Shown: one piece after another, positions 1-64,000 of the stretch
Position numbering within the stretch: the first letter of the stretch is position 1
Layout: each line of letters starts with the position of its first letter
From: a virus
Virus record (IMG/VR): IMGVR_UViG_3300044633_001393
Span: 1-64,000 of that record
Direction: 5' to 3' (one strand)
Length of the DNA stretch: 64,000 nucleotides
Position numbers and translations under genes: made by a program
The notes under the pieces: model-generated
What the model saw: the letters and a program-made list of their open reading frames with translations, nothing else
Database searches by the model: none
Told to the model about the DNA's origin: nothing

Positions 1-653
1 TAGGCAATATCTCTAAAGCATATGTTGAAAGCAATTCAAATAGACGCATTCAATATAACCAACTAATTAAAGGTATAGTGAATGAAAATGGAAATGAAAC
101 ATTGGATCTAAATCCACTAAATCCATTGGATAGAAGAAAGTTTTTAGAAGCAAGTAATCCATTTACCAACAATCTTTATTTGTTGGGATATGATGTTAAT
201 AAAAATTTAACCAAACTAAATCCTGCTACATTACAGAACTTAATAAGTTATCTGAATAATTTCAAAATATTAACAGATAAAATTAACATTATAGACGGAT
301 ATATTATTAATTTGGGATTGGAGTTTAAGATTACTGTTTTCAATGGTTTCAATAAACGAGATGTTTTAAATAATTGTATTCAATCCGTTAAAAGCTTTTT
401 GAGCATTGATAATATGAGTTTTAATCAACCAATAAATCTCAGTCAACTTAACTTTGAAATAATGAAAAACGAAGGCGTTCAATCTGTTATTGAATTGAAG
501 ATCAAGAATTTGACAATTGATGACGGTGATTATTCTCCTGTAGCGTACAATGTAAGTATTGCTACACAAAACAATATTCTTTATCCATCAAAAGACCCAT
601 CTGTATTTGAAATAAAATATCCAGACAATGACATTAAAGGATTGGTAGTATAA
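1..653 (+). CDS. Baseplate wedge protein, gp6-like, C-terminal part (5' end outside window)
   Basis: The frame is open from base 3 to the stop at 653, so the gene enters from the left edge; a GTG at 78 is internal, not a start. The last ~110 residues (an I-N-L-G-L-E-F-K-I-T-V strand, then R-D-V-L-N-N-C-I-Q-S-V and L-N-F-E-I-M) look like the C-terminal fold of T4 gp6 and other Baseplate_J-type wedge proteins. These build the ring around the hub that triggers sheath contraction. It is followed one base after its stop by another structural gene, as expected in a tail cluster. The assignment rests on pattern memory and on position before other tail genes. The missing N-terminus prevents a length comparison. 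Confidence 0.7.
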   Translation, partial: GNISKAYVESNSNRRIQYNQLIKGIVNENGNETLDLNPLNPLDRRKFLEASNPFTNNLYLLGYDVNKNLTKLNPATLQNLISYLNNFKILTDKINIIDGYIINLGLEFKITVFNGFNKRDVLNNCIQSVKSFLSIDNMSFNQPINLSQLNFEIMKNEGVQSVIELKIKNLTIDDGDYSPVAYNVSIATQNNILYPSKDPSVFEIKYPDNDIKGLVV

Positions 654-654
654 T

Positions 655-2322
655 ATGCATATTTTTATTTATCCATCTCAAGACACTTATATTAACAATT
701 CCGACAAATACCAAAACAAAAATTTTGGGTTGGACGAAGTGTTAGAGATATACGCCTCTAACTCAGGCAAAACAACGGTTTATACAGATCCAAATTGGCA
801 CACGCCTCCTCTTACTGCCTCTTCATATGGCAATAATGGATGGTTAGCTTATACTACATCTTCACTATTTATCTACTCTGGTAGTAAATGGTATGCATAT
901 AGTCTTACTTCATCTGTAATACCAAATACGTCATTTATTGCTAATTTCACAGGCAGATTATCAAATGTTACTACTGCTCCTAGAAAATCTCTTTATATTT
1001 CTGGATCAGCTATATCCGCATCTGGCAGATTTGTAGGAAGTATTACAGGATCAAACTGTGTAAGCAGATCTTTCAGTGGTAGTTTCTCCAGTTCAAGTTT
1101 TAAATCAATTATTAACACAAATACCTCAAGTGTATCTTATTATGTTGATGTGGTAAATTTCGCTGGATATTTTAAAGGACAATATAGTGGATCTTTTACT
1201 CGTCCATCAACAGCCACATATCTTAATTATCCAGAGTTTAGTAGAACTATGATCAAGTTTGACTTAACCACATTAAGTCAATCAATTTCTAAAAATGAAA
1301 TTAGTAGTTCAAAATTAAAATTTACGTTGAATTTAAAAGCCTGTGGTATGAGAAATCTACCACTAAACTACTCCATTTATGCTTATCCTATAAGTCAGAG
1401 TTGGGAAAATGGAAATGGTAGATATGCCGATGATGGTTCTCAATTGGGAGCTACTTGGAACAATAGAGCTTACTCAGGAAGCAATTTGTGGTACGGCAGT
1501 AAAATAACAAATAGTTATCAACAAGTAAATTATTTATTAACCGCATCATATTCCAGTGCTAGTTTTCAAAATCAAGGCGGAACTTGGTATTACAAAGTAC
1601 CAGCATCATATACAAACAAACCAAAGTGGATTTGTAATTCCGTGGCTTTTCCTTCGTTGGTAAATAACGGATTAATTTGCAGTCAATCATTTAGTTACGG
1701 ACAACAAAGTGATATATCGATGGACATCACTACTATCGTTCGTTCTTGGTTGTGTGGGTGTGTTCCAAATAACGGACTAATGTTATTGACTTCATTTGAA
1801 ATAAGTACACCTCCTCTTCAACCAACCAACGGGTTGTTACAATTTTTCAGCAAGGATACCAATACAATTTACAGTCCATATATTGATATGGGTTGGGATG
1901 ATACTGTATTTAATACAGGTAGTTTAAAACCAGTATCTTCTTCCATACAAAACTTGGTTACATTGCAACAGTTAAATAGTACATATAAAGCTGGTAGTGT
2001 TGCTAAAATATTTGTGTTCGCCAGAGATAAATATCCTCTTAAAACATTTAATAAATCATATCAACAACCAGCTATGGTTACTCCTAAGTATCTGCCAACA
2101 TCTTCATATTATATGGTTAAAGATGCTGAGTCTGAGGAAGTTTTGATTAATTTCGATAACTATACCAAGTTAAGTTGCGATGCTACGTATGGTAATTATT
2201 TTAAATTAAATACAAATGGATTGCCTCAAGAACGATATTTAACAGTATTTATTAAGGTAGAGTACAAAGATGGGACAGTTGACATCGTTGATACCGGAAA
2301 AATATTTAAAATAACGCGTTAG
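655..2322 (+). CDS. Tail/baseplate structural protein with DNRLRE-like domain
   Basis: 555 aa, starting one base after the gp6-like stop. The opening (IFIYPSQDTYI then NKNFGLDEVLEIY), the central R-T-M-I-K-F-D-L and a W-x-N-G-N-G-R-Y segment near residue 248 follow the pattern of DNRLRE/disaggregatase-type beta-sandwich modules, which bind surfaces or carbohydrate. Residues ~60-85 hold a short aromatic module (Y-G-N-N-G-W-L-A-Y then a Y/W-rich strand). The same module occurs twice at the C-terminus of the gp15-like protein at 49905-51293. The protein is Ser/Tyr-rich with no signal peptide or membrane segment. A virion protein attached to the baseplate is likely from context; the exact T4 counterpart is not recognised. 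Confidence 0.55.
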   Translation: MHIFIYPSQDTYINNSDKYQNKNFGLDEVLEIYASNSGKTTVYTDPNWHTPPLTASSYGNNGWLAYTTSSLFIYSGSKWYAYSLTSSVIPNTSFIANFTGRLSNVTTAPRKSLYISGSAISASGRFVGSITGSNCVSRSFSGSFSSSSFKSIINTNTSSVSYYVDVVNFAGYFKGQYSGSFTRPSTATYLNYPEFSRTMIKFDLTTLSQSISKNEISSSKLKFTLNLKACGMRNLPLNYSIYAYPISQSWENGNGRYADDGSQLGATWNNRAYSGSNLWYGSKITNSYQQVNYLLTASYSSASFQNQGGTWYYKVPASYTNKPKWICNSVAFPSLVNNGLICSQSFSYGQQSDISMDITTIVRSWLCGCVPNNGLMLLTSFEISTPPLQPTNGLLQFFSKDTNTIYSPYIDMGWDDTVFNTGSLKPVSSSIQNLVTLQQLNSTYKAGSVAKIFVFARDKYPLKTFNKSYQQPAMVTPKYLPTSSYYMVKDAESEEVLINFDNYTKLSCDATYGNYFKLNTNGLPQERYLTVFIKVEYKDGTVDIVDTGKIFKITR

Positions 2323-2323
2323 T

Positions 2324-2800
2324 ATGGCAAATATACCATTAGTATATAATGTATCTTTAAGTGATGTACAAACATTTAAAGACTTTGGTACTTTCCAAAA
2401 CAATTTTGATGATTTTGGAAATGATCAATTGGTTTATAACATATCACAGTCGCTTGAAGGTAAATACAACTATATAAAAGTACCAATAAAAAGTTTTTTA
2501 TATAATGAAAACAAAATCGTTGATACTTCACAATCGGATTTTACTGAATTACAAACAACTGCGGTCGAAGAAAAGAGAAATTTAACAGATGTTATAACAC
2601 AATATAATAACGTGCTGGTCGAGAACAGAATTTTAAATCAAACGGTAAATGAATTAGTAGAAAAATACGAAAACAATGACGATAAACAAGTTATTGCAGC
2701 TATGAAAAACCAAATTATTGGTTTACGAATCCAATTGGGACAAGGAAAAGTTGCTTCGGATTTCGATGATGATTACCCATTTTTACCATTAACTTCTTGA
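2324..2800 (+). CDS. Small tail-cluster protein with coiled coil, function unknown
   Basis: 158 aa in tight head-to-tail spacing with its neighbours (1 bp on each side), so probably translated with them. Residues ~85-140 are charged and heptad-like (E-E-K-R-N-L-T-D-V-I then N-R-I-L-N-Q-T-V-N-E-L-V-E-K), indicating a coiled coil. The C-terminus is acidic (D-F-D-D-D-Y-P). I do not recognise a family. Its place between two large virion proteins suggests a tail or baseplate component or assembly factor. Confidence 0.5.
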   Translation: MANIPLVYNVSLSDVQTFKDFGTFQNNFDDFGNDQLVYNISQSLEGKYNYIKVPIKSFLYNENKIVDTSQSDFTELQTTAVEEKRNLTDVITQYNNVLVENRILNQTVNELVEKYENNDDKQVIAAMKNQIIGLRIQLGQGKVASDFDDDYPFLPLTS

Positions 2801-2801
2801 T

Positions 2802-5800
2802 ATGCCTTACGACTATTTAACAATAAATGATAACGATTTAAATAAGGGTCTTACAAGTGCATCTTATTTTTCCACTGATTTACAGGCTTTATACGAACAA
2901 CAACTAATCAGTGAGGATATATTTTACGGCGAATCCGATGATGATTTGTTTGAATTTACACTGTATAATAATAACCAACAACTTATAAATTTCAACAGAG
3001 TAGTTCCATCTGTAACATATTCTGTATTGCAAGGTAGTTACAGAGACATTAATAACGTATTAAGATCATATAGATTTGCAAATCCATTTACGAATGTGGT
3101 ATCGTACAAAAACGATATTCTATTACATCCACAATTCGACTTAAATGCAAATGGAGTTGGTCCTGGTTTATATTATTTGTTGTATAACCCAGTTAGAAAT
3201 ATAGCCGGTAATCCAACAAATAGATTGGTTATAAAAGAAATATCTCCTAGTAGAACTGAGATACGTTTATCTTACGCATTTGATGTAAATAAGAATGAAA
3301 CATCTAGATTAGACGCGATTAAAATTTCAACATTTGCGGATAAAAAATATTTGTTGTTGAGAATTTATCAAGACTTAACTGCAATCATTAATAATAATCC
3401 AATTGAAAAAGATTTTCTATCTAACAAAGACAAATACAACTACACAGACATCTGTTTGAAGTTGGGTCTAAAAAGTGAAGCAGAACTACAAGAGTTTGTT
3501 AATTCAACATATGTTGGATATAATAGTATTATTAAGTTGAACGGTGATACAGATTCAACAATTTTACAAACAAACAAATTTACAGGTGTTCAAGAACAAA
3601 TCAACAATTTTATTTACACTTACAACAATACAGAGTTTACAGAAGCTGAAGTATTGGAGTCATTTAGAATTATCACATTAAAGGTATCTCAAGATAGAAT
3701 ATTACAAAAGAGTTCTATAAATGATATTGATCTACAAAACATACTTGGTTTATTTGAACAAACAATTTATACAGATTGGATATTGCCCAATGTAACTAAA
3801 TTGTTAGAAAATTACCGAATCAAATACTACGGTCTTTATAAAAATGCTTTAAATTTTGATAATGGCAATTTGATCAAGATTTTAACTCATACAAATTATT
3901 TAAATCCAACTGATGGTGCGGTCAATGTACAAGTAAAACTAGATGCGCCTTTACCTTTACAATATAATGTAAAAACCACTTGTTGGATATCAAATATTTC
4001 AATTGCTCCTCTTTATTTTAAAGTTAACTTGTTTTCTTCAAAGATATCAAGAAAGGTATTTTTAAATGACATAAACTTTGATGTACAAATATCTAAAGTC
4101 AGTCCTTCTACAGAAAAATATGATGGCAACGATTCTTTCACACTAGATAAATCCAAAATAAGATTGAAAGAAAAGTATAATGATTTATACATCGATTATA
4201 CAGATTTTAATAATTTCATCAATTATTCTTCTGCCGAACTACGCACTAAAATAGCTAAGAATAAGATTAAAGATTATAATCAACTTGACTATGTTAAAAA
4301 GTCTACGATTACATCATCTTTAAATACAAGTGGTATAATTTCTTCTTCATATGGAGAGCTAGTTAGCCAAAAAACTGCTCAACAAATTGCTTTGTTGGAT
4401 ACATTTGATGAATATGAGTCTTATTTGTTTTTTAACTCATCTAGTATAGATGATAAAATTGAAGAAGCTATTGTATATGATTCAGACAACTATAATAGCT
4501 TGGTGTATCAACTTCCGGCATATGTAAAGGAAGATTCCGATTCCGCTGATTATATTAAATTTACAGCAATGGTGGGACATTTTTTTGATAACATCTTGGT
4601 GTTTATAAAGAAGTTTCCTAAGTCATATCCAATTTCAAATAACGATTCAAATTATTACCCAAAAAATTACATAGACGAACTACTCAATAGTTTTAGTTGG
4701 AATATTGATATTGATAAGTTTACTCAAAGTGATTTGAATCAATTATATTTTAATAATCAAGATATTGCTGGGTATAGTTCTTCTTCTTATTTTGATTATG
4801 CGAAATCTATATTAAACAGATTTGCCAATAACATTTCTTCTGTTTATAAATCCAAAGGAACTGTAAATTCATTTGAAATGATCCGAACTATGTTTGGAAT
4901 TCCAGCTGGAATAATAACTACCAGAGAATATGGAAGTGCGGATGCTTTTTCAAACCGTGATAATTACTTTGTTTACGATGACATAATCTATATGACTGAT
5001 TTCAAGGAAAACAATTTCTTGAATTTTGAACATACAAGCAGTGACTTTGTTTACACAACCAGTAGTTATTATGCTTCGGGATCTAATATCAATACTTTTA
5101 CTAGTAGCACTGAATATACTTCCCGATTTAATGGTATATCTACAATTGAATTTTCTTTTAGATTCAAATCTACAAACTATGACTTTGGAGATAAGATCAA
5201 ATTGATGTCCAAATACAGAAATAAAAAATCTGATTGGGATTTATACATTAAAAAATCAAAGCAAGTTAATTCAGGTCAGTTGGTATTTGAAATTCACCCA
5301 TACGAATTGGGAAATACAACTTCAAGTTTAACATTAAATGAGTTACCTCTATTAAACGGGGAAATTTTTACAGTGATGTTAAAGCGTGAGCCTGTGCCAG
5401 GAGATTTTGACAAATTAAATGTAAGTTCAAGCAAGATTACAAATCAAGTTACACCGTTTATTATAGAAGATGATGGTGACTTTGTAATAGAAGATGACGG
5501 AGATTTTGTAACATTAGCTTCACAGAAAACAACACTAACTTCATCATACTACGTTAACTCGACCAAAGAATTGATTCCATATATTTATAGTTTGTCTACA
5601 AATCAATATGATGGAAGTACCAAAAACTTTTCAGCAACAAAACGTAAAGTTATAAGTCATACTGTAAATAAAAACTTTTCTTCGGGAAGTTATTATATTG
5701 GCAATTATTCATCATCTGTATCATTTATAGGAAATCTAGATAAAATAAAAGTTTTAAGAGATCCACTTGATAATCAATATTTTGATGAACATTCATATAA

Positions 5801-7316
5801 CTTGGATTCAATATCAATTCCAGATAAAGAAAATGTTTATTCCAATTTGTTTTATTTGTGGAGTTTTGATACTCCTGTGAATTTATATTCACCTAGTTCT
5901 ATTAGTAAAACAGTAGATAATCAAAACATTTATTATCAAACCCAATTCAATGCATATAATTTTGGACAAAAAGAAAAGTATTTTAGTTATCCAACTTGTT
6001 CAAATGTATTGATAGATGAATTTCCATATCAATTTGATAAGATTAACGTAAAACAAACCGTTAATACTAACAACTTCGGCCCTAACTACAAGATTAATAG
6101 CAAGATAAATAAAATAACAGAGACCGCTTTATCTAATCTTACCCCTTATGATTATTCCACCAGAATTCAAGATAGTTTGGGTGATGATTCAATACTCTCT
6201 GGATTTTTCATAAGTCCATATAATTATTTAAATCAAAAAATAGAGAATTTTATAGGGTTGGATGGTATAGCTGATATCATTGGTGAGCCAGAAAACTTAA
6301 CTAAACAAAATTATGTTGGGTTGGACACATTACAACGTGAGTTTGGTAAAATAAATGAGAAATACATATACCCTCAAGAATTTTACAGTACGTACAAATT
6401 TTATATCGACTTTTCAATATTTGATGTCGTAAGTAAGTTAAAACCAGCAAGATCTAATTTATTAACAGGTGTTCTATTGGAACCAAGTTTATTTGAACGT
6501 AAAAAATTTAACTACAGAGATGTAGAATTTGTAACAAACAACGAATTTGATTTATACTTTAACAATAAAGCATCATTTACATCTTCCTTGTTAAACACAA
6601 ACAATACATCTAGCTTTACTATAATAACCAGTTCACGTGTTAACGATATTACCCAAGATCAAAATACTTATAATTATTCCCGTCTTGAAATAAAAGACGT
6701 AATAGATAGTCGTGATTTTATTTACGCAAAATATGGAAAGTACGTATATGTTGATTCAAATGGATATAATGTACGTGATACAGTTAATGTAGGCAAAAAA
6801 GATTATTATCAATCTGTTAATAACACTGGATTTGTGGTAACATTTACCTCTTCGTTCAATGAAGTTCAAGTTATTGGATCTGGGTCTGTCACGGGAAGTA
6901 AATACTTAAAAAATTACTATAAAGGCGCTGCTTTTAATAGTGGATATTCCAATAGACACTTGAGTAAGTTCTCATTTGTCGGTAGTAGAACACAGTATCA
7001 AGCCTTGAGCGGTTCTAAAACACAACTGGTAAACGGACTAAAATTAAATAATGGCGGTAATATCACATATTATACTTATACAAAGGGTAAAAATGATAAA
7101 AATACTACCGTAGACAGAAGCGGTATTACAAACGGAAGTGAACCAGTTATAACAGTACCTGGATTTTTAAGTTTGAATATAGAAACCAACAATGCACCTG
7201 CTTATGGTGATACAACTGGTTCTATAGGAAGTCCAGATTCATTGTTTACACAACTACCACTAACAGCTTCTTTACAGACCAGCGCAAGTTTGGAAAGATA
7301 CATAATGAATTTATAA
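2802..7316 (+). CDS. Very large baseplate/tail structural protein with LamG-like region (gp7 position)
   Basis: 1504 aa, by length and position the best candidate for the gp7-like wedge protein (T4 gp7 is about 1030 aa), but I see no diagnostic gp7 motif. Around residue 685 there is a K-S-K-G-T-V-N-S-F-E-M-I-R-T-M-F-G-I-P segment, a signature I associate with large phage tail proteins. Residues ~770-985 read as a concanavalin/LamG-like beta-sandwich (I-E-F-S-F-R-F-K-S then D-W-D-L-Y-I and, at the end, F-I-G-N-L-D-K-I-K-V-L-R-D). A direct 8-residue duplication, V/I-I-E-D-D-G-D-F, sits at about residues 887-902. There is no signal peptide. Function beyond virion structure is inferred from context. 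Confidence 0.55.
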   Translation: MPYDYLTINDNDLNKGLTSASYFSTDLQALYEQQLISEDIFYGESDDDLFEFTLYNNNQQLINFNRVVPSVTYSVLQGSYRDINNVLRSYRFANPFTNVVSYKNDILLHPQFDLNANGVGPGLYYLLYNPVRNIAGNPTNRLVIKEISPSRTEIRLSYAFDVNKNETSRLDAIKISTFADKKYLLLRIYQDLTAIINNNPIEKDFLSNKDKYNYTDICLKLGLKSEAELQEFVNSTYVGYNSIIKLNGDTDSTILQTNKFTGVQEQINNFIYTYNNTEFTEAEVLESFRIITLKVSQDRILQKSSINDIDLQNILGLFEQTIYTDWILPNVTKLLENYRIKYYGLYKNALNFDNGNLIKILTHTNYLNPTDGAVNVQVKLDAPLPLQYNVKTTCWISNISIAPLYFKVNLFSSKISRKVFLNDINFDVQISKVSPSTEKYDGNDSFTLDKSKIRLKEKYNDLYIDYTDFNNFINYSSAELRTKIAKNKIKDYNQLDYVKKSTITSSLNTSGIISSSYGELVSQKTAQQIALLDTFDEYESYLFFNSSSIDDKIEEAIVYDSDNYNSLVYQLPAYVKEDSDSADYIKFTAMVGHFFDNILVFIKKFPKSYPISNNDSNYYPKNYIDELLNSFSWNIDIDKFTQSDLNQLYFNNQDIAGYSSSSYFDYAKSILNRFANNISSVYKSKGTVNSFEMIRTMFGIPAGIITTREYGSADAFSNRDNYFVYDDIIYMTDFKENNFLNFEHTSSDFVYTTSSYYASGSNINTFTSSTEYTSRFNGISTIEFSFRFKSTNYDFGDKIKLMSKYRNKKSDWDLYIKKSKQVNSGQLVFEIHPYELGNTTSSLTLNELPLLNGEIFTVMLKREPVPGDFDKLNVSSSKITNQVTPFIIEDDGDFVIEDDGDFVTLASQKTTLTSSYYVNSTKELIPYIYSLSTNQYDGSTKNFSATKRKVISHTVNKNFSSGSYYIGNYSSSVSFIGNLDKIKVLRDPLDNQYFDEHSYNLDSISIPDKENVYSNLFYLWSFDTPVNLYSPSSISKTVDNQNIYYQTQFNAYNFGQKEKYFSYPTCSNVLIDEFPYQFDKINVKQTVNTNNFGPNYKINSKINKITETALSNLTPYDYSTRIQDSLGDDSILSGFFISPYNYLNQKIENFIGLDGIADIIGEPENLTKQNYVGLDTLQREFGKINEKYIYPQEFYSTYKFYIDFSIFDVVSKLKPARSNLLTGVLLEPSLFERKKFNYRDVEFVTNNEFDLYFNNKASFTSSLLNTNNTSSFTIITSSRVNDITQDQNTYNYSRLEIKDVIDSRDFIYAKYGKYVYVDSNGYNVRDTVNVGKKDYYQSVNNTGFVVTFTSSFNEVQVIGSGSVTGSKYLKNYYKGAAFNSGYSNRHLSKFSFVGSRTQYQALSGSKTQLVNGLKLNNGGNITYYTYTKGKNDKNTTVDRSGITNGSEPVITVPGFLSLNIETNNAPAYGDTTGSIGSPDSLFTQLPLTASLQTSASLERYIMNL

Positions 7317-7362
7317 TTCATATTTTTGAGTAAAATTTAAAACTTATCAATAATTATTATAT

Positions 7363-8004
7363 ATGGCATATTTAAATAACAACATTCTTACAGTGAATGC
7401 TGTATTGACTAAAAAGGGAAGAGAAATACTCGCAAAAACAGGCGGTTTGAATATCACAGCCTTTGCTTTGGCGGATGATGAAATTGACTATACTCAATTC
7501 AATCCAAATCATCCACTAGGCAGTGCATATTACGACATTGCAATTCGTAACACTCCAATTCAAGAACCTATTACTGATGAATCACAGTCAATGAAGTATA
7601 AGTTGGTAACTCTAAACGATGGTGTAACATCTGTACCTACTATTATCTTGAATATCTCAGAAATCACTGTTCCAAGAGACTATACTGGGGAAAGTTTAAT
7701 TAGTCCAAGTACAAATCCAACTTATAATGTTACACTTGGATATACAGCCATTTTGGCCAATAAGAACGTTGGAACTTTGATTGTGACCGAAACAAATAGT
7801 TTAAATTCAACAAGTGCCACAATTCCTACTTTCTCAGGAGATCTAACTTCACAAACATCACAAGTAGTTGTTGGTAATAAATTCAGATTTGTACCAAACG
7901 CTGGTTTGTCTAAACTAACAACCACTAATATTACAATTATTGGAAATGAAAGTGGCGGTAATACATCAATTACAGTGACAGTTAAAGTTCCAACAACAAC
8001 ATAA
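7363..8004 (+). CDS. Conserved virion-type protein, function unknown
   Basis: 213 aa, starting at an ATG preceded only by A/T-rich sequence with no Shine-Dalgarno. The N-terminus (M-A-Y-L-N-N-N-I-L-T-V-N-A-V-L-T-K-K-G-R-E) followed by A-D-D-E-I-D-Y recalls small proteins found in tail clusters of marine T4-like phages. The C-terminal half is Thr/Ser/Val-rich beta structure, resembling an Ig-like domain. It lies two bases before the next tail gene. No catalytic motif is visible; role inferred from position only. Confidence 0.5.
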   Translation: MAYLNNNILTVNAVLTKKGREILAKTGGLNITAFALADDEIDYTQFNPNHPLGSAYYDIAIRNTPIQEPITDESQSMKYKLVTLNDGVTSVPTIILNISEITVPRDYTGESLISPSTNPTYNVTLGYTAILANKNVGTLIVTETNSLNSTSATIPTFSGDLTSQTSQVVVGNKFRFVPNAGLSKLTTTNITIIGNESGGNTSITVTVKVPTTT

Positions 8005-8006
8005 TT

Positions 8007-9125
8007 ATGATATTTAGTAAATTTAATAACGATGACATCGTAGTAGGTAGAATTAATCAAGTATCTTCTGGTTTATTCGGAACTGGTAGTTTATTTGTTA
8101 GTCAATCTACGTTTGTGACACAATCAGGTGTTACTGGTCAAGCTAATCAACTCACTGGCTCCAGTCCATACGATGTAAGAAACGGTCAGTATTATTTAGA
8201 TATTTATTCTGGCGGAGACTTATACTTTGATGTTGCATATGGTGACTATGCTAATAGTGGAAGTTCTCGTTTTGACGTTACGACTTACTCAACTCCTGTA
8301 TTGACCAATGAAACTAAGGTCATTTACTCTCAATACAAAAACACACTTTTACAACCAGGCGACAATTTGTTTACCTTCGCATCTGGAAGCGTCGATAAAA
8401 CTGTTGAAAGCCAAGCAATTTATGTAATTAGCTATGCCGCTGATAAATTCAAGGATCAAATTGACCCAGGCCAAATACAAATTACATTTAGTGGCTCAAT
8501 CGCACCTAAGAAATTTACCTTTATTGATGATTCTCAAGTAGTGAATAAACAACAGAACTCATACAATTTGATCTCTGGATCAATTGTAAATGGTATTGCT
8601 ACTCCTTATTTAAAGAATGGATCTCCAGTATATGCCGGAATAGGATTGGTTTATCCATCAAATGGAGTTATAGTGTTTAATGCTATAAATCTAGATAAAT
8701 ACGTGGGTATTACCGCAGGACAACAGATTTTGAATCGCGCTAACTATTCCAATAGTGTAACTTCTACAAATCGAAGTGGATATTGGAAAGTATGGACCAG
8801 AGATTTTTATAACGCAATCAGAAGATCTAATTTAACGATGGGCGTGAGAAAGTCTGAATTTGTGCCATCTACAAATTATTTCGTTCGTGTGAAGAACAAA
8901 GAGTTTAACTATAGTAACAATCCAACTTTTGTTTCAGATGGTAAAGATGGCTTGACTAAAGGAACTATTATCTATCAAGATTTAATTAATAATCCACGAA
9001 CCTATATTACTTCAGTTGGTTTGTATAATGATAATAATGAACTGTTAGCAATTGGTAAAATTAGTCAACCAACGATGAAATCATTTGATAATGAGTTACT
9101 AATTAAGGTGAGAATAGATTTCTAA
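8007..9125 (+). CDS. Tail structural protein sharing a C-terminal VGLY module
   Basis: 372 aa. The N-terminus (M-I-F-S-K-F-N-N-D-D-I-V-V-G-R-I) and Ser/Gly/Tyr-rich body are typical of tail structural proteins. The last ~40 residues (Y-I-T-S-V-G-L-Y-N-D-N-N-E-L-L-A-I-G-K then Q-P) are clearly related to the C-terminus of the beta-propeller protein at 9862-12438 (Y-I-T-T-V-G-L-Y then V-A-K-L-A-Q-P). That points to a common attachment domain. The gene follows its upstream neighbour by 2 bp. The specific baseplate position is unknown. Confidence 0.5.
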   Translation: MIFSKFNNDDIVVGRINQVSSGLFGTGSLFVSQSTFVTQSGVTGQANQLTGSSPYDVRNGQYYLDIYSGGDLYFDVAYGDYANSGSSRFDVTTYSTPVLTNETKVIYSQYKNTLLQPGDNLFTFASGSVDKTVESQAIYVISYAADKFKDQIDPGQIQITFSGSIAPKKFTFIDDSQVVNKQQNSYNLISGSIVNGIATPYLKNGSPVYAGIGLVYPSNGVIVFNAINLDKYVGITAGQQILNRANYSNSVTSTNRSGYWKVWTRDFYNAIRRSNLTMGVRKSEFVPSTNYFVRVKNKEFNYSNNPTFVSDGKDGLTKGTIIYQDLINNPRTYITSVGLYNDNNELLAIGKISQPTMKSFDNELLIKVRIDF

Positions 9126-9148
9126 TCTATAATAGTTTGTTTTTATTC

Positions 9149-9156
9149 TATTTATA
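9149..9156 (+). promoter_or_regulatory. TATTTATA element 5 nt before a start codon
   Basis: An exact TATTTATA lies five bases upstream of the ATG at 9162, in a spot with no Shine-Dalgarno. The same element recurs just before other starts in this window on both strands. It is read as a candidate phage promoter core for a near-leaderless transcript, or as a translation signal. In an AT-rich genome a single case proves little. Confidence 0.35.
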
Positions 9157-9161
9157 ATAGA

Positions 9162-9860
9162 ATGATCAAATTTTTTAAAACTCAAGACGTATTAGTTACT
9201 AGATTTACTGTTTCTAAAGAAAAGACGTTTAATAACGTTTTAAATAATCTTTTATCTGGTACAGACGACACAGATGATAGTGTATTTCCAATACAACTAT
9301 CCTATTTTTCTTGTGACAATAATAAATCTGGAAGTTGTGAAGGTGTTTATTTTGATGATATATATTTAGCGATGACTCAATTTGAAGAAGCTTCCCAGAT
9401 AGATTTTTCAGTGGGTAAATATGTAAATTCCAGTTCTGTTTTCTATCCATCTTCAAATGCTAAATGGAATCCTGTTGTCAATCCTGTAAATGTTAATGGT
9501 ACGTATAAAGGTCAGGTTTATAATACCGTAGATAAGATGTATTATAACGACTATAATAACAGTTATAATATCTTTGGATTTGATGATTACGACAATCAAA
9601 GAACTAAACTAGATTTGACAAATGATTTTTCTTTATATAAATTGTCTGTTTCTCAGACAGGCGATGGCATAAAAAGAAATTCTGTGGTAATATACAATCA
9701 ATCCGGCGATATAGTTTCAAATATAGAAGATGACGGAAATCACAACTTAATACTAGGCGGTACTTATTACATTAATAGTTATGAATTTACGACTGGGAGT
9801 AAAGATACTGTAGAAAACCGTGGTACTTATGGTTTGGGTTATTATTTATTGAATACATAG
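9162..9860 (+). CDS. Tail-cluster protein, function unknown
   Basis: 232 aa, not recognised. It opens M-I-K-F-F-K-T-Q-D-V-L-V-T-R-F and is rich in Asn, Asp, Ser and Tyr throughout, like its neighbours. There are no Cys-pair, nucleotide-binding or membrane motifs. It starts at an ATG five bases after a TATTTATA element and ends one base before the next gene, so it belongs to the tail operon. A virion component or assembly chaperone is the likeliest role; the sequence itself does not say which. Confidence 0.5.
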   Translation: MIKFFKTQDVLVTRFTVSKEKTFNNVLNNLLSGTDDTDDSVFPIQLSYFSCDNNKSGSCEGVYFDDIYLAMTQFEEASQIDFSVGKYVNSSSVFYPSSNAKWNPVVNPVNVNGTYKGQVYNTVDKMYYNDYNNSYNIFGFDDYDNQRTKLDLTNDFSLYKLSVSQTGDGIKRNSVVIYNQSGDIVSNIEDDGNHNLILGGTYYINSYEFTTGSKDTVENRGTYGLGYYLLNT

Positions 9861-9861
9861 T

Positions 9862-12438
9862 ATGAGTTTAATTAACATATATAACGAAAGATATGGTACC
9901 TCTGTTGCTACGAATGGTAACATAATAGCAATAGGAAATCCACCAACTAAAAATTGGCAATATGCGGAAGGATTTTCTCGTAGAGGACAAATATTTTTGA
10001 TTCGTAAAAATCAGTTTCAATCAAATTATGAAGTAATAAAAACTTTGTTTAATGAAAATGAAAATTTACTAACACCATATTACACCGAACAAAGTAGCAG
10101 TACAGTTAATACAAGTTCTTTAATTGCTAATAGTGGTAGTTTGCCAAATACAGATGCATCTTGTAGTTATTTAACAATTGAAAACTCCACAAAGTTTGTT
10201 TATCAAAGCAAATACGGCGAAGCACTTGATGTATGTGATTATTTTCTAGCAGCAAGCGATGTTTCTTTTACACAGAGTATAGACAACAGAAACTTTTTTA
10301 CTCAAAACCAAGTAAACATATACGAAATAGATCCCAACTATGTATATGAAAGTGGAAGCATCCAGTCAAAATCCACAGAATATACAAAAGAATCTACAAG
10401 TACATACGAAATAAGTTCAACGCCTATCGCTTATTTAACATCGTCAAGCAATATACAGTTTGGTAAATCAGTCAGTATATCAAATAATTATTTAGCGGTT
10501 GGTGCTCCAGGTTATAATAACGGCCGAGGATGTGTTTATGTTTTTAAGAATGTAAACAACAGTTATAATTTGGTACAAAAACTAAGCAGCAGTGTTGTAT
10601 CTGATCCATATCAATCTTCATTTGGATTTAGTGTTTGTATAGACAAATATGCTGAAGATAAATTGGTGGTCGGATGTAATCAAGTGTCAGCTAGTAAAGT
10701 GTTTTTATTCACATCTGGATCAGGTGGATGGAGAATTTCACAAAGGTTTCAAAACATAACAGGATCTGAATACTTAAAGTTGGAAGGATTTGAATTTGAT
10801 TTATATCCTTCAGGAAGTTTATCTGCTGCACAGAAAAATAACAGATTCGGATATTCTGTATCTTTACATAAAAACGTATTAGCAATAGGATCACCAAATG
10901 ATCTTTTATACTACGAATATTCAGGATCTAATGTTTTAAGACAAAGAGGTGCAACTTATATTTACGAAAATGGTTTGTGTCCAACAGGATCAAATCAATA
11001 TTTGTTTATTAAAAAGATTTATGGTGATGAAATAACCTTCAAAGATAATATGATGGGTTATTCAGTTTCTACACACAATAATAAAGTATTGATTGGATCT
11101 CCCAAACCATATTTTCCATTCAGTTCTCTTTATATATCTAGCTCAATCAAATACTATGATAAGTTTTATGATGTAAATGATTACGGTGAATCAAGTTATT
11201 GTGGACAATGTTTGTATTATAATGTAAGTAATTCAATCGTAACTCAAATTACTACAGATCCAATTGCTAAAAGAAAAGAGTACAATAAACCATTTAGTGC
11301 TTTTGGATACTCCGTTGCTTTATCAGATCCTAATTTAGTGGTGGGGTCTCCTATTCCACTAAATGAAGATTTGTATTTAAGTGTTCCTTTAATAACTGAG
11401 TCTGGAAGTTATGATGATCCTAGTTATGTAAATACATCTTCATTCAGCCCAGAAAATTGCACTGAAACATCCGATGTTGTATATTTTCAAATAGAGGATA
11501 CAGTATATGGAAGTGGCAGTGTCGTTACAAAAATTGCACTACAAATGGAATCTGATTCATATTCAGACATCGTTGGTAAAGCTTATATTTATGACAGCTT
11601 AGATTTGAAAACAAATTATCCTGTAGGCAATATATTTTATAACAATAATAGTTTGGTAATTAACAATACAGGTAGCGTTTTGAATTTGTTGACAAGAGAT
11701 CCTATAGATCCAGATTATTCATCGTTGTATATGGATTATAAGACACTCATAACCACTTACGAAAAACAATATGTGTGTACTATATTGCCAGGAGAGTTTA
11801 ATATATCAACGAATCCAACTGCTACAACTTCATCGCTTATAAATTATTGTGTAATTAATAAGAGCAATTTTAACTTTGAAAATTTGGATATAATTTTAAG
11901 ATATATAAACTACAAAAATGTGTCACCAGGTTCTGAAAAATGGTATTTAAATATGATTTCAAATGACGTTGAACAAAATATTTTTGGATTTTATACATCA
12001 TCATATTTAAACTATAATACCAATTTGTTAACTCCTGAATTGAAAAACATATTGGCTGAGAAAAATCTAGACGTTGATAACGATGGAAAAGTAGACATTT
12101 ACGATGGTAAAATGATGTGGAAATATTTCATCAATAAGTTGAATTTCACAAACTACAAGTCTTTTTTGAATACACTAAGCAATCGTAATAATTACGACGA
12201 CATTATTAGATTTTTAGATAATCAAACAGGCAAGTCAATTAAAAATTACGTAAAACAAGACTTTTTCAAGTATCAATATAGTTCTTCTATAGATCCAACT
12301 GGATCTTATTTGGCACCGTACATAACAACTGTGGGATTGTATAGTGGATGTGATTTGGTTGCGGTTGCTAAATTGGCACAACCAATTAAAAATACTGGGG
12401 AAATTCCAATAAATATTTCTGTTAAATGGGACACTTAA
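9862..12438 (+). CDS. FG-GAP beta-propeller tail protein with dockerin-like calcium loop
   Basis: 858 aa. At least five FG-GAP/integrin-alpha-type blades are visible: F-G-K-S-V-S-I-S then L-A-V-G-A-P-G; F-G-F-S-V-C-I; F-G-Y-S-V-S-L then L-A-I-G-S-P; M-G-Y-S-V-S-T then V-L-I-G-S-P; F-G-Y-S-V-A-L then L-V-V-G-S-P. Such propellers bind calcium and ligands on cell surfaces. Near residues 736-746 there is a D-V-D-N-D-G-K-V-D-I-Y-D loop of the dockerin/EF-hand type. The last ~40 residues carry the Y-I-T-T-V-G-L-Y module shared with 8007-9125. The protein is probably displayed on the tail or baseplate and may contact the host. Start is the ATG one base after the upstream stop. Confidence 0.65.
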   Translation: MSLINIYNERYGTSVATNGNIIAIGNPPTKNWQYAEGFSRRGQIFLIRKNQFQSNYEVIKTLFNENENLLTPYYTEQSSSTVNTSSLIANSGSLPNTDASCSYLTIENSTKFVYQSKYGEALDVCDYFLAASDVSFTQSIDNRNFFTQNQVNIYEIDPNYVYESGSIQSKSTEYTKESTSTYEISSTPIAYLTSSSNIQFGKSVSISNNYLAVGAPGYNNGRGCVYVFKNVNNSYNLVQKLSSSVVSDPYQSSFGFSVCIDKYAEDKLVVGCNQVSASKVFLFTSGSGGWRISQRFQNITGSEYLKLEGFEFDLYPSGSLSAAQKNNRFGYSVSLHKNVLAIGSPNDLLYYEYSGSNVLRQRGATYIYENGLCPTGSNQYLFIKKIYGDEITFKDNMMGYSVSTHNNKVLIGSPKPYFPFSSLYISSSIKYYDKFYDVNDYGESSYCGQCLYYNVSNSIVTQITTDPIAKRKEYNKPFSAFGYSVALSDPNLVVGSPIPLNEDLYLSVPLITESGSYDDPSYVNTSSFSPENCTETSDVVYFQIEDTVYGSGSVVTKIALQMESDSYSDIVGKAYIYDSLDLKTNYPVGNIFYNNNSLVINNTGSVLNLLTRDPIDPDYSSLYMDYKTLITTYEKQYVCTILPGEFNISTNPTATTSSLINYCVINKSNFNFENLDIILRYINYKNVSPGSEKWYLNMISNDVEQNIFGFYTSSYLNYNTNLLTPELKNILAEKNLDVDNDGKVDIYDGKMMWKYFINKLNFTNYKSFLNTLSNRNNYDDIIRFLDNQTGKSIKNYVKQDFFKYQYSSSIDPTGSYLAPYITTVGLYSGCDLVAVAKLAQPIKNTGEIPINISVKWDT

Positions 12439-12467
12439 TTATATTTATTATAAAATAGAACAAACAT

Positions 12468-12776
12468 ATGGCAACATCACCAGACGCAAAAGTAATAGAC
12501 CGTGAATCATTAAAGACAAGCTTAGAAGCTAGATTTCTAGCCAAACAAAAAGCTGGCGGTGCGTTTAATGCATATAAAGCTACAAGATTTATACCTGGAG
12601 GTACTATGTTAGATGGACTACAAGGAGAAATGGGTTATTCACAAAAATCTCGCAAATATACAGTTAATCCAGGATTTCTTACATCAATCGACAATCAAGA
12701 AGCAAATTTTAATACAGAAGCGTTGAATTACTCCGACACTTTGCCAGGATTTAATACGAAACGATATTTTCGTTGA
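12468..12776 (+). CDS. Small protein, function unknown
   Basis: 102 aa, hydrophilic, mixed charge, with no membrane segment or recognisable motif. It lies at the end of the tail cluster, 29 bp after the propeller gene and 12 bp before the RuvC-like gene. The C-terminal part is rich in Asn, Phe and Tyr and ends N-T-K-R-Y-F-R. Possibly a small virion or assembly protein. The start ATG at 12468 is preceded by an A-rich stretch, not a Shine-Dalgarno. Confidence 0.45.
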   Translation: MATSPDAKVIDRESLKTSLEARFLAKQKAGGAFNAYKATRFIPGGTMLDGLQGEMGYSQKSRKYTVNPGFLTSIDNQEANFNTEALNYSDTLPGFNTKRYFR

Positions 12777-12788
12777 TATGTATTTTAA

Positions 12789-13301
12789 ATGGTTATATTA
12801 GGTTTAGATTCATCCACATCAGTTACAGGTTGGGCGTTTAGTAGAGACGGAAAAGTCTTGGACGCTGGTTATATTGACACAAAAAAACTCGAAACTACTA
12901 AAGAAAAAACCTTTTTTGTTATATCAGAATTGGAAAAAAATCCTTTAATCAAAGATGTCGCTACTATTAACTTAGAAGCCGCTTTAAGCGGATTTGCGGG
13001 TGGATTTACCAGTCAACAAGTCATCATTACATTAGCCAGACATAATGCTGTCTTTGCATATATTATTGAAGAACACTTCAAGGTCAAGGTAGAGTTATTA
13101 TCAGTTAACACTATGCGCAAACAGTTGTTTGGCAAATGTAGAATTAAAGGTGTAAAATCCAAAGATTTTGTAAAATCAGAATTAGAATCACTTTGTCCAG
13201 ATGTAGTTAAGTTTGCGGTTCTTAATAAAAAAGGTAATTGGGACGAAAGAAACGGTGATATGTACGATGGTATAGTCTGCTCATTATATAAAAAGTTGTG
13301 A
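12789..13301 (+). CDS. RuvC-like Holliday junction endonuclease
   Basis: 170 aa, the usual length for RuvC-type resolvases. The RNase H-like catalytic set is in order: D7 in the opening I-L-G-L-D-S-S-T strand with T-G-W following, E63 in I-N-L-E, and D157/D160 in the C-terminal D-M-Y-D-G-I-V helix. It would cut branched DNA during recombination or before packaging, the role of endonuclease VII (gp49) in T4. It heads the replication/recombination block, just before the primase. The last bases, including the stop, overlap the -35 element of a putative promoter for the primase gene. Confidence 0.8.
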   Translation: MVILGLDSSTSVTGWAFSRDGKVLDAGYIDTKKLETTKEKTFFVISELEKNPLIKDVATINLEAALSGFAGGFTSQQVIITLARHNAVFAYIIEEHFKVKVELLSVNTMRKQLFGKCRIKGVKSKDFVKSELESLCPDVVKFAVLNKKGNWDERNGDMYDGIVCSLYKKL

Positions 13302-13323
13302 TTTCAAATTTAGGTGTTATACT
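13296..13323 (+). promoter_or_regulatory. Sigma70-like promoter for the primase gene
   Basis: TTGTGA at 13296-13301, a 16-bp spacer and a TATACT -10 at 13318-13323, ending 7 nt before the primase ATG at 13331. The -35 is imperfect. The -10 sequence and its closeness to the start codon match the promoters before 40577 (+) and 42349 (-). Transcription from here would be nearly leaderless. Confidence 0.45.
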
Positions 13324-13330
13324 AATCTAA

Positions 13331-14242
13331 ATGACTGTAGTTGACACATTATCAAGATTATTTAAGCAAAAAATTCACATCCAAAAAGGCGGTGAAGAAA
13401 TTCTTGTTTTTTGTCCCAGTTGCAGTCATCACAAACGTAAGTTAAACATCAATACAAAAACTGGATTTTACCAATGTTGGGTATGTGGGTTTAGTGGCAA
13501 AAGTTTTCATAGTCTATTAAAAAAGATAAAGGCTCCTAAAGAATATTATGACATTCTGTGTAAAGATGGACCCAAACGAACCAATGTTGTAGTAAAAGAA
13601 GAAAAAAAGATATTAAGTTTGCCTGAAGAGTTTAAACCTTTGTGTAAACCAAATAATGATATTGAGTATAAACACGCATTGAGTTACTGTTTAAACCGTA
13701 ATATATCTACTTTAGATATAGTTAGATATAACATTGGGTATTGTACCAGTGGAAATTTTATCAATAGAATCATTGTGCCGTCATATGATTGTCAAGGAAA
13801 GCTCAACTTTTACTGTGGTAGATCGTTTTACGACGGATATCTTAAATATAGATTGTGTGATGGTAGCAAAGATATTATAGGATTTGAACTATATACAGAT
13901 TTTAATCAACCAGTAACTTTGGTAGAAGGTGTGTTTGATGCTATGTCTGTAAAGTATAATGTTATTCCTTTGTTTGGCAAAACTTTATCTAAATCACTCA
14001 AACTAAAATTGGTAGAAAACAAACCACCCAGAGTAAATGTTTTGTTGGACAACGATGCATTGGCATCAAGTTTGAAAATTTGTGAATTTTTAATTGCAAA
14101 TGATATAACTACATATTTGGTAAGACTTGACGGCAAAGATCCAAATGAATTGGGTCATAAAAAAACTTGGCAAACCATAGATAGTTGTGTTAGAATGGAT
14201 GAAAGCTTGTTGTATAAGTTAAAATTAACAGTTAAATTATGA
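13331..14242 (+). CDS. DNA primase, DnaG/gp61 type
   Basis: 303 aa, near the 342 aa of T4 gp61. A CHC2-like zinc ribbon is visible at C28-x2-C31 and C49-x2-C52 (Q-C-W-V-C-G). The TOPRIM catalytic core follows: E199 in L-V-E-G-V-F-D, D240/D242 in L-L-D-N-D, and D270 in K-D-P-N-E. It should make RNA primers for lagging-strand synthesis together with a helicase that is not in this window. The stop overlaps the next start in an ATGA arrangement, so primase and recombination nuclease are translationally coupled. No helicase motifs are present in the chain. Confidence 0.85.
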   Translation: MTVVDTLSRLFKQKIHIQKGGEEILVFCPSCSHHKRKLNINTKTGFYQCWVCGFSGKSFHSLLKKIKAPKEYYDILCKDGPKRTNVVVKEEKKILSLPEEFKPLCKPNNDIEYKHALSYCLNRNISTLDIVRYNIGYCTSGNFINRIIVPSYDCQGKLNFYCGRSFYDGYLKYRLCDGSKDIIGFELYTDFNQPVTLVEGVFDAMSVKYNVIPLFGKTLSKSLKLKLVENKPPRVNVLLDNDALASSLKICEFLIANDITTYLVRLDGKDPNELGHKKTWQTIDSCVRMDESLLYKLKLTVKL

Positions 14243-17200
14243 TTGTATTAAAAAATACAGATAAAAAAATTAATTCGGTGGTGCATATTGCGGATATTCA
14301 TATTCGTTTAACAAAACGTCATGACGAATATACTTTGGTTTTTGAAAAGCTTTATAAAGCCCTTGATAAAGCAAAAACACTGGATGCTATCTTGGTTATA
14401 GCCGGTGATTTGTTTCATAATAAATCCGATTTAAGTCCTGAATGTGTTAAAATTGGAAGTGATTTTCTAAAAAATTGCGCAGATAGAGTTCCTGTTATTT
14501 TAACGGCTGGCAATCACGATGCTACATTGGCTAATAAATCTAGATTAGATTGTATTACACCAATTGTGGATGCTTTGAATCACCCTAATCTATTTTATCT
14601 CAGAAATACAGATGTTTATAGATATGAAAATATTTTGTTTAATAACTTTAGTGTTTTTGATTGGGATGTCCCTGAAAAATACATTAAGTACGAAAATATC
14701 CCATCGAAATATCGTGATGAAACAGACCATCACATTGCTTTGTTTCACGGACCAGTATATAATGCTGTTACTGATGTTGGGTACACTGTTAGTAGCCGAT
14801 CTGTAACCAATGAAACTTTTGATGGACATCACATTGCTATGCTTGGTGATATTCACAAACATCAAATTCTACAAGAATATGATGACAATGAATCTTTGCC
14901 AGTTGTTGTATATGCGGGATCGATGATTCAACAAAACCACGGTGAGGAGCTTAAAGGCCACGGTTTCATTATGTGGGACTTGAAACGTAAATTATTCAAA
15001 CACTACGAACTAGTAAATGAATATGGGTATTATACGGTGGAAGTTGACAAGGGTCAGTTGATTACGGATATTTCTAACATCCCAAAGAAATCCACACTAC
15101 GTGTTATCTGTCGTGAGTCCATTCCTTCACAAGTAAAGGAGATTTTAAATGACATCAAAACCAAATCTACGTTAATCGAAACCACCTATGTTCGTGCCGA
15201 CGATGTATCAAAAGATACAATTTTGAACTCTGGAAAAGTGTTTGATGTACATAACATTTTTGATGTTGACTACCAAAACAAATTGGTAGAAGACACATTG
15301 TTATCAAAAAATGTAGATAAGAATCTAATAGAAATGGTCAAGGATCTAAATAAGACCATTAATAAAGAAATACCAAAAGATAAAGCTCCAAAGAATATTC
15401 GTTGGAAACCAAAGAAATTTGAATTCGACAATATGTTTAGTTATGGCGAAGGCAATATAATAGATTTTGCTAAACTAAACGGCACTATCGGACTTTTTGC
15501 ACCAAATGCTAGTGGTAAATCAAGCATTATGGATGCGCTTGCATTCTGTGTTTTTGATAAGTTCAGTAAGGGTTACAAAGCATCACACGTGCTTAATACT
15601 CAAAAAATGAGCTTTCGTTGTAAGTTTAATTTTGAGGTAAATGGAGTTGATTATTTTATTGAGCGTGAAGGTAAAGCAGACAAGAAAGGCAATGTCAAAG
15701 TTGAAGTCAAATTCTACAAAAAAGAAAATGACAAAGAAGTTCCATTGAACGGAGAAGCTCGTAGAAGCACAAACGATATTATTCGCGACTACGTTGGTAC
15801 ATATGAAGATTTTATTCTTACTGTTTTAAGTGTACAAAACAGTAAAGCTGGGTCTTTTATTGATCTTGGACAGACTGAGAGAAAAGATTTATTGTGTCAG
15901 TTTATGGGATTGGATGTATTTGATCAATTATATACTATCGCAAATGATAAGTTTAAAGAAACAAATACTTTATTAAAGAATATAAGTAAAGATCAACTTA
16001 TTCAAGAGTTGGAAACTGTATCTGGCAGTATAGACTATACTAATTCCAAGATTCAAGAGTTTAACGAAGAAGTAAAAAATCAAGAATTGTTAAAGGATTC
16101 TTATAACAATCTCTTATTAGAATTATCCAATAAAATTACTAAGACTGTAAGTTTTGATTTTGATATTGTTAAATTGGAAAGTAACAAAATTGAACTTGAA
16201 GGTCAGATTAATGAAACCAATCTTAATATTAAACTTCAAAAAGATAAACTAATTGATGTAGAAACAAATATTACCAATCTGTCTTCATCCATATCAGACT
16301 GCGAAAATATTGATCGTGATTATGATCTTTATAAAGTTGCCAAACAAAATTTTGATAACAAGACCAATGAATTAAATAATCTTAAGCTTGTTGTGAAAAA
16401 TAAAATGGACAAATTGAAAAAGTTGGAAGATCACAAATATGATCCTAACTGTTCATATTGCGTAAACAATGTATTCGTAAAAGATGCAATAAAAGTCAAA
16501 GCTGAATTGGAGAATGATAAAATCAAAAGCAAGGTTATTGTAGATGAGTATAATACAATAAAGTCATCTTTGGAGAGTTATGGCGACATTGAAACAAAAT
16601 TCAAACGTTGTCAAAAAGTAAATAACGATAAAGTTGCTTTTGAAAAAAGCAAGAGTGTTATTTCAAATACCATTCTTAAGTTGGAAAATGATCTTATTAA
16701 GATTCAAACCAAACTTAAGACTGTAACAGATAACATTTCAACTTTTTATACAAATAAAGATATTATTGAGAATAATAACAAGTTGATGTCTGACATCAAC
16801 ACTCAGAAAGATTTGATTAAATCTATCGACGTTAATATTAAATCTATTAATTCCAAGCTTTTTTCCTCATTAACTGAAAAAGGAAAGTTAGAAGTTCAGT
16901 ATAAAACTGTTACTGAACAATTGCAAAAGGTAAAAGAATTAGAGTCGAGTTATGAAGCTTACAAACATTATACAAATGTAGTTAGCCGTGATGGAATTCC
17001 ATATGAAATTATAACCAAGACTCTTCCTGAGATTGAAAAGGAAGTTAATAATATTCTTCAACAGTTAGTAGATTTTACAGTTACTCTTCAAACTGATGGA
17101 AAAAACATTATGACCAATATCGTTTACGAAGACAAACGTTGGCCACTTGAAATGGCAAGTGGAATGGAAAAATTCGTAAGTGGACTTGCTATCAGAGTTT

Positions 17201-17430
17201 CGTTGATTAATATTAGTAATCTACCAAGACCAAATATTATTTGTATTGATGAAGGATTTGGTTGTGCTGATAGTGATCATTTGGGTCAAATGGGAGCTTT
17301 GTTTAATTATTTGAAACATCAATTTGATTTTATCTGGGTGATCAGTCATTTGGATCAAATGCGTGATATGGTTGATAACCAAGTGGAAATAAAAAAAGAG
17401 AATGGCTTTAGTAAGGTAGTATATATTTAA
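14239..17430 (+). CDS. Single-chain SbcD-SbcC (gp47-gp46; Mre11-Rad50) recombination nuclease
   Basis: 1063 aa in one uninterrupted frame. Residues 1-~350 are an Mre11/SbcD phosphoesterase with D19-x-H21, G-D57, G-N-H93-D94, H170 and H206-x-H208. Residues ~385-1063 are a Rad50/SbcC ATPase: Walker A at 421-429 (A-P-N-A-S-G-K-S-S), a long coiled coil split by a zinc hook C738-x2-C741, an S-G-M-E-K signature near 975 and Walker B (I-C-I-D-E-G-F-G) near 1001. In T4 these are two proteins (about 339 and 560 aa) that resect DNA ends for recombination-dependent replication. Here they are fused, fixing a 1:1 stoichiometry. Downstream genes follow at 1-3 bp spacing. Confidence 0.9.
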   Translation: MIVLKNTDKKINSVVHIADIHIRLTKRHDEYTLVFEKLYKALDKAKTLDAILVIAGDLFHNKSDLSPECVKIGSDFLKNCADRVPVILTAGNHDATLANKSRLDCITPIVDALNHPNLFYLRNTDVYRYENILFNNFSVFDWDVPEKYIKYENIPSKYRDETDHHIALFHGPVYNAVTDVGYTVSSRSVTNETFDGHHIAMLGDIHKHQILQEYDDNESLPVVVYAGSMIQQNHGEELKGHGFIMWDLKRKLFKHYELVNEYGYYTVEVDKGQLITDISNIPKKSTLRVICRESIPSQVKEILNDIKTKSTLIETTYVRADDVSKDTILNSGKVFDVHNIFDVDYQNKLVEDTLLSKNVDKNLIEMVKDLNKTINKEIPKDKAPKNIRWKPKKFEFDNMFSYGEGNIIDFAKLNGTIGLFAPNASGKSSIMDALAFCVFDKFSKGYKASHVLNTQKMSFRCKFNFEVNGVDYFIEREGKADKKGNVKVEVKFYKKENDKEVPLNGEARRSTNDIIRDYVGTYEDFILTVLSVQNSKAGSFIDLGQTERKDLLCQFMGLDVFDQLYTIANDKFKETNTLLKNISKDQLIQELETVSGSIDYTNSKIQEFNEEVKNQELLKDSYNNLLLELSNKITKTVSFDFDIVKLESNKIELEGQINETNLNIKLQKDKLIDVETNITNLSSSISDCENIDRDYDLYKVAKQNFDNKTNELNNLKLVVKNKMDKLKKLEDHKYDPNCSYCVNNVFVKDAIKVKAELENDKIKSKVIVDEYNTIKSSLESYGDIETKFKRCQKVNNDKVAFEKSKSVISNTILKLENDLIKIQTKLKTVTDNISTFYTNKDIIENNNKLMSDINTQKDLIKSIDVNIKSINSKLFSSLTEKGKLEVQYKTVTEQLQKVKELESSYEAYKHYTNVVSRDGIPYEIITKTLPEIEKEVNNILQQLVDFTVTLQTDGKNIMTNIVYEDKRWPLEMASGMEKFVSGLAIRVSLINISNLPRPNIICIDEGFGCADSDHLGQMGALFNYLKHQFDFIWVISHLDQMRDMVDNQVEIKKENGFSKVVYI

Positions 17431-17431
17431 T

Positions 17432-18391
17432 ATGCCTATTATCGACGATATCTATTTGGAAAAGTTTGGAAAATTAACAATTATTATTACGGATGAAGGT
17501 GTGTTTAAAACCATCAATGATTCATCGGTTAATTATGAGTTTATAATAACAATACGAAGTTTAGATTCCAATCTTATTTCACATATTATGTATCACCACT
17601 GTACAGTGGGGCATGATATGTGGACCTATAATTATAACATTTTTTATATAAAAGAAATTTTAAATAAAAATCATCCTGGCATTTGCATAGAAATACACGA
17701 TGTAGACAATACATTATTATTCAGTAAAAATTATCACGGTACTAAAAAATTTAGATGTTTGGATTTAAAATCTAAACAAGGTGATACAACCTATCCATCT
17801 TACCATACATTTTTCTACGATGATTATTTTACATCAAATTTTAATATCAAAGATGGAGATGTTGTTTATGATCTGGGAGCTAATATTGGTGCGTTTTCTA
17901 TTGCGTGTTCTAATTTTGATATCAAACAAATATATGCATTTGAACCACATCCAGAACTCTCACAGTATCTTAACGATAATTTGAACAGATATGGTAAAAA
18001 CACAAAAGTGTTTAATAATGCGATTTCAAGTGAATTTAAAAAAGTAAGATTTGGTACCACAGAATCTACAGTTGCTTCCAGAATTAGAAACGAAGGTGAA
18101 TTTGAAGTTGATGCTATTAATTTAGAAAAGTTTGTAATAGATAATAATTTGGAATTGCCAACTTATTTAAAAATTGATATAGAAGGAGCTGAATATGAGT
18201 TTTTTGAAAATACAAGTGACAATTTCTTCAAAAATGTTAGAAGTATATTCTTTGAATTTCATTGCAATGACGGCGTAAATCTACTTAAAATAATTGATAG
18301 ATTTAAGAATTTAGGATACAAGTTAAGTCACAAAGATAATGCCTTGGATCATAATCTATCACATATGAACACCGTATACTTAAATAAGTAA
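17432..18391 (+). CDS. FkbM-family SAM methyltransferase
   Basis: 319 aa. The C-terminal ~190 residues are a class I methyltransferase: the SAM loop V-V-Y-D-L-G-A-N-I-G (D147), acidic strand end E171-P-H-P, and the FkbM hallmark K-I-D-I-E-G-A-E near 247-254. FkbM enzymes usually O-methylate sugars of glycolipids, polysaccharides or glycoproteins. The N-terminal ~110 residues form a separate beta-rich region that I do not recognise. It sits 1 bp after the recombination nuclease and 3 bp before two glycosyltransferases, so the substrate is probably the glycan they build. Confidence 0.75.
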   Translation: MPIIDDIYLEKFGKLTIIITDEGVFKTINDSSVNYEFIITIRSLDSNLISHIMYHHCTVGHDMWTYNYNIFYIKEILNKNHPGICIEIHDVDNTLLFSKNYHGTKKFRCLDLKSKQGDTTYPSYHTFFYDDYFTSNFNIKDGDVVYDLGANIGAFSIACSNFDIKQIYAFEPHPELSQYLNDNLNRYGKNTKVFNNAISSEFKKVRFGTTESTVASRIRNEGEFEVDAINLEKFVIDNNLELPTYLKIDIEGAEYEFFENTSDNFFKNVRSIFFEFHCNDGVNLLKIIDRFKNLGYKLSHKDNALDHNLSHMNTVYLNK

Positions 18392-18394
18392 ATT

Positions 18395-20407
18395 ATGAAA
18401 AAAATATTGTTTATAGCTCCACATCTTTCTACTGGAGGACTACCTCAATTTTTATTGAAAAAAATACAATCGTTAATTAATGATTATGAAATATATTGTG
18501 TAGAATATGATGATATTACTGGTGGAGTTTTAGTTGTTCAAAGAAAGCAGCTTCAGAAAATTTGCGGTAAGAGGTTTTACACATTATCATCAAATAAATT
18601 TGAGTTACTAAAGTTAGTTGACAATATAAAACCTGACATTATTCATTTGGAGGAAATGCCAGAATACTTTATGGATGTTAACTTGGCTACTAAACTCTAT
18701 AATAAAGACCGAGAATATCTAATTGTGGAAACTTCGCACGATAGTAGTTTTGATCCAAGAAGAAAGCGTGTTTTTCCAGATAAATTTACATTCGTAAGTA
18801 ATTATCAGAAACAAAACGTCGAATCTTTAGGCATAAATACTACAGTTATTGAATATCCAATTTCTGTGAAGTGTAGAAAAGATAGATCTGAAGGATTGAA
18901 ATTTTTGGGATTGGATGAAAGTAAAAAACACGTATTACACGTTGGATTGTTTACTCCTAGAAAAAACCAAAAAGAATTTATAGAATATGCTCGTGCAATG
19001 GAAAAAGAACATATTCAATTTCATTGTCTGGGTAATATGGCTGATAACTTCAAAAATTATTGGCAACCTCTGTTGGATAATTTACCGAGTAATGTAAAAG
19101 TTTGGGGTGAACGCAAAGATGTAGAAAACTTCTACAGTTGTATGGATTTGTTTTTGTTCACTAGCAGAGGTCACGCAACTGATAAAGAGACAGCACCTAT
19201 TGTAATTAAAGAGGCTATATCTTATAATATACCATCTCTATTGTACAATTTGCCTGTTTACCTTGATAGATACAAGGTATTTGAAAATATCAAGTATCTA
19301 GACGAAACCAATTTTAATCGTAATGTTAAACTCATAAAGAATCAATTGGGGATGATTTCAGATTCTGAAATAGAGATTGTTAATATAAAGAAAACTGCAA
19401 ATAAAAACACGGTGGTTATCATATCAACACATCCCAATTTTAAAGCTGTAGAAGACACAACTTTGGAATCAATTAATCAAGCTAAAAAAGCTGGTTATAA
19501 AGTGTTGTTGTCATCTCATTATCCTGCTAGTGTTGATTTGCAAAAAGCGGCTGATCATTATGTATATGACTCAAACAATCCAATTTTAAAACATAATTTC
19601 TATAATAGATGGACATACAACACAGATAATACCAAGATCAATTTATTTTTTCCACCTTCCGATTGTGATAATTATCACGGTCTTGCTGTATTATTAAACT
19701 ATTACAATGGCATATCATTGGCAAATAAAATCGGATACAAAAATGCAATTTGCTTCAATTATGATATGGTCATTTCAGAATCAGATTTTTCAAAGTTATA
19801 CGATGTAGATGAAATTCTAATTAATAAGAAAGCATTTTTCTTTTATGATAAGGCCTTAGAAGGTGACACATTCAAAACAGTATTTCACGGAATTAATACT
19901 CAATTTTTCTTGGATAATTTTGATTACTATACGCCAGAAGAATATATGGAATTTGTTACCAAGAAAAATATATCAAATGGATTGGAACAATTCTATTATA
20001 ATAAACTAATATCTAATAAGAGCGATCTTCATATAGATTATACAAACAACGAAGAATCTTATTTAAGCAATAGTAAAAATAATTTATTCTCAATGGTAGA
20101 ATATCTATCGGTTCTGAGGATGAAGAATATAAATAAGTTTGGAGTATTAACATACATCAATAATAAATTAGATGGTCGTATAAATGAGATAATAATAAAA
20201 AAGAACGGAGAGGTAGTTAACAATTATTCTTACACGGTATCAGAAAAGGTTTGTTTTTATTTAGCAAACGAGTTTGAAAACAATAATTTCTATGAAATTG
20301 AAAATAATCTATATGATCAAAATAAAATTTTATTGAGAAGTTATAAAAAGTCATTTAGAAGATTGGAAGACATAGATATTAACGGTTCTATTGATATTAC
20401 ACAATGA
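18395..20407 (+). CDS. Two-domain glycosyltransferase (GT-B plus GT-A-like)
   Basis: 670 aa. Residues 1-~330 are a GT4-type GT-B fold: an opening strand with A-P-H-L-S-T-G-G, a middle strand H-V-G-L-F-T-P-R-K-N and an acidic donor-binding stretch near 265-275 (E-T-A-P-I-V-I-K-E-A). Residues ~335-560 look like a GT-A/GT2-style domain (V-V-I-I-S-T-H-P-N-F then A-K-K-A-G-Y-K-V). The last ~110 residues are an unassigned beta-rich tail. It would transfer sugars in the cytoplasm. Its stop overlaps the next start by 4 bp, so the two glycosyltransferases are coupled. Donor and acceptor cannot be read from sequence. Confidence 0.7.
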   Translation: MKKILFIAPHLSTGGLPQFLLKKIQSLINDYEIYCVEYDDITGGVLVVQRKQLQKICGKRFYTLSSNKFELLKLVDNIKPDIIHLEEMPEYFMDVNLATKLYNKDREYLIVETSHDSSFDPRRKRVFPDKFTFVSNYQKQNVESLGINTTVIEYPISVKCRKDRSEGLKFLGLDESKKHVLHVGLFTPRKNQKEFIEYARAMEKEHIQFHCLGNMADNFKNYWQPLLDNLPSNVKVWGERKDVENFYSCMDLFLFTSRGHATDKETAPIVIKEAISYNIPSLLYNLPVYLDRYKVFENIKYLDETNFNRNVKLIKNQLGMISDSEIEIVNIKKTANKNTVVIISTHPNFKAVEDTTLESINQAKKAGYKVLLSSHYPASVDLQKAADHYVYDSNNPILKHNFYNRWTYNTDNTKINLFFPPSDCDNYHGLAVLLNYYNGISLANKIGYKNAICFNYDMVISESDFSKLYDVDEILINKKAFFFYDKALEGDTFKTVFHGINTQFFLDNFDYYTPEEYMEFVTKKNISNGLEQFYYNKLISNKSDLHIDYTNNEESYLSNSKNNLFSMVEYLSVLRMKNINKFGVLTYINNKLDGRINEIIIKKNGEVVNNYSYTVSEKVCFYLANEFENNNFYEIENNLYDQNKILLRSYKKSFRRLEDIDINGSIDITQ

Positions 20408-22548
20408 AAATTATACAAGTTAATTTAGGGTTATTGCCTATTCCGCCTAATGGATGGGGTGCAGTTGAAAAAATCATTTGGGATTATCATCAACTGTTAA
20501 ACAAAAAGGGATTAGAATGTCAGATAAAGTATTTGAATGAAATTAAATATTCAGACGATATAATCGTACATATACACGTAGCAAATCTGGCAAATGAATG
20601 TCATAAAAGAGGCATACCTTATATCTTTAGTTTACACGATCATCACGCTTATTTGTATGGCAAAGATTCATCTGTATATAAAGAGAATTTACAAGCAATT
20701 GAAAATAGTGTAATATCCACTTGTCCTGCCAAATATTTGGTTGATTATTTCGGAAGTAAAAAATTACGTTATTTTTCCCACGCGGTAAATACCGATGTGT
20801 TTAAACATAAAAATAACAAAATTCCAGTAAATAAACTGTTGTGTGTTGCAAATAATGGTTATGCCAATAATCAATCATATGATAGAAAAGGATTCACATA
20901 TGCGATTAAAGTGGCTAAAGAATTAGGATATCCAATTACTATTGCTGGACCATCTAATAATAAAAAGTTCTTTGATATATTAGATGAAGAATTAAATCAG
21001 TATGATAAATTGACAAAAGTATTTGATTTAAATGAAGAATCGTTGATCGATTTATATAATGACCATTCTATATTCATACACCCATCTGAATTGGAAGCAG
21101 GACATCCAAATCTAACGCTTTTAGAAGCAATGAGTTGTGGTTTACCTGTGGTAGGTACGTTTGAGGAAAAATCATATAAAGGTATGGTTGTTGTTGAACG
21201 AAATGTAGAACAAATAAAATCCGCAATACAACAAATCACATCTGATTATAGTCGATATCAAACCAAAGCTTTGGAGTGTGCTAAGGAAAATTCCTATTCC
21301 AACCGAGTAGACCAGTTAATCGATTTATATGATCAATATACTGAACGATTGTTTGCTATTAAACACATCGATGTTTATGAAAATCTTAAAAAGAATGAAA
21401 AGAGTATTAAAACAAATGCGGTATTTAAATATTCATTCAATGATAATGCCAAGATTGAAGTGGATAACCCAGTAGACGTAGATCAAAGTTTCCACATAAC
21501 ATTCTATAATGGTGACGATAATAGTATTAAATATGAAACTGATTTAAAACATAATTGGTGGGGAAGTTGTAATTTTACATATTACATTCCCTATGAAATT
21601 CACATTAAAGATAATAAGACTAATGAATTGGTCGAAACATATAAGTTAAATTTAAAGAATAAGAAAGTAGTAATTGAATATGAAAGTTACTCTTTAGGCG
21701 ATCAATTGGCTTGGATGCCTATAATTGAACAGTTTAGAAAAAAACACGAATGTGATCTTTATGTCAAGTTACCTTTGAAAAATATTTTTGAAAACAAATA
21801 CCCTTCAATTAAGTTTGTTCACAATAACAAACCTATTTCAGATGCATTTGCAACTTATAAACTGGGATATTATGTAGACGAAAATGGATCTAACAATGAT
21901 AGATGCAAAACAGATCCCAGAAAACAACCTCTACAAAAAATAGCAAGTGACTATTTAGGGTTACCATATGAACCAGAATTACCATTGCTTGACTTTGAAA
22001 TCAAAGAAAGACCTCTAAAAAAGAGATACGTCACAATTGCAACACAAAGTACGTGTCAAGCCAAATATTGGAACAATAAAGGCGGATGGGAACGTGTTGT
22101 TGAATATATAAAATCAAAGGGATTTGAAGTAATATGCATAGATAAACACAAAACATTCGGAAATGGATCGGATTATATGAATAGTATGCCATCCAATGCT
22201 TTAGATTTTACAGGAGATAAACCACTGGTTGATCGTATGAATCAAATATATCACAGTGAGTTTTTTATAGGTTTACCATCAGGATTGTCTTGGTTAGCTT
22301 GGGCAGTTAAAAAACCAGTAGTATTAATTAGCGGGTTCTCATATCCATATACTGAATTTGATACTCCTTATAGAGTACAAAACCACTCGGTGTGTACAGG
22401 ATGTTGGAATGATTCGCTATTTGACAAGGGAAATTGGAAGTGGTGTCCAAAATCTGATAAGAGAGAAGAGTTTGAATGTACCAAACAAATAACTCCAAAA
22501 ATGGTTATGGATACCATAGATCAACTATTAATAGAACAAAAAATTTAA
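20404..22548 (+). CDS. GT4 glycosyltransferase fused to autotransporter-type (BAHT/TibC-like) O-heptosyltransferase
   Basis: 714 aa. Residues 1-~330 are a GT4 glycosyltransferase (P-P-N-G-W-G-A-V-E, then H-P-S-E-L-E-A-G-H-P-N-L-T-L-L-E-A). From ~419 a heptosyltransferase-like domain begins (Y-S-L-G-D-Q-L-A-W-M-P), with G-L-P-S-G-L-S-W-L-A-W-A near 628. Four cysteines follow, at 664, 667, 681 and 692 (C-x2-C-x13-C-x10-C). This arrangement recalls the iron finger of bacterial autotransporter heptosyltransferases such as TibC and Aah, which put heptose on serines of strand-loop-strand repeats. Such an enzyme needs ADP-heptose from a Gram-negative host. Ser/Thr-rich virion proteins encoded here are plausible acceptors. 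Confidence 0.7.
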   Translation: MKIIQVNLGLLPIPPNGWGAVEKIIWDYHQLLNKKGLECQIKYLNEIKYSDDIIVHIHVANLANECHKRGIPYIFSLHDHHAYLYGKDSSVYKENLQAIENSVISTCPAKYLVDYFGSKKLRYFSHAVNTDVFKHKNNKIPVNKLLCVANNGYANNQSYDRKGFTYAIKVAKELGYPITIAGPSNNKKFFDILDEELNQYDKLTKVFDLNEESLIDLYNDHSIFIHPSELEAGHPNLTLLEAMSCGLPVVGTFEEKSYKGMVVVERNVEQIKSAIQQITSDYSRYQTKALECAKENSYSNRVDQLIDLYDQYTERLFAIKHIDVYENLKKNEKSIKTNAVFKYSFNDNAKIEVDNPVDVDQSFHITFYNGDDNSIKYETDLKHNWWGSCNFTYYIPYEIHIKDNKTNELVETYKLNLKNKKVVIEYESYSLGDQLAWMPIIEQFRKKHECDLYVKLPLKNIFENKYPSIKFVHNNKPISDAFATYKLGYYVDENGSNNDRCKTDPRKQPLQKIASDYLGLPYEPELPLLDFEIKERPLKKRYVTIATQSTCQAKYWNNKGGWERVVEYIKSKGFEVICIDKHKTFGNGSDYMNSMPSNALDFTGDKPLVDRMNQIYHSEFFIGLPSGLSWLAWAVKKPVVLISGFSYPYTEFDTPYRVQNHSVCTGCWNDSLFDKGNWKWCPKSDKREEFECTKQITPKMVMDTIDQLLIEQKI

Positions 22549-22582
22549 AGTTATAATAAATAGTTAGTTCTTCGATTTTTCG

Positions 22583-22607
22583 GTTATATTTATATTTTAA
22601 ATATAAC
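22583..22607 (+). other. Leader hairpin upstream of the tail sheath gene
   Basis: A perfect 10-bp inverted repeat (GTTATATTTA / TAAATATAAC) with a 5-nt loop lies 20 nt before the sheath ATG. It is followed by GAAAGGA at 22611-22617, the best Shine-Dalgarno-like sequence at any start in the window. The hairpin may stabilise the abundant sheath mRNA or position the ribosome site. It contains no U-tract and is not a terminator. Confidence 0.5.
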
Positions 22608-22627
22608 TTCGAAAGGATATTAATATT

Positions 22628-25600
22628 ATGCCAATACAAGAAGGCGGTAGATTCGCCCCAACACAAAATATAGTAAGCCCAGGTGTATTCACACGTGAAA
22701 ACGACCTCTCCGGTCTGGCTCAAGGAGTAGCAAACATTGGAGGAGCAATAGTAGCTCCATTCGCTGATGGACCAGCGTTTTTTCCAAATACAATAACCGA
22801 CGTAGCCGACTTGGAAACAAGATTTGGTGTCGCTGACGGTGTGTATTATGGACCATACACCGCCAAAGAATATCTACTACAACAAGGCATCGTTACCGTA
22901 GTTCGTGTAGGTGGTCTTACTGGTTACTGGCAGAAGAATCCATTGATTGTATATGCTCAACCAGGTATCTGGAACAGAAATGCTGATAAAGGTGCTATCA
23001 CAACAGCTTCATTTATGTACATTGATACTACTAACTATGTATCAAACGTTAAGTATCAACAAAGCAGTTCCGCAATCAACATTACAGGATCAGCTGAAAT
23101 CAAGGGTTCAACTGGAAGTACAATAACCGGTTCAGCTACATTTTCTAGAGTAACTACATCAGAAATTGCTTCTTTCTTAGCAAGTTTGGGTAGTTTGACA
23201 GGTGTAAATGCACTATCTGCTTCTTTGTCAACTTCATCCAGTTTGGGTAAAGTATTCAAAGTAACTTCTACTAGACACTATGAACTATTTAGTAGCTCAG
23301 TTGTAGCTAGAAACGGTAAAGTTGCAAAAGCAGGATCTTCAGTAGATCACGCTTTAGCCGCATTTGATTTTGAAAAATCACGTATAAGCGGTAGCGTTAC
23401 TGTCGGTGGCGGTGGTTCAAGTAAGTACAAACTAACATTTGATAGTTCAAATAATAGTTACTTAACCGCCTCATTTACCGCACCAAATACATTTGGTTTG
23501 GTTTTTGCCAATTATGACGCAAATTCATCCTTCTCATTTGCAACTGCAAGTTTGAGTGGTGCTGGATTAAGTTCTTCGATTCAATTGGTACAACGCATTG
23601 ATATCTCCAGAATGATTATTAGTGGATCATTAAACGTTAAGTTTGGATCTGCTGCAGCAACTAGTACTGTTACCGCAACAGACGTTGATGGAGTTGGATC
23701 ATTGAGTGGTAGCATCTTGTATGCTGGTAAAGTAGTAGACATTGGTACAGTTTCATCAGGAATATTAGTACGTAAGTTTACAACCAGTACATTGGCAAAC
23801 GGCAATGCAAAACCAGTTGGAACTTCATTCTTCTTGTTAACATCAAGTTTACAAGGTACAAATATTGATAATGAAACCGCTGTAGCTACCGCATTCGACG
23901 AAAGTACAACAACCGTTGATCTAGTAAGTTCATCTTATTTCAATAGTACTATCGCTTATAACCTAACCAACTTCAATGTTCAAGCAGGCACACCATTGAC
24001 ACTTGAAAGTGGTAGTTTCCATTCACTACGTGGTGTTGGAACTTGTGTAGCTGGTCTACAAGTAAGAGGTGTGGTAAGTGGTTCCTTTGGTAAATATAAT
24101 GGCGGATTCACAAATCAAGATAATCCAAGCGCAGATCAATGTAATCCAGTATTAACAGGTCGTCAAAAGATGATCTTGTCAGTATTGGCAAACACCCAAA
24201 ATGCTTCATCACAATTCACCAGTGATTATCAAGTATTTGGTTTCAATACCTCAACATTGACTCAACTAACAAGTAGCACATTCCCATACAAGGGTGTAAT
24301 TAATCCTAATGAAAATGTTTACAACTTGGCATTGAAGTATAGTTACACAAATCCAGCCGGTGGTACAAGTGCTGGTACATACGGTTACTACGACTTCAGT
24401 TTGAATGAAAACGACAATAATTACATCAAAGATGTATTTGGCGTAGACCCAACTGTTGGTAATCCTAACAAACAAATTGCTGGTCAAAAAGTTGAAGCTG
24501 CTTACAACTACGTACTATTCGAAGATAGCATCAAGAAGTTCGTAGCTGAAAAGACCAGCGCTTATGGTTGGAGACTACAAGTTGGTACAAGTAACCTATC
24601 AGGAAGTTCAATTGTTGGCGAACCTCTAAAGTTTGTTGATCAATATAGCACTGATTTGAATAACGGTGATAGTCAATTCAGTATCACCAATGCTTCTACT
24701 CCTTGGATCTACAGTCAAAAGATTGCTCCATTTAAAGGTAGCGCCGATGTAGCTGCTTTTCCAACCAAGTTCCAGTTGTTCAAGGTTCACACTTTGAGTG
24801 ACGGTACATTGAGCAACACTAAGTTCAAGATTGAAATTAGTAATGTTAAGTTGGCAGGAACAGTTCCAGGTAGTGAATGGGGTAGTTTCACACTAGCAGT
24901 ACGTGCTTATAGCGATACTGATAAGAAGCCAAAGTATTTGGAAATCTTCCAAAACTTGAATTTGGATCCAGAATCCGCAAATTATGTTGCTCGTAGAATT
25001 GGTAACAGATACGCATATATCACTTATGCTGGTAAGTTAATTCAATTTGGCGATTTCAATAATTTGAGTAAGTATATCAGAATCGAAGCCAGTGACGTTT
25101 CTTACCCAGTAAGTTGCGTACCATACGGATTTGAATCATATAGTACTCCAATTGATAGTACCGCAAGCAACTATGTACCTGCTGTACAATACAGTAAAGC
25201 AAGTATCTATGGTCTCGGACCTGGTAAGTATCCATCTGGTACAGTATTCGGTAGTGTTCCAGGAACTGATACTGAAATCCAAGCACTATATCCAACATCT
25301 TCATTTGGTGTTGGTGTAGAAAATAACACTAAACAATACTTCAAGCCACTACCATATTATGGTGCTTCAGATAGCAATGGTACAAACATTGACTTCGATC
25401 TAGAAGATAAAGTTTGGGGTACTACAAACAGTAAATTCTATGCTCAAGGTACATATGTAAGTACTGGTTCACTACTATCACCAACATTGAGTGGTAGTAT
25501 CCCAAGTACATATGATGCTGTAAATGAATCTACATACGTTAAACTACGTAAGTTTATCGTAGGTTTCCAAGGTGGATTTGAAGGTCAATGGCCAGCAATT

Positions 25601-26542
25601 CCAATCAATGTAGGCAGTGACATTACCGCTGGTAATACACAAGGTCTAGATTGTACAAATATCAATAGTCCAGGTAGTATCGCTTATAAGCAAGCAATTG
25701 CTGCAATCGGTAATCCAGATGAATTTGATATCAACTTGATCGTAACTCCAGGTATCTTCCGTGAACAACACAGTTACGTAACTGAACTAGTAATCGATAT
25801 GTGCGAAACTCGTCAAGACTGTTTCTACATTATGGATAACGTAGTGTTCCCAGCAAGTAACCAAACTGTAGGATTGATTGATGCCGCAATTAACACTGTA
25901 GCTACAATTGATAGTAACTATGTAGGTACTTATTATCCTTGGGTTAAGATCCTAGATACTAATACCAACAAGATTATTAGTGTTCCACCTTCAGTAGTGT
26001 TACCAGCAGTTTATGCTGCTAACGATAATGCTGCTGCTGAATGGTATGCTCCAGCCGGTCTAAACCGTGGTGGTATTCCAACCGCTGTACAAGTACTCGA
26101 CAGAGTAACTCACAGTGAACGTGATGAACTATATGAAGGTCGTGTAAATCCAATCGCAGCATTCCCAGGCCAAGGCATTTGTGTATGGGGTCAAAAGACT
26201 CTACAAATTGCTCCAAGCGCTTTGGATCGCATCAATGTTCGCCGCTTGTTGATCAACTTGAAGAAGTTTATCGCAAGTTCAAGCAACTACTTGGTGTTTG
26301 AACAAAATGTTGCTTCTACACGTAACCGATTCTTGAGTATCGTAACACCATACTTGGAATCAGTACAACAACGTAACGGTATCTACGCATTCCAAGTCAA
26401 GATGGATGCTGAAAACAATACTCCTGACTTGATTGATCGTAACATCCTCTACGGACAAATCTATATCCAACCAACTAGAACCGCTGAGTTTATTATACTC
26501 GATTTTAATATACTCCCAACGGGCGCTCAATTTTCTGCCTAA
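22628..26542 (+). CDS. Contractile tail sheath protein, gp18-like, greatly enlarged
   Basis: 1304 aa, twice the 659 aa of T4 gp18. The N-terminus (S-P-G-V-F-T-R-E-N-D then G-A-I-V-A-P-F) and the C-terminal ~260 residues (P-A-G-L-N-R-G-G, then L-I-N-L-K-K-F-I, and near the end L-I-D-R-N-I-L-Y-G-Q-I-Y-I-Q-P-T-R-T-A-E) are the conserved sheath core. The extra length lies mostly at residues ~130-560: a Ser/Thr/Gly-rich insert with many S-G-S and S-S-S runs, probably a surface domain on the outside of the sheath. The gene has a leader hairpin and a purine-rich ribosome site upstream and a strong terminator downstream, so it is likely a monocistronic late gene. Confidence 0.85.
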   Translation: MPIQEGGRFAPTQNIVSPGVFTRENDLSGLAQGVANIGGAIVAPFADGPAFFPNTITDVADLETRFGVADGVYYGPYTAKEYLLQQGIVTVVRVGGLTGYWQKNPLIVYAQPGIWNRNADKGAITTASFMYIDTTNYVSNVKYQQSSSAINITGSAEIKGSTGSTITGSATFSRVTTSEIASFLASLGSLTGVNALSASLSTSSSLGKVFKVTSTRHYELFSSSVVARNGKVAKAGSSVDHALAAFDFEKSRISGSVTVGGGGSSKYKLTFDSSNNSYLTASFTAPNTFGLVFANYDANSSFSFATASLSGAGLSSSIQLVQRIDISRMIISGSLNVKFGSAAATSTVTATDVDGVGSLSGSILYAGKVVDIGTVSSGILVRKFTTSTLANGNAKPVGTSFFLLTSSLQGTNIDNETAVATAFDESTTTVDLVSSSYFNSTIAYNLTNFNVQAGTPLTLESGSFHSLRGVGTCVAGLQVRGVVSGSFGKYNGGFTNQDNPSADQCNPVLTGRQKMILSVLANTQNASSQFTSDYQVFGFNTSTLTQLTSSTFPYKGVINPNENVYNLALKYSYTNPAGGTSAGTYGYYDFSLNENDNNYIKDVFGVDPTVGNPNKQIAGQKVEAAYNYVLFEDSIKKFVAEKTSAYGWRLQVGTSNLSGSSIVGEPLKFVDQYSTDLNNGDSQFSITNASTPWIYSQKIAPFKGSADVAAFPTKFQLFKVHTLSDGTLSNTKFKIEISNVKLAGTVPGSEWGSFTLAVRAYSDTDKKPKYLEIFQNLNLDPESANYVARRIGNRYAYITYAGKLIQFGDFNNLSKYIRIEASDVSYPVSCVPYGFESYSTPIDSTASNYVPAVQYSKASIYGLGPGKYPSGTVFGSVPGTDTEIQALYPTSSFGVGVENNTKQYFKPLPYYGASDSNGTNIDFDLEDKVWGTTNSKFYAQGTYVSTGSLLSPTLSGSIPSTYDAVNESTYVKLRKFIVGFQGGFEGQWPAIPINVGSDITAGNTQGLDCTNINSPGSIAYKQAIAAIGNPDEFDINLIVTPGIFREQHSYVTELVIDMCETRQDCFYIMDNVVFPASNQTVGLIDAAINTVATIDSNYVGTYYPWVKILDTNTNKIISVPPSVVLPAVYAANDNAAAEWYAPAGLNRGGIPTAVQVLDRVTHSERDELYEGRVNPIAAFPGQGICVWGQKTLQIAPSALDRINVRRLLINLKKFIASSSNYLVFEQNVASTRNRFLSIVTPYLESVQQRNGIYAFQVKMDAENNTPDLIDRNILYGQIYIQPTRTAEFIILDFNILPTGAQFSA

Positions 26543-26566
26543 TCTAGGATAAAGAAAATTAAACAG

Positions 26567-26596
26567 AACCCCGCTTAGAAATAAGCGGGGTTTTTT
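26567..26596 (+). terminator. Rho-independent terminator after the sheath gene
   Basis: An 11-bp perfect stem (AACCCCGCTTA / TAAGCGGGGTT) with a GAAA tetraloop, followed by a T-run, 24 bp after the sheath stop. It closes the sheath transcription unit. Confidence 0.92.
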
Positions 26597-26619
26597 GTTT
26601 GATCTGTATATTTATATTT

Positions 26620-26910
26620 ATGATACTATTAACACGAATCGTTGAGGATTTAACTAACCCACAAGTTAAAAACGCCGTAGATCCATCTCTTTTAAAGTTA
26701 ATTGACAAGGTAATCGATGACACAAATGTTTTGGTAGTTAATAACTTAAAAATGGTAAAGGATATTTTATCAAAAGAACCAATTGATAAGGCTAGATTAG
26801 ACGTTGCACTAAGCAATTATAAACGTTATTTTAATAGAGACAATGGCGGCACACCTGAAGTCATTCGTGGTATGACAATGCAAAATAAACTAGACGAGTT
26901 AGCAAAATGA
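26620..26910 (+). CDS. Small protein upstream of the packaged-protein genes, function unknown
   Basis: 96 aa from the ATG at 26620. An upstream TTG would start inside the T-run of the terminator and is rejected. The sequence is helical and charged (N-P-Q-V-K-N-A-V, then L-L-K-L-I-D-K-V-I-D-D) with no recognised motif. Its last four bases overlap the next start (ATGA), so the pair is coupled. A TATTTATA element overlaps the bases just before the start. Confidence 0.5.
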   Translation: MILLTRIVEDLTNPQVKNAVDPSLLKLIDKVIDDTNVLVVNNLKMVKDILSKEPIDKARLDVALSNYKRYFNRDNGGTPEVIRGMTMQNKLDELAK

Positions 26911-27428
26911 TTAGTTTAACTGACATTTTAAATGAAGTTTTATCTGAGTCTGATCCAAAAGTTGGAACTGGTAAAAAGCCAAAAGGATCTGATAGACGAT
27001 TATATACCGATGAAAATCCGAAGGATACGGTTAGAGTAAAATTTAAAACATCCCAAGACATTAAAGATACACTAGCTAGTAGTGGTTTTAAATCAAAAAG
27101 TCACAAAAGACAATCTCAAATTATAAATCTTATACATCAGAGAGTTAGAGCAGCTTATCAAAATGCTAAAGATCCAAATGTTAAAAGCAGATTGAAAAGT
27201 GCTTTAGACTATGCTATACAACGTAAAGAGGCCTCAAAAGCAAAAACAATAAAATTAAATAAAGAAACATCCAATCCAGAATCTGGTAAATCATCTCCAT
27301 ATGGTTCTGGATATGGAGTGGTTGAAAATAATATAGAAGAGAAATGTTGGAAGGGATATACGCAAAAAGGTATGAAAACATTGTTTGGTAAAAAATATCC
27401 CAACTGCGTTAAAAAAACAAACAAATAA
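26907..27428 (+). CDS. Putative packaged internal protein with capsid-targeting-like N-terminus
   Basis: 173 aa, basic overall. The N-terminus is M-I-S-L-T-D-I-L-N-E|V, one of a set of near-identical leaders in this window that end in L-x-E. That is the cleavage pattern of T4 gp21 and resembles the capsid-targeting peptides of T4 internal proteins. The middle is Lys/Arg-rich (R-Q-S-Q-I-I-N-L-I-H-Q-R-V-R), suggesting DNA contact. The C-terminus C-W-K-G-Y-T-Q-K-G-M-K, ending in a Y-P-N-C-V-K-K motif, is a small domain seen in other phage proteins. It lies 20 bp before a second leader-bearing gene. Function unknown. Confidence 0.5.
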   Translation: MISLTDILNEVLSESDPKVGTGKKPKGSDRRLYTDENPKDTVRVKFKTSQDIKDTLASSGFKSKSHKRQSQIINLIHQRVRAAYQNAKDPNVKSRLKSALDYAIQRKEASKAKTIKLNKETSNPESGKSSPYGSGYGVVENNIEEKCWKGYTQKGMKTLFGKKYPNCVKKTNK

Positions 27429-27447
27429 TTTTATACCAATTATCAAA

Positions 27448-28221
27448 ATGATTAGTTTAAACGATTTATTATTAGAAGCCAAACTTCCTCAAAGCGAGCA
27501 AGATATGGATCTTTATGCTCGTAAATACAAGAAGACTATAGATTATTTACGTACCAAGAACAAAGTACTATTGTTAACTACCAGTAATAGATGGAGTGGT
27601 CACAAAGACGATATTGCTAAGAGTACACAATTAGCAATTAAAATGCAAGAATTATTAGGTAAAGAAAAAGTATCATTGATAGATACTACCAAATTAAATA
27701 TAGTTCCGTGTGAGGGCAATGTATCGTCAAAATGGGGAAATCATTGTGGTACAAAAGATTCATCTTTAAAAGATAAAGAAAAAAACCCAACAGGAGAACA
27801 TCGTTGTTGGGCTAGTATTAATAATAAGAACGATGAATTATGGAAAGTAAGTAAAGAGCTATTTGAAAGTGATACCGTTTTATTTTTTGCTAGTGTGAGA
27901 TGGGGTCAAGCCAATGGTTTTTATCAAAAATTGATCGAAAGATTGACTTGGATTGAAAACAGACATTCTACGTTGGGAGAAAGTAATATTGTTAAAAATA
28001 TTGATTCAGGATTCATTGCAACTGGACAAAATTGGAATGGCAAAGATGTTACACAAACACAAAAAGAAGTACTTCAGTTTTTTGGATTCAAAACACCAGA
28101 CCAATTATTTTGGAATTGGCAATTTACTAATAATAGTTTAGACGAAACTAAGAGTTCTTACAAAAAAGCAATTACTGTATTTGATAAAACATTTTTAAAA
28201 CCATATGATAAGACTAAATAA
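27448..28221 (+). CDS. Flavodoxin-like/NAD(P)H-dependent reductase-like protein with capsid-targeting-like N-terminus
   Basis: 257 aa from the ATG at 27448; a longer frame running back into the upstream gene is rejected because the leader M-I-S-L-N-D-L-L-L-E|A matches those of neighbouring genes. After it, V-L-L-L-T-T-S-N-R-W-S-G-H (residues ~38-50) forms a strand and phosphate loop. Later come V-L-F-F-A-S-V-R-W-G-Q-A-N-G-F-Y and Q-K-L-I-E-R-L-T, as in flavodoxin-fold FMN reductases. This suggests an FMN-binding oxidoreductase, possibly carried in the head. The 3' end overlaps the ligase-like gene by 17 bp. The fold is inferred from pattern; cofactor and substrate are unknown. Confidence 0.55.
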   Translation: MISLNDLLLEAKLPQSEQDMDLYARKYKKTIDYLRTKNKVLLLTTSNRWSGHKDDIAKSTQLAIKMQELLGKEKVSLIDTTKLNIVPCEGNVSSKWGNHCGTKDSSLKDKEKNPTGEHRCWASINNKNDELWKVSKELFESDTVLFFASVRWGQANGFYQKLIERLTWIENRHSTLGESNIVKNIDSGFIATGQNWNGKDVTQTQKEVLQFFGFKTPDQLFWNWQFTNNSLDETKSSYKKAITVFDKTFLKPYDKTK

Positions 28222-29239
28222 CATTTTAAGTGAGGTAATACAAGAAGGCGGCGCAGGTGGACATATGGCACATCCATTTGATTTTGTAAATACTGGCGCT
28301 AAATTGGTAGGTGTATTTGCGAAAGCAGTAAAGTCTCTGAAGCAAGGCGCCGGTAGTGTAAAGATTGACGGTGTTAATGCAAGTATCCGTATGATAAACA
28401 GCCAATTTGTAATGGATCGTGGATCAGCAAAACCACTTGATATTAAGGGCATGAGACCCGAAGATTTGCCAAATAGATTTGAACCAGGTCATGGATTTAT
28501 TAATATTGGAACTAAAGTAATCAATATTTTCGATGAAGCGATTCCAAGTACCAAATCCGAATTAAAAAAGTTGGGCTTGTTGAACAATCCAAATATATTG
28601 TTTAATATTGAATATGTAGAAGGTACAACAAACGTAGTTGGTTATGGTGATATTGGAAACTTTTTAGCAATTCATGGCTTAAAAGAGATCAAACCAAAGA
28701 CATTTGGTAAGGATGGTAGTGTAAAATCCCGTGTTGCTGTTGAAATACCGTATGATAAAGCGGCAATGCAGTCCTACATCAATAAATTAAATAAGGTTGC
28801 AATGAAGTATGGATTCAAAGTACTAGGCAGCGTTGGTACATCATTTAAATCGGATCCAAATTTGGCCAAAGTATTGAGAGAACCAGTAACATTATATCCT
28901 ACAGAAGTTGCTGAAACCAAGTCATTAAAAGACTGGTTAAAAAATGTAAAAATCGATCTTCCACTTATCACCCGTGAACAATTTATTAATGCTTCAAACA
29001 GCAAAAATATTACGCAAGATTTTGCCGGTCAAGACGTTCAAAAGATTATAAATGATACCATTGTTTATTTAACCACTATCAAATTAGGAGATGAAGTATT
29101 AAAGAATGCTACTAGTGAGATTGGTGACTTAGATAAACATGAAGGAATCGTGGTTAGAGATCCAAATATTTATAACAATCCTTTCAAAATTACAGGAAGT
29201 TTTATTATAAAAGGTTTGGAAAGTAAGTTTAAGAAATAA
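28205..29239 (+). CDS. Nucleotidyltransferase (DNA/RNA ligase-like adenylation domain) with capsid-targeting-like N-terminus
   Basis: 344 aa. It starts M-I-R-L-N-N-I-L-S-E|V, then G-G-A-G-G-H-M-A-H-P-F-D. Covalent-nucleotidyltransferase motifs follow in order: motif I K53-I-D-G with R62, motif III-like F-N-I-E-Y near 138-142, motif IV E-G-I-V-V-R, and a final I-I-K-G-L-E-S-K-F resembling motif V. This is the adenylation core of ATP-dependent DNA ligases and Rnl2-type RNA ligases; no OB domain is seen after it. It would seal nicks in nucleic acid. The leader peptide suggests it may be packaged and act early after injection. The start overlaps the upstream gene by 17 bp. Confidence 0.6.
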   Translation: MIRLNNILSEVIQEGGAGGHMAHPFDFVNTGAKLVGVFAKAVKSLKQGAGSVKIDGVNASIRMINSQFVMDRGSAKPLDIKGMRPEDLPNRFEPGHGFINIGTKVINIFDEAIPSTKSELKKLGLLNNPNILFNIEYVEGTTNVVGYGDIGNFLAIHGLKEIKPKTFGKDGSVKSRVAVEIPYDKAAMQSYINKLNKVAMKYGFKVLGSVGTSFKSDPNLAKVLREPVTLYPTEVAETKSLKDWLKNVKIDLPLITREQFINASNSKNITQDFAGQDVQKIINDTIVYLTTIKLGDEVLKNATSEIGDLDKHEGIVVRDPNIYNNPFKITGSFIIKGLESKFKK

Positions 29240-29257
29240 AATAAATACATATTTGTT

Positions 29258-29905
29258 ATGAAAAGAGCATTAGGTAAAAGCAATCTTGATATTGTTAAAG
29301 ATTATGTTGATGGCGTTCGTCCATTCGTCCAAGTAGGATATGATTCTAATTTGGAAAATTCAACCCGTAAAGAAGGTGAAGAGTGGGAGGATGGTCAAGG
29401 ACGTAAATGGGTTTGGAAAAATGGTAGTAAACGTAGAGTTCAAAAACGCGCTACGATTATCAATGAACAACGTTGTAAATGTTGTAAGATGGATGTTCGT
29501 TGGGGCAATTATTTAGATGATCGTGTTTGGCCCAAAACAGGATATTGCTACGATTGTTTTATTGATTTCCAAACAAATCTTAAATTAATCGGAATGTTCG
29601 ACGTATATAACGAACTTCAGGATTTAAAAAATGAACGTAGTATTTTGGAAGATTATAAGAAAAAGTTTGAAGAAAGTAAAAAGTTCTGCGAAGAAAATCA
29701 AGGAAAACCAGTTGAATTCTTAGAAGAAGATGGTTCATTTGAAAGATGGGAAGGCATTCAAGATTATAATAAAATACTAGAGGATCTAAATAAAGATTTA
29801 GAACTACTCTATAAACGTTTAGAAGAACTAAACGCTAAGATAAAAGATTACGAAGAAAAGTATGAGTCAGCCAAATCTAAGAGAAATAATAAAGCAAGAG
29901 TATAA
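29258..29905 (+). CDS. Zinc-binding coiled-coil protein before the large terminase (possible small terminase)
   Basis: 215 aa. The N-terminal part has the segment L-E-N-S-T-R-K-E-G-E-E-W-E-D. A treble-clef-like C-x-C-C at ~73-76 and a C-Y-D-C pair at ~98-101 follow, so a structural zinc site is likely. The C-terminal ~100 residues are a long charged coiled coil. The 3' end overlaps the large terminase gene by 44 bp. The position directly before gp17 and the coiled coil are compatible with a small terminase subunit (gp16), but no sequence identity to gp16 is evident, so this is a positional guess. Confidence 0.45.
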   Translation: MKRALGKSNLDIVKDYVDGVRPFVQVGYDSNLENSTRKEGEEWEDGQGRKWVWKNGSKRRVQKRATIINEQRCKCCKMDVRWGNYLDDRVWPKTGYCYDCFIDFQTNLKLIGMFDVYNELQDLKNERSILEDYKKKFEESKKFCEENQGKPVEFLEEDGSFERWEGIQDYNKILEDLNKDLELLYKRLEELNAKIKDYEEKYESAKSKRNNKARV

Positions 29906-31451
29906 GAAGTGTATTGAGGATCCAATATACTTTATGAAAAAGTATGTTAAGATCCAACATCCTATTCGTGGTACTTGTAACTTTGAATTGTTTCCTTTTC
30001 AAGAGACAACTCTATCAGACTTCGTAGATAATAGTCTTAATATTGTATTAAAAAGTCGTCAGATGGGTATTAGTACTCTTACAGCAGCTTATAGTTTGTG
30101 GTTAATGACATTCCATAACGATAAGAATATTCTTTGTATTAGTATTACTCAAGAAACCGCAAAAGAAATCGTTACCAAAGTTAGATTTGCTAATGATAAC
30201 TTGCCGTCTTGGTTAAAAGTTCCCTGTGTAGAAGACAATCGTCTTTCATTACGTCTAAAAAATGGATCGCAAATCAAAGCAGTATCATCTGCTGGTACCG
30301 CTGGTCGATCATCCGCACTATCTTTACTAATCATTGACGAAGCTGCATTTATTGACGGTATTGAAGAAATTTGGTTGTCATCACAATATACACTGTCTAC
30401 TGGTGGTAGAGCTATTATATTAAGTACGCCAAATGGTGTTGGTAATTTCTTTCATAAAACGTGGGTAGAAGCTGAAGAAGGTAAGAACAACTTTAAAACA
30501 ATACGATTACCATGGCATCTACATCCAGAAAGAGATCAAGCTTGGAGAGATAAACAAACAGAATTGTCAGGTGTAAAAGGTGCAGCGCAAGAATGTGATT
30601 GTGATTTTAGTACATCTGGTAATCAAGTTGTGAGTATTGATATTTTAGAGTTTTATAAACAAACTTATATTAAAGATCCAATTGAAAAACGTGGTAATAA
30701 TCAAGATTTTTGGATATGGGATTATCCAAATTATAGTAAAAATTACATATTAACGGCCGACTGTGCGAGAGGAGATGGAGCAGATTATAGCGCATTTCAT
30801 ATCTTTGACATAGAAACATTGGAACAAGTTGCGGAATATAAAGGACAATTAACTACCAAGGATTATGGAAACTTGTTGGTAAGTGTTGCAACTGAATATA
30901 ATAATGCGTTATTAGTCGTGGAAAACAATAACGTGGGTTGGGCTACACTTCAACAAATTATAGATAGAGATTATCAAAATACATTTTATAGTGCAGCTGA
31001 TTTAACTGTTATAGATGTGGAAAAAACATATACTAATAAATTAAATTCGGCGGACAAAAAATTAGTGGCCGGATTTACAACCACTAGTAAAAATAGACCA
31101 TTAATCATTAGTAAACTAGAAAACTTTTTTAGAGAAAAAGGTGTTATAATCAAGTCTAAAAGACTTTATGAGGAATTGAATGTGTTTATATGGAATGGAG
31201 CTAAAGCTGAGGCTATGAAGGGATATAATGATGATTTAGTTATGTCACTAGGCATTGGATTGTGGATTCGTGAAACAGCTTTAAAACTTAGAAACGAACA
31301 AATAGCTTATAATAAAGCAATGGTTTCTAAAATATCAAAAGTAACAAGTCAAATAACAGTGCCAAAACAAGTAAGCACTGTACCTGATCATCAAAAGACG
31401 ATGGAATTTACTGTAAATGACAAAAAAGAAAGTTTAACTTGGTTGTTGTAA
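29862..31451 (+). CDS. Terminase large subunit, gp17-like
   Basis: 529 aa (T4 gp17 is 610). The packaging ATPase has an adenine-binding region F-P-F-Q-E, a deviant Walker A S-R-Q-M-G-I-S-T at 65-72 with its basic residues at the front instead of the usual G-K-T, and Walker B L-L-I-I-D159-E160. The coupling motif S-T-P-N-G follows. The RNase H-like headful nuclease starts with D300 in T-A-D-C-A-R-G-D-G. It cuts concatemers and pumps DNA through the portal encoded 21 bp downstream. Its start overlaps the zinc/coiled-coil gene. Confidence 0.93.
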   Translation: MSQPNLREIIKQEYKKCIEDPIYFMKKYVKIQHPIRGTCNFELFPFQETTLSDFVDNSLNIVLKSRQMGISTLTAAYSLWLMTFHNDKNILCISITQETAKEIVTKVRFANDNLPSWLKVPCVEDNRLSLRLKNGSQIKAVSSAGTAGRSSALSLLIIDEAAFIDGIEEIWLSSQYTLSTGGRAIILSTPNGVGNFFHKTWVEAEEGKNNFKTIRLPWHLHPERDQAWRDKQTELSGVKGAAQECDCDFSTSGNQVVSIDILEFYKQTYIKDPIEKRGNNQDFWIWDYPNYSKNYILTADCARGDGADYSAFHIFDIETLEQVAEYKGQLTTKDYGNLLVSVATEYNNALLVVENNNVGWATLQQIIDRDYQNTFYSAADLTVIDVEKTYTNKLNSADKKLVAGFTTTSKNRPLIISKLENFFREKGVIIKSKRLYEELNVFIWNGAKAEAMKGYNDDLVMSLGIGLWIRETALKLRNEQIAYNKAMVSKISKVTSQITVPKQVSTVPDHQKTMEFTVNDKKESLTWLL

Positions 31452-31472
31452 ATACTTATATACTAGAATAAT

Positions 31473-33374
31473 ATGGCAGATAAATCTTTTCAAGAATTAC
31501 GCAATCGTTCATTATTTGCACGTTTGAAACGTTTGTTTTCAAATGATGTAATTGTTCGTAATATCGGTGGTAAAAAATTAAAAGTAATTGATACTGACGA
31601 AATTCAGTATGCTACAGATCGTAATAGTTTAAGAGATCGTTTTAATAGATTACGCACCACTTCATATAATCAATACACAAGAGATTTCAATTTATCATAT
31701 CAAAGTAGTCGTGTAGAACTATTTCGTGATTATGATACAATGGATATGGATCCAATTCTAGCATCTGCATTGGATATCTATGCAGATGAATGTACAACTA
31801 GAAATGAAATGGGTGAAGTAATTCATATCAAATCATCCAACGATGAAATCAAGCAAATTCTACACAATTTGTTTTATGACATTTTAAACATCGAATTCAA
31901 TCTTTGGAGTTGGACTCGTTGTATGGTCAAATACGGAGATTTTTATTTACGTTTACATATTAGCCCTGAATATGGTGTTTATTTGGTAGAACCATTGAGC
32001 ACTTATTATGTAACCCGTGTAGAAAACGCACATTTATCAAATAAGAATTTTGTTAAGTTCCAAGTCAACCTTCCATATGGTAATAAACTAGAAGATCTGG
32101 AAAATTATCAAATTGCACATTTTCGTTTGTTGAGTGATAGTAACTTTTTGCCATACGGAAAAAGTTCTTTAGAAGGTGCTCGTCGCGTATGGAAACAATT
32201 GAGTTTGATGGAAGACGCAATGTTAATTCATCGTATTATGCGTGCTCCTGAAAAACGTATTTTCAAGGTTGACATCGGTAATATTCCTCCAAATGAAGTT
32301 GATAACCATATGCAACGCATTATGGATCAAATGAAAAAAGTACCATATTTGGATCAACAAACAGGCGACTACAATTTAAGATTCAATTTGCAGAACATGG
32401 TAGAAGACTTTTTCTTGCCAGTTCGTGGTAGTGATAGTGGTACAAGTATCGAAAACTTGTCTGGTCTAGAATGGACAGGTACTGATGATATTGAATATCT
32501 GCGTAACAAAATGATGGCAGCGCTTAAGATTCCCAAAGCATTTTTAGGTTATGATGAAAGTCTAAGCGGTAAAGCTACATTGGCAGCTGAAGATATACGT
32601 TTTGCTAGAACTGTTCAACGTATTCAACGTATTATTGTAAGTGAGTTAAATAAGATTGCGGTTATTCATTTATATTCACAAGGATATAGAGATGAATCGT
32701 TGGTCGATTTTACATTGGAATTGACCAATCCATCTACTATCTTTGAAAAAGAAAAGATCGACGTATATAAAAGCAAAGTCGAACTCTCCAAAGATATGCA
32801 AGAACAAAAAGTATTTTCTAAGAAGTGGATCTATGAAAATATTTTTGGTTTATCAGATCAAGATATGATTGAGTTGCAAAAACAACTTATCGATGATGCT
32901 AAAGGTACATATAGATTTAAACAAATCGAAGAAGAAGGCAATGATCCAGCATTATCATTCTTAAACAAGGACGATAAAGAAGGAGCCGGTGGATCCGGTG
33001 GTGGGCCAGGTGGTGAACCAGGCGGCGCCGAGCCAGCTGGCGGTGAGCCAGGCGGAGAACCGCCAGGTGGAGGCGAACCAAAAGGTGGTGAAACTGGTGG
33101 GGAAAAATCAACACCCCCAAAATTAGCAGAACGTGATCAAACTGGTAGAAAAGATGCACGTGATTATCGATTTGGCGAAGATCCATTGGGTACATTAGAA
33201 AACAATAGACGTAGTGATTTGTCTGTGACGCACAAGTATAAAAACAAGTCTCCGCTATCACTAGAATCTATTAAAGGATTGACCGATGTACTAAAAACTT
33301 TAGACCAAGAAAAAGAAATATTACGAGAGGGAAGTAAAAAATCTTTTATGGATGAACAAAATATAAAAGAATAG
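31473..33374 (+). CDS. Portal vertex protein, gp20-like
   Basis: 633 aa (T4 gp20 is 524). The order matches the T4-type portal: D-P-I-L-A-S-A-L-D-I-Y-A-D-E near 92-105, G-K-S-S-L-E-G-A-R-R-V-W-K-Q, E-K-R-I-F-K-V-D-I-G-N, and P-K-A-F-L-G-Y-D-E with G-K-A-T-L-A. It forms the dodecameric gate for DNA and the nucleus for prohead assembly. The C-terminus carries an unusual low-complexity Gly/Pro/Glu segment (about residues 508-550), probably disordered. It lies between terminase and prohead genes, as in T4. Confidence 0.92.
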   Translation: MADKSFQELRNRSLFARLKRLFSNDVIVRNIGGKKLKVIDTDEIQYATDRNSLRDRFNRLRTTSYNQYTRDFNLSYQSSRVELFRDYDTMDMDPILASALDIYADECTTRNEMGEVIHIKSSNDEIKQILHNLFYDILNIEFNLWSWTRCMVKYGDFYLRLHISPEYGVYLVEPLSTYYVTRVENAHLSNKNFVKFQVNLPYGNKLEDLENYQIAHFRLLSDSNFLPYGKSSLEGARRVWKQLSLMEDAMLIHRIMRAPEKRIFKVDIGNIPPNEVDNHMQRIMDQMKKVPYLDQQTGDYNLRFNLQNMVEDFFLPVRGSDSGTSIENLSGLEWTGTDDIEYLRNKMMAALKIPKAFLGYDESLSGKATLAAEDIRFARTVQRIQRIIVSELNKIAVIHLYSQGYRDESLVDFTLELTNPSTIFEKEKIDVYKSKVELSKDMQEQKVFSKKWIYENIFGLSDQDMIELQKQLIDDAKGTYRFKQIEEEGNDPALSFLNKDDKEGAGGSGGGPGGEPGGAEPAGGEPGGEPPGGGEPKGGETGGEKSTPPKLAERDQTGRKDARDYRFGEDPLGTLENNRRSDLSVTHKYKNKSPLSLESIKGLTDVLKTLDQEKEILREGSKKSFMDEQNIKE

Positions 33375-33410
33375 TATAATTCCTACATATTTAACCACAT
33401 TGATTATATT

Positions 33411-33418
33411 TATAAATA
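33411..33418 (+). promoter_or_regulatory. T4-type late promoter core TATAAATA
   Basis: An exact TATAAATA, the T4 late -10, in the sense orientation 12 nt before the ATG at 33431, in the first sizeable gap after the portal gene. It overlaps a TATTTATA starting at 33407. It could drive the head-assembly genes from 33431 on. Confidence 0.4.
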
Positions 33419-33430
33419 ATAATAAATAAT

Positions 33431-34309
33431 ATGCACAAGAAAGCAAAACATTCGAAATTCAAGAATGCTGGAATATTGTTTGAACTACTCACTAGACAAA
33501 TAACAGCCGACATTCTAGCGGGGAGAGATGAATCATTTACCAAAAATCTGATGTTCAAGTATTTTCACGAAAGCAAAGAACTAGGAAAAGAAGTGCAACT
33601 TTACAATTTCATCCTACAACAAAAAAGCAAAGATGCTTCTTCCGCTGAACGTCTTTTGAATGTTGTTTTGCAAACACGTTCCAAACTAGATGAACGCGAA
33701 TTGAACAAGCAAAAGTACAACATAATTAAAGAAATAAAAGAGAAGTATAATATAGACGAATTTTTGAAAAATAAAATTCCAAATTATAAGTTATACGCCT
33801 CTATATACAAATTATTTGAAGATCAAGATAAAAGTGAAGTCAAGTTTGATGTATCTGAATTGTTAGAATCAAGAGAATATATTGTTGAGAGCTTAACAAA
33901 AGAAAAGAAGTCAGAACAAGAAATGATGGATGTTTATGGAAATCAAAGTGCTGAAGTTAGATTGTTGGCCTATAAATTCTTGATTGAAAACTTCAATACC
34001 AAATACAACAATCTTTTGCCAGATCAAAAGAAACTTCTAAAAGAATATATTACTAATGTTTCCAACTCCAGTAAATTTACAAAATACGTCAACGAAGAGT
34101 ACAAGAGAATAAGTGGAGTATTAAAAGATCAAGTGAAGAATGTTACCTCTGAAGTGGTTAAAATTAAAATAAATGAAGTTATTAGTCAGTTTTCAACAAA
34201 ATCTTGTGTTGGCGTAATTAAAGAAAATCAATTGACTTCATTGTTAAATGTATACGAATTGATAGAAGAAATTAAAAAGATTGATGTCAAAAATGAAGCA
34301 AAATCTTAA
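33431..34309 (+). CDS. Conserved head-region protein, function unknown
   Basis: 292 aa, almost wholly alpha-helical and charged. The opening N-A-G-I-L-F-E-L-L-T-R-Q-I-T-A-D-I-L-A-G is a conserved start that I associate with an uncharacterised protein next to the portal in marine T4-like phages. There are no catalytic or zinc motifs. Location between portal and prohead protease suggests a prohead or scaffold-associated role. The 3' end overlaps the next gene by about 25 bp. Confidence 0.5.
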   Translation: MHKKAKHSKFKNAGILFELLTRQITADILAGRDESFTKNLMFKYFHESKELGKEVQLYNFILQQKSKDASSAERLLNVVLQTRSKLDERELNKQKYNIIKEIKEKYNIDEFLKNKIPNYKLYASIYKLFEDQDKSEVKFDVSELLESREYIVESLTKEKKSEQEMMDVYGNQSAEVRLLAYKFLIENFNTKYNNLLPDQKKLLKEYITNVSNSSKFTKYVNEEYKRISGVLKDQVKNVTSEVVKIKINEVISQFSTKSCVGVIKENQLTSLLNVYELIEEIKKIDVKNEAKS

Positions 34310-35285
34310 ACAAAAGATTAAAAAGATTTTAACCAACCTAAAGGTTAAAAATGAAGCTAGTACAACAGGTACCGCACCTGTTGCTTCTGGTCCAGTTGCT
34401 GTTGGTGGTGACGCTGCAAGAACTCCATTTGCTTTTTCCAAAAGAGGAGCAAGACCAGATACATACACACAATTGGGATATAAATTAGCTAAGCCAATTA
34501 AAAGAAGTCCTAATTATAAGTTGGAAAATCAAATGTATAGTGAACCAGCATATAGTACTCCTGCTCAATCAATTGAATTGGGAGATACATATACAGATAA
34601 AAATGGATTGGTTCAACATAATGATCCAAATTTAGATCCAAATTTGATTGGTTATAAACAAGGAAGTTTACCATTTACTGAAGGTTTTAATGGTTTAAAA
34701 TATGAACAAGAAGGTCAGAAAGCTTCTGTTCCACAACCGTCACCTGCTCAACCTCCAACTCAACAACCAAAGCAAGCCGAACCTTCACCATCTGTAGATT
34801 TAAAAACATATGATGTATTGCCTGATTTTACAGCATTTGATACCAAGTTAAAAGGTTCAACCGAGGCATTAAAGAACAATCTACAAAAAACAATCCAAGA
34901 CAAAATTTTAGGTAAGAAAATCGTAGTTAGAGCCAGTAAAGGATATAAACAACCTGAGACAGATTATACTATAAATGTAACTGGTGTTGCTATTGATTAT
35001 TACTACGACAGATACGTTATTATAATAATTGGTCGTGAAGAAAATAAACAAAAAGTAGCTAAATTTTTCATCAAGCCAGGATTTAAACTTAAAATTTTAG
35101 GTAATGCTGATAATTTGAAACCAAAAGATCAATATCAAGTTGCTAAATCAAAAGCATTGGTTGACCCTCAAAGTCAACAAAATGTTGTTCCACAAAACAC
35201 AATAACCGCAGATAAGCAAGACGCAACTGTTGCAAATCAACCAGATCAATCAAAACAACCAGGAACAACACAACCTAAAGCTTAA
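34284..35285 (+). CDS. Pro/Gln-rich head-region protein, function unknown
   Basis: 333 aa from ATG 34284; ATG 34293 is equally possible, and a TTG at 34281 is less likely. The first ~25 residues are very basic (K-Q-N-L-K-Q-K-I-K-K-I-L). The middle (~145-170) is a Pro/Gln linker. Residues ~175-275 form a compact domain with V-T-G-V-A-I-D-Y-Y-Y-D-R-Y-V-I-I-I-I-G-R. The C-terminus is Gln/Pro-rich and disordered. It sits just before the prohead protease, so it may be a core or packaged protein. No family recognised. Confidence 0.45.
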   Translation: MSKMKQNLKQKIKKILTNLKVKNEASTTGTAPVASGPVAVGGDAARTPFAFSKRGARPDTYTQLGYKLAKPIKRSPNYKLENQMYSEPAYSTPAQSIELGDTYTDKNGLVQHNDPNLDPNLIGYKQGSLPFTEGFNGLKYEQEGQKASVPQPSPAQPPTQQPKQAEPSPSVDLKTYDVLPDFTAFDTKLKGSTEALKNNLQKTIQDKILGKKIVVRASKGYKQPETDYTINVTGVAIDYYYDRYVIIIIGREENKQKVAKFFIKPGFKLKILGNADNLKPKDQYQVAKSKALVDPQSQQNVVPQNTITADKQDATVANQPDQSKQPGTTQPKA

Positions 35286-35292
35286 CACATAT

Positions 35293-35895
35293 ATGAAACA
35301 AGTATTGATAGACATATTACCATTTGAATTTAAAAAGACATCTTTAAATGAATCTCTTAAAGATGGAAAACTATACGTAACCGGCGTATTACAACGTGCG
35401 GATGCAAAGAATCAAAATGGAAGAGTGTACCCAGAAGATGTACTAAAGCGTGAAGCTGAAAAGTATATGCAAAACTTCGTAAAACAACGTCGTGCTATGG
35501 GTGAGTTGGATCATCCAGAAAGCAGCGTGGTTAACTTAAAGAACGTTAGTCACAACATTGTTGATATGGGTTGGGAAGACAAAGATTTGGTTGGAACAGT
35601 TGAAATACTGCCCACACCAAGTGGTAATATTCTTAGAGATTTATTGCAATCTGGAATTTTATTAGGTATTAGCAGCAGAGGATTAGGCAGTGTTAAAAAA
35701 GATATGAGAGAAGGTGCCGACATTGTACAAGACGATTTTGATTTGATCGCATTTGACTTTGTAAGCAATCCTAGTACACAAGGTGCCTTTATGTATCCTC
35801 AAGGCAAAATCAATGAAAGTGTAGAACAAAGAACAATTGTCAACCCATACGGTAATGTAGAAAGAATTATTCACAACATTCTATCAGAATTATAA
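35293..35895 (+). CDS. Prohead core protease, gp21-like
   Basis: 200 aa from ATG 35293 (T4 gp21 is 212); a longer upstream frame beginning inside the previous gene is rejected. Catalytic His is H74 in M-G-E-L-D-H-P-E-S, and the Ser is S127 or S128 in G-I-S-S-R-G. The N-R-V-Y-P/E-D stretch near 42-50 is typical of this herpes/HK97-like protease fold. It should cleave scaffold, capsid and internal proteins after L/I-x-E. A matching site exists in the major capsid protein here (L-L-D-E61|A) and in the leader peptides of several other genes. The C-terminus, I-L-S-E-L, holds a possible self-cleavage site. Confidence 0.88.
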   Translation: MKQVLIDILPFEFKKTSLNESLKDGKLYVTGVLQRADAKNQNGRVYPEDVLKREAEKYMQNFVKQRRAMGELDHPESSVVNLKNVSHNIVDMGWEDKDLVGTVEILPTPSGNILRDLLQSGILLGISSRGLGSVKKDMREGADIVQDDFDLIAFDFVSNPSTQGAFMYPQGKINESVEQRTIVNPYGNVERIIHNILSEL

Positions 35896-35903
35896 TATTT
35901 ATA
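35896..35903 (+). promoter_or_regulatory. TATTTATA element 4 nt before a start codon
   Basis: An exact TATTTATA ends 4 nt before the ATG at 35908, the same spacing as before 48099, 51363 and the minus-strand start at 45805. Candidate promoter or translation signal. Confidence 0.35.
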
Positions 35904-35907
35904 AAGT

Positions 35908-36339
35908 ATGAAATTAAAACATTTACTAGAAAATTCCACTGAAGTAGCTTATAGCCCACTTACCAAAGAAGAAAAGTCAAAAATGGTTGGTGCTATTAGA
36001 TCCTATAATGAATATCGCAAGGGATTAAAAGCCGATTGTGTATATGAAACTGCACAAAAAATTATGGAGGCTGTTAATCTAGCAGAACGCTACGCAATTA
36101 AAGAATGTGGCGACTGGATGCAAGCCAAAATGGTTGAACGTGATATGAAAGAAATCAAAAGAGACGCTGCCAAAATGTATGAAGAAGCCAACAAAATGAA
36201 AGAAATTGAAAAACAACTTGAAATGTTGTATGAACAAGTTGGTATGAGATTGGAACGTTATTTTGAAATTGCCGACCAAGTACACACTGATCCAAAACCA
36301 CAAGAAGGCACTATTAACTCATCGGTATCGAATCAATAA
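35908..36339 (+). CDS. Small helical head-region protein with targeting-like N-terminus
   Basis: 143 aa, alpha-helical and highly charged (Glu/Lys), with coiled-coil character in residues ~60-125. It begins M-K-L-K-H-L-L-E, a shorter form of the L-x-E leader found in neighbouring genes. Position between protease and scaffold genes, plus composition, fits a small prohead core protein like T4 gp67/gp68, but no identity is claimed. Its 3' end overlaps the convergent gene on the minus strand by 26 bp. Confidence 0.5.
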   Translation: MKLKHLLENSTEVAYSPLTKEEKSKMVGAIRSYNEYRKGLKADCVYETAQKIMEAVNLAERYAIKECGDWMQAKMVERDMKEIKRDAAKMYEEANKMKEIEKQLEMLYEQVGMRLERYFEIADQVHTDPKPQEGTINSSVSNQ

Positions 36340-36772
36340 ATTCCAACATTTTATCGAACGATTCAAAAACGTATCTTCTATTTGCTTCTATCACATAACC
36401 TTCGTCTGTTTTATAGACGAAGGTTTTTCTTTTCTCGTTGACCATATCTAAAGATGGAACTTCTATTTCAGAAAACATTCTGTATTCATCATCTATACGA
36501 AAATTCATTTCACCCAATATATCAATTTCCGTAAAATCCCATCCGTTTGGATTATCTATATCTTCTAACTTAAACATTTTTTCTTCTTCAAAATTATCAT
36601 TGTTTATAAAGTTAATTAATTTTGGAGACTTATAATTGTTGTAGCTATTATTCATAGAACGCACATCTGGGTTGGAATATGGAGTTTCGTCCCCAGTTCT
36701 TTTTATAAACTTATAATTGTCTTTTGTGGAATTCATATGTTTAGCTAGATTTGGATTGAAATTATAGGCCAT
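36314..36772 (-). CDS. Small protein, function unknown
   Basis: 152 aa on the minus strand, start at 36772 overlapping the 3' end of the next minus gene by 11 bp. N-terminus is M-A-Y-N-F-N-P-N-L-A-K-H-M-N. The middle is Asn-rich and the C-terminal half acidic. No motif recognised. The region coding F-V-Y-K-T-D-E-G-Y also forms a terminator hairpin for the opposite strand, so the sequence carries two functions. It interrupts an otherwise + strand head operon. Confidence 0.55.
   Translation of the reverse strand: MAYNFNPNLAKHMNSTKDNYKFIKRTGDETPYSNPDVRSMNNSYNNYKSPKLINFINNDNFEEEKMFKLEDIDNPNGWDFTEIDILGEMNFRIDDEYRMFSEIEVPSLDMVNEKRKTFVYKTDEGYVIEANRRYVFESFDKMLEFIDSIPMS
36397..36428 (+). terminator. 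Terminator for + transcripts, embedded in an antisense gene
   Basis: A perfect 11-bp stem (AACCTTCGTCT / AGACGAAGGTT) with a 7-nt loop, followed by TTTCTTTT on the + strand, 58 bp after the stop at 36339. It lies inside the coding sequence of the convergent minus gene 36314-36772. On the minus strand no U-tract follows, so it should stop only + strand transcription. Confidence 0.75.
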
Positions 36773-37355
36773 AAGAGTTAATTCTATCTATAAAGTCAGA
36801 TAGGGTTTTTGTTTGTTCAGAATCTTTATTCTTATCCAAAGCAGTACTTAACATACTGAATATTTCTTTGTCTGGTTTATCAGGATAAGATCTTTGAATA
36901 AAACAAGCATATACAATTAAATTTTCATTTTTTTGATCTATGAGCTTTTTAAACACATATTTCTTGGTACTACCATTACTAAATATTTCAGTTTCTATTT
37001 TTGTATTTTCTGGTGGGTTAGGAATAAAATTTGTTTTTCCAAATCCACTAAATCCCGCTTGTTTACTTTGAAAAGTTAACATTTCTTTTTTAGTAAACGC
37101 AATACCTTCATTTTCTTTTAGCACTTGGTTAAATGATTTGCCTTTAATGATATCAAAATCACTTAATGAATATTCTGCTTCATTAAGACTTTTCAATATT
37201 TCTTTCAATTTAACAAAGTGTTTTACACTACTTGGTTTGATGGTACGTGCCATCTTACGAACTTGTGGTGAAACTTCTTTTGATTTGATTCCACCTTTTT
37301 GTAGTGCTCTTACCAATCTAAATAGTCTGGCTTGTTTTTCGCTTTTTGCAGGCAT
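36762..37355 (-). CDS. Small protein with M-P-A-K-S N-terminal motif
   Basis: 197 aa on the minus strand. The first ~40 residues (M-P-A-K-S-E-K-Q-A-R-L-F-R-L-V-R-A-L-Q) look like the short basic N-terminal motif of DUF3008-type proteins found in phages. An internal S-L-N-E|A near residue 57 matches the L-x-E cleavage pattern, so the N-terminal part could be removed in the prohead. The rest is a mixed alpha/beta domain of unknown function. A TATTTATT element lies 5 nt upstream of the start on its own strand. Confidence 0.55.
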   Translation of the reverse strand: MPAKSEKQARLFRLVRALQKGGIKSKEVSPQVRKMARTIKPSSVKHFVKLKEILKSLNEAEYSLSDFDIIKGKSFNQVLKENEGIAFTKKEMLTFQSKQAGFSGFGKTNFIPNPPENTKIETEIFSNGSTKKYVFKKLIDQKNENLIVYACFIQRSYPDKPDKEIFSMLSTALDKNKDSEQTKTLSDFIDRINSYGL

Positions 37356-37360
37356 ATATC

Positions 37361-37368
37361 AATAAATA
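37361..37368 (-). promoter_or_regulatory. TATTTATT element before a minus-strand start
   Basis: Read on the minus strand, TATTTATT lies 5 nt before the start at 37355. This copy shows that the element follows gene orientation and is not simply AT-rich background on one strand. Confidence 0.3.
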
Positions 37369-37510
37369 TAAAATATTTTCATTTGTTTCAATTTTAAATT
37401 ATATTTATTATTCAAATACATCATTCTTTGATGTCACATACATTTATCTTCTTTGGAGTTCTTCAATAGCTTCACCAACAAATAACAATAAGAAAGGCAG
37501 AAATATAATT

Positions 37511-38587
37511 ATGAGCGATCTATTAAAAGAAAGCATTGCGGATGCAAAGGCTGTACGTGAAACAGCATTGGCAAATGCAAAGACCTTCCTTGAAGAAAGT
37601 TTTGCAAACAGTATGAAAGAAATGTTTGCAGATAAACTCAAGGAAGAAATGGCAGAAGAAACCGAAGCACCAGAAGGTGAAGAAGGCAAGATTGAAGAAA
37701 AACTTGCATCTTCTAATATTGGTAAGGATGACAGCAATGTTGCTACAAAACAACACCCAACCAAACCATCACCAGCTTCAAATAAAAACACAACTCCAGC
37801 AGGTAAGCAAGAATTCGACGTAAAGCTTGAAGAAGAAGCTGCCGTTGAAGAAGGTGCTGAAGTAACTAGTGAAGAACTAGACGAAATTCTAGCAGAACTA
37901 GAAGGTGAAGTAGTATCCGAAGGAGATTCCGACGATGCCGGTGAATCTGATGATTCAATGGAAGAAGAAATTAATCTAGACGAACTTCTAGCAGAACTAG
38001 AAGGCGAAGATCCAGCAGCTGCACCAGCACCTGCTCCAGCTCCAGAAGCTCCTGTTGCTCCAGCCGCTCCAGCTGCTGAAGTACCAGCTCCAGCCCCAGC
38101 TCAAGTTCCATCTCCTTCAGAAGGTGAATACTCAGAAGAAGTATCCGCTGAAGAAATGGCAGAAGCTCTAGTAGCTATCAACGAAGAAAACGAACAACTA
38201 AAGTCTCAATTGAGCGAACACATCAAGACTGTAAAGTATTTGAAGAGTGTTCTATCTGAAACAAATCTATTGAATGCTAAGTTGCTCTACACCAACAAAT
38301 TGTTCAAAGGTAAAGCTCTTACCGAAGATCAAAAGTTGAAGATCATCAACACTTTCGACTTGACCAAGAATATTCGTGAAGTCAAGTTGGCATATACAGT
38401 TTTAGCCGAATCACTTAATTCCGGTGCATCAGTTGTCAAGAAAAAGACCAATACAACTGCTCAAACTATCACCGAAGGTTTGGCAAGCAAACCAGTATCC
38501 AGTACAAAGCCTGATTCTACCATTGTAGAACCTCAAGCTGAAGTAATGGCTTCAAGATTCCAAAAACTCGCAGGAATCAAGAAGTAA
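37511..38587 (+). CDS. Prohead core scaffolding protein, gp22-like
   Basis: 358 aa from ATG 37511; a frame extending upstream to 37346 crosses the promoter region and is rejected. Very acidic, with two repeats of the type D-E-I/L-L-A-E-L-E-G-E and an Ala/Pro-rich linker near 220-255. The C-terminal ~130 residues (coiled coil, then N-L-L-N-A-K-L-L-Y-T-N-K-L-F-K, L-T-E-D-Q-K-L-K-I-I) are the conserved gp22 signature. It forms the core on which the capsid assembles and is then degraded by the gp21-like protease; several L-x-E sites are present. It directly precedes the major capsid gene. Confidence 0.85.
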   Translation: MSDLLKESIADAKAVRETALANAKTFLEESFANSMKEMFADKLKEEMAEETEAPEGEEGKIEEKLASSNIGKDDSNVATKQHPTKPSPASNKNTTPAGKQEFDVKLEEEAAVEEGAEVTSEELDEILAELEGEVVSEGDSDDAGESDDSMEEEINLDELLAELEGEDPAAAPAPAPAPEAPVAPAAPAAEVPAPAPAQVPSPSEGEYSEEVSAEEMAEALVAINEENEQLKSQLSEHIKTVKYLKSVLSETNLLNAKLLYTNKLFKGKALTEDQKLKIINTFDLTKNIREVKLAYTVLAESLNSGASVVKKKTNTTAQTITEGLASKPVSSTKPDSTIVEPQAEVMASRFQKLAGIKK

Positions 38588-38639
38588 TTAGTTTGCGAGT
38601 AAAAACCTAACAGTAATTAATATAGAAAGAAACAAAAAT

Positions 38640-40466
38640 ATGAGTATGGATGTAAAAAGTCTATTGACAGGAAATATGAATCCACAAGCCAAATTGATGG
38701 CTGAAACACGTGGACTACAATCCAAGTGGGAAAAGACAGGCCTCCTAGAAGGTTGCCAAGGTGTTGAAAAAGCACATATGTCAATCCTATTGGAAAACCA
38801 AGCAAAACAATTGCTTGACGAAGCAACCACCACCGGTACCTCTACCAGTTCAGAACAATGGGCTGGTGTAGCTCTACCATTGGTACGTCGTGTATTCGCT
38901 GAAATCGCCGCTAAGGAATTCGTCAGCGTACAACCAATGAATCTACCATCTGGTCTAATTTTCTATCTAGACTTCAAGTATGGTACAACCGCTCCTGGTA
39001 GTGATTTGCGTAACTTGAACAACGGTAGTTCCGTAACTACCCGTGCAGGTAAGCAATTGAACGACAGTTTGTTTGGTGGTACAGGTAAGAAGTTGGGTTC
39101 AACTGATGACGCAGTACGTGGTCTATACGGTCAAGGTGCTTTTGCTTATTCAGTTCGTCCAGTAAGTAGCTCTGCTATTACCCTAGCTAAGAGTGCAACT
39201 GCAACCGCAACTGGTAACACCATCCAAACCGCTTCTTGGAACGACGTTCAATTTGCTGCTGAATTAAGCGCATCTGTCGTAGCTAAGAAGTTGTTCAAGG
39301 TTATCTTGAACCACGACGACAACACCACTGGTGTTGCTGGTCAAGGATATATGTACAACGTTGACTTGAACGCAGTACGTTCATTCAACTTGATTTCAGG
39401 TTCAGTTGCACCAACTTCTCTAAGAAGCAATGGTTTGGTATTGAACACCTATTCAAAAGCAATTAACACTGGTAGTTTGAGCAATCCATTCTATCAATCC
39501 GTATATATCGTATCCGCTTCTAATAGCGCATTCGGTGGTGCAGCAAGCAACGTTAAGTTGATCTATAGTCTACAACCTACCGATAACCTACGTGGTGACT
39601 TCGAAGCTGGTAAGACCCCAGGTGAAGGTTCCGGTACCGCTGGTAACGTTCCTACACAAAGCATCGATACTGATATCAGTATCCCAGAAGTAAACTTGGT
39701 ACTAAACAGCGAACCAATCGTTGCTAAGACCCGTAAGTTGAAAGCAGTCTGGACCCCAGAATTGGCTCAAGACTTGAACGCATATCACTCCATCGACGCA
39801 GAAGCAGAACTTACTGCTCTATTGAGTGAATATGTATCTATGGAAATCGATCTTGAAATCCTAGACATGTTGAACGAAGCCGTTCAAGGCATAACAACCG
39901 AAGCTTGGTCCGCCCAAATCGGTGTTGAATTCAGCAAGGGATTGAATGCAACTACTGGTGAAGCAATCTTCACACGTAATGCAAACAGTTCACCAAACCG
40001 TACTGCTTACGTAAAGAGCACTTGGTTCCAAACTCTTGGAAACAAGATCCAAAAGGTATCTAACACAATCCAAAAATTGACCCTACGTGGTGGTGCAAAC
40101 TTCTTGGTCGTAAGTCCAGACGTTGCAACTATCCTAGAATCAATCCCAGGATATGTAGTAAACACTGATGGTGATCAAGCTAAGTTCGCAATGGGCGTAA
40201 GCCGCGTTGGTAGCTTTGCTTCTCGCTTCCAAGTTTACAAGAACCCATACATGACCGATAACGTAGTATTGGTTGGTTTCCGTGGAAACAACTTCCTAGA
40301 AACCGGTGCTGTATATGCTCCATATATCCCACTAATCCAAACTCCATTGGTCTATGATCCAGTGAACTTCACTCCACGTAGAGGCGTAATGACCCGCTAC
40401 GCTAAGAAGGTAGTGCGCCCAGAGTTCTATGGAAAAGTTATTATCGGCGATCTCGATACCGTATAA
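38640..40466 (+). CDS. Major capsid protein, gp23-like
   Basis: 608 aa (T4 gp23 is 521). Diagnostic stretches are L-P-L-V-R-R-V-F near 80-87, V-S-V-Q-P-M-N-L-P-S-G-L-I-F-Y-L-D-F and, at the end, R-R-G-V-M-T-R-Y-A-K-K. The N-terminal 61 residues end in L-L-D-E|A, matching the T4 maturation site after E65, so a propeptide is expected to be removed. Codon choice here (many CC- and TC-ending codons) is visibly more uniform than in neighbours, as expected for the most abundant protein. It is closed by a strong terminator. Confidence 0.95.
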   Translation: MSMDVKSLLTGNMNPQAKLMAETRGLQSKWEKTGLLEGCQGVEKAHMSILLENQAKQLLDEATTTGTSTSSEQWAGVALPLVRRVFAEIAAKEFVSVQPMNLPSGLIFYLDFKYGTTAPGSDLRNLNNGSSVTTRAGKQLNDSLFGGTGKKLGSTDDAVRGLYGQGAFAYSVRPVSSSAITLAKSATATATGNTIQTASWNDVQFAAELSASVVAKKLFKVILNHDDNTTGVAGQGYMYNVDLNAVRSFNLISGSVAPTSLRSNGLVLNTYSKAINTGSLSNPFYQSVYIVSASNSAFGGAASNVKLIYSLQPTDNLRGDFEAGKTPGEGSGTAGNVPTQSIDTDISIPEVNLVLNSEPIVAKTRKLKAVWTPELAQDLNAYHSIDAEAELTALLSEYVSMEIDLEILDMLNEAVQGITTEAWSAQIGVEFSKGLNATTGEAIFTRNANSSPNRTAYVKSTWFQTLGNKIQKVSNTIQKLTLRGGANFLVVSPDVATILESIPGYVVNTDGDQAKFAMGVSRVGSFASRFQVYKNPYMTDNVVLVGFRGNNFLETGAVYAPYIPLIQTPLVYDPVNFTPRRGVMTRYAKKVVRPEFYGKVIIGDLDTV

Positions 40467-40490
40467 TACTTAGTAGAAATAAAATAACTC

Positions 40491-40519
40491 AAAAACCCCA
40501 ACGAAAGTTGGGGTTTTTT
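40491..40519 (+). terminator. Rho-independent terminator after the major capsid gene
   Basis: A 12-bp stem (AAAAACCCCAAC / GTTGGGGTTTTT) with a GAAA tetraloop, ending in T residues, 24 bp after the capsid stop. Same design as the terminator after the sheath gene. Confidence 0.92.
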
Positions 40520-40539
40520 CTTGCACTAATAAAAAATAA

Positions 40540-40568
40540 TTGACATTACCATAAAACTTGTATATACT
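40540..40568 (+). promoter_or_regulatory. Consensus-like sigma70 promoter for the homing endonuclease
   Basis: A perfect TTGACA (40540-40545), a 17-bp spacer and TATACT (40563-40568). The expected transcription start lies at or within a base or two of the ATG at 40577, so the message would be almost leaderless. This fits an early gene read by host polymerase. Confidence 0.75.
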
Positions 40569-40576
40569 TATATTAT

Positions 40577-41320
40577 ATGAAAAGTGGTATATACAAAATT
40601 ACAAATGTTAAGAATGGCAAGTTTTATATTGGTTCTGCTAAAGATATTGATCGTCGTTGGTGGGAACATAAAAATGATTTAAAAAAGAATAAACATAAGA
40701 ATCCTAAATTACAACACGCTTGGGATTTTTACGGGGAAAACAGTTTTGAATTTATTATATTAGAAAATGTAATAGAATGTGAATTGTTTAAACGAGAACA
40801 ATTTTATTTAGATATGTTTAAACCCTATATGCGTGATATAGGTTATAATATTACCCCAACCGCAAGTGGAGGCGATAATTTTACACATAATCCTGATAAA
40901 GAAGAAACTCGTCAGTTACTATCTGATATTAATCTAGGAGCTAAAAATCCTATGCACGGTAAAAAGCATAGTGATGAGGCTAAAGAAAGGCAACGTGATC
41001 GTGCTGTAGGACGTTATACTTTGGAGTGGTTTGTTGACAAGTATGGTATTGACAGTGGTACACTTAAGTACAAGGAGAGAAATGACAAATTGGCTAATCG
41101 TAATATTAATTACAGTTATGATAATGGATTAAAAGGCAAAAAGCGTGGTGCTATGAGTGATGAAATGAAACGTAAGATTAGTGAACAAAAGAGAAATTTT
41201 GCGCTTAGAAAGAATGAATTTGTTGATGATTTAAAGAGTGGTAGTTTTACTAACAATGCATTAAGTGAGAAGTATGGAGTATCATTAACCACGATCAAAT
41301 TACATAAAAGAAAATATTAG
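40577..41320 (+). CDS. GIY-YIG homing endonuclease with NUMOD3 motifs
   Basis: 247 aa. The GIY-YIG nuclease core is at residues 1-~95: G-I-Y-K-I-T, then K-F-Y-I-G-S-A, R-R-W-W-E-H (catalytic Arg), and N-S-F-E-F near 55. Two NUMOD3 DNA-binding motifs follow (N-P-M-H-G-K-K-H-S-D-E near 133-142 and a second K-G-K-K-R-G-A-M-S-D-E), then a small helix-turn-helix-like C-terminus. It is a free-standing mobile gene of the Seg type, inserted directly after the capsid terminator with its own promoter. It would cut alleles lacking it and spread by recombination. Confidence 0.88.
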   Translation: MKSGIYKITNVKNGKFYIGSAKDIDRRWWEHKNDLKKNKHKNPKLQHAWDFYGENSFEFIILENVIECELFKREQFYLDMFKPYMRDIGYNITPTASGGDNFTHNPDKEETRQLLSDINLGAKNPMHGKKHSDEAKERQRDRAVGRYTLEWFVDKYGIDSGTLKYKERNDKLANRNINYSYDNGLKGKKRGAMSDEMKRKISEQKRNFALRKNEFVDDLKSGSFTNNALSEKYGVSLTTIKLHKRKY

Positions 41321-41322
41321 TT

Positions 41323-41571
41323 TTATTTTATTTCCCAAGGAAAATGTCCACTTAAAATACAAACAATCCAAAATTTACATCTACATATAAAACTTACAAA
41401 GTATAATCTTATAAGTCCAATTATTACTTTGATCCACATATATTCCCAATGTCTAAATTGTTTATTTTGCGTAAATAAATTAATAATAAACAGTTTCGGG
41501 TTTGTTTTTACGAATAATAAATCTTCTTTGTATCTGGATTTTACATCCTTTAATGTAATATAGTCTTTCAT
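41323..41571 (-). CDS. Small membrane protein, function unknown
   Basis: 82 aa, minus strand, start 4 nt after the stop of the Mom-like gene and so in the same transcription unit. Residues ~45-75 are hydrophobic and aromatic (W-I-K-V-I-I-G-L-I-R-L-Y-F then F-W-I-V-C-I-L-S-G), giving one or two membrane segments. The N-terminal ~40 residues are charged. Possibly a partner of the modification gene, or a small exclusion-type protein; nothing in the sequence decides this. It ends 3 bp from the convergent homing endonuclease. Confidence 0.45.
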   Translation of the reverse strand: MKDYITLKDVKSRYKEDLLFVKTNPKLFIINLFTQNKQFRHWEYMWIKVIIGLIRLYFVSFICRCKFWIVCILSGHFPWEIK

Positions 41572-41575
41572 ATTT

Positions 41576-42349
41576 TTATTCGAAAAATTCGTTGGTAGAT
41601 GTTACAACGATTTCTTGTACTTCTTCTTTGAACGAAGTATCTTTGGGGTAAGGTAGAACTTTATGTTTAAGAGATTTAGTCAACTTTTTATTTTCTATTT
41701 TGTTACTGATAAACTTGATATAACGATGTTTACCACTTTCTCGTTTGCGCCAGAATGTTCTACCAATACGTTCTTTTAGTTTATCTACGCTGTGTGTTTT
41801 CCATCTTGAATATACACTTCTGCTGTGTATCCAATCATAGTTAGGAGGACCAACTAAACTAACACTATAGTTAGGCATTATAGCGATATCTACATAGTTA
41901 TCGCCTTGATATAGAAAGCCAGTTGCTTGATAGATTGTGCCTGCGTGTCCAGCTTCACTATCCGCATAACTGAGAATACATTTGATGTGGGGATATTCAG
42001 TATTTAATAATCTAAAGCTTTCAGCTATACAATAACTTTCTATATTTTTACCATAACCATCTGCAATCCACAGTCGTGTTAATTCTAACACATTGTTATT
42101 AGTAAGTAGTGAAGAGATACTGGTACTAGCATTTCTACCCACGGCGTTTCCATATACTAATACACCTATTAATCGTTCGTTAAAACCACCAAAGAATGTA
42201 CTCTCTACATATTCTTTATAGTATACTCCATAAGCTACAGTACAAAGAGACCACTTGTGTGTATAATGATTCTTTTCAATAAGAGTTTTTGCAACATTCT
42301 TATTGATGCTTTTGATGTAAATTAATGTGGGGTCAAAATACTCCGACAT
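41576..42349 (-). CDS. Mom-like DNA hypermodification protein
   Basis: 257 aa, minus strand. The GNAT-like core matches what I know of phage Mu Mom: N27-H-Y-T, then L-I-G-V-L-V-Y-G near 60-67, L-E-L-T-R-L-W-I-A-D, K-N-I-E-S-Y near 101-106, L-S-Y-A-D at 126-130 and G-H-A-G-T-I-Y-Q-A-T-G-F. Mom converts adenine in DNA to the methylcarbamoyl form, shielding the phage from restriction enzymes. A Lys/Arg-rich tail (from ~190) could bind DNA. The gene has its own consensus promoter 6 bp upstream. Mom is strictly controlled in Mu because it is toxic when expressed early; no such control is evident here. Confidence 0.72.
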   Translation of the reverse strand: MSEYFDPTLIYIKSINKNVAKTLIEKNHYTHKWSLCTVAYGVYYKEYVESTFFGGFNERLIGVLVYGNAVGRNASTSISSLLTNNNVLELTRLWIADGYGKNIESYCIAESFRLLNTEYPHIKCILSYADSEAGHAGTIYQATGFLYQGDNYVDIAIMPNYSVSLVGPPNYDWIHSRSVYSRWKTHSVDKLKERIGRTFWRKRESGKHRYIKFISNKIENKKLTKSLKHKVLPYPKDTSFKEEVQEIVVTSTNEFFE

Positions 42350-42355
42350 TATTTC

Positions 42356-42383
42356 AGTATAACCATATAACTCTAACTGTCAA
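42356..42383 (-). promoter_or_regulatory. Consensus-like sigma70 promoter for the Mom-like gene
   Basis: On the minus strand: TTGACA (42383-42378), a 16-bp spacer and TATACT (42361-42356), ending 6 nt before the ATG at 42349. Like the promoter before 40577, it predicts a near-leaderless early message. Confidence 0.75.
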
Positions 42384-42386
42384 GAT

Positions 42387-42599
42387 TTATATTATATAAA
42401 AAAGACCTTTGGAATTATATACTACAGTTCTAATTTTGGTAGCATTAATCTTATTGATACCAAGTCTATCTATTACTTGAAATGGATCAGGGTGATTATT
42501 TATAGGAGCTGCCATAACTCTATCCTTTATTTTGTATACATCCAAGTCTGTATTAACAATACTTGGATGATATTGTCTTACTAAAGGCATTGTTCTCAT
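42387..42599 (-). CDS. Small protein coupled to the ankyrin-cyclase, function unknown
   Basis: 70 aa, minus strand. Its ATG overlaps the stop of the ankyrin-cyclase gene (ATGA), so the two are translationally coupled, which supports it being real. The sequence (M-R-T-M-P-L-V-R-Q-Y-H-P-S-I, with V-M-A-A-P-I-N-N-H-P-D-P-F) is soluble and shows no known motif. A small regulator or partner of the cyclase is possible from the arrangement only. Confidence 0.5.
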   Translation of the reverse strand: MRTMPLVRQYHPSIVNTDLDVYKIKDRVMAAPINNHPDPFQVIDRLGINKINATKIRTVVYNSKGLFYII

Positions 42600-44371
42600 A
42601 CTGGTTTATTTGTTGTTGGTTCTGCTTTCTTTACTCTACTAGATGGAAATGATTTGTTACCAAAATCACTACCGTGTAAACTATACAAATGCATAACTAC
42701 ACCGTGTTTTACAACCACATCCCCCAAGTCATTTACTAATACATATGGTGGTCTATCATATTTTAACATTACTGCTGAACTAACCAACAAATGATTGCTT
42801 TCACCTGCATCCATTACTCTTTGAGCATAGTTGATACCATCACCACTGATATTGAGATTGCCATTAATATCTTCCATTGGTATTACAGGTCCACAATGTA
42901 CACCCATTCTCATTTGTAAATCCGGTCTATCCTTTACTGCTTTAGCTATAGTAACTGCACAATTCATTGCATCTTCCAAATAAGTAAAGAATCCCAATAC
43001 CATACCGTCACCAGTAGGTAATATAATTAACTTTTCAAGCGCATTAGCTGTTTTGTATTGCATTGTAGACTTAACCAATGCACCCAAATCTTTACAAGCC
43101 TTCTTTTGTTCATCTGTTGTTTTCTTACTATAAGCAACAATATCCATAAAGAATATATAACCTTCTTGTTCTACGTCCAATTGCAATCTACCAGATTTGA
43201 CTTCTACATCAACTTGTTCAACTTTCTTGACAACTTGTTTGACGGGTTTAACAACTTCTACCTTCTTTTCTTCTTTCTTTTCTACCACTGGAATATCTTT
43301 AAGTTTCAAGAAATCTTTCCAGTTAATTTTCTTAGCTGGTGCATCTTTTTTCTTTGGTTCTTTTGATGCTTGTTCTTCTTCGTGTTTCTTTATTGCAGCT
43401 TCTTCACGATTACGTTTTTCAACAAACAATGCAATTTGCTTTTTAACTTCATCTGTGATGTATATGTTTACATCTTTTCCACCACCACCAATATCGTGTT
43501 TCTTTTTTCTTTGAGCACCTTTGGATTGCAGATATGTTTGCATTTCTACATTACCCGTCTTAAATGCCAAATCCAACGGAGCAATTTCACCTTTGAAATC
43601 TGCACCGTTAACATTCGCACCCAAATGTACCAAAAATTCCACCATATCAACATCGTTAGCGTTAACGGCATAATGTAGTGGCATCCATCCATTCTTTTCA
43701 TCTCTGCCATTGATTTTACCATCTTTATCAAAGAACGATTGTACACCTTCAAAATCTCCTGTTTCTGCGCAGAAATGAATACTAACACCTCCTGCGGATT
43801 TAGCACCGTACTTATTCAATAACTTAACAATGTCACCTCTATTGGTATTGGATAGTACGTCAATAGGATTATTTTTACCCAAGAAATCTTTCTTGTTAAC
43901 ATCAGCTCCTCTTACAATTAGATATTCAACCAAGTGTTTTTGTCCGTAATTTACTGCATAATGTAGTGCGGTCCAACCTTTGCCAGCGTCAACTTCATTG
44001 ATATCAAATCCCTTGTCTAACATTTCTTCAATAGAAACGATATCACCATTTTTTGCGGCTAAATGGAAACTACTACCGCTACTGTATTTTGCACCTCTTT
44101 GTTGTAGTATTTCTGCGATATTTTTAAAACCTTTTTGTTCAGCTACATCCAGTGCTGTATTTTTACTGGTCCAATCTTTACAGTTGGGATCTGCACCGTG
44201 ATTTAACAGTAGTTTTACGATTTCCACTTGATTTTCTTCTACAGCAACAACCAATGGTGGATTGCCTGTATCATCGTCTCTTTGATTGACATCTACTTTT
44301 TCTTTTTCGATACAGTTGTAGACGTTATCGTATAACCCACGTTTGATGTGGGTAAAAATGTTAATAGCCAT
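42596..44371 (-). CDS. Ankyrin-repeat protein with class III nucleotide cyclase domain
   Basis: 591 aa, minus strand. Residues ~1-290 hold about six ankyrin repeats (for example V-E-I-V-K-L-L-L-N-H-G-A-D and G-W-T-A-L-H-Y-A-V-N-Y-G). A Lys/Glu-rich linker follows at ~300-395. Residues ~400-565 are a class III adenylyl/guanylyl cyclase domain: metal aspartates D410 (F-F-M-D-I-V) and D455 (P-T-G-D-G), M-G-V-H-C-G-P-V near 489-496, and the transition-state pair N514/R518 (G-I-N-Y-A-Q-R). All catalytic positions are present. The usual substrate-selecting Lys before the G-D motif is Leu (451), so the product (cAMP, cGMP or a pyrimidine cyclic nucleotide) cannot be predicted. The gene follows an MscS-like membrane protein by 15 bp. 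Confidence 0.85.
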   Translation of the reverse strand: MAINIFTHIKRGLYDNVYNCIEKEKVDVNQRDDDTGNPPLVVAVEENQVEIVKLLLNHGADPNCKDWTSKNTALDVAEQKGFKNIAEILQQRGAKYSSGSSFHLAAKNGDIVSIEEMLDKGFDINEVDAGKGWTALHYAVNYGQKHLVEYLIVRGADVNKKDFLGKNNPIDVLSNTNRGDIVKLLNKYGAKSAGGVSIHFCAETGDFEGVQSFFDKDGKINGRDEKNGWMPLHYAVNANDVDMVEFLVHLGANVNGADFKGEIAPLDLAFKTGNVEMQTYLQSKGAQRKKKHDIGGGGKDVNIYITDEVKKQIALFVEKRNREEAAIKKHEEEQASKEPKKKDAPAKKINWKDFLKLKDIPVVEKKEEKKVEVVKPVKQVVKKVEQVDVEVKSGRLQLDVEQEGYIFFMDIVAYSKKTTDEQKKACKDLGALVKSTMQYKTANALEKLIILPTGDGMVLGFFTYLEDAMNCAVTIAKAVKDRPDLQMRMGVHCGPVIPMEDINGNLNISGDGINYAQRVMDAGESNHLLVSSAVMLKYDRPPYVLVNDLGDVVVKHGVVMHLYSLHGSDFGNKSFPSSRVKKAEPTTNKPV

Positions 44372-44386
44372 AGTTTAATTAGTAAA

Positions 44387-44794
44387 TTAGTCTTTTTTGA
44401 AACGGCTTAAATCCAATTGAGGTAGTGGTTTTTCTATGTTTAGACCAGCTAGTCTTTCATTTTGGATAACTAATTTACTTCCGCCTACAACCTTACCATC
44501 TACTACGTCATATATGAAAAATACAGTTTTTGTAAGTCCCACACGAACAATTCTGCCGGGTTTGCCATCAATATATACAACATCATCTTCTTTGTAATCG
44601 GACCCAATAAACATAAACAGTGCCGCGGCAAGTTTTTCAATGCTTGATTTAAACATTAGAATTACTAATCCCGCTACGAACATCCAGACATATTTGCCTG
44701 TCATATCTTGTGCGGTTGATTCTAGTACCTGTTGAGATATTACGTGTGCTGTATTTGTATCCATAATCGTCTTTAGTTTATTAACACATAACAT
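44387..44794 (-). CDS. Minimal MscS-like membrane protein
   Basis: 135 aa, minus strand; the start at 44764 (124 aa) is also possible. One or two membrane helices span ~34-63 (Y-V-W-M-F-V-A-G-L-V-I-L-M-F, then K-L-A-A-A-L-F-M-F-I-G). Next comes a small beta domain, D-Y-K-E-D-D-V-V-Y-I-D-G-K-P-G-R-I-V, ending L-V-I-Q-N-E-R-L. This is the layout of the pore helix and beta domain of MscS mechanosensitive channels, without the other helices or the C-terminal vestibule. It may form or gate a membrane pore. Placement just before a nucleotide cyclase suggests an effector or sensor partner. Confidence 0.6.
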   Translation of the reverse strand: MLCVNKLKTIMDTNTAHVISQQVLESTAQDMTGKYVWMFVAGLVILMFKSSIEKLAAALFMFIGSDYKEDDVVYIDGKPGRIVRVGLTKTVFFIYDVVDGKVVGGSKLVIQNERLAGLNIEKPLPQLDLSRFKKD

Positions 44795-44839
44795 TTGTTA
44801 ACAATCCAAAACAATTATATAATAAATATAAATATTAAT

Positions 44840-45805
44840 TTATTTAATCCACTTTTGTTCTTTTAGAATATCATCAATCAATTCTTTTTCGGAACTATCC
44901 ATTTCTTTATCAAATCTTTTCAATACTTCAGTCAATGGATATACTCTATCAGGAGATTCTTTTTGTTTTTCTTTTAGTTCTTGAATTACATCAACTATTT
45001 TAACAAGTGGAGACTTGAATTCATCAACTTTGTCTTTTGAAGCGAAGTTAGCCAATTCAAATGCATGTGGAGTTAATGCTTTTACCAAACTTAGTAATCC
45101 AGAACCAATCATATTAAATATACTAAATGCTGCACCAGCTGCTGGATGTACTGTTGCTAATATTCTTAATATAACAAATACCACAACAAATATGATAATT
45201 GCGGTCATTGCACTAACAAAGAACTTTTTTAAACCCCAAAATACAGCATTAAGACCAAACATACCACTCATAGCATCCAAAGTAGCCTTGCTTTGATCAG
45301 CTTCTTTTGCAATTTCTTTTGCTTTATCAGTCATTTGCCATAATTCATCGTCATACTTTTCTTTCAAAGCAGACTTTTCTTTTTGCAATTTGTTTATGAT
45401 TTCGTCACGTTGTGATAGTAATTGATCACCCTTTTTTCTTTCCTCAGCAACTTGACTGTTTAATAAATCAACGGTAGCTTTTATACGTTTAATTTCATCT
45501 ATGTGTGGTGATCCAACTATAGAAATTACACGTTCATTGAGTGATTTAGCAGTATCTACTTGTACTGACGGGTTTGTTACTTGACTTAAAGAGTGTTGAA
45601 TACCTATAGACAAAGACGATGCTTGTACACGTTTGCCTTTTTCTACTTTTTCCAACTCTACCATCGTATTATCTACTTTGGCTTCTTGTTTAGCAACAGC
45701 GTCTTGTGCAGTTGTAACTTGCTTCGCCGGTCTAACTTCAGACGAAATACAACCGGTTAGTATTAAAATTACGATGGTGTAAAACAGTTGTTTTTTAAAG
45801 TTCAT
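44840..45805 (-). CDS. Lipoprotein with coiled coil and internal membrane segment
   Basis: 321 aa, minus strand. A signal peptide ends in a clear lipobox L-T-G-C19. Residues ~35-190 are a long coiled coil, and residues ~205-225 (A-I-I-I-F-V-V-V-F-V-I-L) a membrane helix, followed by an amphipathic Gly/Ala-rich stretch and a charged C-terminus. The combination of lipid anchor and inner helix could bridge two membranes, as unimolecular spanins do, or anchor a signalling complex. A TATTTATA element precedes the start by 4 nt on its own strand. It is the first gene of the minus-strand cassette. Confidence 0.6.
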   Translation of the reverse strand: MNFKKQLFYTIVILILTGCISSEVRPAKQVTTAQDAVAKQEAKVDNTMVELEKVEKGKRVQASSLSIGIQHSLSQVTNPSVQVDTAKSLNERVISIVGSPHIDEIKRIKATVDLLNSQVAEERKKGDQLLSQRDEIINKLQKEKSALKEKYDDELWQMTDKAKEIAKEADQSKATLDAMSGMFGLNAVFWGLKKFFVSAMTAIIIFVVVFVILRILATVHPAAGAAFSIFNMIGSGLLSLVKALTPHAFELANFASKDKVDEFKSPLVKIVDVIQELKEKQKESPDRVYPLTEVLKRFDKEMDSSEKELIDDILKEQKWIK

Positions 45806-45809
45806 ATAA

Positions 45810-45817
45810 TATAAATA
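45810..45817 (-). promoter_or_regulatory. TATTTATA element at the head of the minus-strand cassette
   Basis: On the minus strand TATTTATA lies 4 nt before the lipoprotein start at 45805, within the 45-bp divergent intergenic region. The opposite gene at 45851 has a near copy (TATTTATC) on the + strand. Confidence 0.4.
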
Positions 45818-45850
45818 TTATTTTTTATAATAAAACTAATATTTATCAAT

Positions 45851-46459
45851 ATGATCAAACTTAATGACTTAATAGAGAACGATTCGTTGTGTCCGATGGC
45901 ACATCCTAAGAACATAGAACCAGTGATGAGTTCTTATTTACGTTATCATATTGACAATAAAATTCCACTTAGCGAAAACATTTTTAGAACCTATAGTGAG
46001 TCTTATTTTGATTTAATCGAAGAAGTTCGTACTTTGTATTTTCAAAATTTAATAGAATTGTGTGACGCTGACGCTGAATTGGTTGAAAGTGATTTGGGTA
46101 AAAAGGCTATATTTGAAGGTAGAGAAGTGTATTTGGATGCGCCTATCGAAGACGAAGAAGATTTATTGATGGAACTTAAGCATAGAGGACGCACTGTTAA
46201 TTTAAGTAGACCATTTAGAACACCCGGCGGTCCTAAAAAATATGCTGTATATGTTAAATCTAAGAATGGCAAAGTTAAAAAAGTAACATTTGGAGATCCA
46301 AATATGAGAAGCAGAGCTAGTAGCAAGGCTCGTCGTAAGAGTTTTGCAGCTAGACACAGATGTAGTCAAAAGAAAGATAGAACAACGGCTGGATATTGGA
46401 GTTGCAGAAGTCATAGAATGAAATCGTTGGGTAATAAAGGTAAAGGTAAATACTGGTAA
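45851..46459 (+). CDS. Phage protein with targeting-like leader and basic Cys/His C-terminal domain
   Basis: 202 aa. It starts M-I-K-L-N-D-L-I-E, followed by C-P-M-A-H-P, echoing the leader and the H-M-A-H-P stretch of the ligase-like protein at 28205. The C-terminal ~75 residues are basic, with K-K-V-T-F-G-D-P-N-M, A-R-H-R-C-S and Y-W-S-C-R-S-H. This small conserved domain occurs at the end of other phage proteins and may bind zinc or nucleic acid. A packaged DNA-associated protein is a fair guess. It is coupled to the next gene by a TAATG overlap. Confidence 0.5.
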   Translation: MIKLNDLIENDSLCPMAHPKNIEPVMSSYLRYHIDNKIPLSENIFRTYSESYFDLIEEVRTLYFQNLIELCDADAELVESDLGKKAIFEGREVYLDAPIEDEEDLLMELKHRGRTVNLSRPFRTPGGPKKYAVYVKSKNGKVKKVTFGDPNMRSRASSKARRKSFAARHRCSQKKDRTTAGYWSCRSHRMKSLGNKGKGKYW

Positions 46460-46725
46460 TGAGTCTACCGTTTATAGAAAACCCACTGGGTAACAGTCAG
46501 TATATAAGAGAATTTAGTTCCGATGTAGCTACTCACGAACTGGAATGGCATATAGATCGTGAAGACAGAACCGTTGAAGTTATAGAAAATAACAATTGGC
46601 ACTTTCAATTAGATAATAATTTACCACAATTACTTAAAGAAACAATATTTATACCTAAAGAAACATACCACCGTGTAATAAAAGGCACAGGTAATCTAAA
46701 AGTAAGAATAACAAAACACATATGA
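46459..46725 (+). CDS. Small cupin-like protein
   Basis: 88 aa, start overlapping the previous stop. H-E-L-E-W-H-I-D-R-E-D-R near 26-37 and H-R-V-I-K-G-T-G-N-L near 72-81 give two His-containing strands like those of small RmlC-type cupins. This is a common conserved phage hypothetical. Its end overlaps the GP88-like gene by 4 bp. The enzyme activity, if any, is unknown. Confidence 0.55.
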   Translation: MSLPFIENPLGNSQYIREFSSDVATHELEWHIDREDRTVEVIENNNWHFQLDNNLPQLLKETIFIPKETYHRVIKGTGNLKVRITKHI

Positions 46726-48041
46726 AATTTATTGATTTATTAACAGAAGTTAAAATGTACGAAACACTTGGGTTACCTGATGACAGTATTATCCCACTAG
46801 ATACGTTTGTATGTGAATGTAAAAATTGCGTAAATCAATCTCTATATGAAGCTATAAATGATACCGATAACAATTTAAAGATATGTTTGACTGAAGCGAA
46901 CAAAAAGGAGCCTATTAGTTTTGAGTTGGCCGAATTAATGAAGAATATTGCCCGAGACACTCAAGGAAGATTAAAACTGTTGAGTGTATTAAACGATCCA
47001 AAAACACTGAAGTCTTTCTTAGATGACAAAGGATATTTGACTGCAATTTTATATTTGGCTCCCTCTGATTCATCAGGTCACGAAGTGTGTCCAAAGAAAA
47101 GTCCGGAATGTAACGCTGGTTGTTTGAATTTTGCTGGTAACCCTGCATATCTAAAAGCAAAATTAGCAGCAAGAGCTAGAAAAACTCGTTGGTTGTTTGG
47201 TGACAAATTGACATCTGATGAGATGAAAAATATTCCTACAGATCCAAAAATTATAGATAGATTTTATGGCAAAGGTAGACCCGGACCCGAAGGTAAACGT
47301 GGTAGAATATTGAATCCAATGCGTCCTGAAGACTTCATTGAAAGATTGCAAATTGAAATGGAGTTTTTGAAAAAAGTGGCTGCTAAATACAATTTAAAGT
47401 TATCGGTTAGATTAAACGGTACGAGCGATCTTGATTTTCATAAAAAATTGGAAAGTTGGAAATCTGCAAATCCAGATGTTAAATTTTATGACTATACAGC
47501 CGTGTTTAAATGGGCAATGCAAAGTCTTGAAGATCCTTCAAAACCACATATGACTTTTTCAAGAAAAGAAACTTTACAAAACAATATAGAATGTGAAAAA
47601 TATTTGAAGGCTGGTGGTAATATTTCCGCAATATTTGATGAATTACCAGAATATTATCGTGGTTATAAAGTAATTGATGCAGATAGAACCGATTTGAGAT
47701 TTTTAGACGATAGTGATCGACCAATTGATCCTGATACAGGTAAACCCGTGGGTGTAATCGCCGGATTAAAGATGAAGGGATTTAGATTAAAAGACGCATT
47801 TGCCTTGGGTATAATACAAAATAAGGGACCAGAAGATACATTCGTAATAAGAACCAAGGAATTGAGGAAAAGATTTGGAGATAAGTATTTTACACAAAAA
47901 ATTCATTGGGGTGATCGCGCACCAACAGAGCCAAACAATATTACTGCTAAACAGATCTATAAAGATAAAATCAAGAATTATTTAAATAAAATATCAAGTA
48001 AATTGAAAGGTACAGCTGATAAAACGGATGAAAAAATATGA
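46722..48041 (+). CDS. GP88-like protein with targeting-like N-terminus
   Basis: 439 aa. It starts M-K-F-I-D-L-L-T-E|V, another L-x-E leader; a second possible site, C-L-T-E|A, lies near residue 58. Residues ~115-165 carry L-A-P-S-D-S-S-G-H, C-P-x5-C and C-L-N-F-A-G-N, the Cys-rich signature of the phage GP88/DUF7227-type family, whose biochemical role is not known to me. Earlier Cys pairs (C-E-C-K-N-C near 28-33) may bind metal. It ends the group of three coupled genes starting at 45851. Confidence 0.6.
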   Translation: MKFIDLLTEVKMYETLGLPDDSIIPLDTFVCECKNCVNQSLYEAINDTDNNLKICLTEANKKEPISFELAELMKNIARDTQGRLKLLSVLNDPKTLKSFLDDKGYLTAILYLAPSDSSGHEVCPKKSPECNAGCLNFAGNPAYLKAKLAARARKTRWLFGDKLTSDEMKNIPTDPKIIDRFYGKGRPGPEGKRGRILNPMRPEDFIERLQIEMEFLKKVAAKYNLKLSVRLNGTSDLDFHKKLESWKSANPDVKFYDYTAVFKWAMQSLEDPSKPHMTFSRKETLQNNIECEKYLKAGGNISAIFDELPEYYRGYKVIDADRTDLRFLDDSDRPIDPDTGKPVGVIAGLKMKGFRLKDAFALGIIQNKGPEDTFVIRTKELRKRFGDKYFTQKIHWGDRAPTEPNNITAKQIYKDKIKNYLNKISSKLKGTADKTDEKI

Positions 48042-48086
48042 TATGTGAATTAACAAATTATAAACTGTATATTTTTGTTGTTTAGA

Positions 48087-48094
48087 TATTTATA
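48087..48094 (+). promoter_or_regulatory. TATTTATA element 4 nt before the neck gene
   Basis: An exact TATTTATA ends 4 nt upstream of the ATG at 48099, heading the neck and tail-completion genes. No Shine-Dalgarno is present. Confidence 0.35.
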
Positions 48095-48098
48095 ATTA

Positions 48099-49328
48099 AT
48101 GAGTGCTAATTTAGATCAAGATAGGGTAAGATGGCCTGGGAGTGGTAGTAGTGTTACTCAAAACACTGTGCCATTTGGTTATTACTTAAGCGAAAGTTGT
48201 AACACAGGATCTGGCGAAACTACTTTTGAAAATGATTGTAGTAGTAGTGCTATGTGGGCAGCAAAACGTTTGGGTTATCCTATTGTCGATATTGAAATGA
48301 TCGATGTTAATTTTTATGCCTGTTTTGAAGAATCTGTATTGGAATATAACCGTGTAGTTAACGAATTCAACATCGTTAATAATATGGTAAATTTACAAGG
48401 ATTACCACAAAACCAATACAAAAATTTAACAGGTCTAGGAGTAAAAAGTACAGGATTGCCTTTTATAATTCAATTGAGCAAACAATATGGTGCAGAAGCA
48501 CTTGTTGGTGGCGAATATGAAGTTAAACGCAATTATATTACTGTCAGTGGCAGTGTTAATCCAAGCAGCACACAACAAGTTTATGACTTAAATCAATTGA
48601 TTGGTAAAGATATTGAACACTTGACAGGCTCTCGTATCGAAGTTAAACGTGTATTTCACCAAAGACCGCCAGCAATTGCTCGTATTTATGATCCGTTTAG
48701 TATGACTGGTATGAGTTATAGTAACGTACTAACAGAAATGGGATTTAGCGCATACAGTCCTGCTACACAATTCTTAATGACTCCGATCTTTGAAGACTTG
48801 GAACGTGTACAAGCTATTGAGTTTAATGATATGGTTCGTAAAAGCGCATATAGTTTTGAAATTCTAGGTAATAATAAGTTGAGAATATTTCCAATTCCAA
48901 CCGACAATTTCAAAGTTTATATAGATTATATAGTTGAAAGTGAACGTGATATTACCAACTTTTATAGTGGATCTCGTTATGAATACATTAGCGATCCAAG
49001 TGATATACCATACGAATACTGTACATATTGTAAGATAAATCAACCAGGCAAACAGTGGATCAAGAAATATTTCTTGGCTTTGTGCAAAGAAACATTGGGA
49101 CGTATATTACAAAAATATAGTACAGTACCAATTCCAGGTGGCGAAGTAACTCTTGACGGTGCGGAGTTACGTTCTGAAGCCAAGGAGGAAAAAGACACAT
49201 TGCTTGATAAATTGAGAGATATGTTGGAAAAAACCTTGCGAGTCAATCAATTGGAAAATAAAGGTAAGGAAAGCGAAGAAATGAATAAGATGCTTTCCAG
49301 AGTACCACTACACATTTATATAGGATAA
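48099..49328 (+). CDS. Putative neck protein (gp13-like position)
   Basis: 409 aa. A-A-K-R-L-G-Y-P-I-V-D-I-E-M-I-D-V-N-F-Y near 53-72, followed by C-F-E-E-S-V, and a C-terminal helical region fit the large neck/head-completion proteins of marine T4-like phages. T4 gp13 is 309 aa. The order with the following two genes (gp14-like, gp15-like) matches the 13-14-15 cluster of T4. It would sit at the portal to receive the tail. The assignment rests on gene order and motif memory. Confidence 0.6.
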   Translation: MSANLDQDRVRWPGSGSSVTQNTVPFGYYLSESCNTGSGETTFENDCSSSAMWAAKRLGYPIVDIEMIDVNFYACFEESVLEYNRVVNEFNIVNNMVNLQGLPQNQYKNLTGLGVKSTGLPFIIQLSKQYGAEALVGGEYEVKRNYITVSGSVNPSSTQQVYDLNQLIGKDIEHLTGSRIEVKRVFHQRPPAIARIYDPFSMTGMSYSNVLTEMGFSAYSPATQFLMTPIFEDLERVQAIEFNDMVRKSAYSFEILGNNKLRIFPIPTDNFKVYIDYIVESERDITNFYSGSRYEYISDPSDIPYEYCTYCKINQPGKQWIKKYFLALCKETLGRILQKYSTVPIPGGEVTLDGAELRSEAKEEKDTLLDKLRDMLEKTLRVNQLENKGKESEEMNKMLSRVPLHIYIG

Positions 49329-49331
49329 TTT

Positions 49332-49901
49332 ATGGCAGCACCTGTATCACCACAATACCCTAAACAAAATCCAGCTTTTAAGCAATACTGGACATCTACA
49401 CGTAAAGATGTGGGTATTTATAACAATAATTATTCTCCCGGTAGATACTTTTCTCCAAGAGATATAAATTTTTTGGGAAGTGTTAATTCTGAATTAATCG
49501 GTGATATAATCGAATGCGTTGTACAAGTATTTAAAATTGCAGCTTATGAAACCAATACCAATATCTACGGTGAAAGCAGTAGTGACAAGGGTAAGGTTTT
49601 TTACTCTGGTATAGACTTGAGTTGTTTGGTGCAACGTGAAGACATTAACACAGAAAATCAAGGATATGGACCTGATAGAAAACAAGATATTGTTTACAGA
49701 TTTAGAGAACGTGATTGTATTACCACGAACTATTTCCCAGAAATTGGCGATTTGGTGCTTTACAATGAACGTTATTATGAAATTGATAACGTAGTTCAAG
49801 AACAATTCTTGGGTGGTCATCCTGATAAGTCTTGGAGTTTGATTGTTAATACTCATTACACAAGACTAAGCAAAATTAACCTAGTAGAAAGACAAACATA
49901 A
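49332..49901 (+). CDS. Putative neck protein (gp14-like)
   Basis: 189 aa. It starts 3 bp after the upstream gene. The segment S-E-L-I-G-D-I-I-E-C-V-V near 53-64, with I-Y-G-E-S-S and G-D-L-V-L-Y-N-E-R-Y-Y-E-I-D following, fits gp14-type neck subunits (T4 gp14 is 256 aa). Position between the gp13-like and gp15-like genes is the main support. It would help close the filled head before tail joining. Confidence 0.6.
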   Translation: MAAPVSPQYPKQNPAFKQYWTSTRKDVGIYNNNYSPGRYFSPRDINFLGSVNSELIGDIIECVVQVFKIAAYETNTNIYGESSSDKGKVFYSGIDLSCLVQREDINTENQGYGPDRKQDIVYRFRERDCITTNYFPEIGDLVLYNERYYEIDNVVQEQFLGGHPDKSWSLIVNTHYTRLSKINLVERQT

Positions 49902-49904
49902 TTT

Positions 49905-51293
49905 ATGTCTTGGGGTCCAAATACTAATACAAATCCGCCACCAAATCCTATTGAAAACGCATCTGCGCAATCAGATGTTAAAAAGTTCTATAATAGAGCC
50001 AACGCAACTCGTCGTGATACAGATAAACAAAAGAATTTTACTGTAACGTTATTGGACGTTGATACAGCTATTATCAACACATTAGATAGTACTTTAAGAC
50101 TACAAGTAAACGATAATGGTGAAGTTGTCAAGGTGCCAATTATATATGGCAATCCAGAAAGATGGTTTGCTATGAAAAAGTTTGGTCATATCAGAGACAA
50201 TCAAGGCAAAATATTGTTGCCAGCTGTTATGATTCGTAGAAAAAGTGTAGAAAATAACAAAGATCTTGCAACATTTAATCGTTATTTGAGTTATGAAACC
50301 ATAATGAATTATAGCGAGAAAAACAAATATGACAGATTTGATTTGATGAACAAAGGTGCGTTTGCAAGCAAGCCAACCAAACAAATTTACAGTGTAAGTT
50401 TACCAGTTCAAGTAAATATTACATACGAATGTATCATTTGGACTGATTATGTAGATCAAAACAATAAGCTGTTGGAACAAATCAATTATGCAGCTAAAGA
50501 TTACTGGGGAGACGCAGAAAGATTTAAGTTCAGAGCCAGAATAGACAGTTATAGCATCGAACAAGAAATCAATGAAGGTGAAGATCGTAATATCAAAACA
50601 TCATTTGATATAAATGTCAATGCATATTTGTTAAATGAAAATTACATAACAAATTTAGACGGGGTAAAAAATACCACTCAAAAGCTATTTACAGTAAGAA
50701 AAGTAATGTTGCAAGAAAATGCAATTGCTAGTGCAGGTGAAATGGAAAACATTTCAAACAATATTATTAAGAATAGCAACAATTTAAAAGATAGTCCATT
50801 GGATTACACAGATGTAACAGGTCAAGGTACAATGGCACTAAACGTAAATAAAGTAACAAATTTAGACGGATATAATAAAATACAACCCAGTTTTGAAGGT
50901 GTTACCAAAACACCATTTCATCCAGCTCCAAAATCTATCACCGATTATGGAGAAAATGGTTGGTTAGCATATGATTCTAAATATATCTATGTTTATCAAT
51001 ATCCAGCGGGGTGGTTAAAAAGAGAAATTGCTACATTTGATTATGACTATAATAGTCAAACCTATATCAGTGGATACGATTGCAATGGCAATCCTATTTA
51101 CACAACTGCAAATAAAAGACCAATAAATACCGCTTTTAGAGTATTTCAAAGATTTCCTGACAAATTCTATCATCAAGTACCATATCAATCATCAGATTAT
51201 GGTGAAGATGGTTGGGTAAGCTACGACGGTAATTATTTTTATATATACAGCGCAGGACAGTGGAGAAGAATACCAATTTCTCTATTTAATTAA
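49905..51293 (+). CDS. Tail sheath stabiliser gp15-like with two C-terminal aromatic modules
   Basis: 462 aa, longer than the 272 aa of T4 gp15. The core (residues ~35-250) shows V-P-I-I-Y-G-N-P-E-R-W, a helix after L-P-A-V-M-I-R-R, and Y-E-C-I-I-W-T-D-Y then W-G-D-A-E-R-F-K-F, as in gp15-type proteins that cap the tail tube and sheath. The extra C-terminus carries two copies of a ~35-residue module (Y-G-E-N-G-W-L-A-Y and Y-G-E-D-G-W-V-S-Y, each with a Y-I-Y strand and W). The module also occurs in the protein at 655-2322. It may decorate or link virion surfaces. Confidence 0.6.
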   Translation: MSWGPNTNTNPPPNPIENASAQSDVKKFYNRANATRRDTDKQKNFTVTLLDVDTAIINTLDSTLRLQVNDNGEVVKVPIIYGNPERWFAMKKFGHIRDNQGKILLPAVMIRRKSVENNKDLATFNRYLSYETIMNYSEKNKYDRFDLMNKGAFASKPTKQIYSVSLPVQVNITYECIIWTDYVDQNNKLLEQINYAAKDYWGDAERFKFRARIDSYSIEQEINEGEDRNIKTSFDINVNAYLLNENYITNLDGVKNTTQKLFTVRKVMLQENAIASAGEMENISNNIIKNSNNLKDSPLDYTDVTGQGTMALNVNKVTNLDGYNKIQPSFEGVTKTPFHPAPKSITDYGENGWLAYDSKYIYVYQYPAGWLKREIATFDYDYNSQTYISGYDCNGNPIYTTANKRPINTAFRVFQRFPDKFYHQVPYQSSDYGEDGWVSYDGNYFYIYSAGQWRRIPISLFN

Positions 51294-51350
51294 ATATAAT
51301 TAATATTTATGTTTTTAACACTTACACGGTGTTACTTAACCGTATCGTTA

Positions 51351-51358
51351 TATTTATA
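51351..51358 (+). promoter_or_regulatory. TATTTATA element 4 nt before the collagen-like fibre gene
   Basis: An exact TATTTATA ends 4 nt before the ATG at 51363. Upstream, at 51319-51345, two mutually exclusive short hairpins can form (AACAC/GTGTT and ACGGT/ACCGT). Confidence 0.4.
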
Positions 51359-51362
51359 AGAA

Positions 51363-54300
51363 ATGTCAACATTAAAGAAAGATCCATGCGAGGTTTCTCC
51401 AATAAAATTGGATAATGCTCTGTATGATTATAAAAAATTAACAGCGACTTTTAAAGATCCTACCACAGAGCTGTTTCTTAAAATAATCGACGAATTACGT
51501 AAAATTATTTATTGTCGAACCAGTTCTCAGTTTTTCAACAATGTTGCTACTAAACAAATACCATGCGATCAAAAATCAAAAACTTGGGTATTTGATCATA
51601 ATTTAAACTCAGATCTAGTATTAATTCAAACATACGACGAGAATTTCAATCAATTAATACCAGAAACAATAGTACTCAATAATGATAATACCGCAACCAT
51701 AACTTTTTCGTTTGATGCATGCGGATACATCATAGGTGTAAGCGGTAATATCAGCACCAGTGGTACTTCAGGCACAGGCACCAGTGGTAGTAGTGGTAGT
51801 AGCGGAGAAAAAGGATCAGCTGGATCAAGCGGAACAAGCAATACAAGCGGCACAAGCGGTACAAGCACATCTTCAGGTACCAGTGGTAGTCAAGGCACAA
51901 GCGGTACAAATGGTGAGGGTGGTAGTAGCGGTCAAAGTGGCGATATAGGAACCAGTGGAACTAGTGGAGAAAATGGAAGCAGTGGTACAAGCGGTAGTAG
52001 TGGTTTATTAGATGGATCAAGCGGATCAAGTGGTACAAGTACTACAAGCGGTACAACCGGCACAAGTGGCACAAGAGGATCAAGCGGTAGATCAGGCACC
52101 AGTGGAAGCAGCGGAACAAGTGGTAGTAGCGGAACAAGTGGTACTAGTGGTACAAGTGGTACCAGTGGTACAAGTGGCACAAACGGTACTAGTGGTAGCA
52201 GTGGCACCAGTGGTACAAGCGGATCTAGTGGCACAAGTGGTACAAATGGATCAAGTGGTACAAGTGGTAGCAGCGGATCAAGTGGTACAAGTGGATCAAG
52301 TGGTACAAGTGGTACAAGCGGATCTAGTGGCACCAGTGGTACTAGTGGTACGAGTGGTACCAGTGGGTCAAGTGGATCGAGCGGATCTAGTGGCACAAGT
52401 GGCACATCTGGTATAAGTGGAAGCAGTGGTTCAAACGGCACAAGCGGCACAAATGGCACCAGTGGCACAAGTGGTACTAGTGGAACAAGTGGTACAAGTG
52501 GTACAAGCGGTACAAGTGGATCATCTGGTAATAGTGGATCATCCGGTAGTAATGGGACAAATGGCACCAGTGGTACAAGCGGCACAAGTGGTACAAGCGG
52601 TACTAGTGGTACAAGCGGAACAAGTGGTACAAGTGGTACAAGCGGTACAAGCGGTACTAGTGGATCAAGTGGATCAAGTGGGTCAAGTGGATCAAATGGT
52701 ACAAACGGCACTAATGGTACAAATGGCACTAGTGGTACAAGCGGCACTAGCGGTACAAGTGGTACCAGTGGTACAAGTGGATCAAGTGGGTCAAGTGGGT
52801 CAAGTGGGTCAAGTGGATCAAGTGGATCTAATGGAACAAATGGTACCAGTGGTACAAATGGTACCAGTGGTACTAGCGGAACAAGTGGTACAAGCGGTAC
52901 TAGCGGATCAAGTGGTTCAAGTGGTTCAAGTGGGTTAAGTGGTTCAAGTGGTTCATCTGGTACTAGCGGATCGTCTGGCAGTAGCGGAACAAGTGGATCT
53001 AATGGCACAAACGGCACAAGTGGTACTAGCGGCACAAGTGGTACTAGCGGCACAAGTGGTACTAGCGGCACAAGTGGATCAAGTGGATCAAGTGGTACTA
53101 GTGGATCAAATGGTACAAGCGGATCTAACGGCACAAATGGCACAAGTGGATCAAATGGTACAAGTGGAACGAGTGGTACAAGCGGTACAAGTGGTAGTAG
53201 TGGAACAAGTGGTACAAGTGGTAGTAGTGGAACAAGTGGATCAAATGGCACAAGTGGTACTAGCGGATCAAACGGCACAAGTGGATCTAATGGCACAAGT
53301 GGTACTAGTGGTACAAGCGGTACTAGTGGTACAAGCGGTACTAGTGGATCGAGTGGATCAAGTGGATCAAGTGGATTAAGCGGTTCAAGTGGATCATCTG
53401 GTACTAGCGGATCAAGTGGATCATCTGGTACCAGCGGATCCAATGGAACGAATGGAACAAGTGGATCGTCCGGTACTAGCGGATCAAGTGGATCGTCTGG
53501 TACTAGCGGATCAAGTGGATCATCCGGTACAAGTGGATCTAATGGAACAAGTGGTACTAGCGGATCTAACGGTACCAGTGGTAGCAGTGGCACAAGTGGT
53601 ACAAGCGGATCAAGTGGTACTAGCGGTACAAGTGGATCAAGTGGATCAAGTGGTTCAAGTGGTTCAAGCGGATCAAGTGGCAGTAGTGGTACTAGTGGAT
53701 CAAACGGTACTAGTGGTACAAGCGGTACAAACGGTACTAGTGGTTCAAGTGGTTCAAGTGGATTAAGTGGATCAAGTGGATCATCTGGTACAAGCGGATC
53801 AAGCGGTAGTAGTGGATCATCTGGTACAAGCGGATCTAATGGTACAAGCGGTAGTAGTGGATCAAATGGTACCAGTGGCACAAGTGGCACAAGTGGTACA
53901 AGTGGATCTAATGGTACAAGCGGTAGTAGTGGCACAAGCGGTAGTAGTGGATCATCTGGAACAAGTGGATCTAATGGCACAAGCGGTACAAGTGGTAGCA
54001 GTGGATCTTCTGGTATAAGTGGTAGTAGTGGAACGAGTGGCACAAGCGGTAGTAGTGGAACAAGTGGTAGTAGTGGATCAAATGGCACAAGCGGATCAAA
54101 TGGTACTAATGGTACTAACGGTACTAACGGTACAAGTGGTACATCTGGTAGTAGTGGAACAAGTGGTACTAGTGGAACAAGTGGATCATCTGGAACAAGC
54201 GGATCTAATGGTACAAGTGGAACAAGTGGGTCAAACGGTACAAGCGGTAGTAGTGGAACAAGCGGTACTAGTGGTACTAGTGGCACAAGTGGTACTAGTG

Positions 54301-57300
54301 GCACAAGTGGTACTAGTGGATCATCTGGTATAAGTGGAACAAGCGGATCAAACGGCACAAGTGGTACAAGCGGATCAAACGGCACAAGTGGTACAAGCGG
54401 TACTAGTGGCACAAGTGGTACAAGCGGTACTAGTGGCACAAGCGGTACAAGTGGTAGTAGTGGATCAAGTGGTACTAGTGGATCAAATGGCACAAGCGGC
54501 ACAAGCGGCACTAGTGGTACTAGTGGTACGAGCGGATCTAATGGCACAAGCGGTACTAGTGGAACAAGTGGATCTAATGGCACAAGTGGTACAAGCGGCA
54601 CAAGTGGTACAAGTGGGTCAAGTGGATCAAATGGTACAAGTGGGTCAAGTGGATCAAGCGGTACAAGTGGGTCAAATGGATCAAGCGGTACAAGTGGATC
54701 TAATGGCACAAGTGGCACAAGTGGTAGTAGTGGATCTTCTGGTATAAGTGGCAGCAGTGGTACAAATGGAACAAGCGGCACCAGTGGCGTAAGTGAATCA
54801 AGTGGATCAAGTGGAAGCAGTGGTACTAGTGGCACAAGTGGATCCAACGGTACAAGTGGCAGTAGTGGTACAAGTGGTACAAGTGGTAGTAGTGGTACAA
54901 GTGGATCAAATGGAAGCAGTGGCACAAGTGGAAGCAGTGGTACTAGTGGCACAAGTGGATCTAACGGTACAAGTGGTACTAGTGGTACTAGTGGTACTAG
55001 TGGTACAAGCGGTACTAGTGGTAGTAGCGGATCGTCTGGTATAAGTGGGTCAAGTGGATCAAGTGGCACAAGTGGTACAAGCGGATCGAACGGCACCAGT
55101 GGGTCAAGTGGATCAAGTGGATCAAGTGGCACAAGCGGATCAAGTGGATCAAGTGGTACAAGCGGATCTAACGGTACAAGCGGATCTAACGGTACAAGTG
55201 GCACAAGTGGATCCAACGGTACAAGTGGTAGTAGCGGATCGTCTGGTATAAGTGGTAGCAGTGGAACAAACGGCACCAGTGGTACAAGTGGCACAAGTGG
55301 TATAAGCGGATCAAACGGTACAAGTGGTAGTAGCGGATCGTCTGGTACTAGCGGATCAAGTGGATCTAACGGTACAAGTGGTACAAATGGTACTAGTGGC
55401 ACAAGCGGTACAAGTGGATCTAATGGTACCAGTGGTAGCAGTGGCACAAGTGGTACAAGCGGATCAAGTGGTACTAGTGGCACAAGCGGAACAAGTGGAA
55501 CAAGCGGCAGTAATGGATCAAGTGGCACAAGTGGTATAAGTGGGTCAAATGGTACTAGTGGCACAAGCGGTACTAGTGGTAGTAGCGGATCGTCTGGTGT
55601 AAGTGGATCAAGTGGATCAAGTGGGTCAAGTGGGTCAAGTGGATCAAGTGGGTCAAGTGGATCAAGTGGTACAAGTGGATCAAGTGGGTCAAATGGTACT
55701 AGTGGCACAAGCGGAACAAGTGGATCAAGTGGGAGCAGTGGTACCAGTGGCACTAGTGGTACGAGTGGATCAAATGGTACCAGTGGAACGAGTGGAACAA
55801 GTGGTATAAGTGGGTCAAATGGTACAAATGGTACTAGTGGCACAAGTGGAACAAGTGGATCAAGTGGTAGCAGTGGTACTAATGGTACTAGTGGTACAAG
55901 TGGTATAAGCGGATCAAATGGCACCAGTGGAACAAGCGGAACAAGTGGTACCAGTGGTACTAGTGGTAGCAGTGGTACAAGCGGATTTAGTCGTGATAGT
56001 GGTAGCAGTGGTAATAGTGCCACAAGTGGTAGTAGTGGTACAAGTGGTAGTAGCGGTACAAGTGGAACAAGTGGTAGCAGTGGTCAAAACGGAACAAGCG
56101 GAACAAATGGAACGAGTGGCACTAGCGGAACAAGTGGAACTAGTGGTAGCAGTGGTAGCAGTGGTATTAGTGGTAGCAGTGGTAGAAATGGAACCAGTGG
56201 TACAAGTGGCACAAGCGGAACAAGCGGAACAAGTGGTACTAGTGGTAGCAGTGGTACAAGCGGATTTAGTCGTGATAGTGGTAGCAGCGGTAATAGTGCC
56301 ACAAGTGGTAGTAGTGGTACAAGTGGTAGTAGCGGTACAAGTGGAACAAGTGGTAGCAGCGGTCAAAACGGAACAAGCGGTACTAGTGGCACAAGCGGAA
56401 CCAGTGGTAGTAGTGGTAGTAGTGGTAGCAGTGGTACAAGTGGTACAAGTGGTACGAGTGGTCGAAATGGAACCAGTGGTACAAGTGGTACAAGCGGAAC
56501 CAGTGGTACAAGTGGAAGTAGTGGTACAAGCGGATTTAGTCGTGATAGTGGTAGCAGCGGTAATAGTGCCACAAGTGGTAGTAGTGGTACAAGTGGTAGT
56601 AGTGGAACGAGCGGCACAAGTGGTAGTAGCGGTCAAAACGGAACAAGTGGAACAAACGGAACAAGTGGCACAAGTGGAACGAGCGGAACAAGTGGTAGCA
56701 GTGGCACAAGTGGTCGAAATGGAACCAGTGGAACAAGTGGTAGCAGTGGTACGAGTGGCACAAGCGGAACGAGTGGTAGTAGTGGTACTGTTGGTACAAG
56801 TGGAACAAGTGGTGTAAGTGCTGGTGGAGGTGCTAGTGCTAGTAGTGGAAGTAGTGGTATAAGTGGAACTAGTGGTAGCAGTGGTACGAGTGGCACTAGT
56901 GGTATTAGTGCTCCTAGTGGTACCAGTGGAATTAGTGGTGGTAGTTTTACTGATCAGCCTAATTATTTGGTAAAAACTACTGGTCTTACTACGTTACAGA
57001 GTGTTAATTTTTTAAGTGTGGATGGTACTACATTAACAGTTGTTGGAACTGTTAGTGCTACTACATTGATAGAAACGTCTAGTGAAAATACTAAAACGGA
57101 TATTATGCCTTTATTGCCGCCGCAATTGGACAAGATTGTGTTATTGAATCCGGTGACATTTAGGTATAAGAACAACAATGAATTTAGTATTGGTTTGATA
57201 GCTGAAGAGGTTGTGAAGATATATCCTGAATTTGTTAGTTATGATGAGTTGGGTAATATATCTGGTATAAATTATAGTAAATTGACAGCTGTATTGATAC

Positions 57301-57371
57301 AGGGTGTTAAAGAATTGAAGCAGATAGTTGATGAACAACAAATAACAATAAATCGATTGATAAATAAATAA
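51363..57371 (+). CDS. Giant collagen-like fibre with S74 intramolecular chaperone
   Basis: 2002 aa. Residues 1-~127 are a globular attachment domain (D-P-C-E-V-S, then F-K-D-P-T-T-E-L-F-L-K). Residues ~128-1860 are Gly-X-Y triplets, almost all G-T-S, G-S-S, G-T-N or G-S-N, with virtually no proline. The last ~140 residues are a peptidase S74 (endosialidase-type) chaperone: a self-cleavage Ser at 1906/1907 with K1911, then L-N-P-V-T-F-R-Y-K and G-L-I-A-E-E-V, ending in a trimeric coiled coil. S74 domains trimerise fibres and cleave themselves off. A trimeric collagen-type rod this long would measure roughly half a micrometre (about 1730 residues at 0.29 nm). It may be a long fibre or adhesin and a glycosylation target. 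Confidence 0.85.
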   Translation: MSTLKKDPCEVSPIKLDNALYDYKKLTATFKDPTTELFLKIIDELRKIIYCRTSSQFFNNVATKQIPCDQKSKTWVFDHNLNSDLVLIQTYDENFNQLIPETIVLNNDNTATITFSFDACGYIIGVSGNISTSGTSGTGTSGSSGSSGEKGSAGSSGTSNTSGTSGTSTSSGTSGSQGTSGTNGEGGSSGQSGDIGTSGTSGENGSSGTSGSSGLLDGSSGSSGTSTTSGTTGTSGTRGSSGRSGTSGSSGTSGSSGTSGTSGTSGTSGTSGTNGTSGSSGTSGTSGSSGTSGTNGSSGTSGSSGSSGTSGSSGTSGTSGSSGTSGTSGTSGTSGSSGSSGSSGTSGTSGISGSSGSNGTSGTNGTSGTSGTSGTSGTSGTSGTSGSSGNSGSSGSNGTNGTSGTSGTSGTSGTSGTSGTSGTSGTSGTSGTSGSSGSSGSSGSNGTNGTNGTNGTSGTSGTSGTSGTSGTSGSSGSSGSSGSSGSSGSNGTNGTSGTNGTSGTSGTSGTSGTSGSSGSSGSSGLSGSSGSSGTSGSSGSSGTSGSNGTNGTSGTSGTSGTSGTSGTSGTSGSSGSSGTSGSNGTSGSNGTNGTSGSNGTSGTSGTSGTSGSSGTSGTSGSSGTSGSNGTSGTSGSNGTSGSNGTSGTSGTSGTSGTSGTSGSSGSSGSSGLSGSSGSSGTSGSSGSSGTSGSNGTNGTSGSSGTSGSSGSSGTSGSSGSSGTSGSNGTSGTSGSNGTSGSSGTSGTSGSSGTSGTSGSSGSSGSSGSSGSSGSSGTSGSNGTSGTSGTNGTSGSSGSSGLSGSSGSSGTSGSSGSSGSSGTSGSNGTSGSSGSNGTSGTSGTSGTSGSNGTSGSSGTSGSSGSSGTSGSNGTSGTSGSSGSSGISGSSGTSGTSGSSGTSGSSGSNGTSGSNGTNGTNGTNGTSGTSGSSGTSGTSGTSGSSGTSGSNGTSGTSGSNGTSGSSGTSGTSGTSGTSGTSGTSGTSGSSGISGTSGSNGTSGTSGSNGTSGTSGTSGTSGTSGTSGTSGTSGSSGSSGTSGSNGTSGTSGTSGTSGTSGSNGTSGTSGTSGSNGTSGTSGTSGTSGSSGSNGTSGSSGSSGTSGSNGSSGTSGSNGTSGTSGSSGSSGISGSSGTNGTSGTSGVSESSGSSGSSGTSGTSGSNGTSGSSGTSGTSGSSGTSGSNGSSGTSGSSGTSGTSGSNGTSGTSGTSGTSGTSGTSGSSGSSGISGSSGSSGTSGTSGSNGTSGSSGSSGSSGTSGSSGSSGTSGSNGTSGSNGTSGTSGSNGTSGSSGSSGISGSSGTNGTSGTSGTSGISGSNGTSGSSGSSGTSGSSGSNGTSGTNGTSGTSGTSGSNGTSGSSGTSGTSGSSGTSGTSGTSGTSGSNGSSGTSGISGSNGTSGTSGTSGSSGSSGVSGSSGSSGSSGSSGSSGSSGSSGTSGSSGSNGTSGTSGTSGSSGSSGTSGTSGTSGSNGTSGTSGTSGISGSNGTNGTSGTSGTSGSSGSSGTNGTSGTSGISGSNGTSGTSGTSGTSGTSGSSGTSGFSRDSGSSGNSATSGSSGTSGSSGTSGTSGSSGQNGTSGTNGTSGTSGTSGTSGSSGSSGISGSSGRNGTSGTSGTSGTSGTSGTSGSSGTSGFSRDSGSSGNSATSGSSGTSGSSGTSGTSGSSGQNGTSGTSGTSGTSGSSGSSGSSGTSGTSGTSGRNGTSGTSGTSGTSGTSGSSGTSGFSRDSGSSGNSATSGSSGTSGSSGTSGTSGSSGQNGTSGTNGTSGTSGTSGTSGSSGTSGRNGTSGTSGSSGTSGTSGTSGSSGTVGTSGTSGVSAGGGASASSGSSGISGTSGSSGTSGTSGISAPSGTSGISGGSFTDQPNYLVKTTGLTTLQSVNFLSVDGTTLTVVGTVSATTLIETSSENTKTDIMPLLPPQLDKIVLLNPVTFRYKNNNEFSIGLIAEEVVKIYPEFVSYDELGNISGINYSKLTAVLIQGVKELKQIVDEQQITINRLINK
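51744..56939 (+). repeat. 5.2-kb tandem array of 9-bp Gly-X-Y codon units
   Basis: Almost uninterrupted 9-bp units of the form GGT-ACA-AGT, GGA-TCA-AGT and close variants, coding G-(T/S)-(S/N). Interruptions are few (for example L, I, V, F or R-D at the X position). The pattern avoids stop codons in several frames, which creates long spurious reading frames on both strands. Such an array is prone to length change by slippage or recombination. Confidence 0.95.
55983..56600 (+). repeat. Higher-order repeat of ~270-279 bp within the collagen-like array
   Basis: Three copies of a block beginning GGATTTAGTCGTGATAGTGG occur at 55983, 56262 and 56532, spaced 279 and 270 bp apart. Each codes F-S-R-D-S-G-S-S-G-N-S-A-T then Gly-X-Y triplets and S-S-G-Q-N-G. 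The spacing differs by exactly one 9-bp unit, pointing to recent segmental duplication. Confidence 0.85.
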
Positions 57372-57380
57372 TTATATTAT

Positions 57381-60300
57381 ATGGCAATATTACAAGGTGC
57401 TCGAATTACAGGATCAATTATAGCTACAACTTTTATTAAAGCTAGTGGTTTCAGTGGCAGTTTAACTGCTTCTAGATTGTATGTACAAGGATCGGTTGGT
57501 ATAGGCACAACAAGTCCTGTTTATAAATTGGATGTAGTTGGTTCTGTGTATAGTTCTAATTATTTTTCAGTATTAACCGCAGCAACATATGGTCCAAGTG
57601 ATAATAGTGCGGCAATGCAAGTGTTTGGATCAACTGGTTCAGGTGGATTAACAAATACTATAAAGTTTGTTACAGTTGGTAGTGAAAGAGTTCGTATTGA
57701 CAACAATGGTAATGTTGGTATAGGTACAACAAGTCCTACGGGAACTTATGGAAAGTTAAGTGTAGCAGGCGGTATTCGTATATTAGATGATAATAATGCA
57801 AAATTAGAAATTGGTAGATATTCAAGTGGTGCATCCAATTCTTATATTAAACTGGGTTCAAATTCTAATAGTTTAAGAATTACTAATAATACTGATGCGG
57901 CTGATATCTTTACTATAGAAAATGGTGGTAATGTTGGTATAGGTACAACAAGTCCTAATTATTTAACGGATATACAATCAACAACAAGTCCACAAACTTT
58001 AAATTTAAAATTAAATAAAACATCTACAACAAATGACTACGCAGAAATTGCATTTCAATTATGGAGTGGCGCCGGTTCAGGAGCAAATACATTTGGCGGA
58101 TCAGGAACTTCTAGACCAAGCGTGGTTTTAAGAGCATTAAATGAAAATGGAGGTACCGCTGCAGGTGCTTTTATAGTGGGAACATTTACAGGCGGATCAG
58201 ATAATTCAACACTGACAGAAAAATTTAGAATTACATCAGTCGGTAACGTAGGTATAGGTACAACAAGTCCAAGTCAATTATTAGAAGTAGCTGGGTCTAG
58301 CCCAATAATTAGAGTATTGGCCACATCAGGTAATTCTACATTAAGATTAACTGATAATGGTGTAAGAAATTGGGATCTAAAAGTTGTAGATACTTCAGAT
58401 TATTTTGAAGTAGGTGGTACATCCGCAACTTCATTGGTTGTAACAGGAGCAGGTAATGTTGGTATAGGTACAACAAGTCCTGTATTTTCATTGGATGTGA
58501 CAGGTGGTGTTGGATTAAATACATCTGGAACTGGAGTATCCGTAACAATTGGTGCAAATAATACATCTGATAGATATTTACGCATTAGAAATTCAAATGG
58601 TAATTTTGAAATTGGAAGTGCTGGAAATCAACATTATTTATATGGTGTTGGTGCTAGTAATTTCTTTACTATCTACACAAATTCATCCGAACGATTCAGA
58701 ATTGCAGCCGATGGTAATGTTGGTATAGGTACAACAAGTCCATCACAAAAATTAACTATAAATAATGGTTCTTCAACAGGAGCCGGTGCAGTATATCCAA
58801 TTAGATTATCTGGAGGAACAATGACTAGTGTTGGTGACTCTACTGGTTTATTGTTTATACAAAGAGATGCAAATGATGATTACGGTGCTTATATAAGACT
58901 ATATACTACTCAAGCCAATCCTCAATATTTAAATCCAAGACTTGAATTTGGTGTACAAACTACAGATACAAATGTACTTGGTAGTGTTGTTACTAGAATG
59001 GTAATAACAGGAGATGGCGATGTGGGTATTGGTACAACATCACCAACTGCACAATCAAACTATAGATTTTTACAAGTTAACGGCACCAATTCGGCGGTTA
59101 TTGAAACGATGGTTGGTGGTTCAAGAATTGGTGGATTTGATTCAAGTGCATCAGCTTTGTATGTAGGTTCAATTGGTAGTTATCCTGTTGTATTCAGAAC
59201 GGCAGTTGATGAAAAAATGCGTATAGCTACAGATGGTAATGTGGGTATAGGCACAAGTACTCCTGCTTATAAATTGGATGTGGTTGGTTCTATAAATACA
59301 AGCAACTTCATGTTTGTTTCATATCCATATGGCAACGCATTTCCATTACAATTAACCGCCAATAACTTTCTAAAAGCTGATAACTATTATTATGGAATGT
59401 CAATTAATACAGGAGATGTAAATTATATTTCTGGTAAGTTCCTAATTAATGGTGGTACATATAAGAGAGTAGAACTATATGGATACGAAAATAGTGTTGG
59501 ATATATACCAACCATAATTCCAGGTGGATGTGTTGGTATTGGTACGATAATTACAAATTCAGGTTTACAAATACAAACAGAAGGAACAAATACTACGTCT
59601 GGTTCATTCTTGTTTGTAAGATCTACAAATTCAAGTTTTGGTGGTGGGGCAATTGGTGTTGGATATGATTATGCAGCTGCAGTTGGAGCTAATTTCTATC
59701 CATTTAGAATTAGAGCTGGTAGTACCAACACTATATTATTGATAAATAGTGCGGGTGTAGTTTATGCGGGTGATACTACAGGAGCAGTTGCTTATGGTAA
59801 TCATGACCCATATTATGCTTTTAATCAAGATACCAATACTGGTATGGATTGGGCAGCCGCTGATACACTAACATTTAAAACAGGTGGTAGTGAAAGAATG
59901 CGTATTGCTTCTAATGGCAGTGTTGGCATAGGTACAACAAGTCCTAATTATACACTTCAAGTTAACGGAACTTTTTACGTAAACAGCACAACATATATGA
60001 ATGGATCTTTGACAGTTGAAGATTCATTCATAATAGATGGTAGGTTGGCAGGTAGTTTTGGTACGGGTTCTATACTAATGAAGAGTGGAAATTCTTCTGG
60101 TACTTGGAATCAATTTAATATATTTTACTATAAAAACTCAAGTATCGATAGACTCGGTTTTGTTGATGGTGGTTCTGTAGAAATATTAACTCTAAAAAAT
60201 GGTGGTAATGTTGGTATAGGCACAACGAGTCCTGTTAATAAATTGCATATAAGTGGATCTTCTACAAATTTACCACTTAAATTGGAAGGATTGACAAGTA

Positions 60301-60869
60301 ACGCAACTGGATATTTTCTAACAGTTGATAATACAACCGGCGTTGTATACAAATCTACCGGTGGTGCTAATGGAACAAGTGGCACCAGTGGCGCAAATGG
60401 CAGTCCAGGTGGTGCGGGTAGCAGTGGTACCAATGGAACGAGTGGCACCAGTGGCGCAAATGGTAATCCAGGTACCAGTGGCACTAGTGGCGCAAATGGT
60501 AATGCTGGGTCTAGTGGTATTACTGGTACCAGTGGTACTAGCGGTGTCACAAATATAAAAGCATGGATTCACTTTAATGGAACAGGCACACCATCATCTA
60601 ACGCGTCTAATAACGTATCATCCATAACTGATAATGGTACCGGCGATTATACAATTAACTTTACCACTGCATTTTCTAATGCAAATTATGTGGTAGCTGG
60701 TACAGCAACTTATCAATATGAAAATCCCGGTCAATCTATAAATAATATGTTTATTGCAGTACCAAGAAGACCTACAGCACAATTAGCTGGTAGTTGTAGA
60801 ATTTCTACGCCTGGTTCTGATAACGTATTATACGATTGCGATTATGTTAGAGTATTATTTTCAAATTAA
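57381..60869 (+). CDS. Tail fibre/adhesin with VGIGTTSP repeats and C-terminal receptor-type domain
   Basis: 1162 aa. Eleven copies of a V-G-I-G-T-T-S-P motif, each followed by a short L-x-V strand, are spaced 45-120 residues apart through residues ~35-960. They mark beta-helical or trimeric fibre segments. A short collagen-like stretch (~20 triplets with A-N, S-P and N-P) spans ~995-1055. The last ~105 residues (K-A-W-I-H-F-N-G-T-G, then N-G-T-G-D-Y-T-I-N-F-T) are a compact tip domain common at the ends of phage fibres, likely receptor-binding. It lacks an S74 chaperone and begins 9 bp after the collagen-like fibre gene, so the two may assemble together. Confidence 0.75.
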   Translation: MAILQGARITGSIIATTFIKASGFSGSLTASRLYVQGSVGIGTTSPVYKLDVVGSVYSSNYFSVLTAATYGPSDNSAAMQVFGSTGSGGLTNTIKFVTVGSERVRIDNNGNVGIGTTSPTGTYGKLSVAGGIRILDDNNAKLEIGRYSSGASNSYIKLGSNSNSLRITNNTDAADIFTIENGGNVGIGTTSPNYLTDIQSTTSPQTLNLKLNKTSTTNDYAEIAFQLWSGAGSGANTFGGSGTSRPSVVLRALNENGGTAAGAFIVGTFTGGSDNSTLTEKFRITSVGNVGIGTTSPSQLLEVAGSSPIIRVLATSGNSTLRLTDNGVRNWDLKVVDTSDYFEVGGTSATSLVVTGAGNVGIGTTSPVFSLDVTGGVGLNTSGTGVSVTIGANNTSDRYLRIRNSNGNFEIGSAGNQHYLYGVGASNFFTIYTNSSERFRIAADGNVGIGTTSPSQKLTINNGSSTGAGAVYPIRLSGGTMTSVGDSTGLLFIQRDANDDYGAYIRLYTTQANPQYLNPRLEFGVQTTDTNVLGSVVTRMVITGDGDVGIGTTSPTAQSNYRFLQVNGTNSAVIETMVGGSRIGGFDSSASALYVGSIGSYPVVFRTAVDEKMRIATDGNVGIGTSTPAYKLDVVGSINTSNFMFVSYPYGNAFPLQLTANNFLKADNYYYGMSINTGDVNYISGKFLINGGTYKRVELYGYENSVGYIPTIIPGGCVGIGTIITNSGLQIQTEGTNTTSGSFLFVRSTNSSFGGGAIGVGYDYAAAVGANFYPFRIRAGSTNTILLINSAGVVYAGDTTGAVAYGNHDPYYAFNQDTNTGMDWAAADTLTFKTGGSERMRIASNGSVGIGTTSPNYTLQVNGTFYVNSTTYMNGSLTVEDSFIIDGRLAGSFGTGSILMKSGNSSGTWNQFNIFYYKNSSIDRLGFVDGGSVEILTLKNGGNVGIGTTSPVNKLHISGSSTNLPLKLEGLTSNATGYFLTVDNTTGVVYKSTGGANGTSGTSGANGSPGGAGSSGTNGTSGTSGANGNPGTSGTSGANGNAGSSGITGTSGTSGVTNIKAWIHFNGTGTPSSNASNNVSSITDNGTGDYTINFTTAFSNANYVVAGTATYQYENPGQSINNMFIAVPRRPTAQLAGSCRISTPGSDNVLYDCDYVRVLFSN
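57484..60239 (+). repeat. Dispersed VGIGTTSP coding repeat
   Basis: The nucleotide core GGTATAGGTACAACAAGTCC recurs almost unchanged in most of the eleven copies (for example near 57717, 57936, 58251, 58461 and 58716), while the sequence between copies is unrelated. Near-identity at synonymous sites suggests gene conversion or recent module shuffling. Confidence 0.8.
60364..60546 (+). repeat. Short collagen-like segment in the second fibre
   Basis: About twenty Gly-X-Y triplets (G-A-N, G-T-S, G-S-P, G-N-P) in codons like those of the large array, but including Ala and Pro. It joins the repeat shaft to the C-terminal tip domain. Confidence 0.85.
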
Positions 60870-60884
60870 ATTTAATATAACACT

Positions 60885-60913
60885 TGACTTTTGCTTTTAT
60901 ATAAAGTATAAGC
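60885..60913 (+). promoter_or_regulatory. Sigma70-like promoter upstream of a structured leader
   Basis: TTGACT (60885-60890), a 17-bp spacer and TATAAG (60908-60913), starting 16 bp after the fibre stop. Unlike the other sigma70-like promoters here it lies about 110 nt before the next start codon, leaving room for a leader or small RNA. Confidence 0.6.
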
Positions 60914-60922
60914 TAAAGCTAG

Positions 60923-61000
60923 CGCTTAGTTAACTAAATGGTTAAGTTAATTATTAAATAATAATACTAAAATATTGATAGTTAAATTAACTGTAAGCGC
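60923..61000 (+). ncRNA. Possible small structured RNA, cloverleaf-like
   Basis: A 7-bp closing stem (GCGCTTA at 60923-60929 with TAAGCGC at 60994-61000) encloses three short hairpins: TTAACT/AGTTAA (60931-60951), TTAT/ATAA (60952-60964) and AGTTA/TAACT (60980-60992). The overall shape and length (78 nt) resemble a tRNA. However, the T-loop lacks its usual sequence and no credible anticodon loop is seen, so I do not call a tRNA. It lies just downstream of a sigma70-like promoter. It could be a small RNA, a degenerate tRNA or a regulatory leader of the next gene. Confidence 0.4.
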
Positions 61001-61024
61001 ATAATATGCTACTATTTATTATAA

Positions 61025-62188
61025 ATGATTACTAATAAACATAAAATATATTTGGATATGGATGGTGTGATAAGTGATTGGGAATTGCAATTCAAGCGAT
61101 ATAGTGGTGGTGTACCTGTTGAAACTTATGATGCTGAACACGGTAAAAAGAATAGATTTAAGTTTGTAGATAAGAATTGTCCTGAATACTATTCTAGTAT
61201 GCCTTGGATGAAAGATGGCAGATTGCTTTATAATTTTGTATCAAATTTGCCTGTAGAGATATTGAGTCATGCGCCTACCAATTTGGCATATGTTGGTAAA
61301 AAGCAGTGGTTAGCCAATAACAATATTGATATTAAAGCTAATTTGGTACCGCATAGAAATTTAAAAGCAAAGTTTGCAACTCCTGATAGTATTTTGATAG
61401 ATGACCGTGAAGATAATGTAAATGATTTTATCAAAGCTGGTGGTAAAGCAATATTGCATAAAAGCGCAATAGATACAATTAATAAACTAAAAGAAATGTT
61501 GGGTATCAAAGAATCTCATAGAATTTATAATAGCATTTTAAATCCTGAGATATGGGCTACTGAAAATGCTATTAAACCTGATGTATTAAACAAGTTATTA
61601 ACTATTGCAAATACTTTTTACAAAGATACTGATTTGAATGTACCTCTTGAAAATATATACTTTCTTGGTAGTACTGCCGGATATAATTGGACACCAACAA
61701 GTGATATTGACTTACATTTGGTTGTAGATTTTTCCAAAATTGATCCAAATGAAGAACTGGTTAAGAATTATGTGGATGGCTTAAAAAGCAAATGGAATGA
61801 AAACCACAACATTAGAATTGGCAATCATCCAGTGGAAGTTTACATTCAAGATATTAAAGAGGTCAATAGAAGTCAAGCTGTATATAGTTTGATGAAAAAT
61901 GAATGGGTAAAAAAGCCAAAAATAGAAGACATTCAGATTGATAAAGATGCTATTACAAAGAAATACAAACAATATGTTTCGTTTATTTCCACAGCTATAA
62001 AAGAACAAAATTTAGATAAATTAAAGCGTTTAGTTAAACGTTTGTATGAAATGAGAGAAGCTGGATTAAGTAAGAGCGGCGAGTATAGTACAGAAAATTT
62101 GGTGTTTAAACTTTTAAGATCCACAGGTTACGTCAATCAACTAAAAAATGCTATCACAAATATTACAGATAAAAATTTGAGTAAATGA
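61025..62188 (+). CDS. HAD-family phosphatase fused to a Pol beta-type nucleotidyltransferase
   Basis: 387 aa. Residues 1-~160 are a HAD hydrolase: D11-M-D13-G-V (nucleophile and acid), S80 in I-L-S-H-A-P, and I-D-D126/127-R-E-D-N. Residues ~165-385 hold a minimal nucleotidyltransferase, G-S-T-A-G-Y-N-W-T-P-T-S-D227-I-D229-L-H, with a further V-E-V-Y strand and a helical C-terminus. HAD domains in phages act as nucleotidases or end-healing phosphatases; this NTase type adds nucleotides to small molecules, RNA or protein. Linking both suggests nucleic-acid end repair or a two-step modification. It has its own promoter and possible structured leader. Confidence 0.65.
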   Translation: MITNKHKIYLDMDGVISDWELQFKRYSGGVPVETYDAEHGKKNRFKFVDKNCPEYYSSMPWMKDGRLLYNFVSNLPVEILSHAPTNLAYVGKKQWLANNNIDIKANLVPHRNLKAKFATPDSILIDDREDNVNDFIKAGGKAILHKSAIDTINKLKEMLGIKESHRIYNSILNPEIWATENAIKPDVLNKLLTIANTFYKDTDLNVPLENIYFLGSTAGYNWTPTSDIDLHLVVDFSKIDPNEELVKNYVDGLKSKWNENHNIRIGNHPVEVYIQDIKEVNRSQAVYSLMKNEWVKKPKIEDIQIDKDAITKKYKQYVSFISTAIKEQNLDKLKRLVKRLYEMREAGLSKSGEYSTENLVFKLLRSTGYVNQLKNAITNITDKNLSK

Positions 62189-62251
62189 TAAAAAACTTTA
62201 TATAAAACTAAATCGTTTAATATTTATATTCAAGAACAATAAGGTAAAAAT

Positions 62252-62743
62252 ATGGCAGAACTACTAAATCCAAGTGAAATATTCGCTACGGCATTCGAAC
62301 CAAAAGTAAAGAATCGTTTTATTCTTTATGTTGATGGTATTCCATCATTCATCATCAAAAAGGTCAATCGTCCTAAACTAACACAAGCCAAGAAGGAACT
62401 TGACCATATTAACGTAAAAACCTACTACAAGGGTAAAAGTGTATGGGATGAAATCAGTATGGAACTTTATGATCCAATTGTACCATCCGGTGCTCAAGCA
62501 GTAATGGAATGGGTACGTTTGCACCACGAATCAGTTACTGGTCGTGATGGTTACCAAGACTTCTATAAGAAGGATCTAACAATTAACGTCTTGGGTCCAG
62601 TAGGTGACAAAGTAGAAGAATGGAAGTTGGTAGGTTCATTTATCGTAAGCGCTGATTTCCAAGAAATGGATTGGAGCGATGACGGTGCTGCTCAGATGAT
62701 CAGTTTATCTGTAGCATACGATTACGCAATTCTCCAATATTAA
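62252..62743 (+). CDS. Tail tube protein, gp19-like
   Basis: 163 aa, exactly the length of T4 gp19. P-K-V-K-N-R-F-I-L-Y-V-D-G-I-P near 17-31, I-S-M-E-L-Y-D-P-I, M-E-W-V-R-L-H-H-E and the closing D-W-S-D-D-G-A-A-Q-M-I match the tube fold of contractile tails. It polymerises inside the sheath encoded at 22628. Here the tube gene lies 36 kb from the sheath gene; in T4 the two are adjacent. An A-rich/AAGG sequence precedes the start, and a terminator follows. Confidence 0.9.
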   Translation: MAELLNPSEIFATAFEPKVKNRFILYVDGIPSFIIKKVNRPKLTQAKKELDHINVKTYYKGKSVWDEISMELYDPIVPSGAQAVMEWVRLHHESVTGRDGYQDFYKKDLTINVLGPVGDKVEEWKLVGSFIVSADFQEMDWSDDGAAQMISLSVAYDYAILQY

Positions 62744-62762
62744 TATTTATTGTATCAAAAAG

Positions 62763-62789
62763 AACCCCACATTTATTTGTGGGGTTTTC
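62763..62789 (+). terminator. Rho-independent terminator after the tail tube gene
   Basis: A 9-bp stem (AACCCCACA / TGTGGGGTT) with a 6-nt loop followed by T residues, 20 bp after the tube stop. Third terminator in the window after a very abundant virion protein (sheath, capsid, tube). Confidence 0.88.
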
Positions 62790-62802
62790 TATTTATTACT
62801 AT

Positions 62803-63711
62803 ATGCAAATGGGCAAGAAAATATTCGTAATTTATCCTGGTAGATTTCATCCCTTTCACAAAGGTCACAAAAGTGTATACAACTACCTAACCACTAAATT
62901 TGGTGGTAATGATGTATACATAACAACCACAGGTGTTACAAAATTGCCAAAATCACCATTTACTTTCAATGAAAAAATGCAAATGATGATTACCACAGGT
63001 ATACCGGCAAACAAAATACTAAACGTCAAAAACAACTACAACTTGAAAAGTGTAGCTAATCAAATACCAATCAATATAGAACGTGATATTATTATTTTTG
63101 CAGTTAGTGAAAAGGATATGATTGAAGATCCAAGATTCAAAAACTTTGTAAAAAAAGATGGATCTCCTTCTTATTTACAGCCATTGCCAAAAAATCAATC
63201 CAAATTAGACCCAGCCATAAAACACGGATACTTGATAACAGTACCAACTGTAGATTTTACAGTACTAGGGTTACCGGCTAGAAGTGCAAGTCAATTAAGA
63301 TCTCAATATGCTACATTAACCCCAGAACAACAAAAGGCTTTTATTATCGATTTGTTTGGTAATTACAATACAAATGTTCATAATATATTAAACAATAAAT
63401 TGGGTAAAATTACTGGTAAATTAACCGAAAAACAAAAGAAGTTATTAAAGAAATTGATTGTGGGTATAATGAAAGAAGACGAAGCTAAAATAAATTCTGC
63501 AAGAAAAAAGTATAATCAAGCTGGATTGGTTCTTCGTACCGTTGAACTTGATGCGGCACAACAAGAACTTACAAAAGCAAATGACGATTTAAAAGCTGCA
63601 ACTACCCCCGAAGAAAAAGCTGCGGCTGAACTACGTGTAAAAAACAAAAAAGATGCAGTAGACAGTAAAACAGCCGCTCGTGATGCTGCTCAACATCAAT
63701 TAAATACCTAA
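62803..63711 (+). CDS. Nicotinamide-nucleotide adenylyltransferase-like protein (cytidylyltransferase fold)
   Basis: 302 aa from ATG 62803 (ATG 62809 also possible; an upstream GTG lies inside the terminator and is rejected). The nucleotidylyltransferase signature is clear: Y-P-G-R-F-H-P-F-H19-K-G-H22, then K-L-P-K-S-P-F-T-F-N-E-K-M near 51-63 and S-A-S-Q-L-R-S near the end of the fold, standing in for I-S-S-T-x-x-R. These features are typical of NMNAT/NadR enzymes making NAD from NMN. The C-terminal ~100 residues are a charged coiled coil not found in NMNATs. Phage NMNATs can restore NAD depleted by host defences; that use here is inference. Confidence 0.7.
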   Translation: MQMGKKIFVIYPGRFHPFHKGHKSVYNYLTTKFGGNDVYITTTGVTKLPKSPFTFNEKMQMMITTGIPANKILNVKNNYNLKSVANQIPINIERDIIIFAVSEKDMIEDPRFKNFVKKDGSPSYLQPLPKNQSKLDPAIKHGYLITVPTVDFTVLGLPARSASQLRSQYATLTPEQQKAFIIDLFGNYNTNVHNILNNKLGKITGKLTEKQKKLLKKLIVGIMKEDEAKINSARKKYNQAGLVLRTVELDAAQQELTKANDDLKAATTPEEKAAAELRVKNKKDAVDSKTAARDAAQHQLNT

Positions 63712-63760
63712 ATATAATAACATAAAAGTTATATAAAGTTCTATATATTGTTATAAAGTT

Positions 63761-64000
63761 ATGAGTGACGAAATTATAATTCAAAAATTAAAGCAACAAC
63801 ATTCAACTGCATCAACAACAGCTGCACCTACAAGTTATCCTGCGGAAACAATAGAATTGCCATCTAAAGGATATTTCTATGATGAGTCTAGTCCACTAAG
63901 CAAAGGTAGTGTGGAATTAAAGATGATGACTGCTAGAGAAGAAGACATTTTAACCAATGAAAACTTCATCAAAAACGGTACTGTATTGGATAAATTGCTT
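63761..64000 (+). CDS. Baseplate hub protein, gp26-like, N-terminal part (3' end outside window)
   Basis: 80 codons are visible, running off the right edge. After a Ser/Thr-rich start, P-S-K-G-Y-F-Y near 35-41, then L-K-M-M-T-A-R-E-E-D-I-L and N-G-T-V-L-D-K-L-L match the N-terminus of T4-type gp26 hub subunits. This places baseplate hub genes just beyond the window. The frame is intact to the last base. Confidence 0.65.
   Translation, partial: MSDEIIIQKLKQQHSTASTTAAPTSYPAETIELPSKGYFYDESSPLSKGSVELKMMTAREEDILTNENFIKNGTVLDKLL

Follow-up and report, generated by a model that had tools for sequence, protein, structure and literature searches.

Uncultured phages recurrently carry an ankyrin-repeat class III nucleotide cyclase together with a minimal MscS-like protein, which suggests that they bring their own signalling system to the membrane of the host. 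In the window (the whole stretch analysed here, 64,000 nucleotides of IMG/VR record IMGVR_UViG_3300044633_001393), the two genes and a 70-aa ORF form a compact unit on the minus strand (42387-44794; Table 1). Sequence comparisons show that a sister phage lacks the pair and its small ORF as one block, that the pair is found repeatedly in two groups of phages, and that its members have changed partners. The most likely reading, to which we give a probability of roughly 0.38, is that the phage brings a cyclic-nucleotide signalling module that acts at the inner membrane of the host and in which the MscS-like protein is the membrane partner.

Table 1 Features of the locus (window positions; all on the minus strand)
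Feature	Position	Strand	Basis
Mom-like DNA modification gene, other border of the variable slot	41576..42349	-	PF25680, phrog_1384, L187 junction
70-aa ORF	42387..42599	-	start overlaps cyclase stop by 4 nt
Block missing from sister phage L187: mscs, ankyrin-cyclase and nearly all of the 70-aa ORF	42404..44813	-	L187 alignment
Ankyrin-repeat class III nucleotide cyclase, 591 aa	42596..44371	-	Pfam, structure model, residue alignment
Class III catalytic domain of the cyclase, about aa 402-580 (D410, D455, N514, R518; L451, N507)	42632..43168	-	alignment, model, structure matches
Ankyrin repeats of the cyclase, about aa 1-295	43487..44371	-	Pfam Ank families
Minimal MscS-like protein, one long helix and MscS beta-domain	44387..44794	-	Pfam, model, structure matches, relatives
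Lipoprotein with inner-membrane-type helix, 321 aa; neighbour outside the unit	44840..45805	-	lipobox, hydropathy, L187

Extent of the unit

An ORF check of the window confirmed, with identical coordinates, all four minus-strand ORFs that the initial annotation had joined into one unit. Three of them (mscs, cyclase and 70-aa ORF) hold together as proposed, while the lipoprotein gene proved separable. The sister phage L187 aligns to window positions 45855-44814 and 42403-41570, skipping the segment between, and has the lipoprotein and Mom genes side by side with the three-gene block absent. The small ORF, whose coupling to the cyclase stop by a 4-nt overlap was likewise confirmed, comes after the cyclase in most window-type phages. 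On the far side of the slot lies the Mom-like gene (PF25680, 1.2e-44; phrog_1384, 2.6e-44), and the content of the slot swaps between phages. A scan for promoters and terminators remained at chance level (22 promoters against 24.3 expected, and 2 terminators against 1.7 expected).

The lipoprotein has the features ascribed to it, namely an LTGC lipobox, recognised by eye, and internally a single strongly hydrophobic segment (residues 195-213). We nevertheless rejected it as a member of the unit, because L187 keeps it without the block and many phages have it among other neighbours; in the record of L061 it is located elsewhere (found as L183). It is a separate, more widespread phage gene. An N-terminal lipobox combined with an inner helix led us to consider a large unimolecular spanin, a reading that we hold back in view of the roughly 100 residues beyond the helix and of the unrelated contexts in which the gene occurs.

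An ankyrin-repeat class III cyclase: complete catalytic set, unusual base-recognition positions

The cyclase matches Ank_2 (2.6e-38) and Guanylate_cyc (PF00211, 5.7e-5; 23.2 bits, the cut-off being 21.9). The predicted model of its catalytic domain (pLDDT 86.1) matches class III cyclases in Foldseek (E 2.2e-10) and in VIA (Z 17.9, rmsd 3.0 over 156 residues). In class III cyclases, catalysis depends on two metal-binding aspartates and on an Asn and an Arg that act on the transition state. The catalytic set reported by the initial annotation is present at the places given there and shows no substitution among the readable rows of the alignment (D410 and D455, 74 of 74 each; N514 and R518, 75 of 75 each). 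Five genes were compared with the window cyclase for dN/dS; two of these comparisons were saturated at silent sites, and the three computable pairs gave 0.045, 0.053 and 0.058 for the cyclase domain, the last being close to silent-site saturation. Judging from these ratios, the catalytic domain is under strong purifying selection. We consider it likely that the protein is an active nucleotide cyclase. Kyte-Doolittle hydropathy revealed no membrane segment in it.

Class III cyclases canonically recognise their base through a Lys/Asp pair for ATP or a Glu/Cys pair for GTP. This pair is absent here, its places being taken by L451 and N507, where the aligned residues of 3mr7 are Lys and Asp; position 451 is Leu in every readable phage row and Ile in three bacterial rows. 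A conserved Leu and Asn thus stand where ATP or GTP is usually recognised, and the sequence does not point to a particular base for the product. A second cyclase found in related phages has the Lys typical of ATP-using enzymes.

A minimal MscS-like protein

The partner is annotated with 135 aa; its relatives start at the ATG at 44764, which probably makes it 125 aa long. Its score against the MscS beta-domain (PF00924) is 16.0 bits, below the cut-off of 20.2, and a 106-aa homologue in L302 is likewise below it (16.6 bits); the homologue from the related phage L329 passes (29.6 bits, 7.8e-7). The model is weak (pLDDT 62.7) and consists of a long helix (residues 11-53) and a small beta-domain. 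Its best fold matches in the PDB are MscS channels, beside which unrelated small beta-domains reach Z 7.4. Though the model is weak, the L329 homologue and the best structural matches uphold the assignment to the MscS type made in the initial annotation. The membrane helix rests on homology, because no 19-residue Kyte-Doolittle window reaches 1.6. The protein ends shortly past the beta-domain, and the C-terminal alpha/beta cytoplasmic domain of the MscS family is absent. Whether it forms a true pore is, in our estimate, evenly balanced.

With MscS-type channels, including the short MscS of Trypanosoma cruzi, the window protein shares the beta-domain and a putative pore-helix region; it differs from them in its single modelled helix, in lacking the C-terminal alpha/beta domain and in its length of about 125 aa. 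Another phage-encoded MscS-like protein is gp51 of the Antarctic sea-ice phage PANV1, which has an HHpred match to MscS and, like ours, an uncertain membrane helix; the words 'cyclase' and 'ankyrin' are absent from the main text of that article (PMC9239159).

The two genes are linked in window-type phages

The pairing of cyclase and MscS-like protein is conserved, as a survey of adjacency bore out: a cyclase lies within three genes after mscs for 22 of the 23 distinct window-type MscS proteins, the contig of the 23rd stopping at mscs, and the association recurs in a second phage group, the groups being named by sequence. Counted by loci, the cyclase follows window-type mscs at 66 of 69, and the contigs of the three exceptions end 0-42 nt past mscs. 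Many of the contigs are near-identical, and in the neighbourhood table of 113 loci L227, L240 and L241 repeat the contigs of L081, L079 and L080. We further compared 24 records of at least 36 kb, picked for mscs or the lipoprotein and including some near-duplicates: all 9 with MscS also have a cyclase, and none of the 15 without MscS has one. One 8.8-kb contig (L124) carries the ankyrin-cyclase alone. In a collection of 50,697 phage records, none of three MscS queries (clades I, II and III), three cyclase queries and two lipoprotein queries found a match.

In L029 and L058 the slot of the ankyrin-cyclase is occupied, beside the same MscS gene, by another class III cyclase (482 and 479 aa, respectively; membrane-bound as judged by eye) together with an HD-like protein, and L027 and L059 have both the ankyrin-cyclase and the membrane cyclase. 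The HD-like protein gave no informative match among solved structures, and its Pfam HD match is sub-threshold and present in one of two versions. These replacements bear on the possibility that the MscS-like protein is a membrane anchor rather than a pore, its beta-domain docking the ankyrin repeats and thereby tethering a soluble cyclase to the inner membrane. Such a role would suit a cyclase devoid of membrane segments and a partner that retains one helix and a beta-domain, as well as the 9-nt spacing of the two genes in L309; yet the cyclases of L029 and L058 would need no anchor and still adjoin the same MscS gene, and we regard the anchor as distinctly improbable.

Incomplete linkage and partner exchange in related phages

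Of 41 ankyrin-cyclase loci in the second group, 23 have an MscS-like gene within 10 kb or the available flank, in L309 directly adjacent to the cyclase; the available flank of the other 18 has none. Profile A1 found no MscS in 8 of 16 records selected for the second-group ankyrin-cyclase. Linkage in this group is incomplete. In clade II, with 29 distinct MscS proteins, a cyclase never adjoins the MscS gene; both genes do occur in the two clade II records long enough for the distance, 29 and 33 kb apart. A further MscS clade was represented by 16 selected loci: the cyclase or its start is present in 5, while 3 have more than 3 kb on the cyclase side yet no cyclase, and 10 whole records of this set have no match to the cyclase domain. 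In L345, the search lists an MscS match where ORF picking yields no MscS ORF.

In these two long records, with the pair about 30 kb apart, a second-group cyclase goes with a window-like MscS, and the partners have therefore been exchanged. Thus, G164 compares with L294 at 98% in the cyclase and 36% in MscS, and with window-type phages at 58-69% in MscS and 45-49% in the cyclase. MscS and cyclase distances are correlated (Mantel r 0.69), as would also be expected from shared phage ancestry. That caveat, the near-identity of many contigs and the loose, incomplete linkage outside window-type phages are what one would see if the two genes were merely pieces of cargo sharing slots and ancestry in one phage group. 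Against such an absence of any functional link stand the exchange of partners in G164 and G165, the fact that a different cyclase type can take the slot next to the same MscS, and the lack of a cyclase in all 15 lipoprotein-bearing records that lack MscS. We hold the unlinked alternative to be very improbable, and a functional link between cyclase and MscS-like protein to be likely.

Relation to known signalling and defence systems

PycTM, known from the Pycsar defence system, is a membrane protein. The initial annotation had likened the layout of the locus to Pycsar, in which the protein encoded together with the cyclase can be PycTM (PMC11224242). The resemblance goes as far as this joint encoding; the window unit differs in being encoded by a phage and in having as second protein an MscS-like one without a cNMP-binding domain. 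The same source gives the pyrimidine-specific residues of Pycsar cyclases as F/R/Q in clade E and F/K/F in clade D (PMC11224242). Mapped from the metal aspartates, the corresponding places in the window cyclase are F408, L451, T453 and V458, of which the Phe alone agrees with clades D and E, the comparison covering these two clades and not BcPycC.

When the cyclase was scanned against PADLOC-DB 2.0 (E up to 0.1), which we take to include Pycsar cyclase models, no Pycsar model matched; PDC-M72A, a candidate defence model (2.5e-30), and Ankyrin alone did so, both on the ankyrin part. A search for the cNMP-binding domain PF00027 was negative in all 14 phage records and positive in 11 of 14 control genomes, and a Pfam scan found no such domain in the window MscS-like protein, unlike the cyclic-nucleotide-gated relatives of MscS. 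These phages thus have no known receptor of their own for the cyclase product. Among the VIA matches listed there is no PycC structure, an absence that we do not count as evidence. The Pycsar-like layout was accordingly not borne out, and we rejected membership in Pycsar on the PADLOC result, the lack of a cNMP-binding domain in the 14 records and the residues unlike those of clades D and E.

A phage-carried defence with Pycsar-like logic, causing superinfection exclusion or abortive infection, would have the ankyrin repeats sense a second phage, the cyclase fire and the membrane protein kill or depolarise the cell. The setting is suggestive, with a cyclase and a membrane protein in a present/absent cargo slot of swapping content beside a Mom-like DNA modification gene, and the match to PDC-M72A points the same way, unless it only means ankyrin repeats. 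Besides the lack of a Pycsar model, of a cNMP-binding effector and of Pycsar-like residues, the steady neighbours of mscs speak against defence: in clade II its neighbours are a holin gene (PF23987, 9.4e-13) and the gene of a lysozyme-LysM endolysin, and in other relatives a phoH-like gene recognised by eye, so that a role in the life cycle fits better than a moron. We judge defence improbable. The window record itself gave no match to holin PF23987 or lysozyme PF00959, and ten structural and other window proteins that were scanned include no lysin.

The cyclase could instead serve a takeover of host signalling, flooding or tuning the host cyclic-nucleotide pool and reprogramming transcription via CRP-type receptors, while the MscS-like protein acts separately, for example in osmotic protection. 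Since none was found in the 14 phage records, a receptor would have to come from the host; clade II phages have MscS without a local cyclase; and slots of related phages carry other signalling genes, namely TM-PAS proteins in or near them, a PAS-histidine kinase with a response regulator just before the ankyrin-cyclase in L324, and the second cyclase. Takeover, however, leaves the repeated re-pairing of MscS and cyclase and the exchange of partners unexplained, and the base-recognition positions are unlike those of an ordinary adenylyl cyclase; we consider it rather unlikely.

Bacterial cyclases of the same subfamily exist, with 9 matches in genome G032, chosen from the phylum of a Verrucomicrobiales MAG, at profile E values down to 4.4e-56. 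They share with the phage enzymes the catalytic block (L/I)P(T/V)GDG and N(V/I)AGAGIN.AQRVMDCGD, whereas in those that we read the cyclase is N-terminal with TolB/TPR regions behind it; the phage enzymes instead begin with ankyrin repeats and are partnered by an MscS-like protein. One scan of genomes by the cyclase profile found a single relative, on a Verrucomicrobiales MAG contig that may be host, prophage or mis-binned phage DNA. As the initial annotation had supposed, a literature search, covering open-licence PMC papers, found no described phage system of this form.

A possible mechanism and its significance

In a phage-borne signalling module at the inner membrane, the ankyrin repeats would bind a host or phage protein and thereby switch the cyclase, whose product would presumably be a cyclic mononucleotide. 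The MscS-like protein may assemble through its single helix into an oligomer that forms a small pore or gate in the membrane and partners the cyclase there, via the nucleotide or by direct contact. The outcome would be an altered membrane permeability of the infected cell, affecting lysis timing or the exclusion of other phages, and the HD-like protein, where present, might be an off switch. A possible lysis trigger, as the initial annotation suggested, has indirect support only from the holin and endolysin genes beside mscs in related phages. That a pore is controlled by the cyclase, through its product or through contact, is a tentative proposal. A more specific version is unlikely to hold as a whole: a new type of second-messenger circuit, in which an unusual cyclic nucleotide from the ankyrin-switched cyclase with its non-canonical base pocket would directly open a minimal MscS channel of one helix, so as to set host permeability for lysis timing or to keep rivals out; other cyclases and an HD-type hydrolase would be its interchangeable parts.

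Cyclic nucleotides are weapons of bacteria against phages. Should a phage carry a cyclase of its own whose membrane partner is retained in two phage groups, such messengers would be in the service of viruses as well. As a gated pore, the MscS-like protein would rank with the smallest representatives of its channel fold and would represent a new control of lysis or superinfection.

Gene order and borders of the cyclase unit

The 83,124-base IMG/VR virus record from which the window derives carries a block of minus-strand genes between the genes for the major head protein and the head-tail adaptor, amid plus-strand structural genes. Within the block, 45 nt separate the lipoprotein gene from the MscS-like gene (mscs) and 15 nt separate mscs from the ankyrin-cyclase gene, which overlaps the 70-aa open reading frame (ORF) by 4 nt. 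Given these gaps, the four genes would be expected to form a single transcript; promoter and terminator scans gave matches at chance level and were uninformative on transcription.

Positions of the minus-strand genes and neighbouring features in the window
Feature	Position	Strand
Major head protein	38640-40466	plus
GIY-YIG/NUMOD3 homing endonuclease	40577-41320	
Mom-like DNA modification gene	41576-42349	minus
70-aa ORF	42387-42599	minus
Ankyrin-cyclase	42596-44371	minus
MscS-like (mscs)	44387-44794	minus
Lipoprotein	44840-45805	minus
Head-tail adaptor	48099-49328	plus
Tail tube protein	62252-62743	plus

The initial annotation had treated four genes, lipoprotein included, as one unit. In the sister phage L187, whose alignment jumps over 42404-44813 but matches the window on either flank, mscs, the cyclase and the 70-aa ORF are absent together and the lipoprotein and Mom-like genes are retained, which points to a unit of three genes without the lipoprotein. 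The lipoprotein family was found in many phages with very different neighbours (TM-PAS proteins, and helicase-like and sensor-like proteins, the last two named by eye), and in the record of the related locus L061 it occupies another part of the contig (found as L183). The variable slot is bounded on one side by the Mom-like gene and may therefore be a site for counter-defence genes or cargo. The homing endonuclease gene closely follows that of the capsid and was not seen at the equivalent site of related loci L023 and L045-L055.

Identity of the MscS-like protein and the cyclase

By itself, the window MscS-like protein scored 16.0 bits, below the Pfam cut-off, and its probable identity as an MscS protein is built on cumulative evidence from profile, fold and homologues. 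Searched against 177,635 PDB sequences, its profile had E. coli MscS as the sole match at E ≤ 10 (E = 3.7). The low-confidence model (pLDDT 62.7) combines one long helix with a small beta-domain; Foldseek placed MscS structures on top (7.7e-4), and VIA gave MscS a Z of 8.6 (rmsd 7.4, 108 aligned), with unrelated small beta-domains reaching Z 7.4. The same profile (A1) retrieved homologues in related phages at E 7e-18 to 1e-27, among them one (L329) that exceeds the PF00924 cut-off (7.8e-7). Of MscS, the window protein appears to retain only the beta-domain and a putative pore-helix region.

For the cyclase, Pfam returned ankyrin repeats (2.6e-38) and PF00211 narrowly above threshold (23.2 bits, cut-off 21.9). 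Class III cyclases were the top solved structures for a profile of eight phage relatives (3mr7, 3.7e-8) and made up the structural matches listed for the predicted cyclase domain (pLDDT 86.1). Catalytic residues D410, D455, N514 and R518 were found where the initial annotation had placed them. In an alignment of 75 rows (the window and 74 distinct ORF proteins, counting truncated ORFs and six bacterial sequences), every readable row has Asp at D410 and at D455 (74/74 each), and N514 and R518 are invariant (75/75). Two further conserved positions are unusual. Position L451 is Leu in 71 rows and Ile in three, all bacterial, and N507 is present in 75/75; the aligned 3mr7 residues are Lys and Asp, respectively, the base-reading residues of ordinary adenylyl cyclases. 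Cyclase-domain dN/dS was 0.045, 0.053 and 0.058 for the three computable pairs, the last being near silent-site saturation.

Linkage of mscs and cyclase genes

Our MscS survey, with groups named by sequence, covered 113 loci, three of them repeated contigs, and 52 distinct proteins. Clade I, the window type (≥82% identity), comprises 23 distinct proteins from 69 loci, and for 22 of these proteins (66/69 loci) the one to three genes that follow include a membrane cyclase or at least the start of an ankyrin-cyclase; in the remaining three loci the contig stops 0-42 nt past mscs. In L029 and L058, the ankyrin-cyclase slot is filled by a barrel-like protein (213-215 aa, by eye), a class III cyclase of membrane-bound look (482 or 479 aa; PF00211 2.8e-27 for the L027 version) and an HD-like protein (258-259 aa; HD 0.0075, below cut-off, for the L027 version). 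Both cyclases are present in L027 and L059. Across these loci, differing cyclases thus adjoin the same MscS gene. Locus L061 combines mscs, ankyrin-cyclase, 70-aa ORF and HD-like protein.

Among the 24 records ≥36 kb long that were tested for both genes and chosen for mscs or lipoprotein carriage, the cyclase was present in 9/9 with MscS and 0/15 without. Linkage record sets were query-selected and several records are near-duplicates, so no probability is attached. Some counts run against the linkage. A1 found MscS in 8/16 records selected for the ankyrin-cyclase of a second group of phages, related to that of records G164 and G165. Sixteen loci were selected for one further MscS clade: the cyclase is present in four, one (L341) ends within the ankyrin start, three extend >3 kb on the cyclase side without it and eight are cut off within 1.8 kb; the cyclase domain had no match in 10 whole records searched from this set. 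Contig L124 (8.8 kb), whose remaining genes are different, carries an ankyrin-cyclase with 54% identity in the domain but no MscS.

The more distant clade II comprises 29 distinct MscS proteins (57-71% identity), none with an adjoining cyclase (0/29). Their neighbours are lysis genes, matching Phage_holin_10 (9.4e-13) and lysozyme with LysM, and ribonucleotide reductase genes (by eye). At L069:6471-8360, as at further loci of this clade, mscs and a holin gene (PF23987) point in divergent directions, and the holin gene is succeeded by a small gene and then by a lysozyme-LysM endolysin, an order repeated in most clade II loci. A PF00211 search of 13 clade II records gave two matches, both below cut-off and both confirmed as ankyrin-cyclases by the cyclase profile A2. 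In G164 (200,819 bases; E 1.3e-72) the distance to mscs is 29 kb, and in G165 (53,939 bases) it is 33 kb. The other 11 records, ≤43.9 kb, are too short to reach such a distance from mscs.

Scanning with the second-group cyclase yielded 41 loci, 23 of which have an MscS-like gene in the available flank, 9 to 8,963 nt away; in L309 it is immediately upstream. The G164 cyclase shares 98% identity with its L294 counterpart and 94% with the cyclases of L300 and L302-L305, but MscS identities to the same loci are 36-41%. The G164 MscS is 58-69% identical to the 14 window-type MscS compared, while the cyclases of those loci share 45-49% with the G164 cyclase. One cyclase lineage thus pairs with MscS of two distant clades. 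MscS and cyclase identity matrices correlated over 36 pairs (Mantel r = 0.69; 0/2,000 permutations as high), which could be explained by shared phage ancestry alone.

Two different MscS-like genes (105-110 aa and 148-157 aa) stand back to back in L302:6924-7746, L307:6631-7450 and L314:4839-5659, a few genes from the ankyrin-cyclase, with a phoH-like gene adjoining (by eye). Recurrent neighbours of many second-group ankyrin-cyclases (L292-L331) are an HTH-like gene and a small lipoprotein-like gene (~83-109 aa; GC.G.WVWQ.DYPKH, by eye).

Origin and host

The cyclase subfamily matched 4/145 bacterial genomes of the searched phylum at 1e-8, including G001, a MAG with a phage-like contig. Bacterial genome G032 has nine matches to this non-canonical cyclase subfamily (L210 and L213-L216 among its loci), and those bacterial cyclases read carry TolB/TPR regions. 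A cyclase domain on the contig of the Verrucomicrobiales MAG is 85% identical, and second-group relatives have prepilin-type genes (N_methyl 7.1e-8), which are common in the superphylum of Verrucomicrobiota; a Verrucomicrobiota-like host is plausible. The capsid is closest to those of a Microcystis phage (49.9%) and a Flavobacterium phage (48.5%).

Possible function

The layout had initially been likened to Pycsar. The cNMP-binding domain PF00027 was found in 0/14 phage records (11/14 control genomes were positive), and the PADLOC scan also spoke against membership, as did comparison with Pycsar clades D and E (PMC11224242), whose base-recognition residues differ from those of the phage cyclase. 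We therefore rejected this assignment.

In keeping with the initial view that no such phage system had been described, our search of the open-licence PMC literature yielded no account of a class III cyclase that a phage encodes together with an MscS-like partner. PANV1 gp51 is one phage MscS-like protein on record (PMC9239159), one survey reports mechanosensitive channel genes, naming MscL, in viral sequences (PMC13288924), and cNMP cyclase domains are described in bacterial conflict systems, with MscS not named there (PMC7159879).

In L324:6739-8952, an ankyrin-cyclase is immediately preceded by genes for a PAS-histidine kinase (HATPase_c 4.5e-14), a response regulator (1.2e-10) and a two-TM protein of 192 aa; L325 has the same order. 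Lipoprotein-bearing phages also encode a PAS protein (196-207 aa, N-terminal hydrophobic stretch) after the lipoprotein (L195:9067-9690, L201:8943-9533, L206:8961-9563; PAS by eye) or after the cyclase (L086:8649-9245; PAS_9 1.3e-7). Judging from these PAS proteins and the L324 kinase and regulator, signalling seems to be a recurring trait in this set of phages. Takeover of host signalling by the cyclase is our second choice. Ranked first is a cyclase that would control membrane permeability, with the module acting at the host inner membrane.
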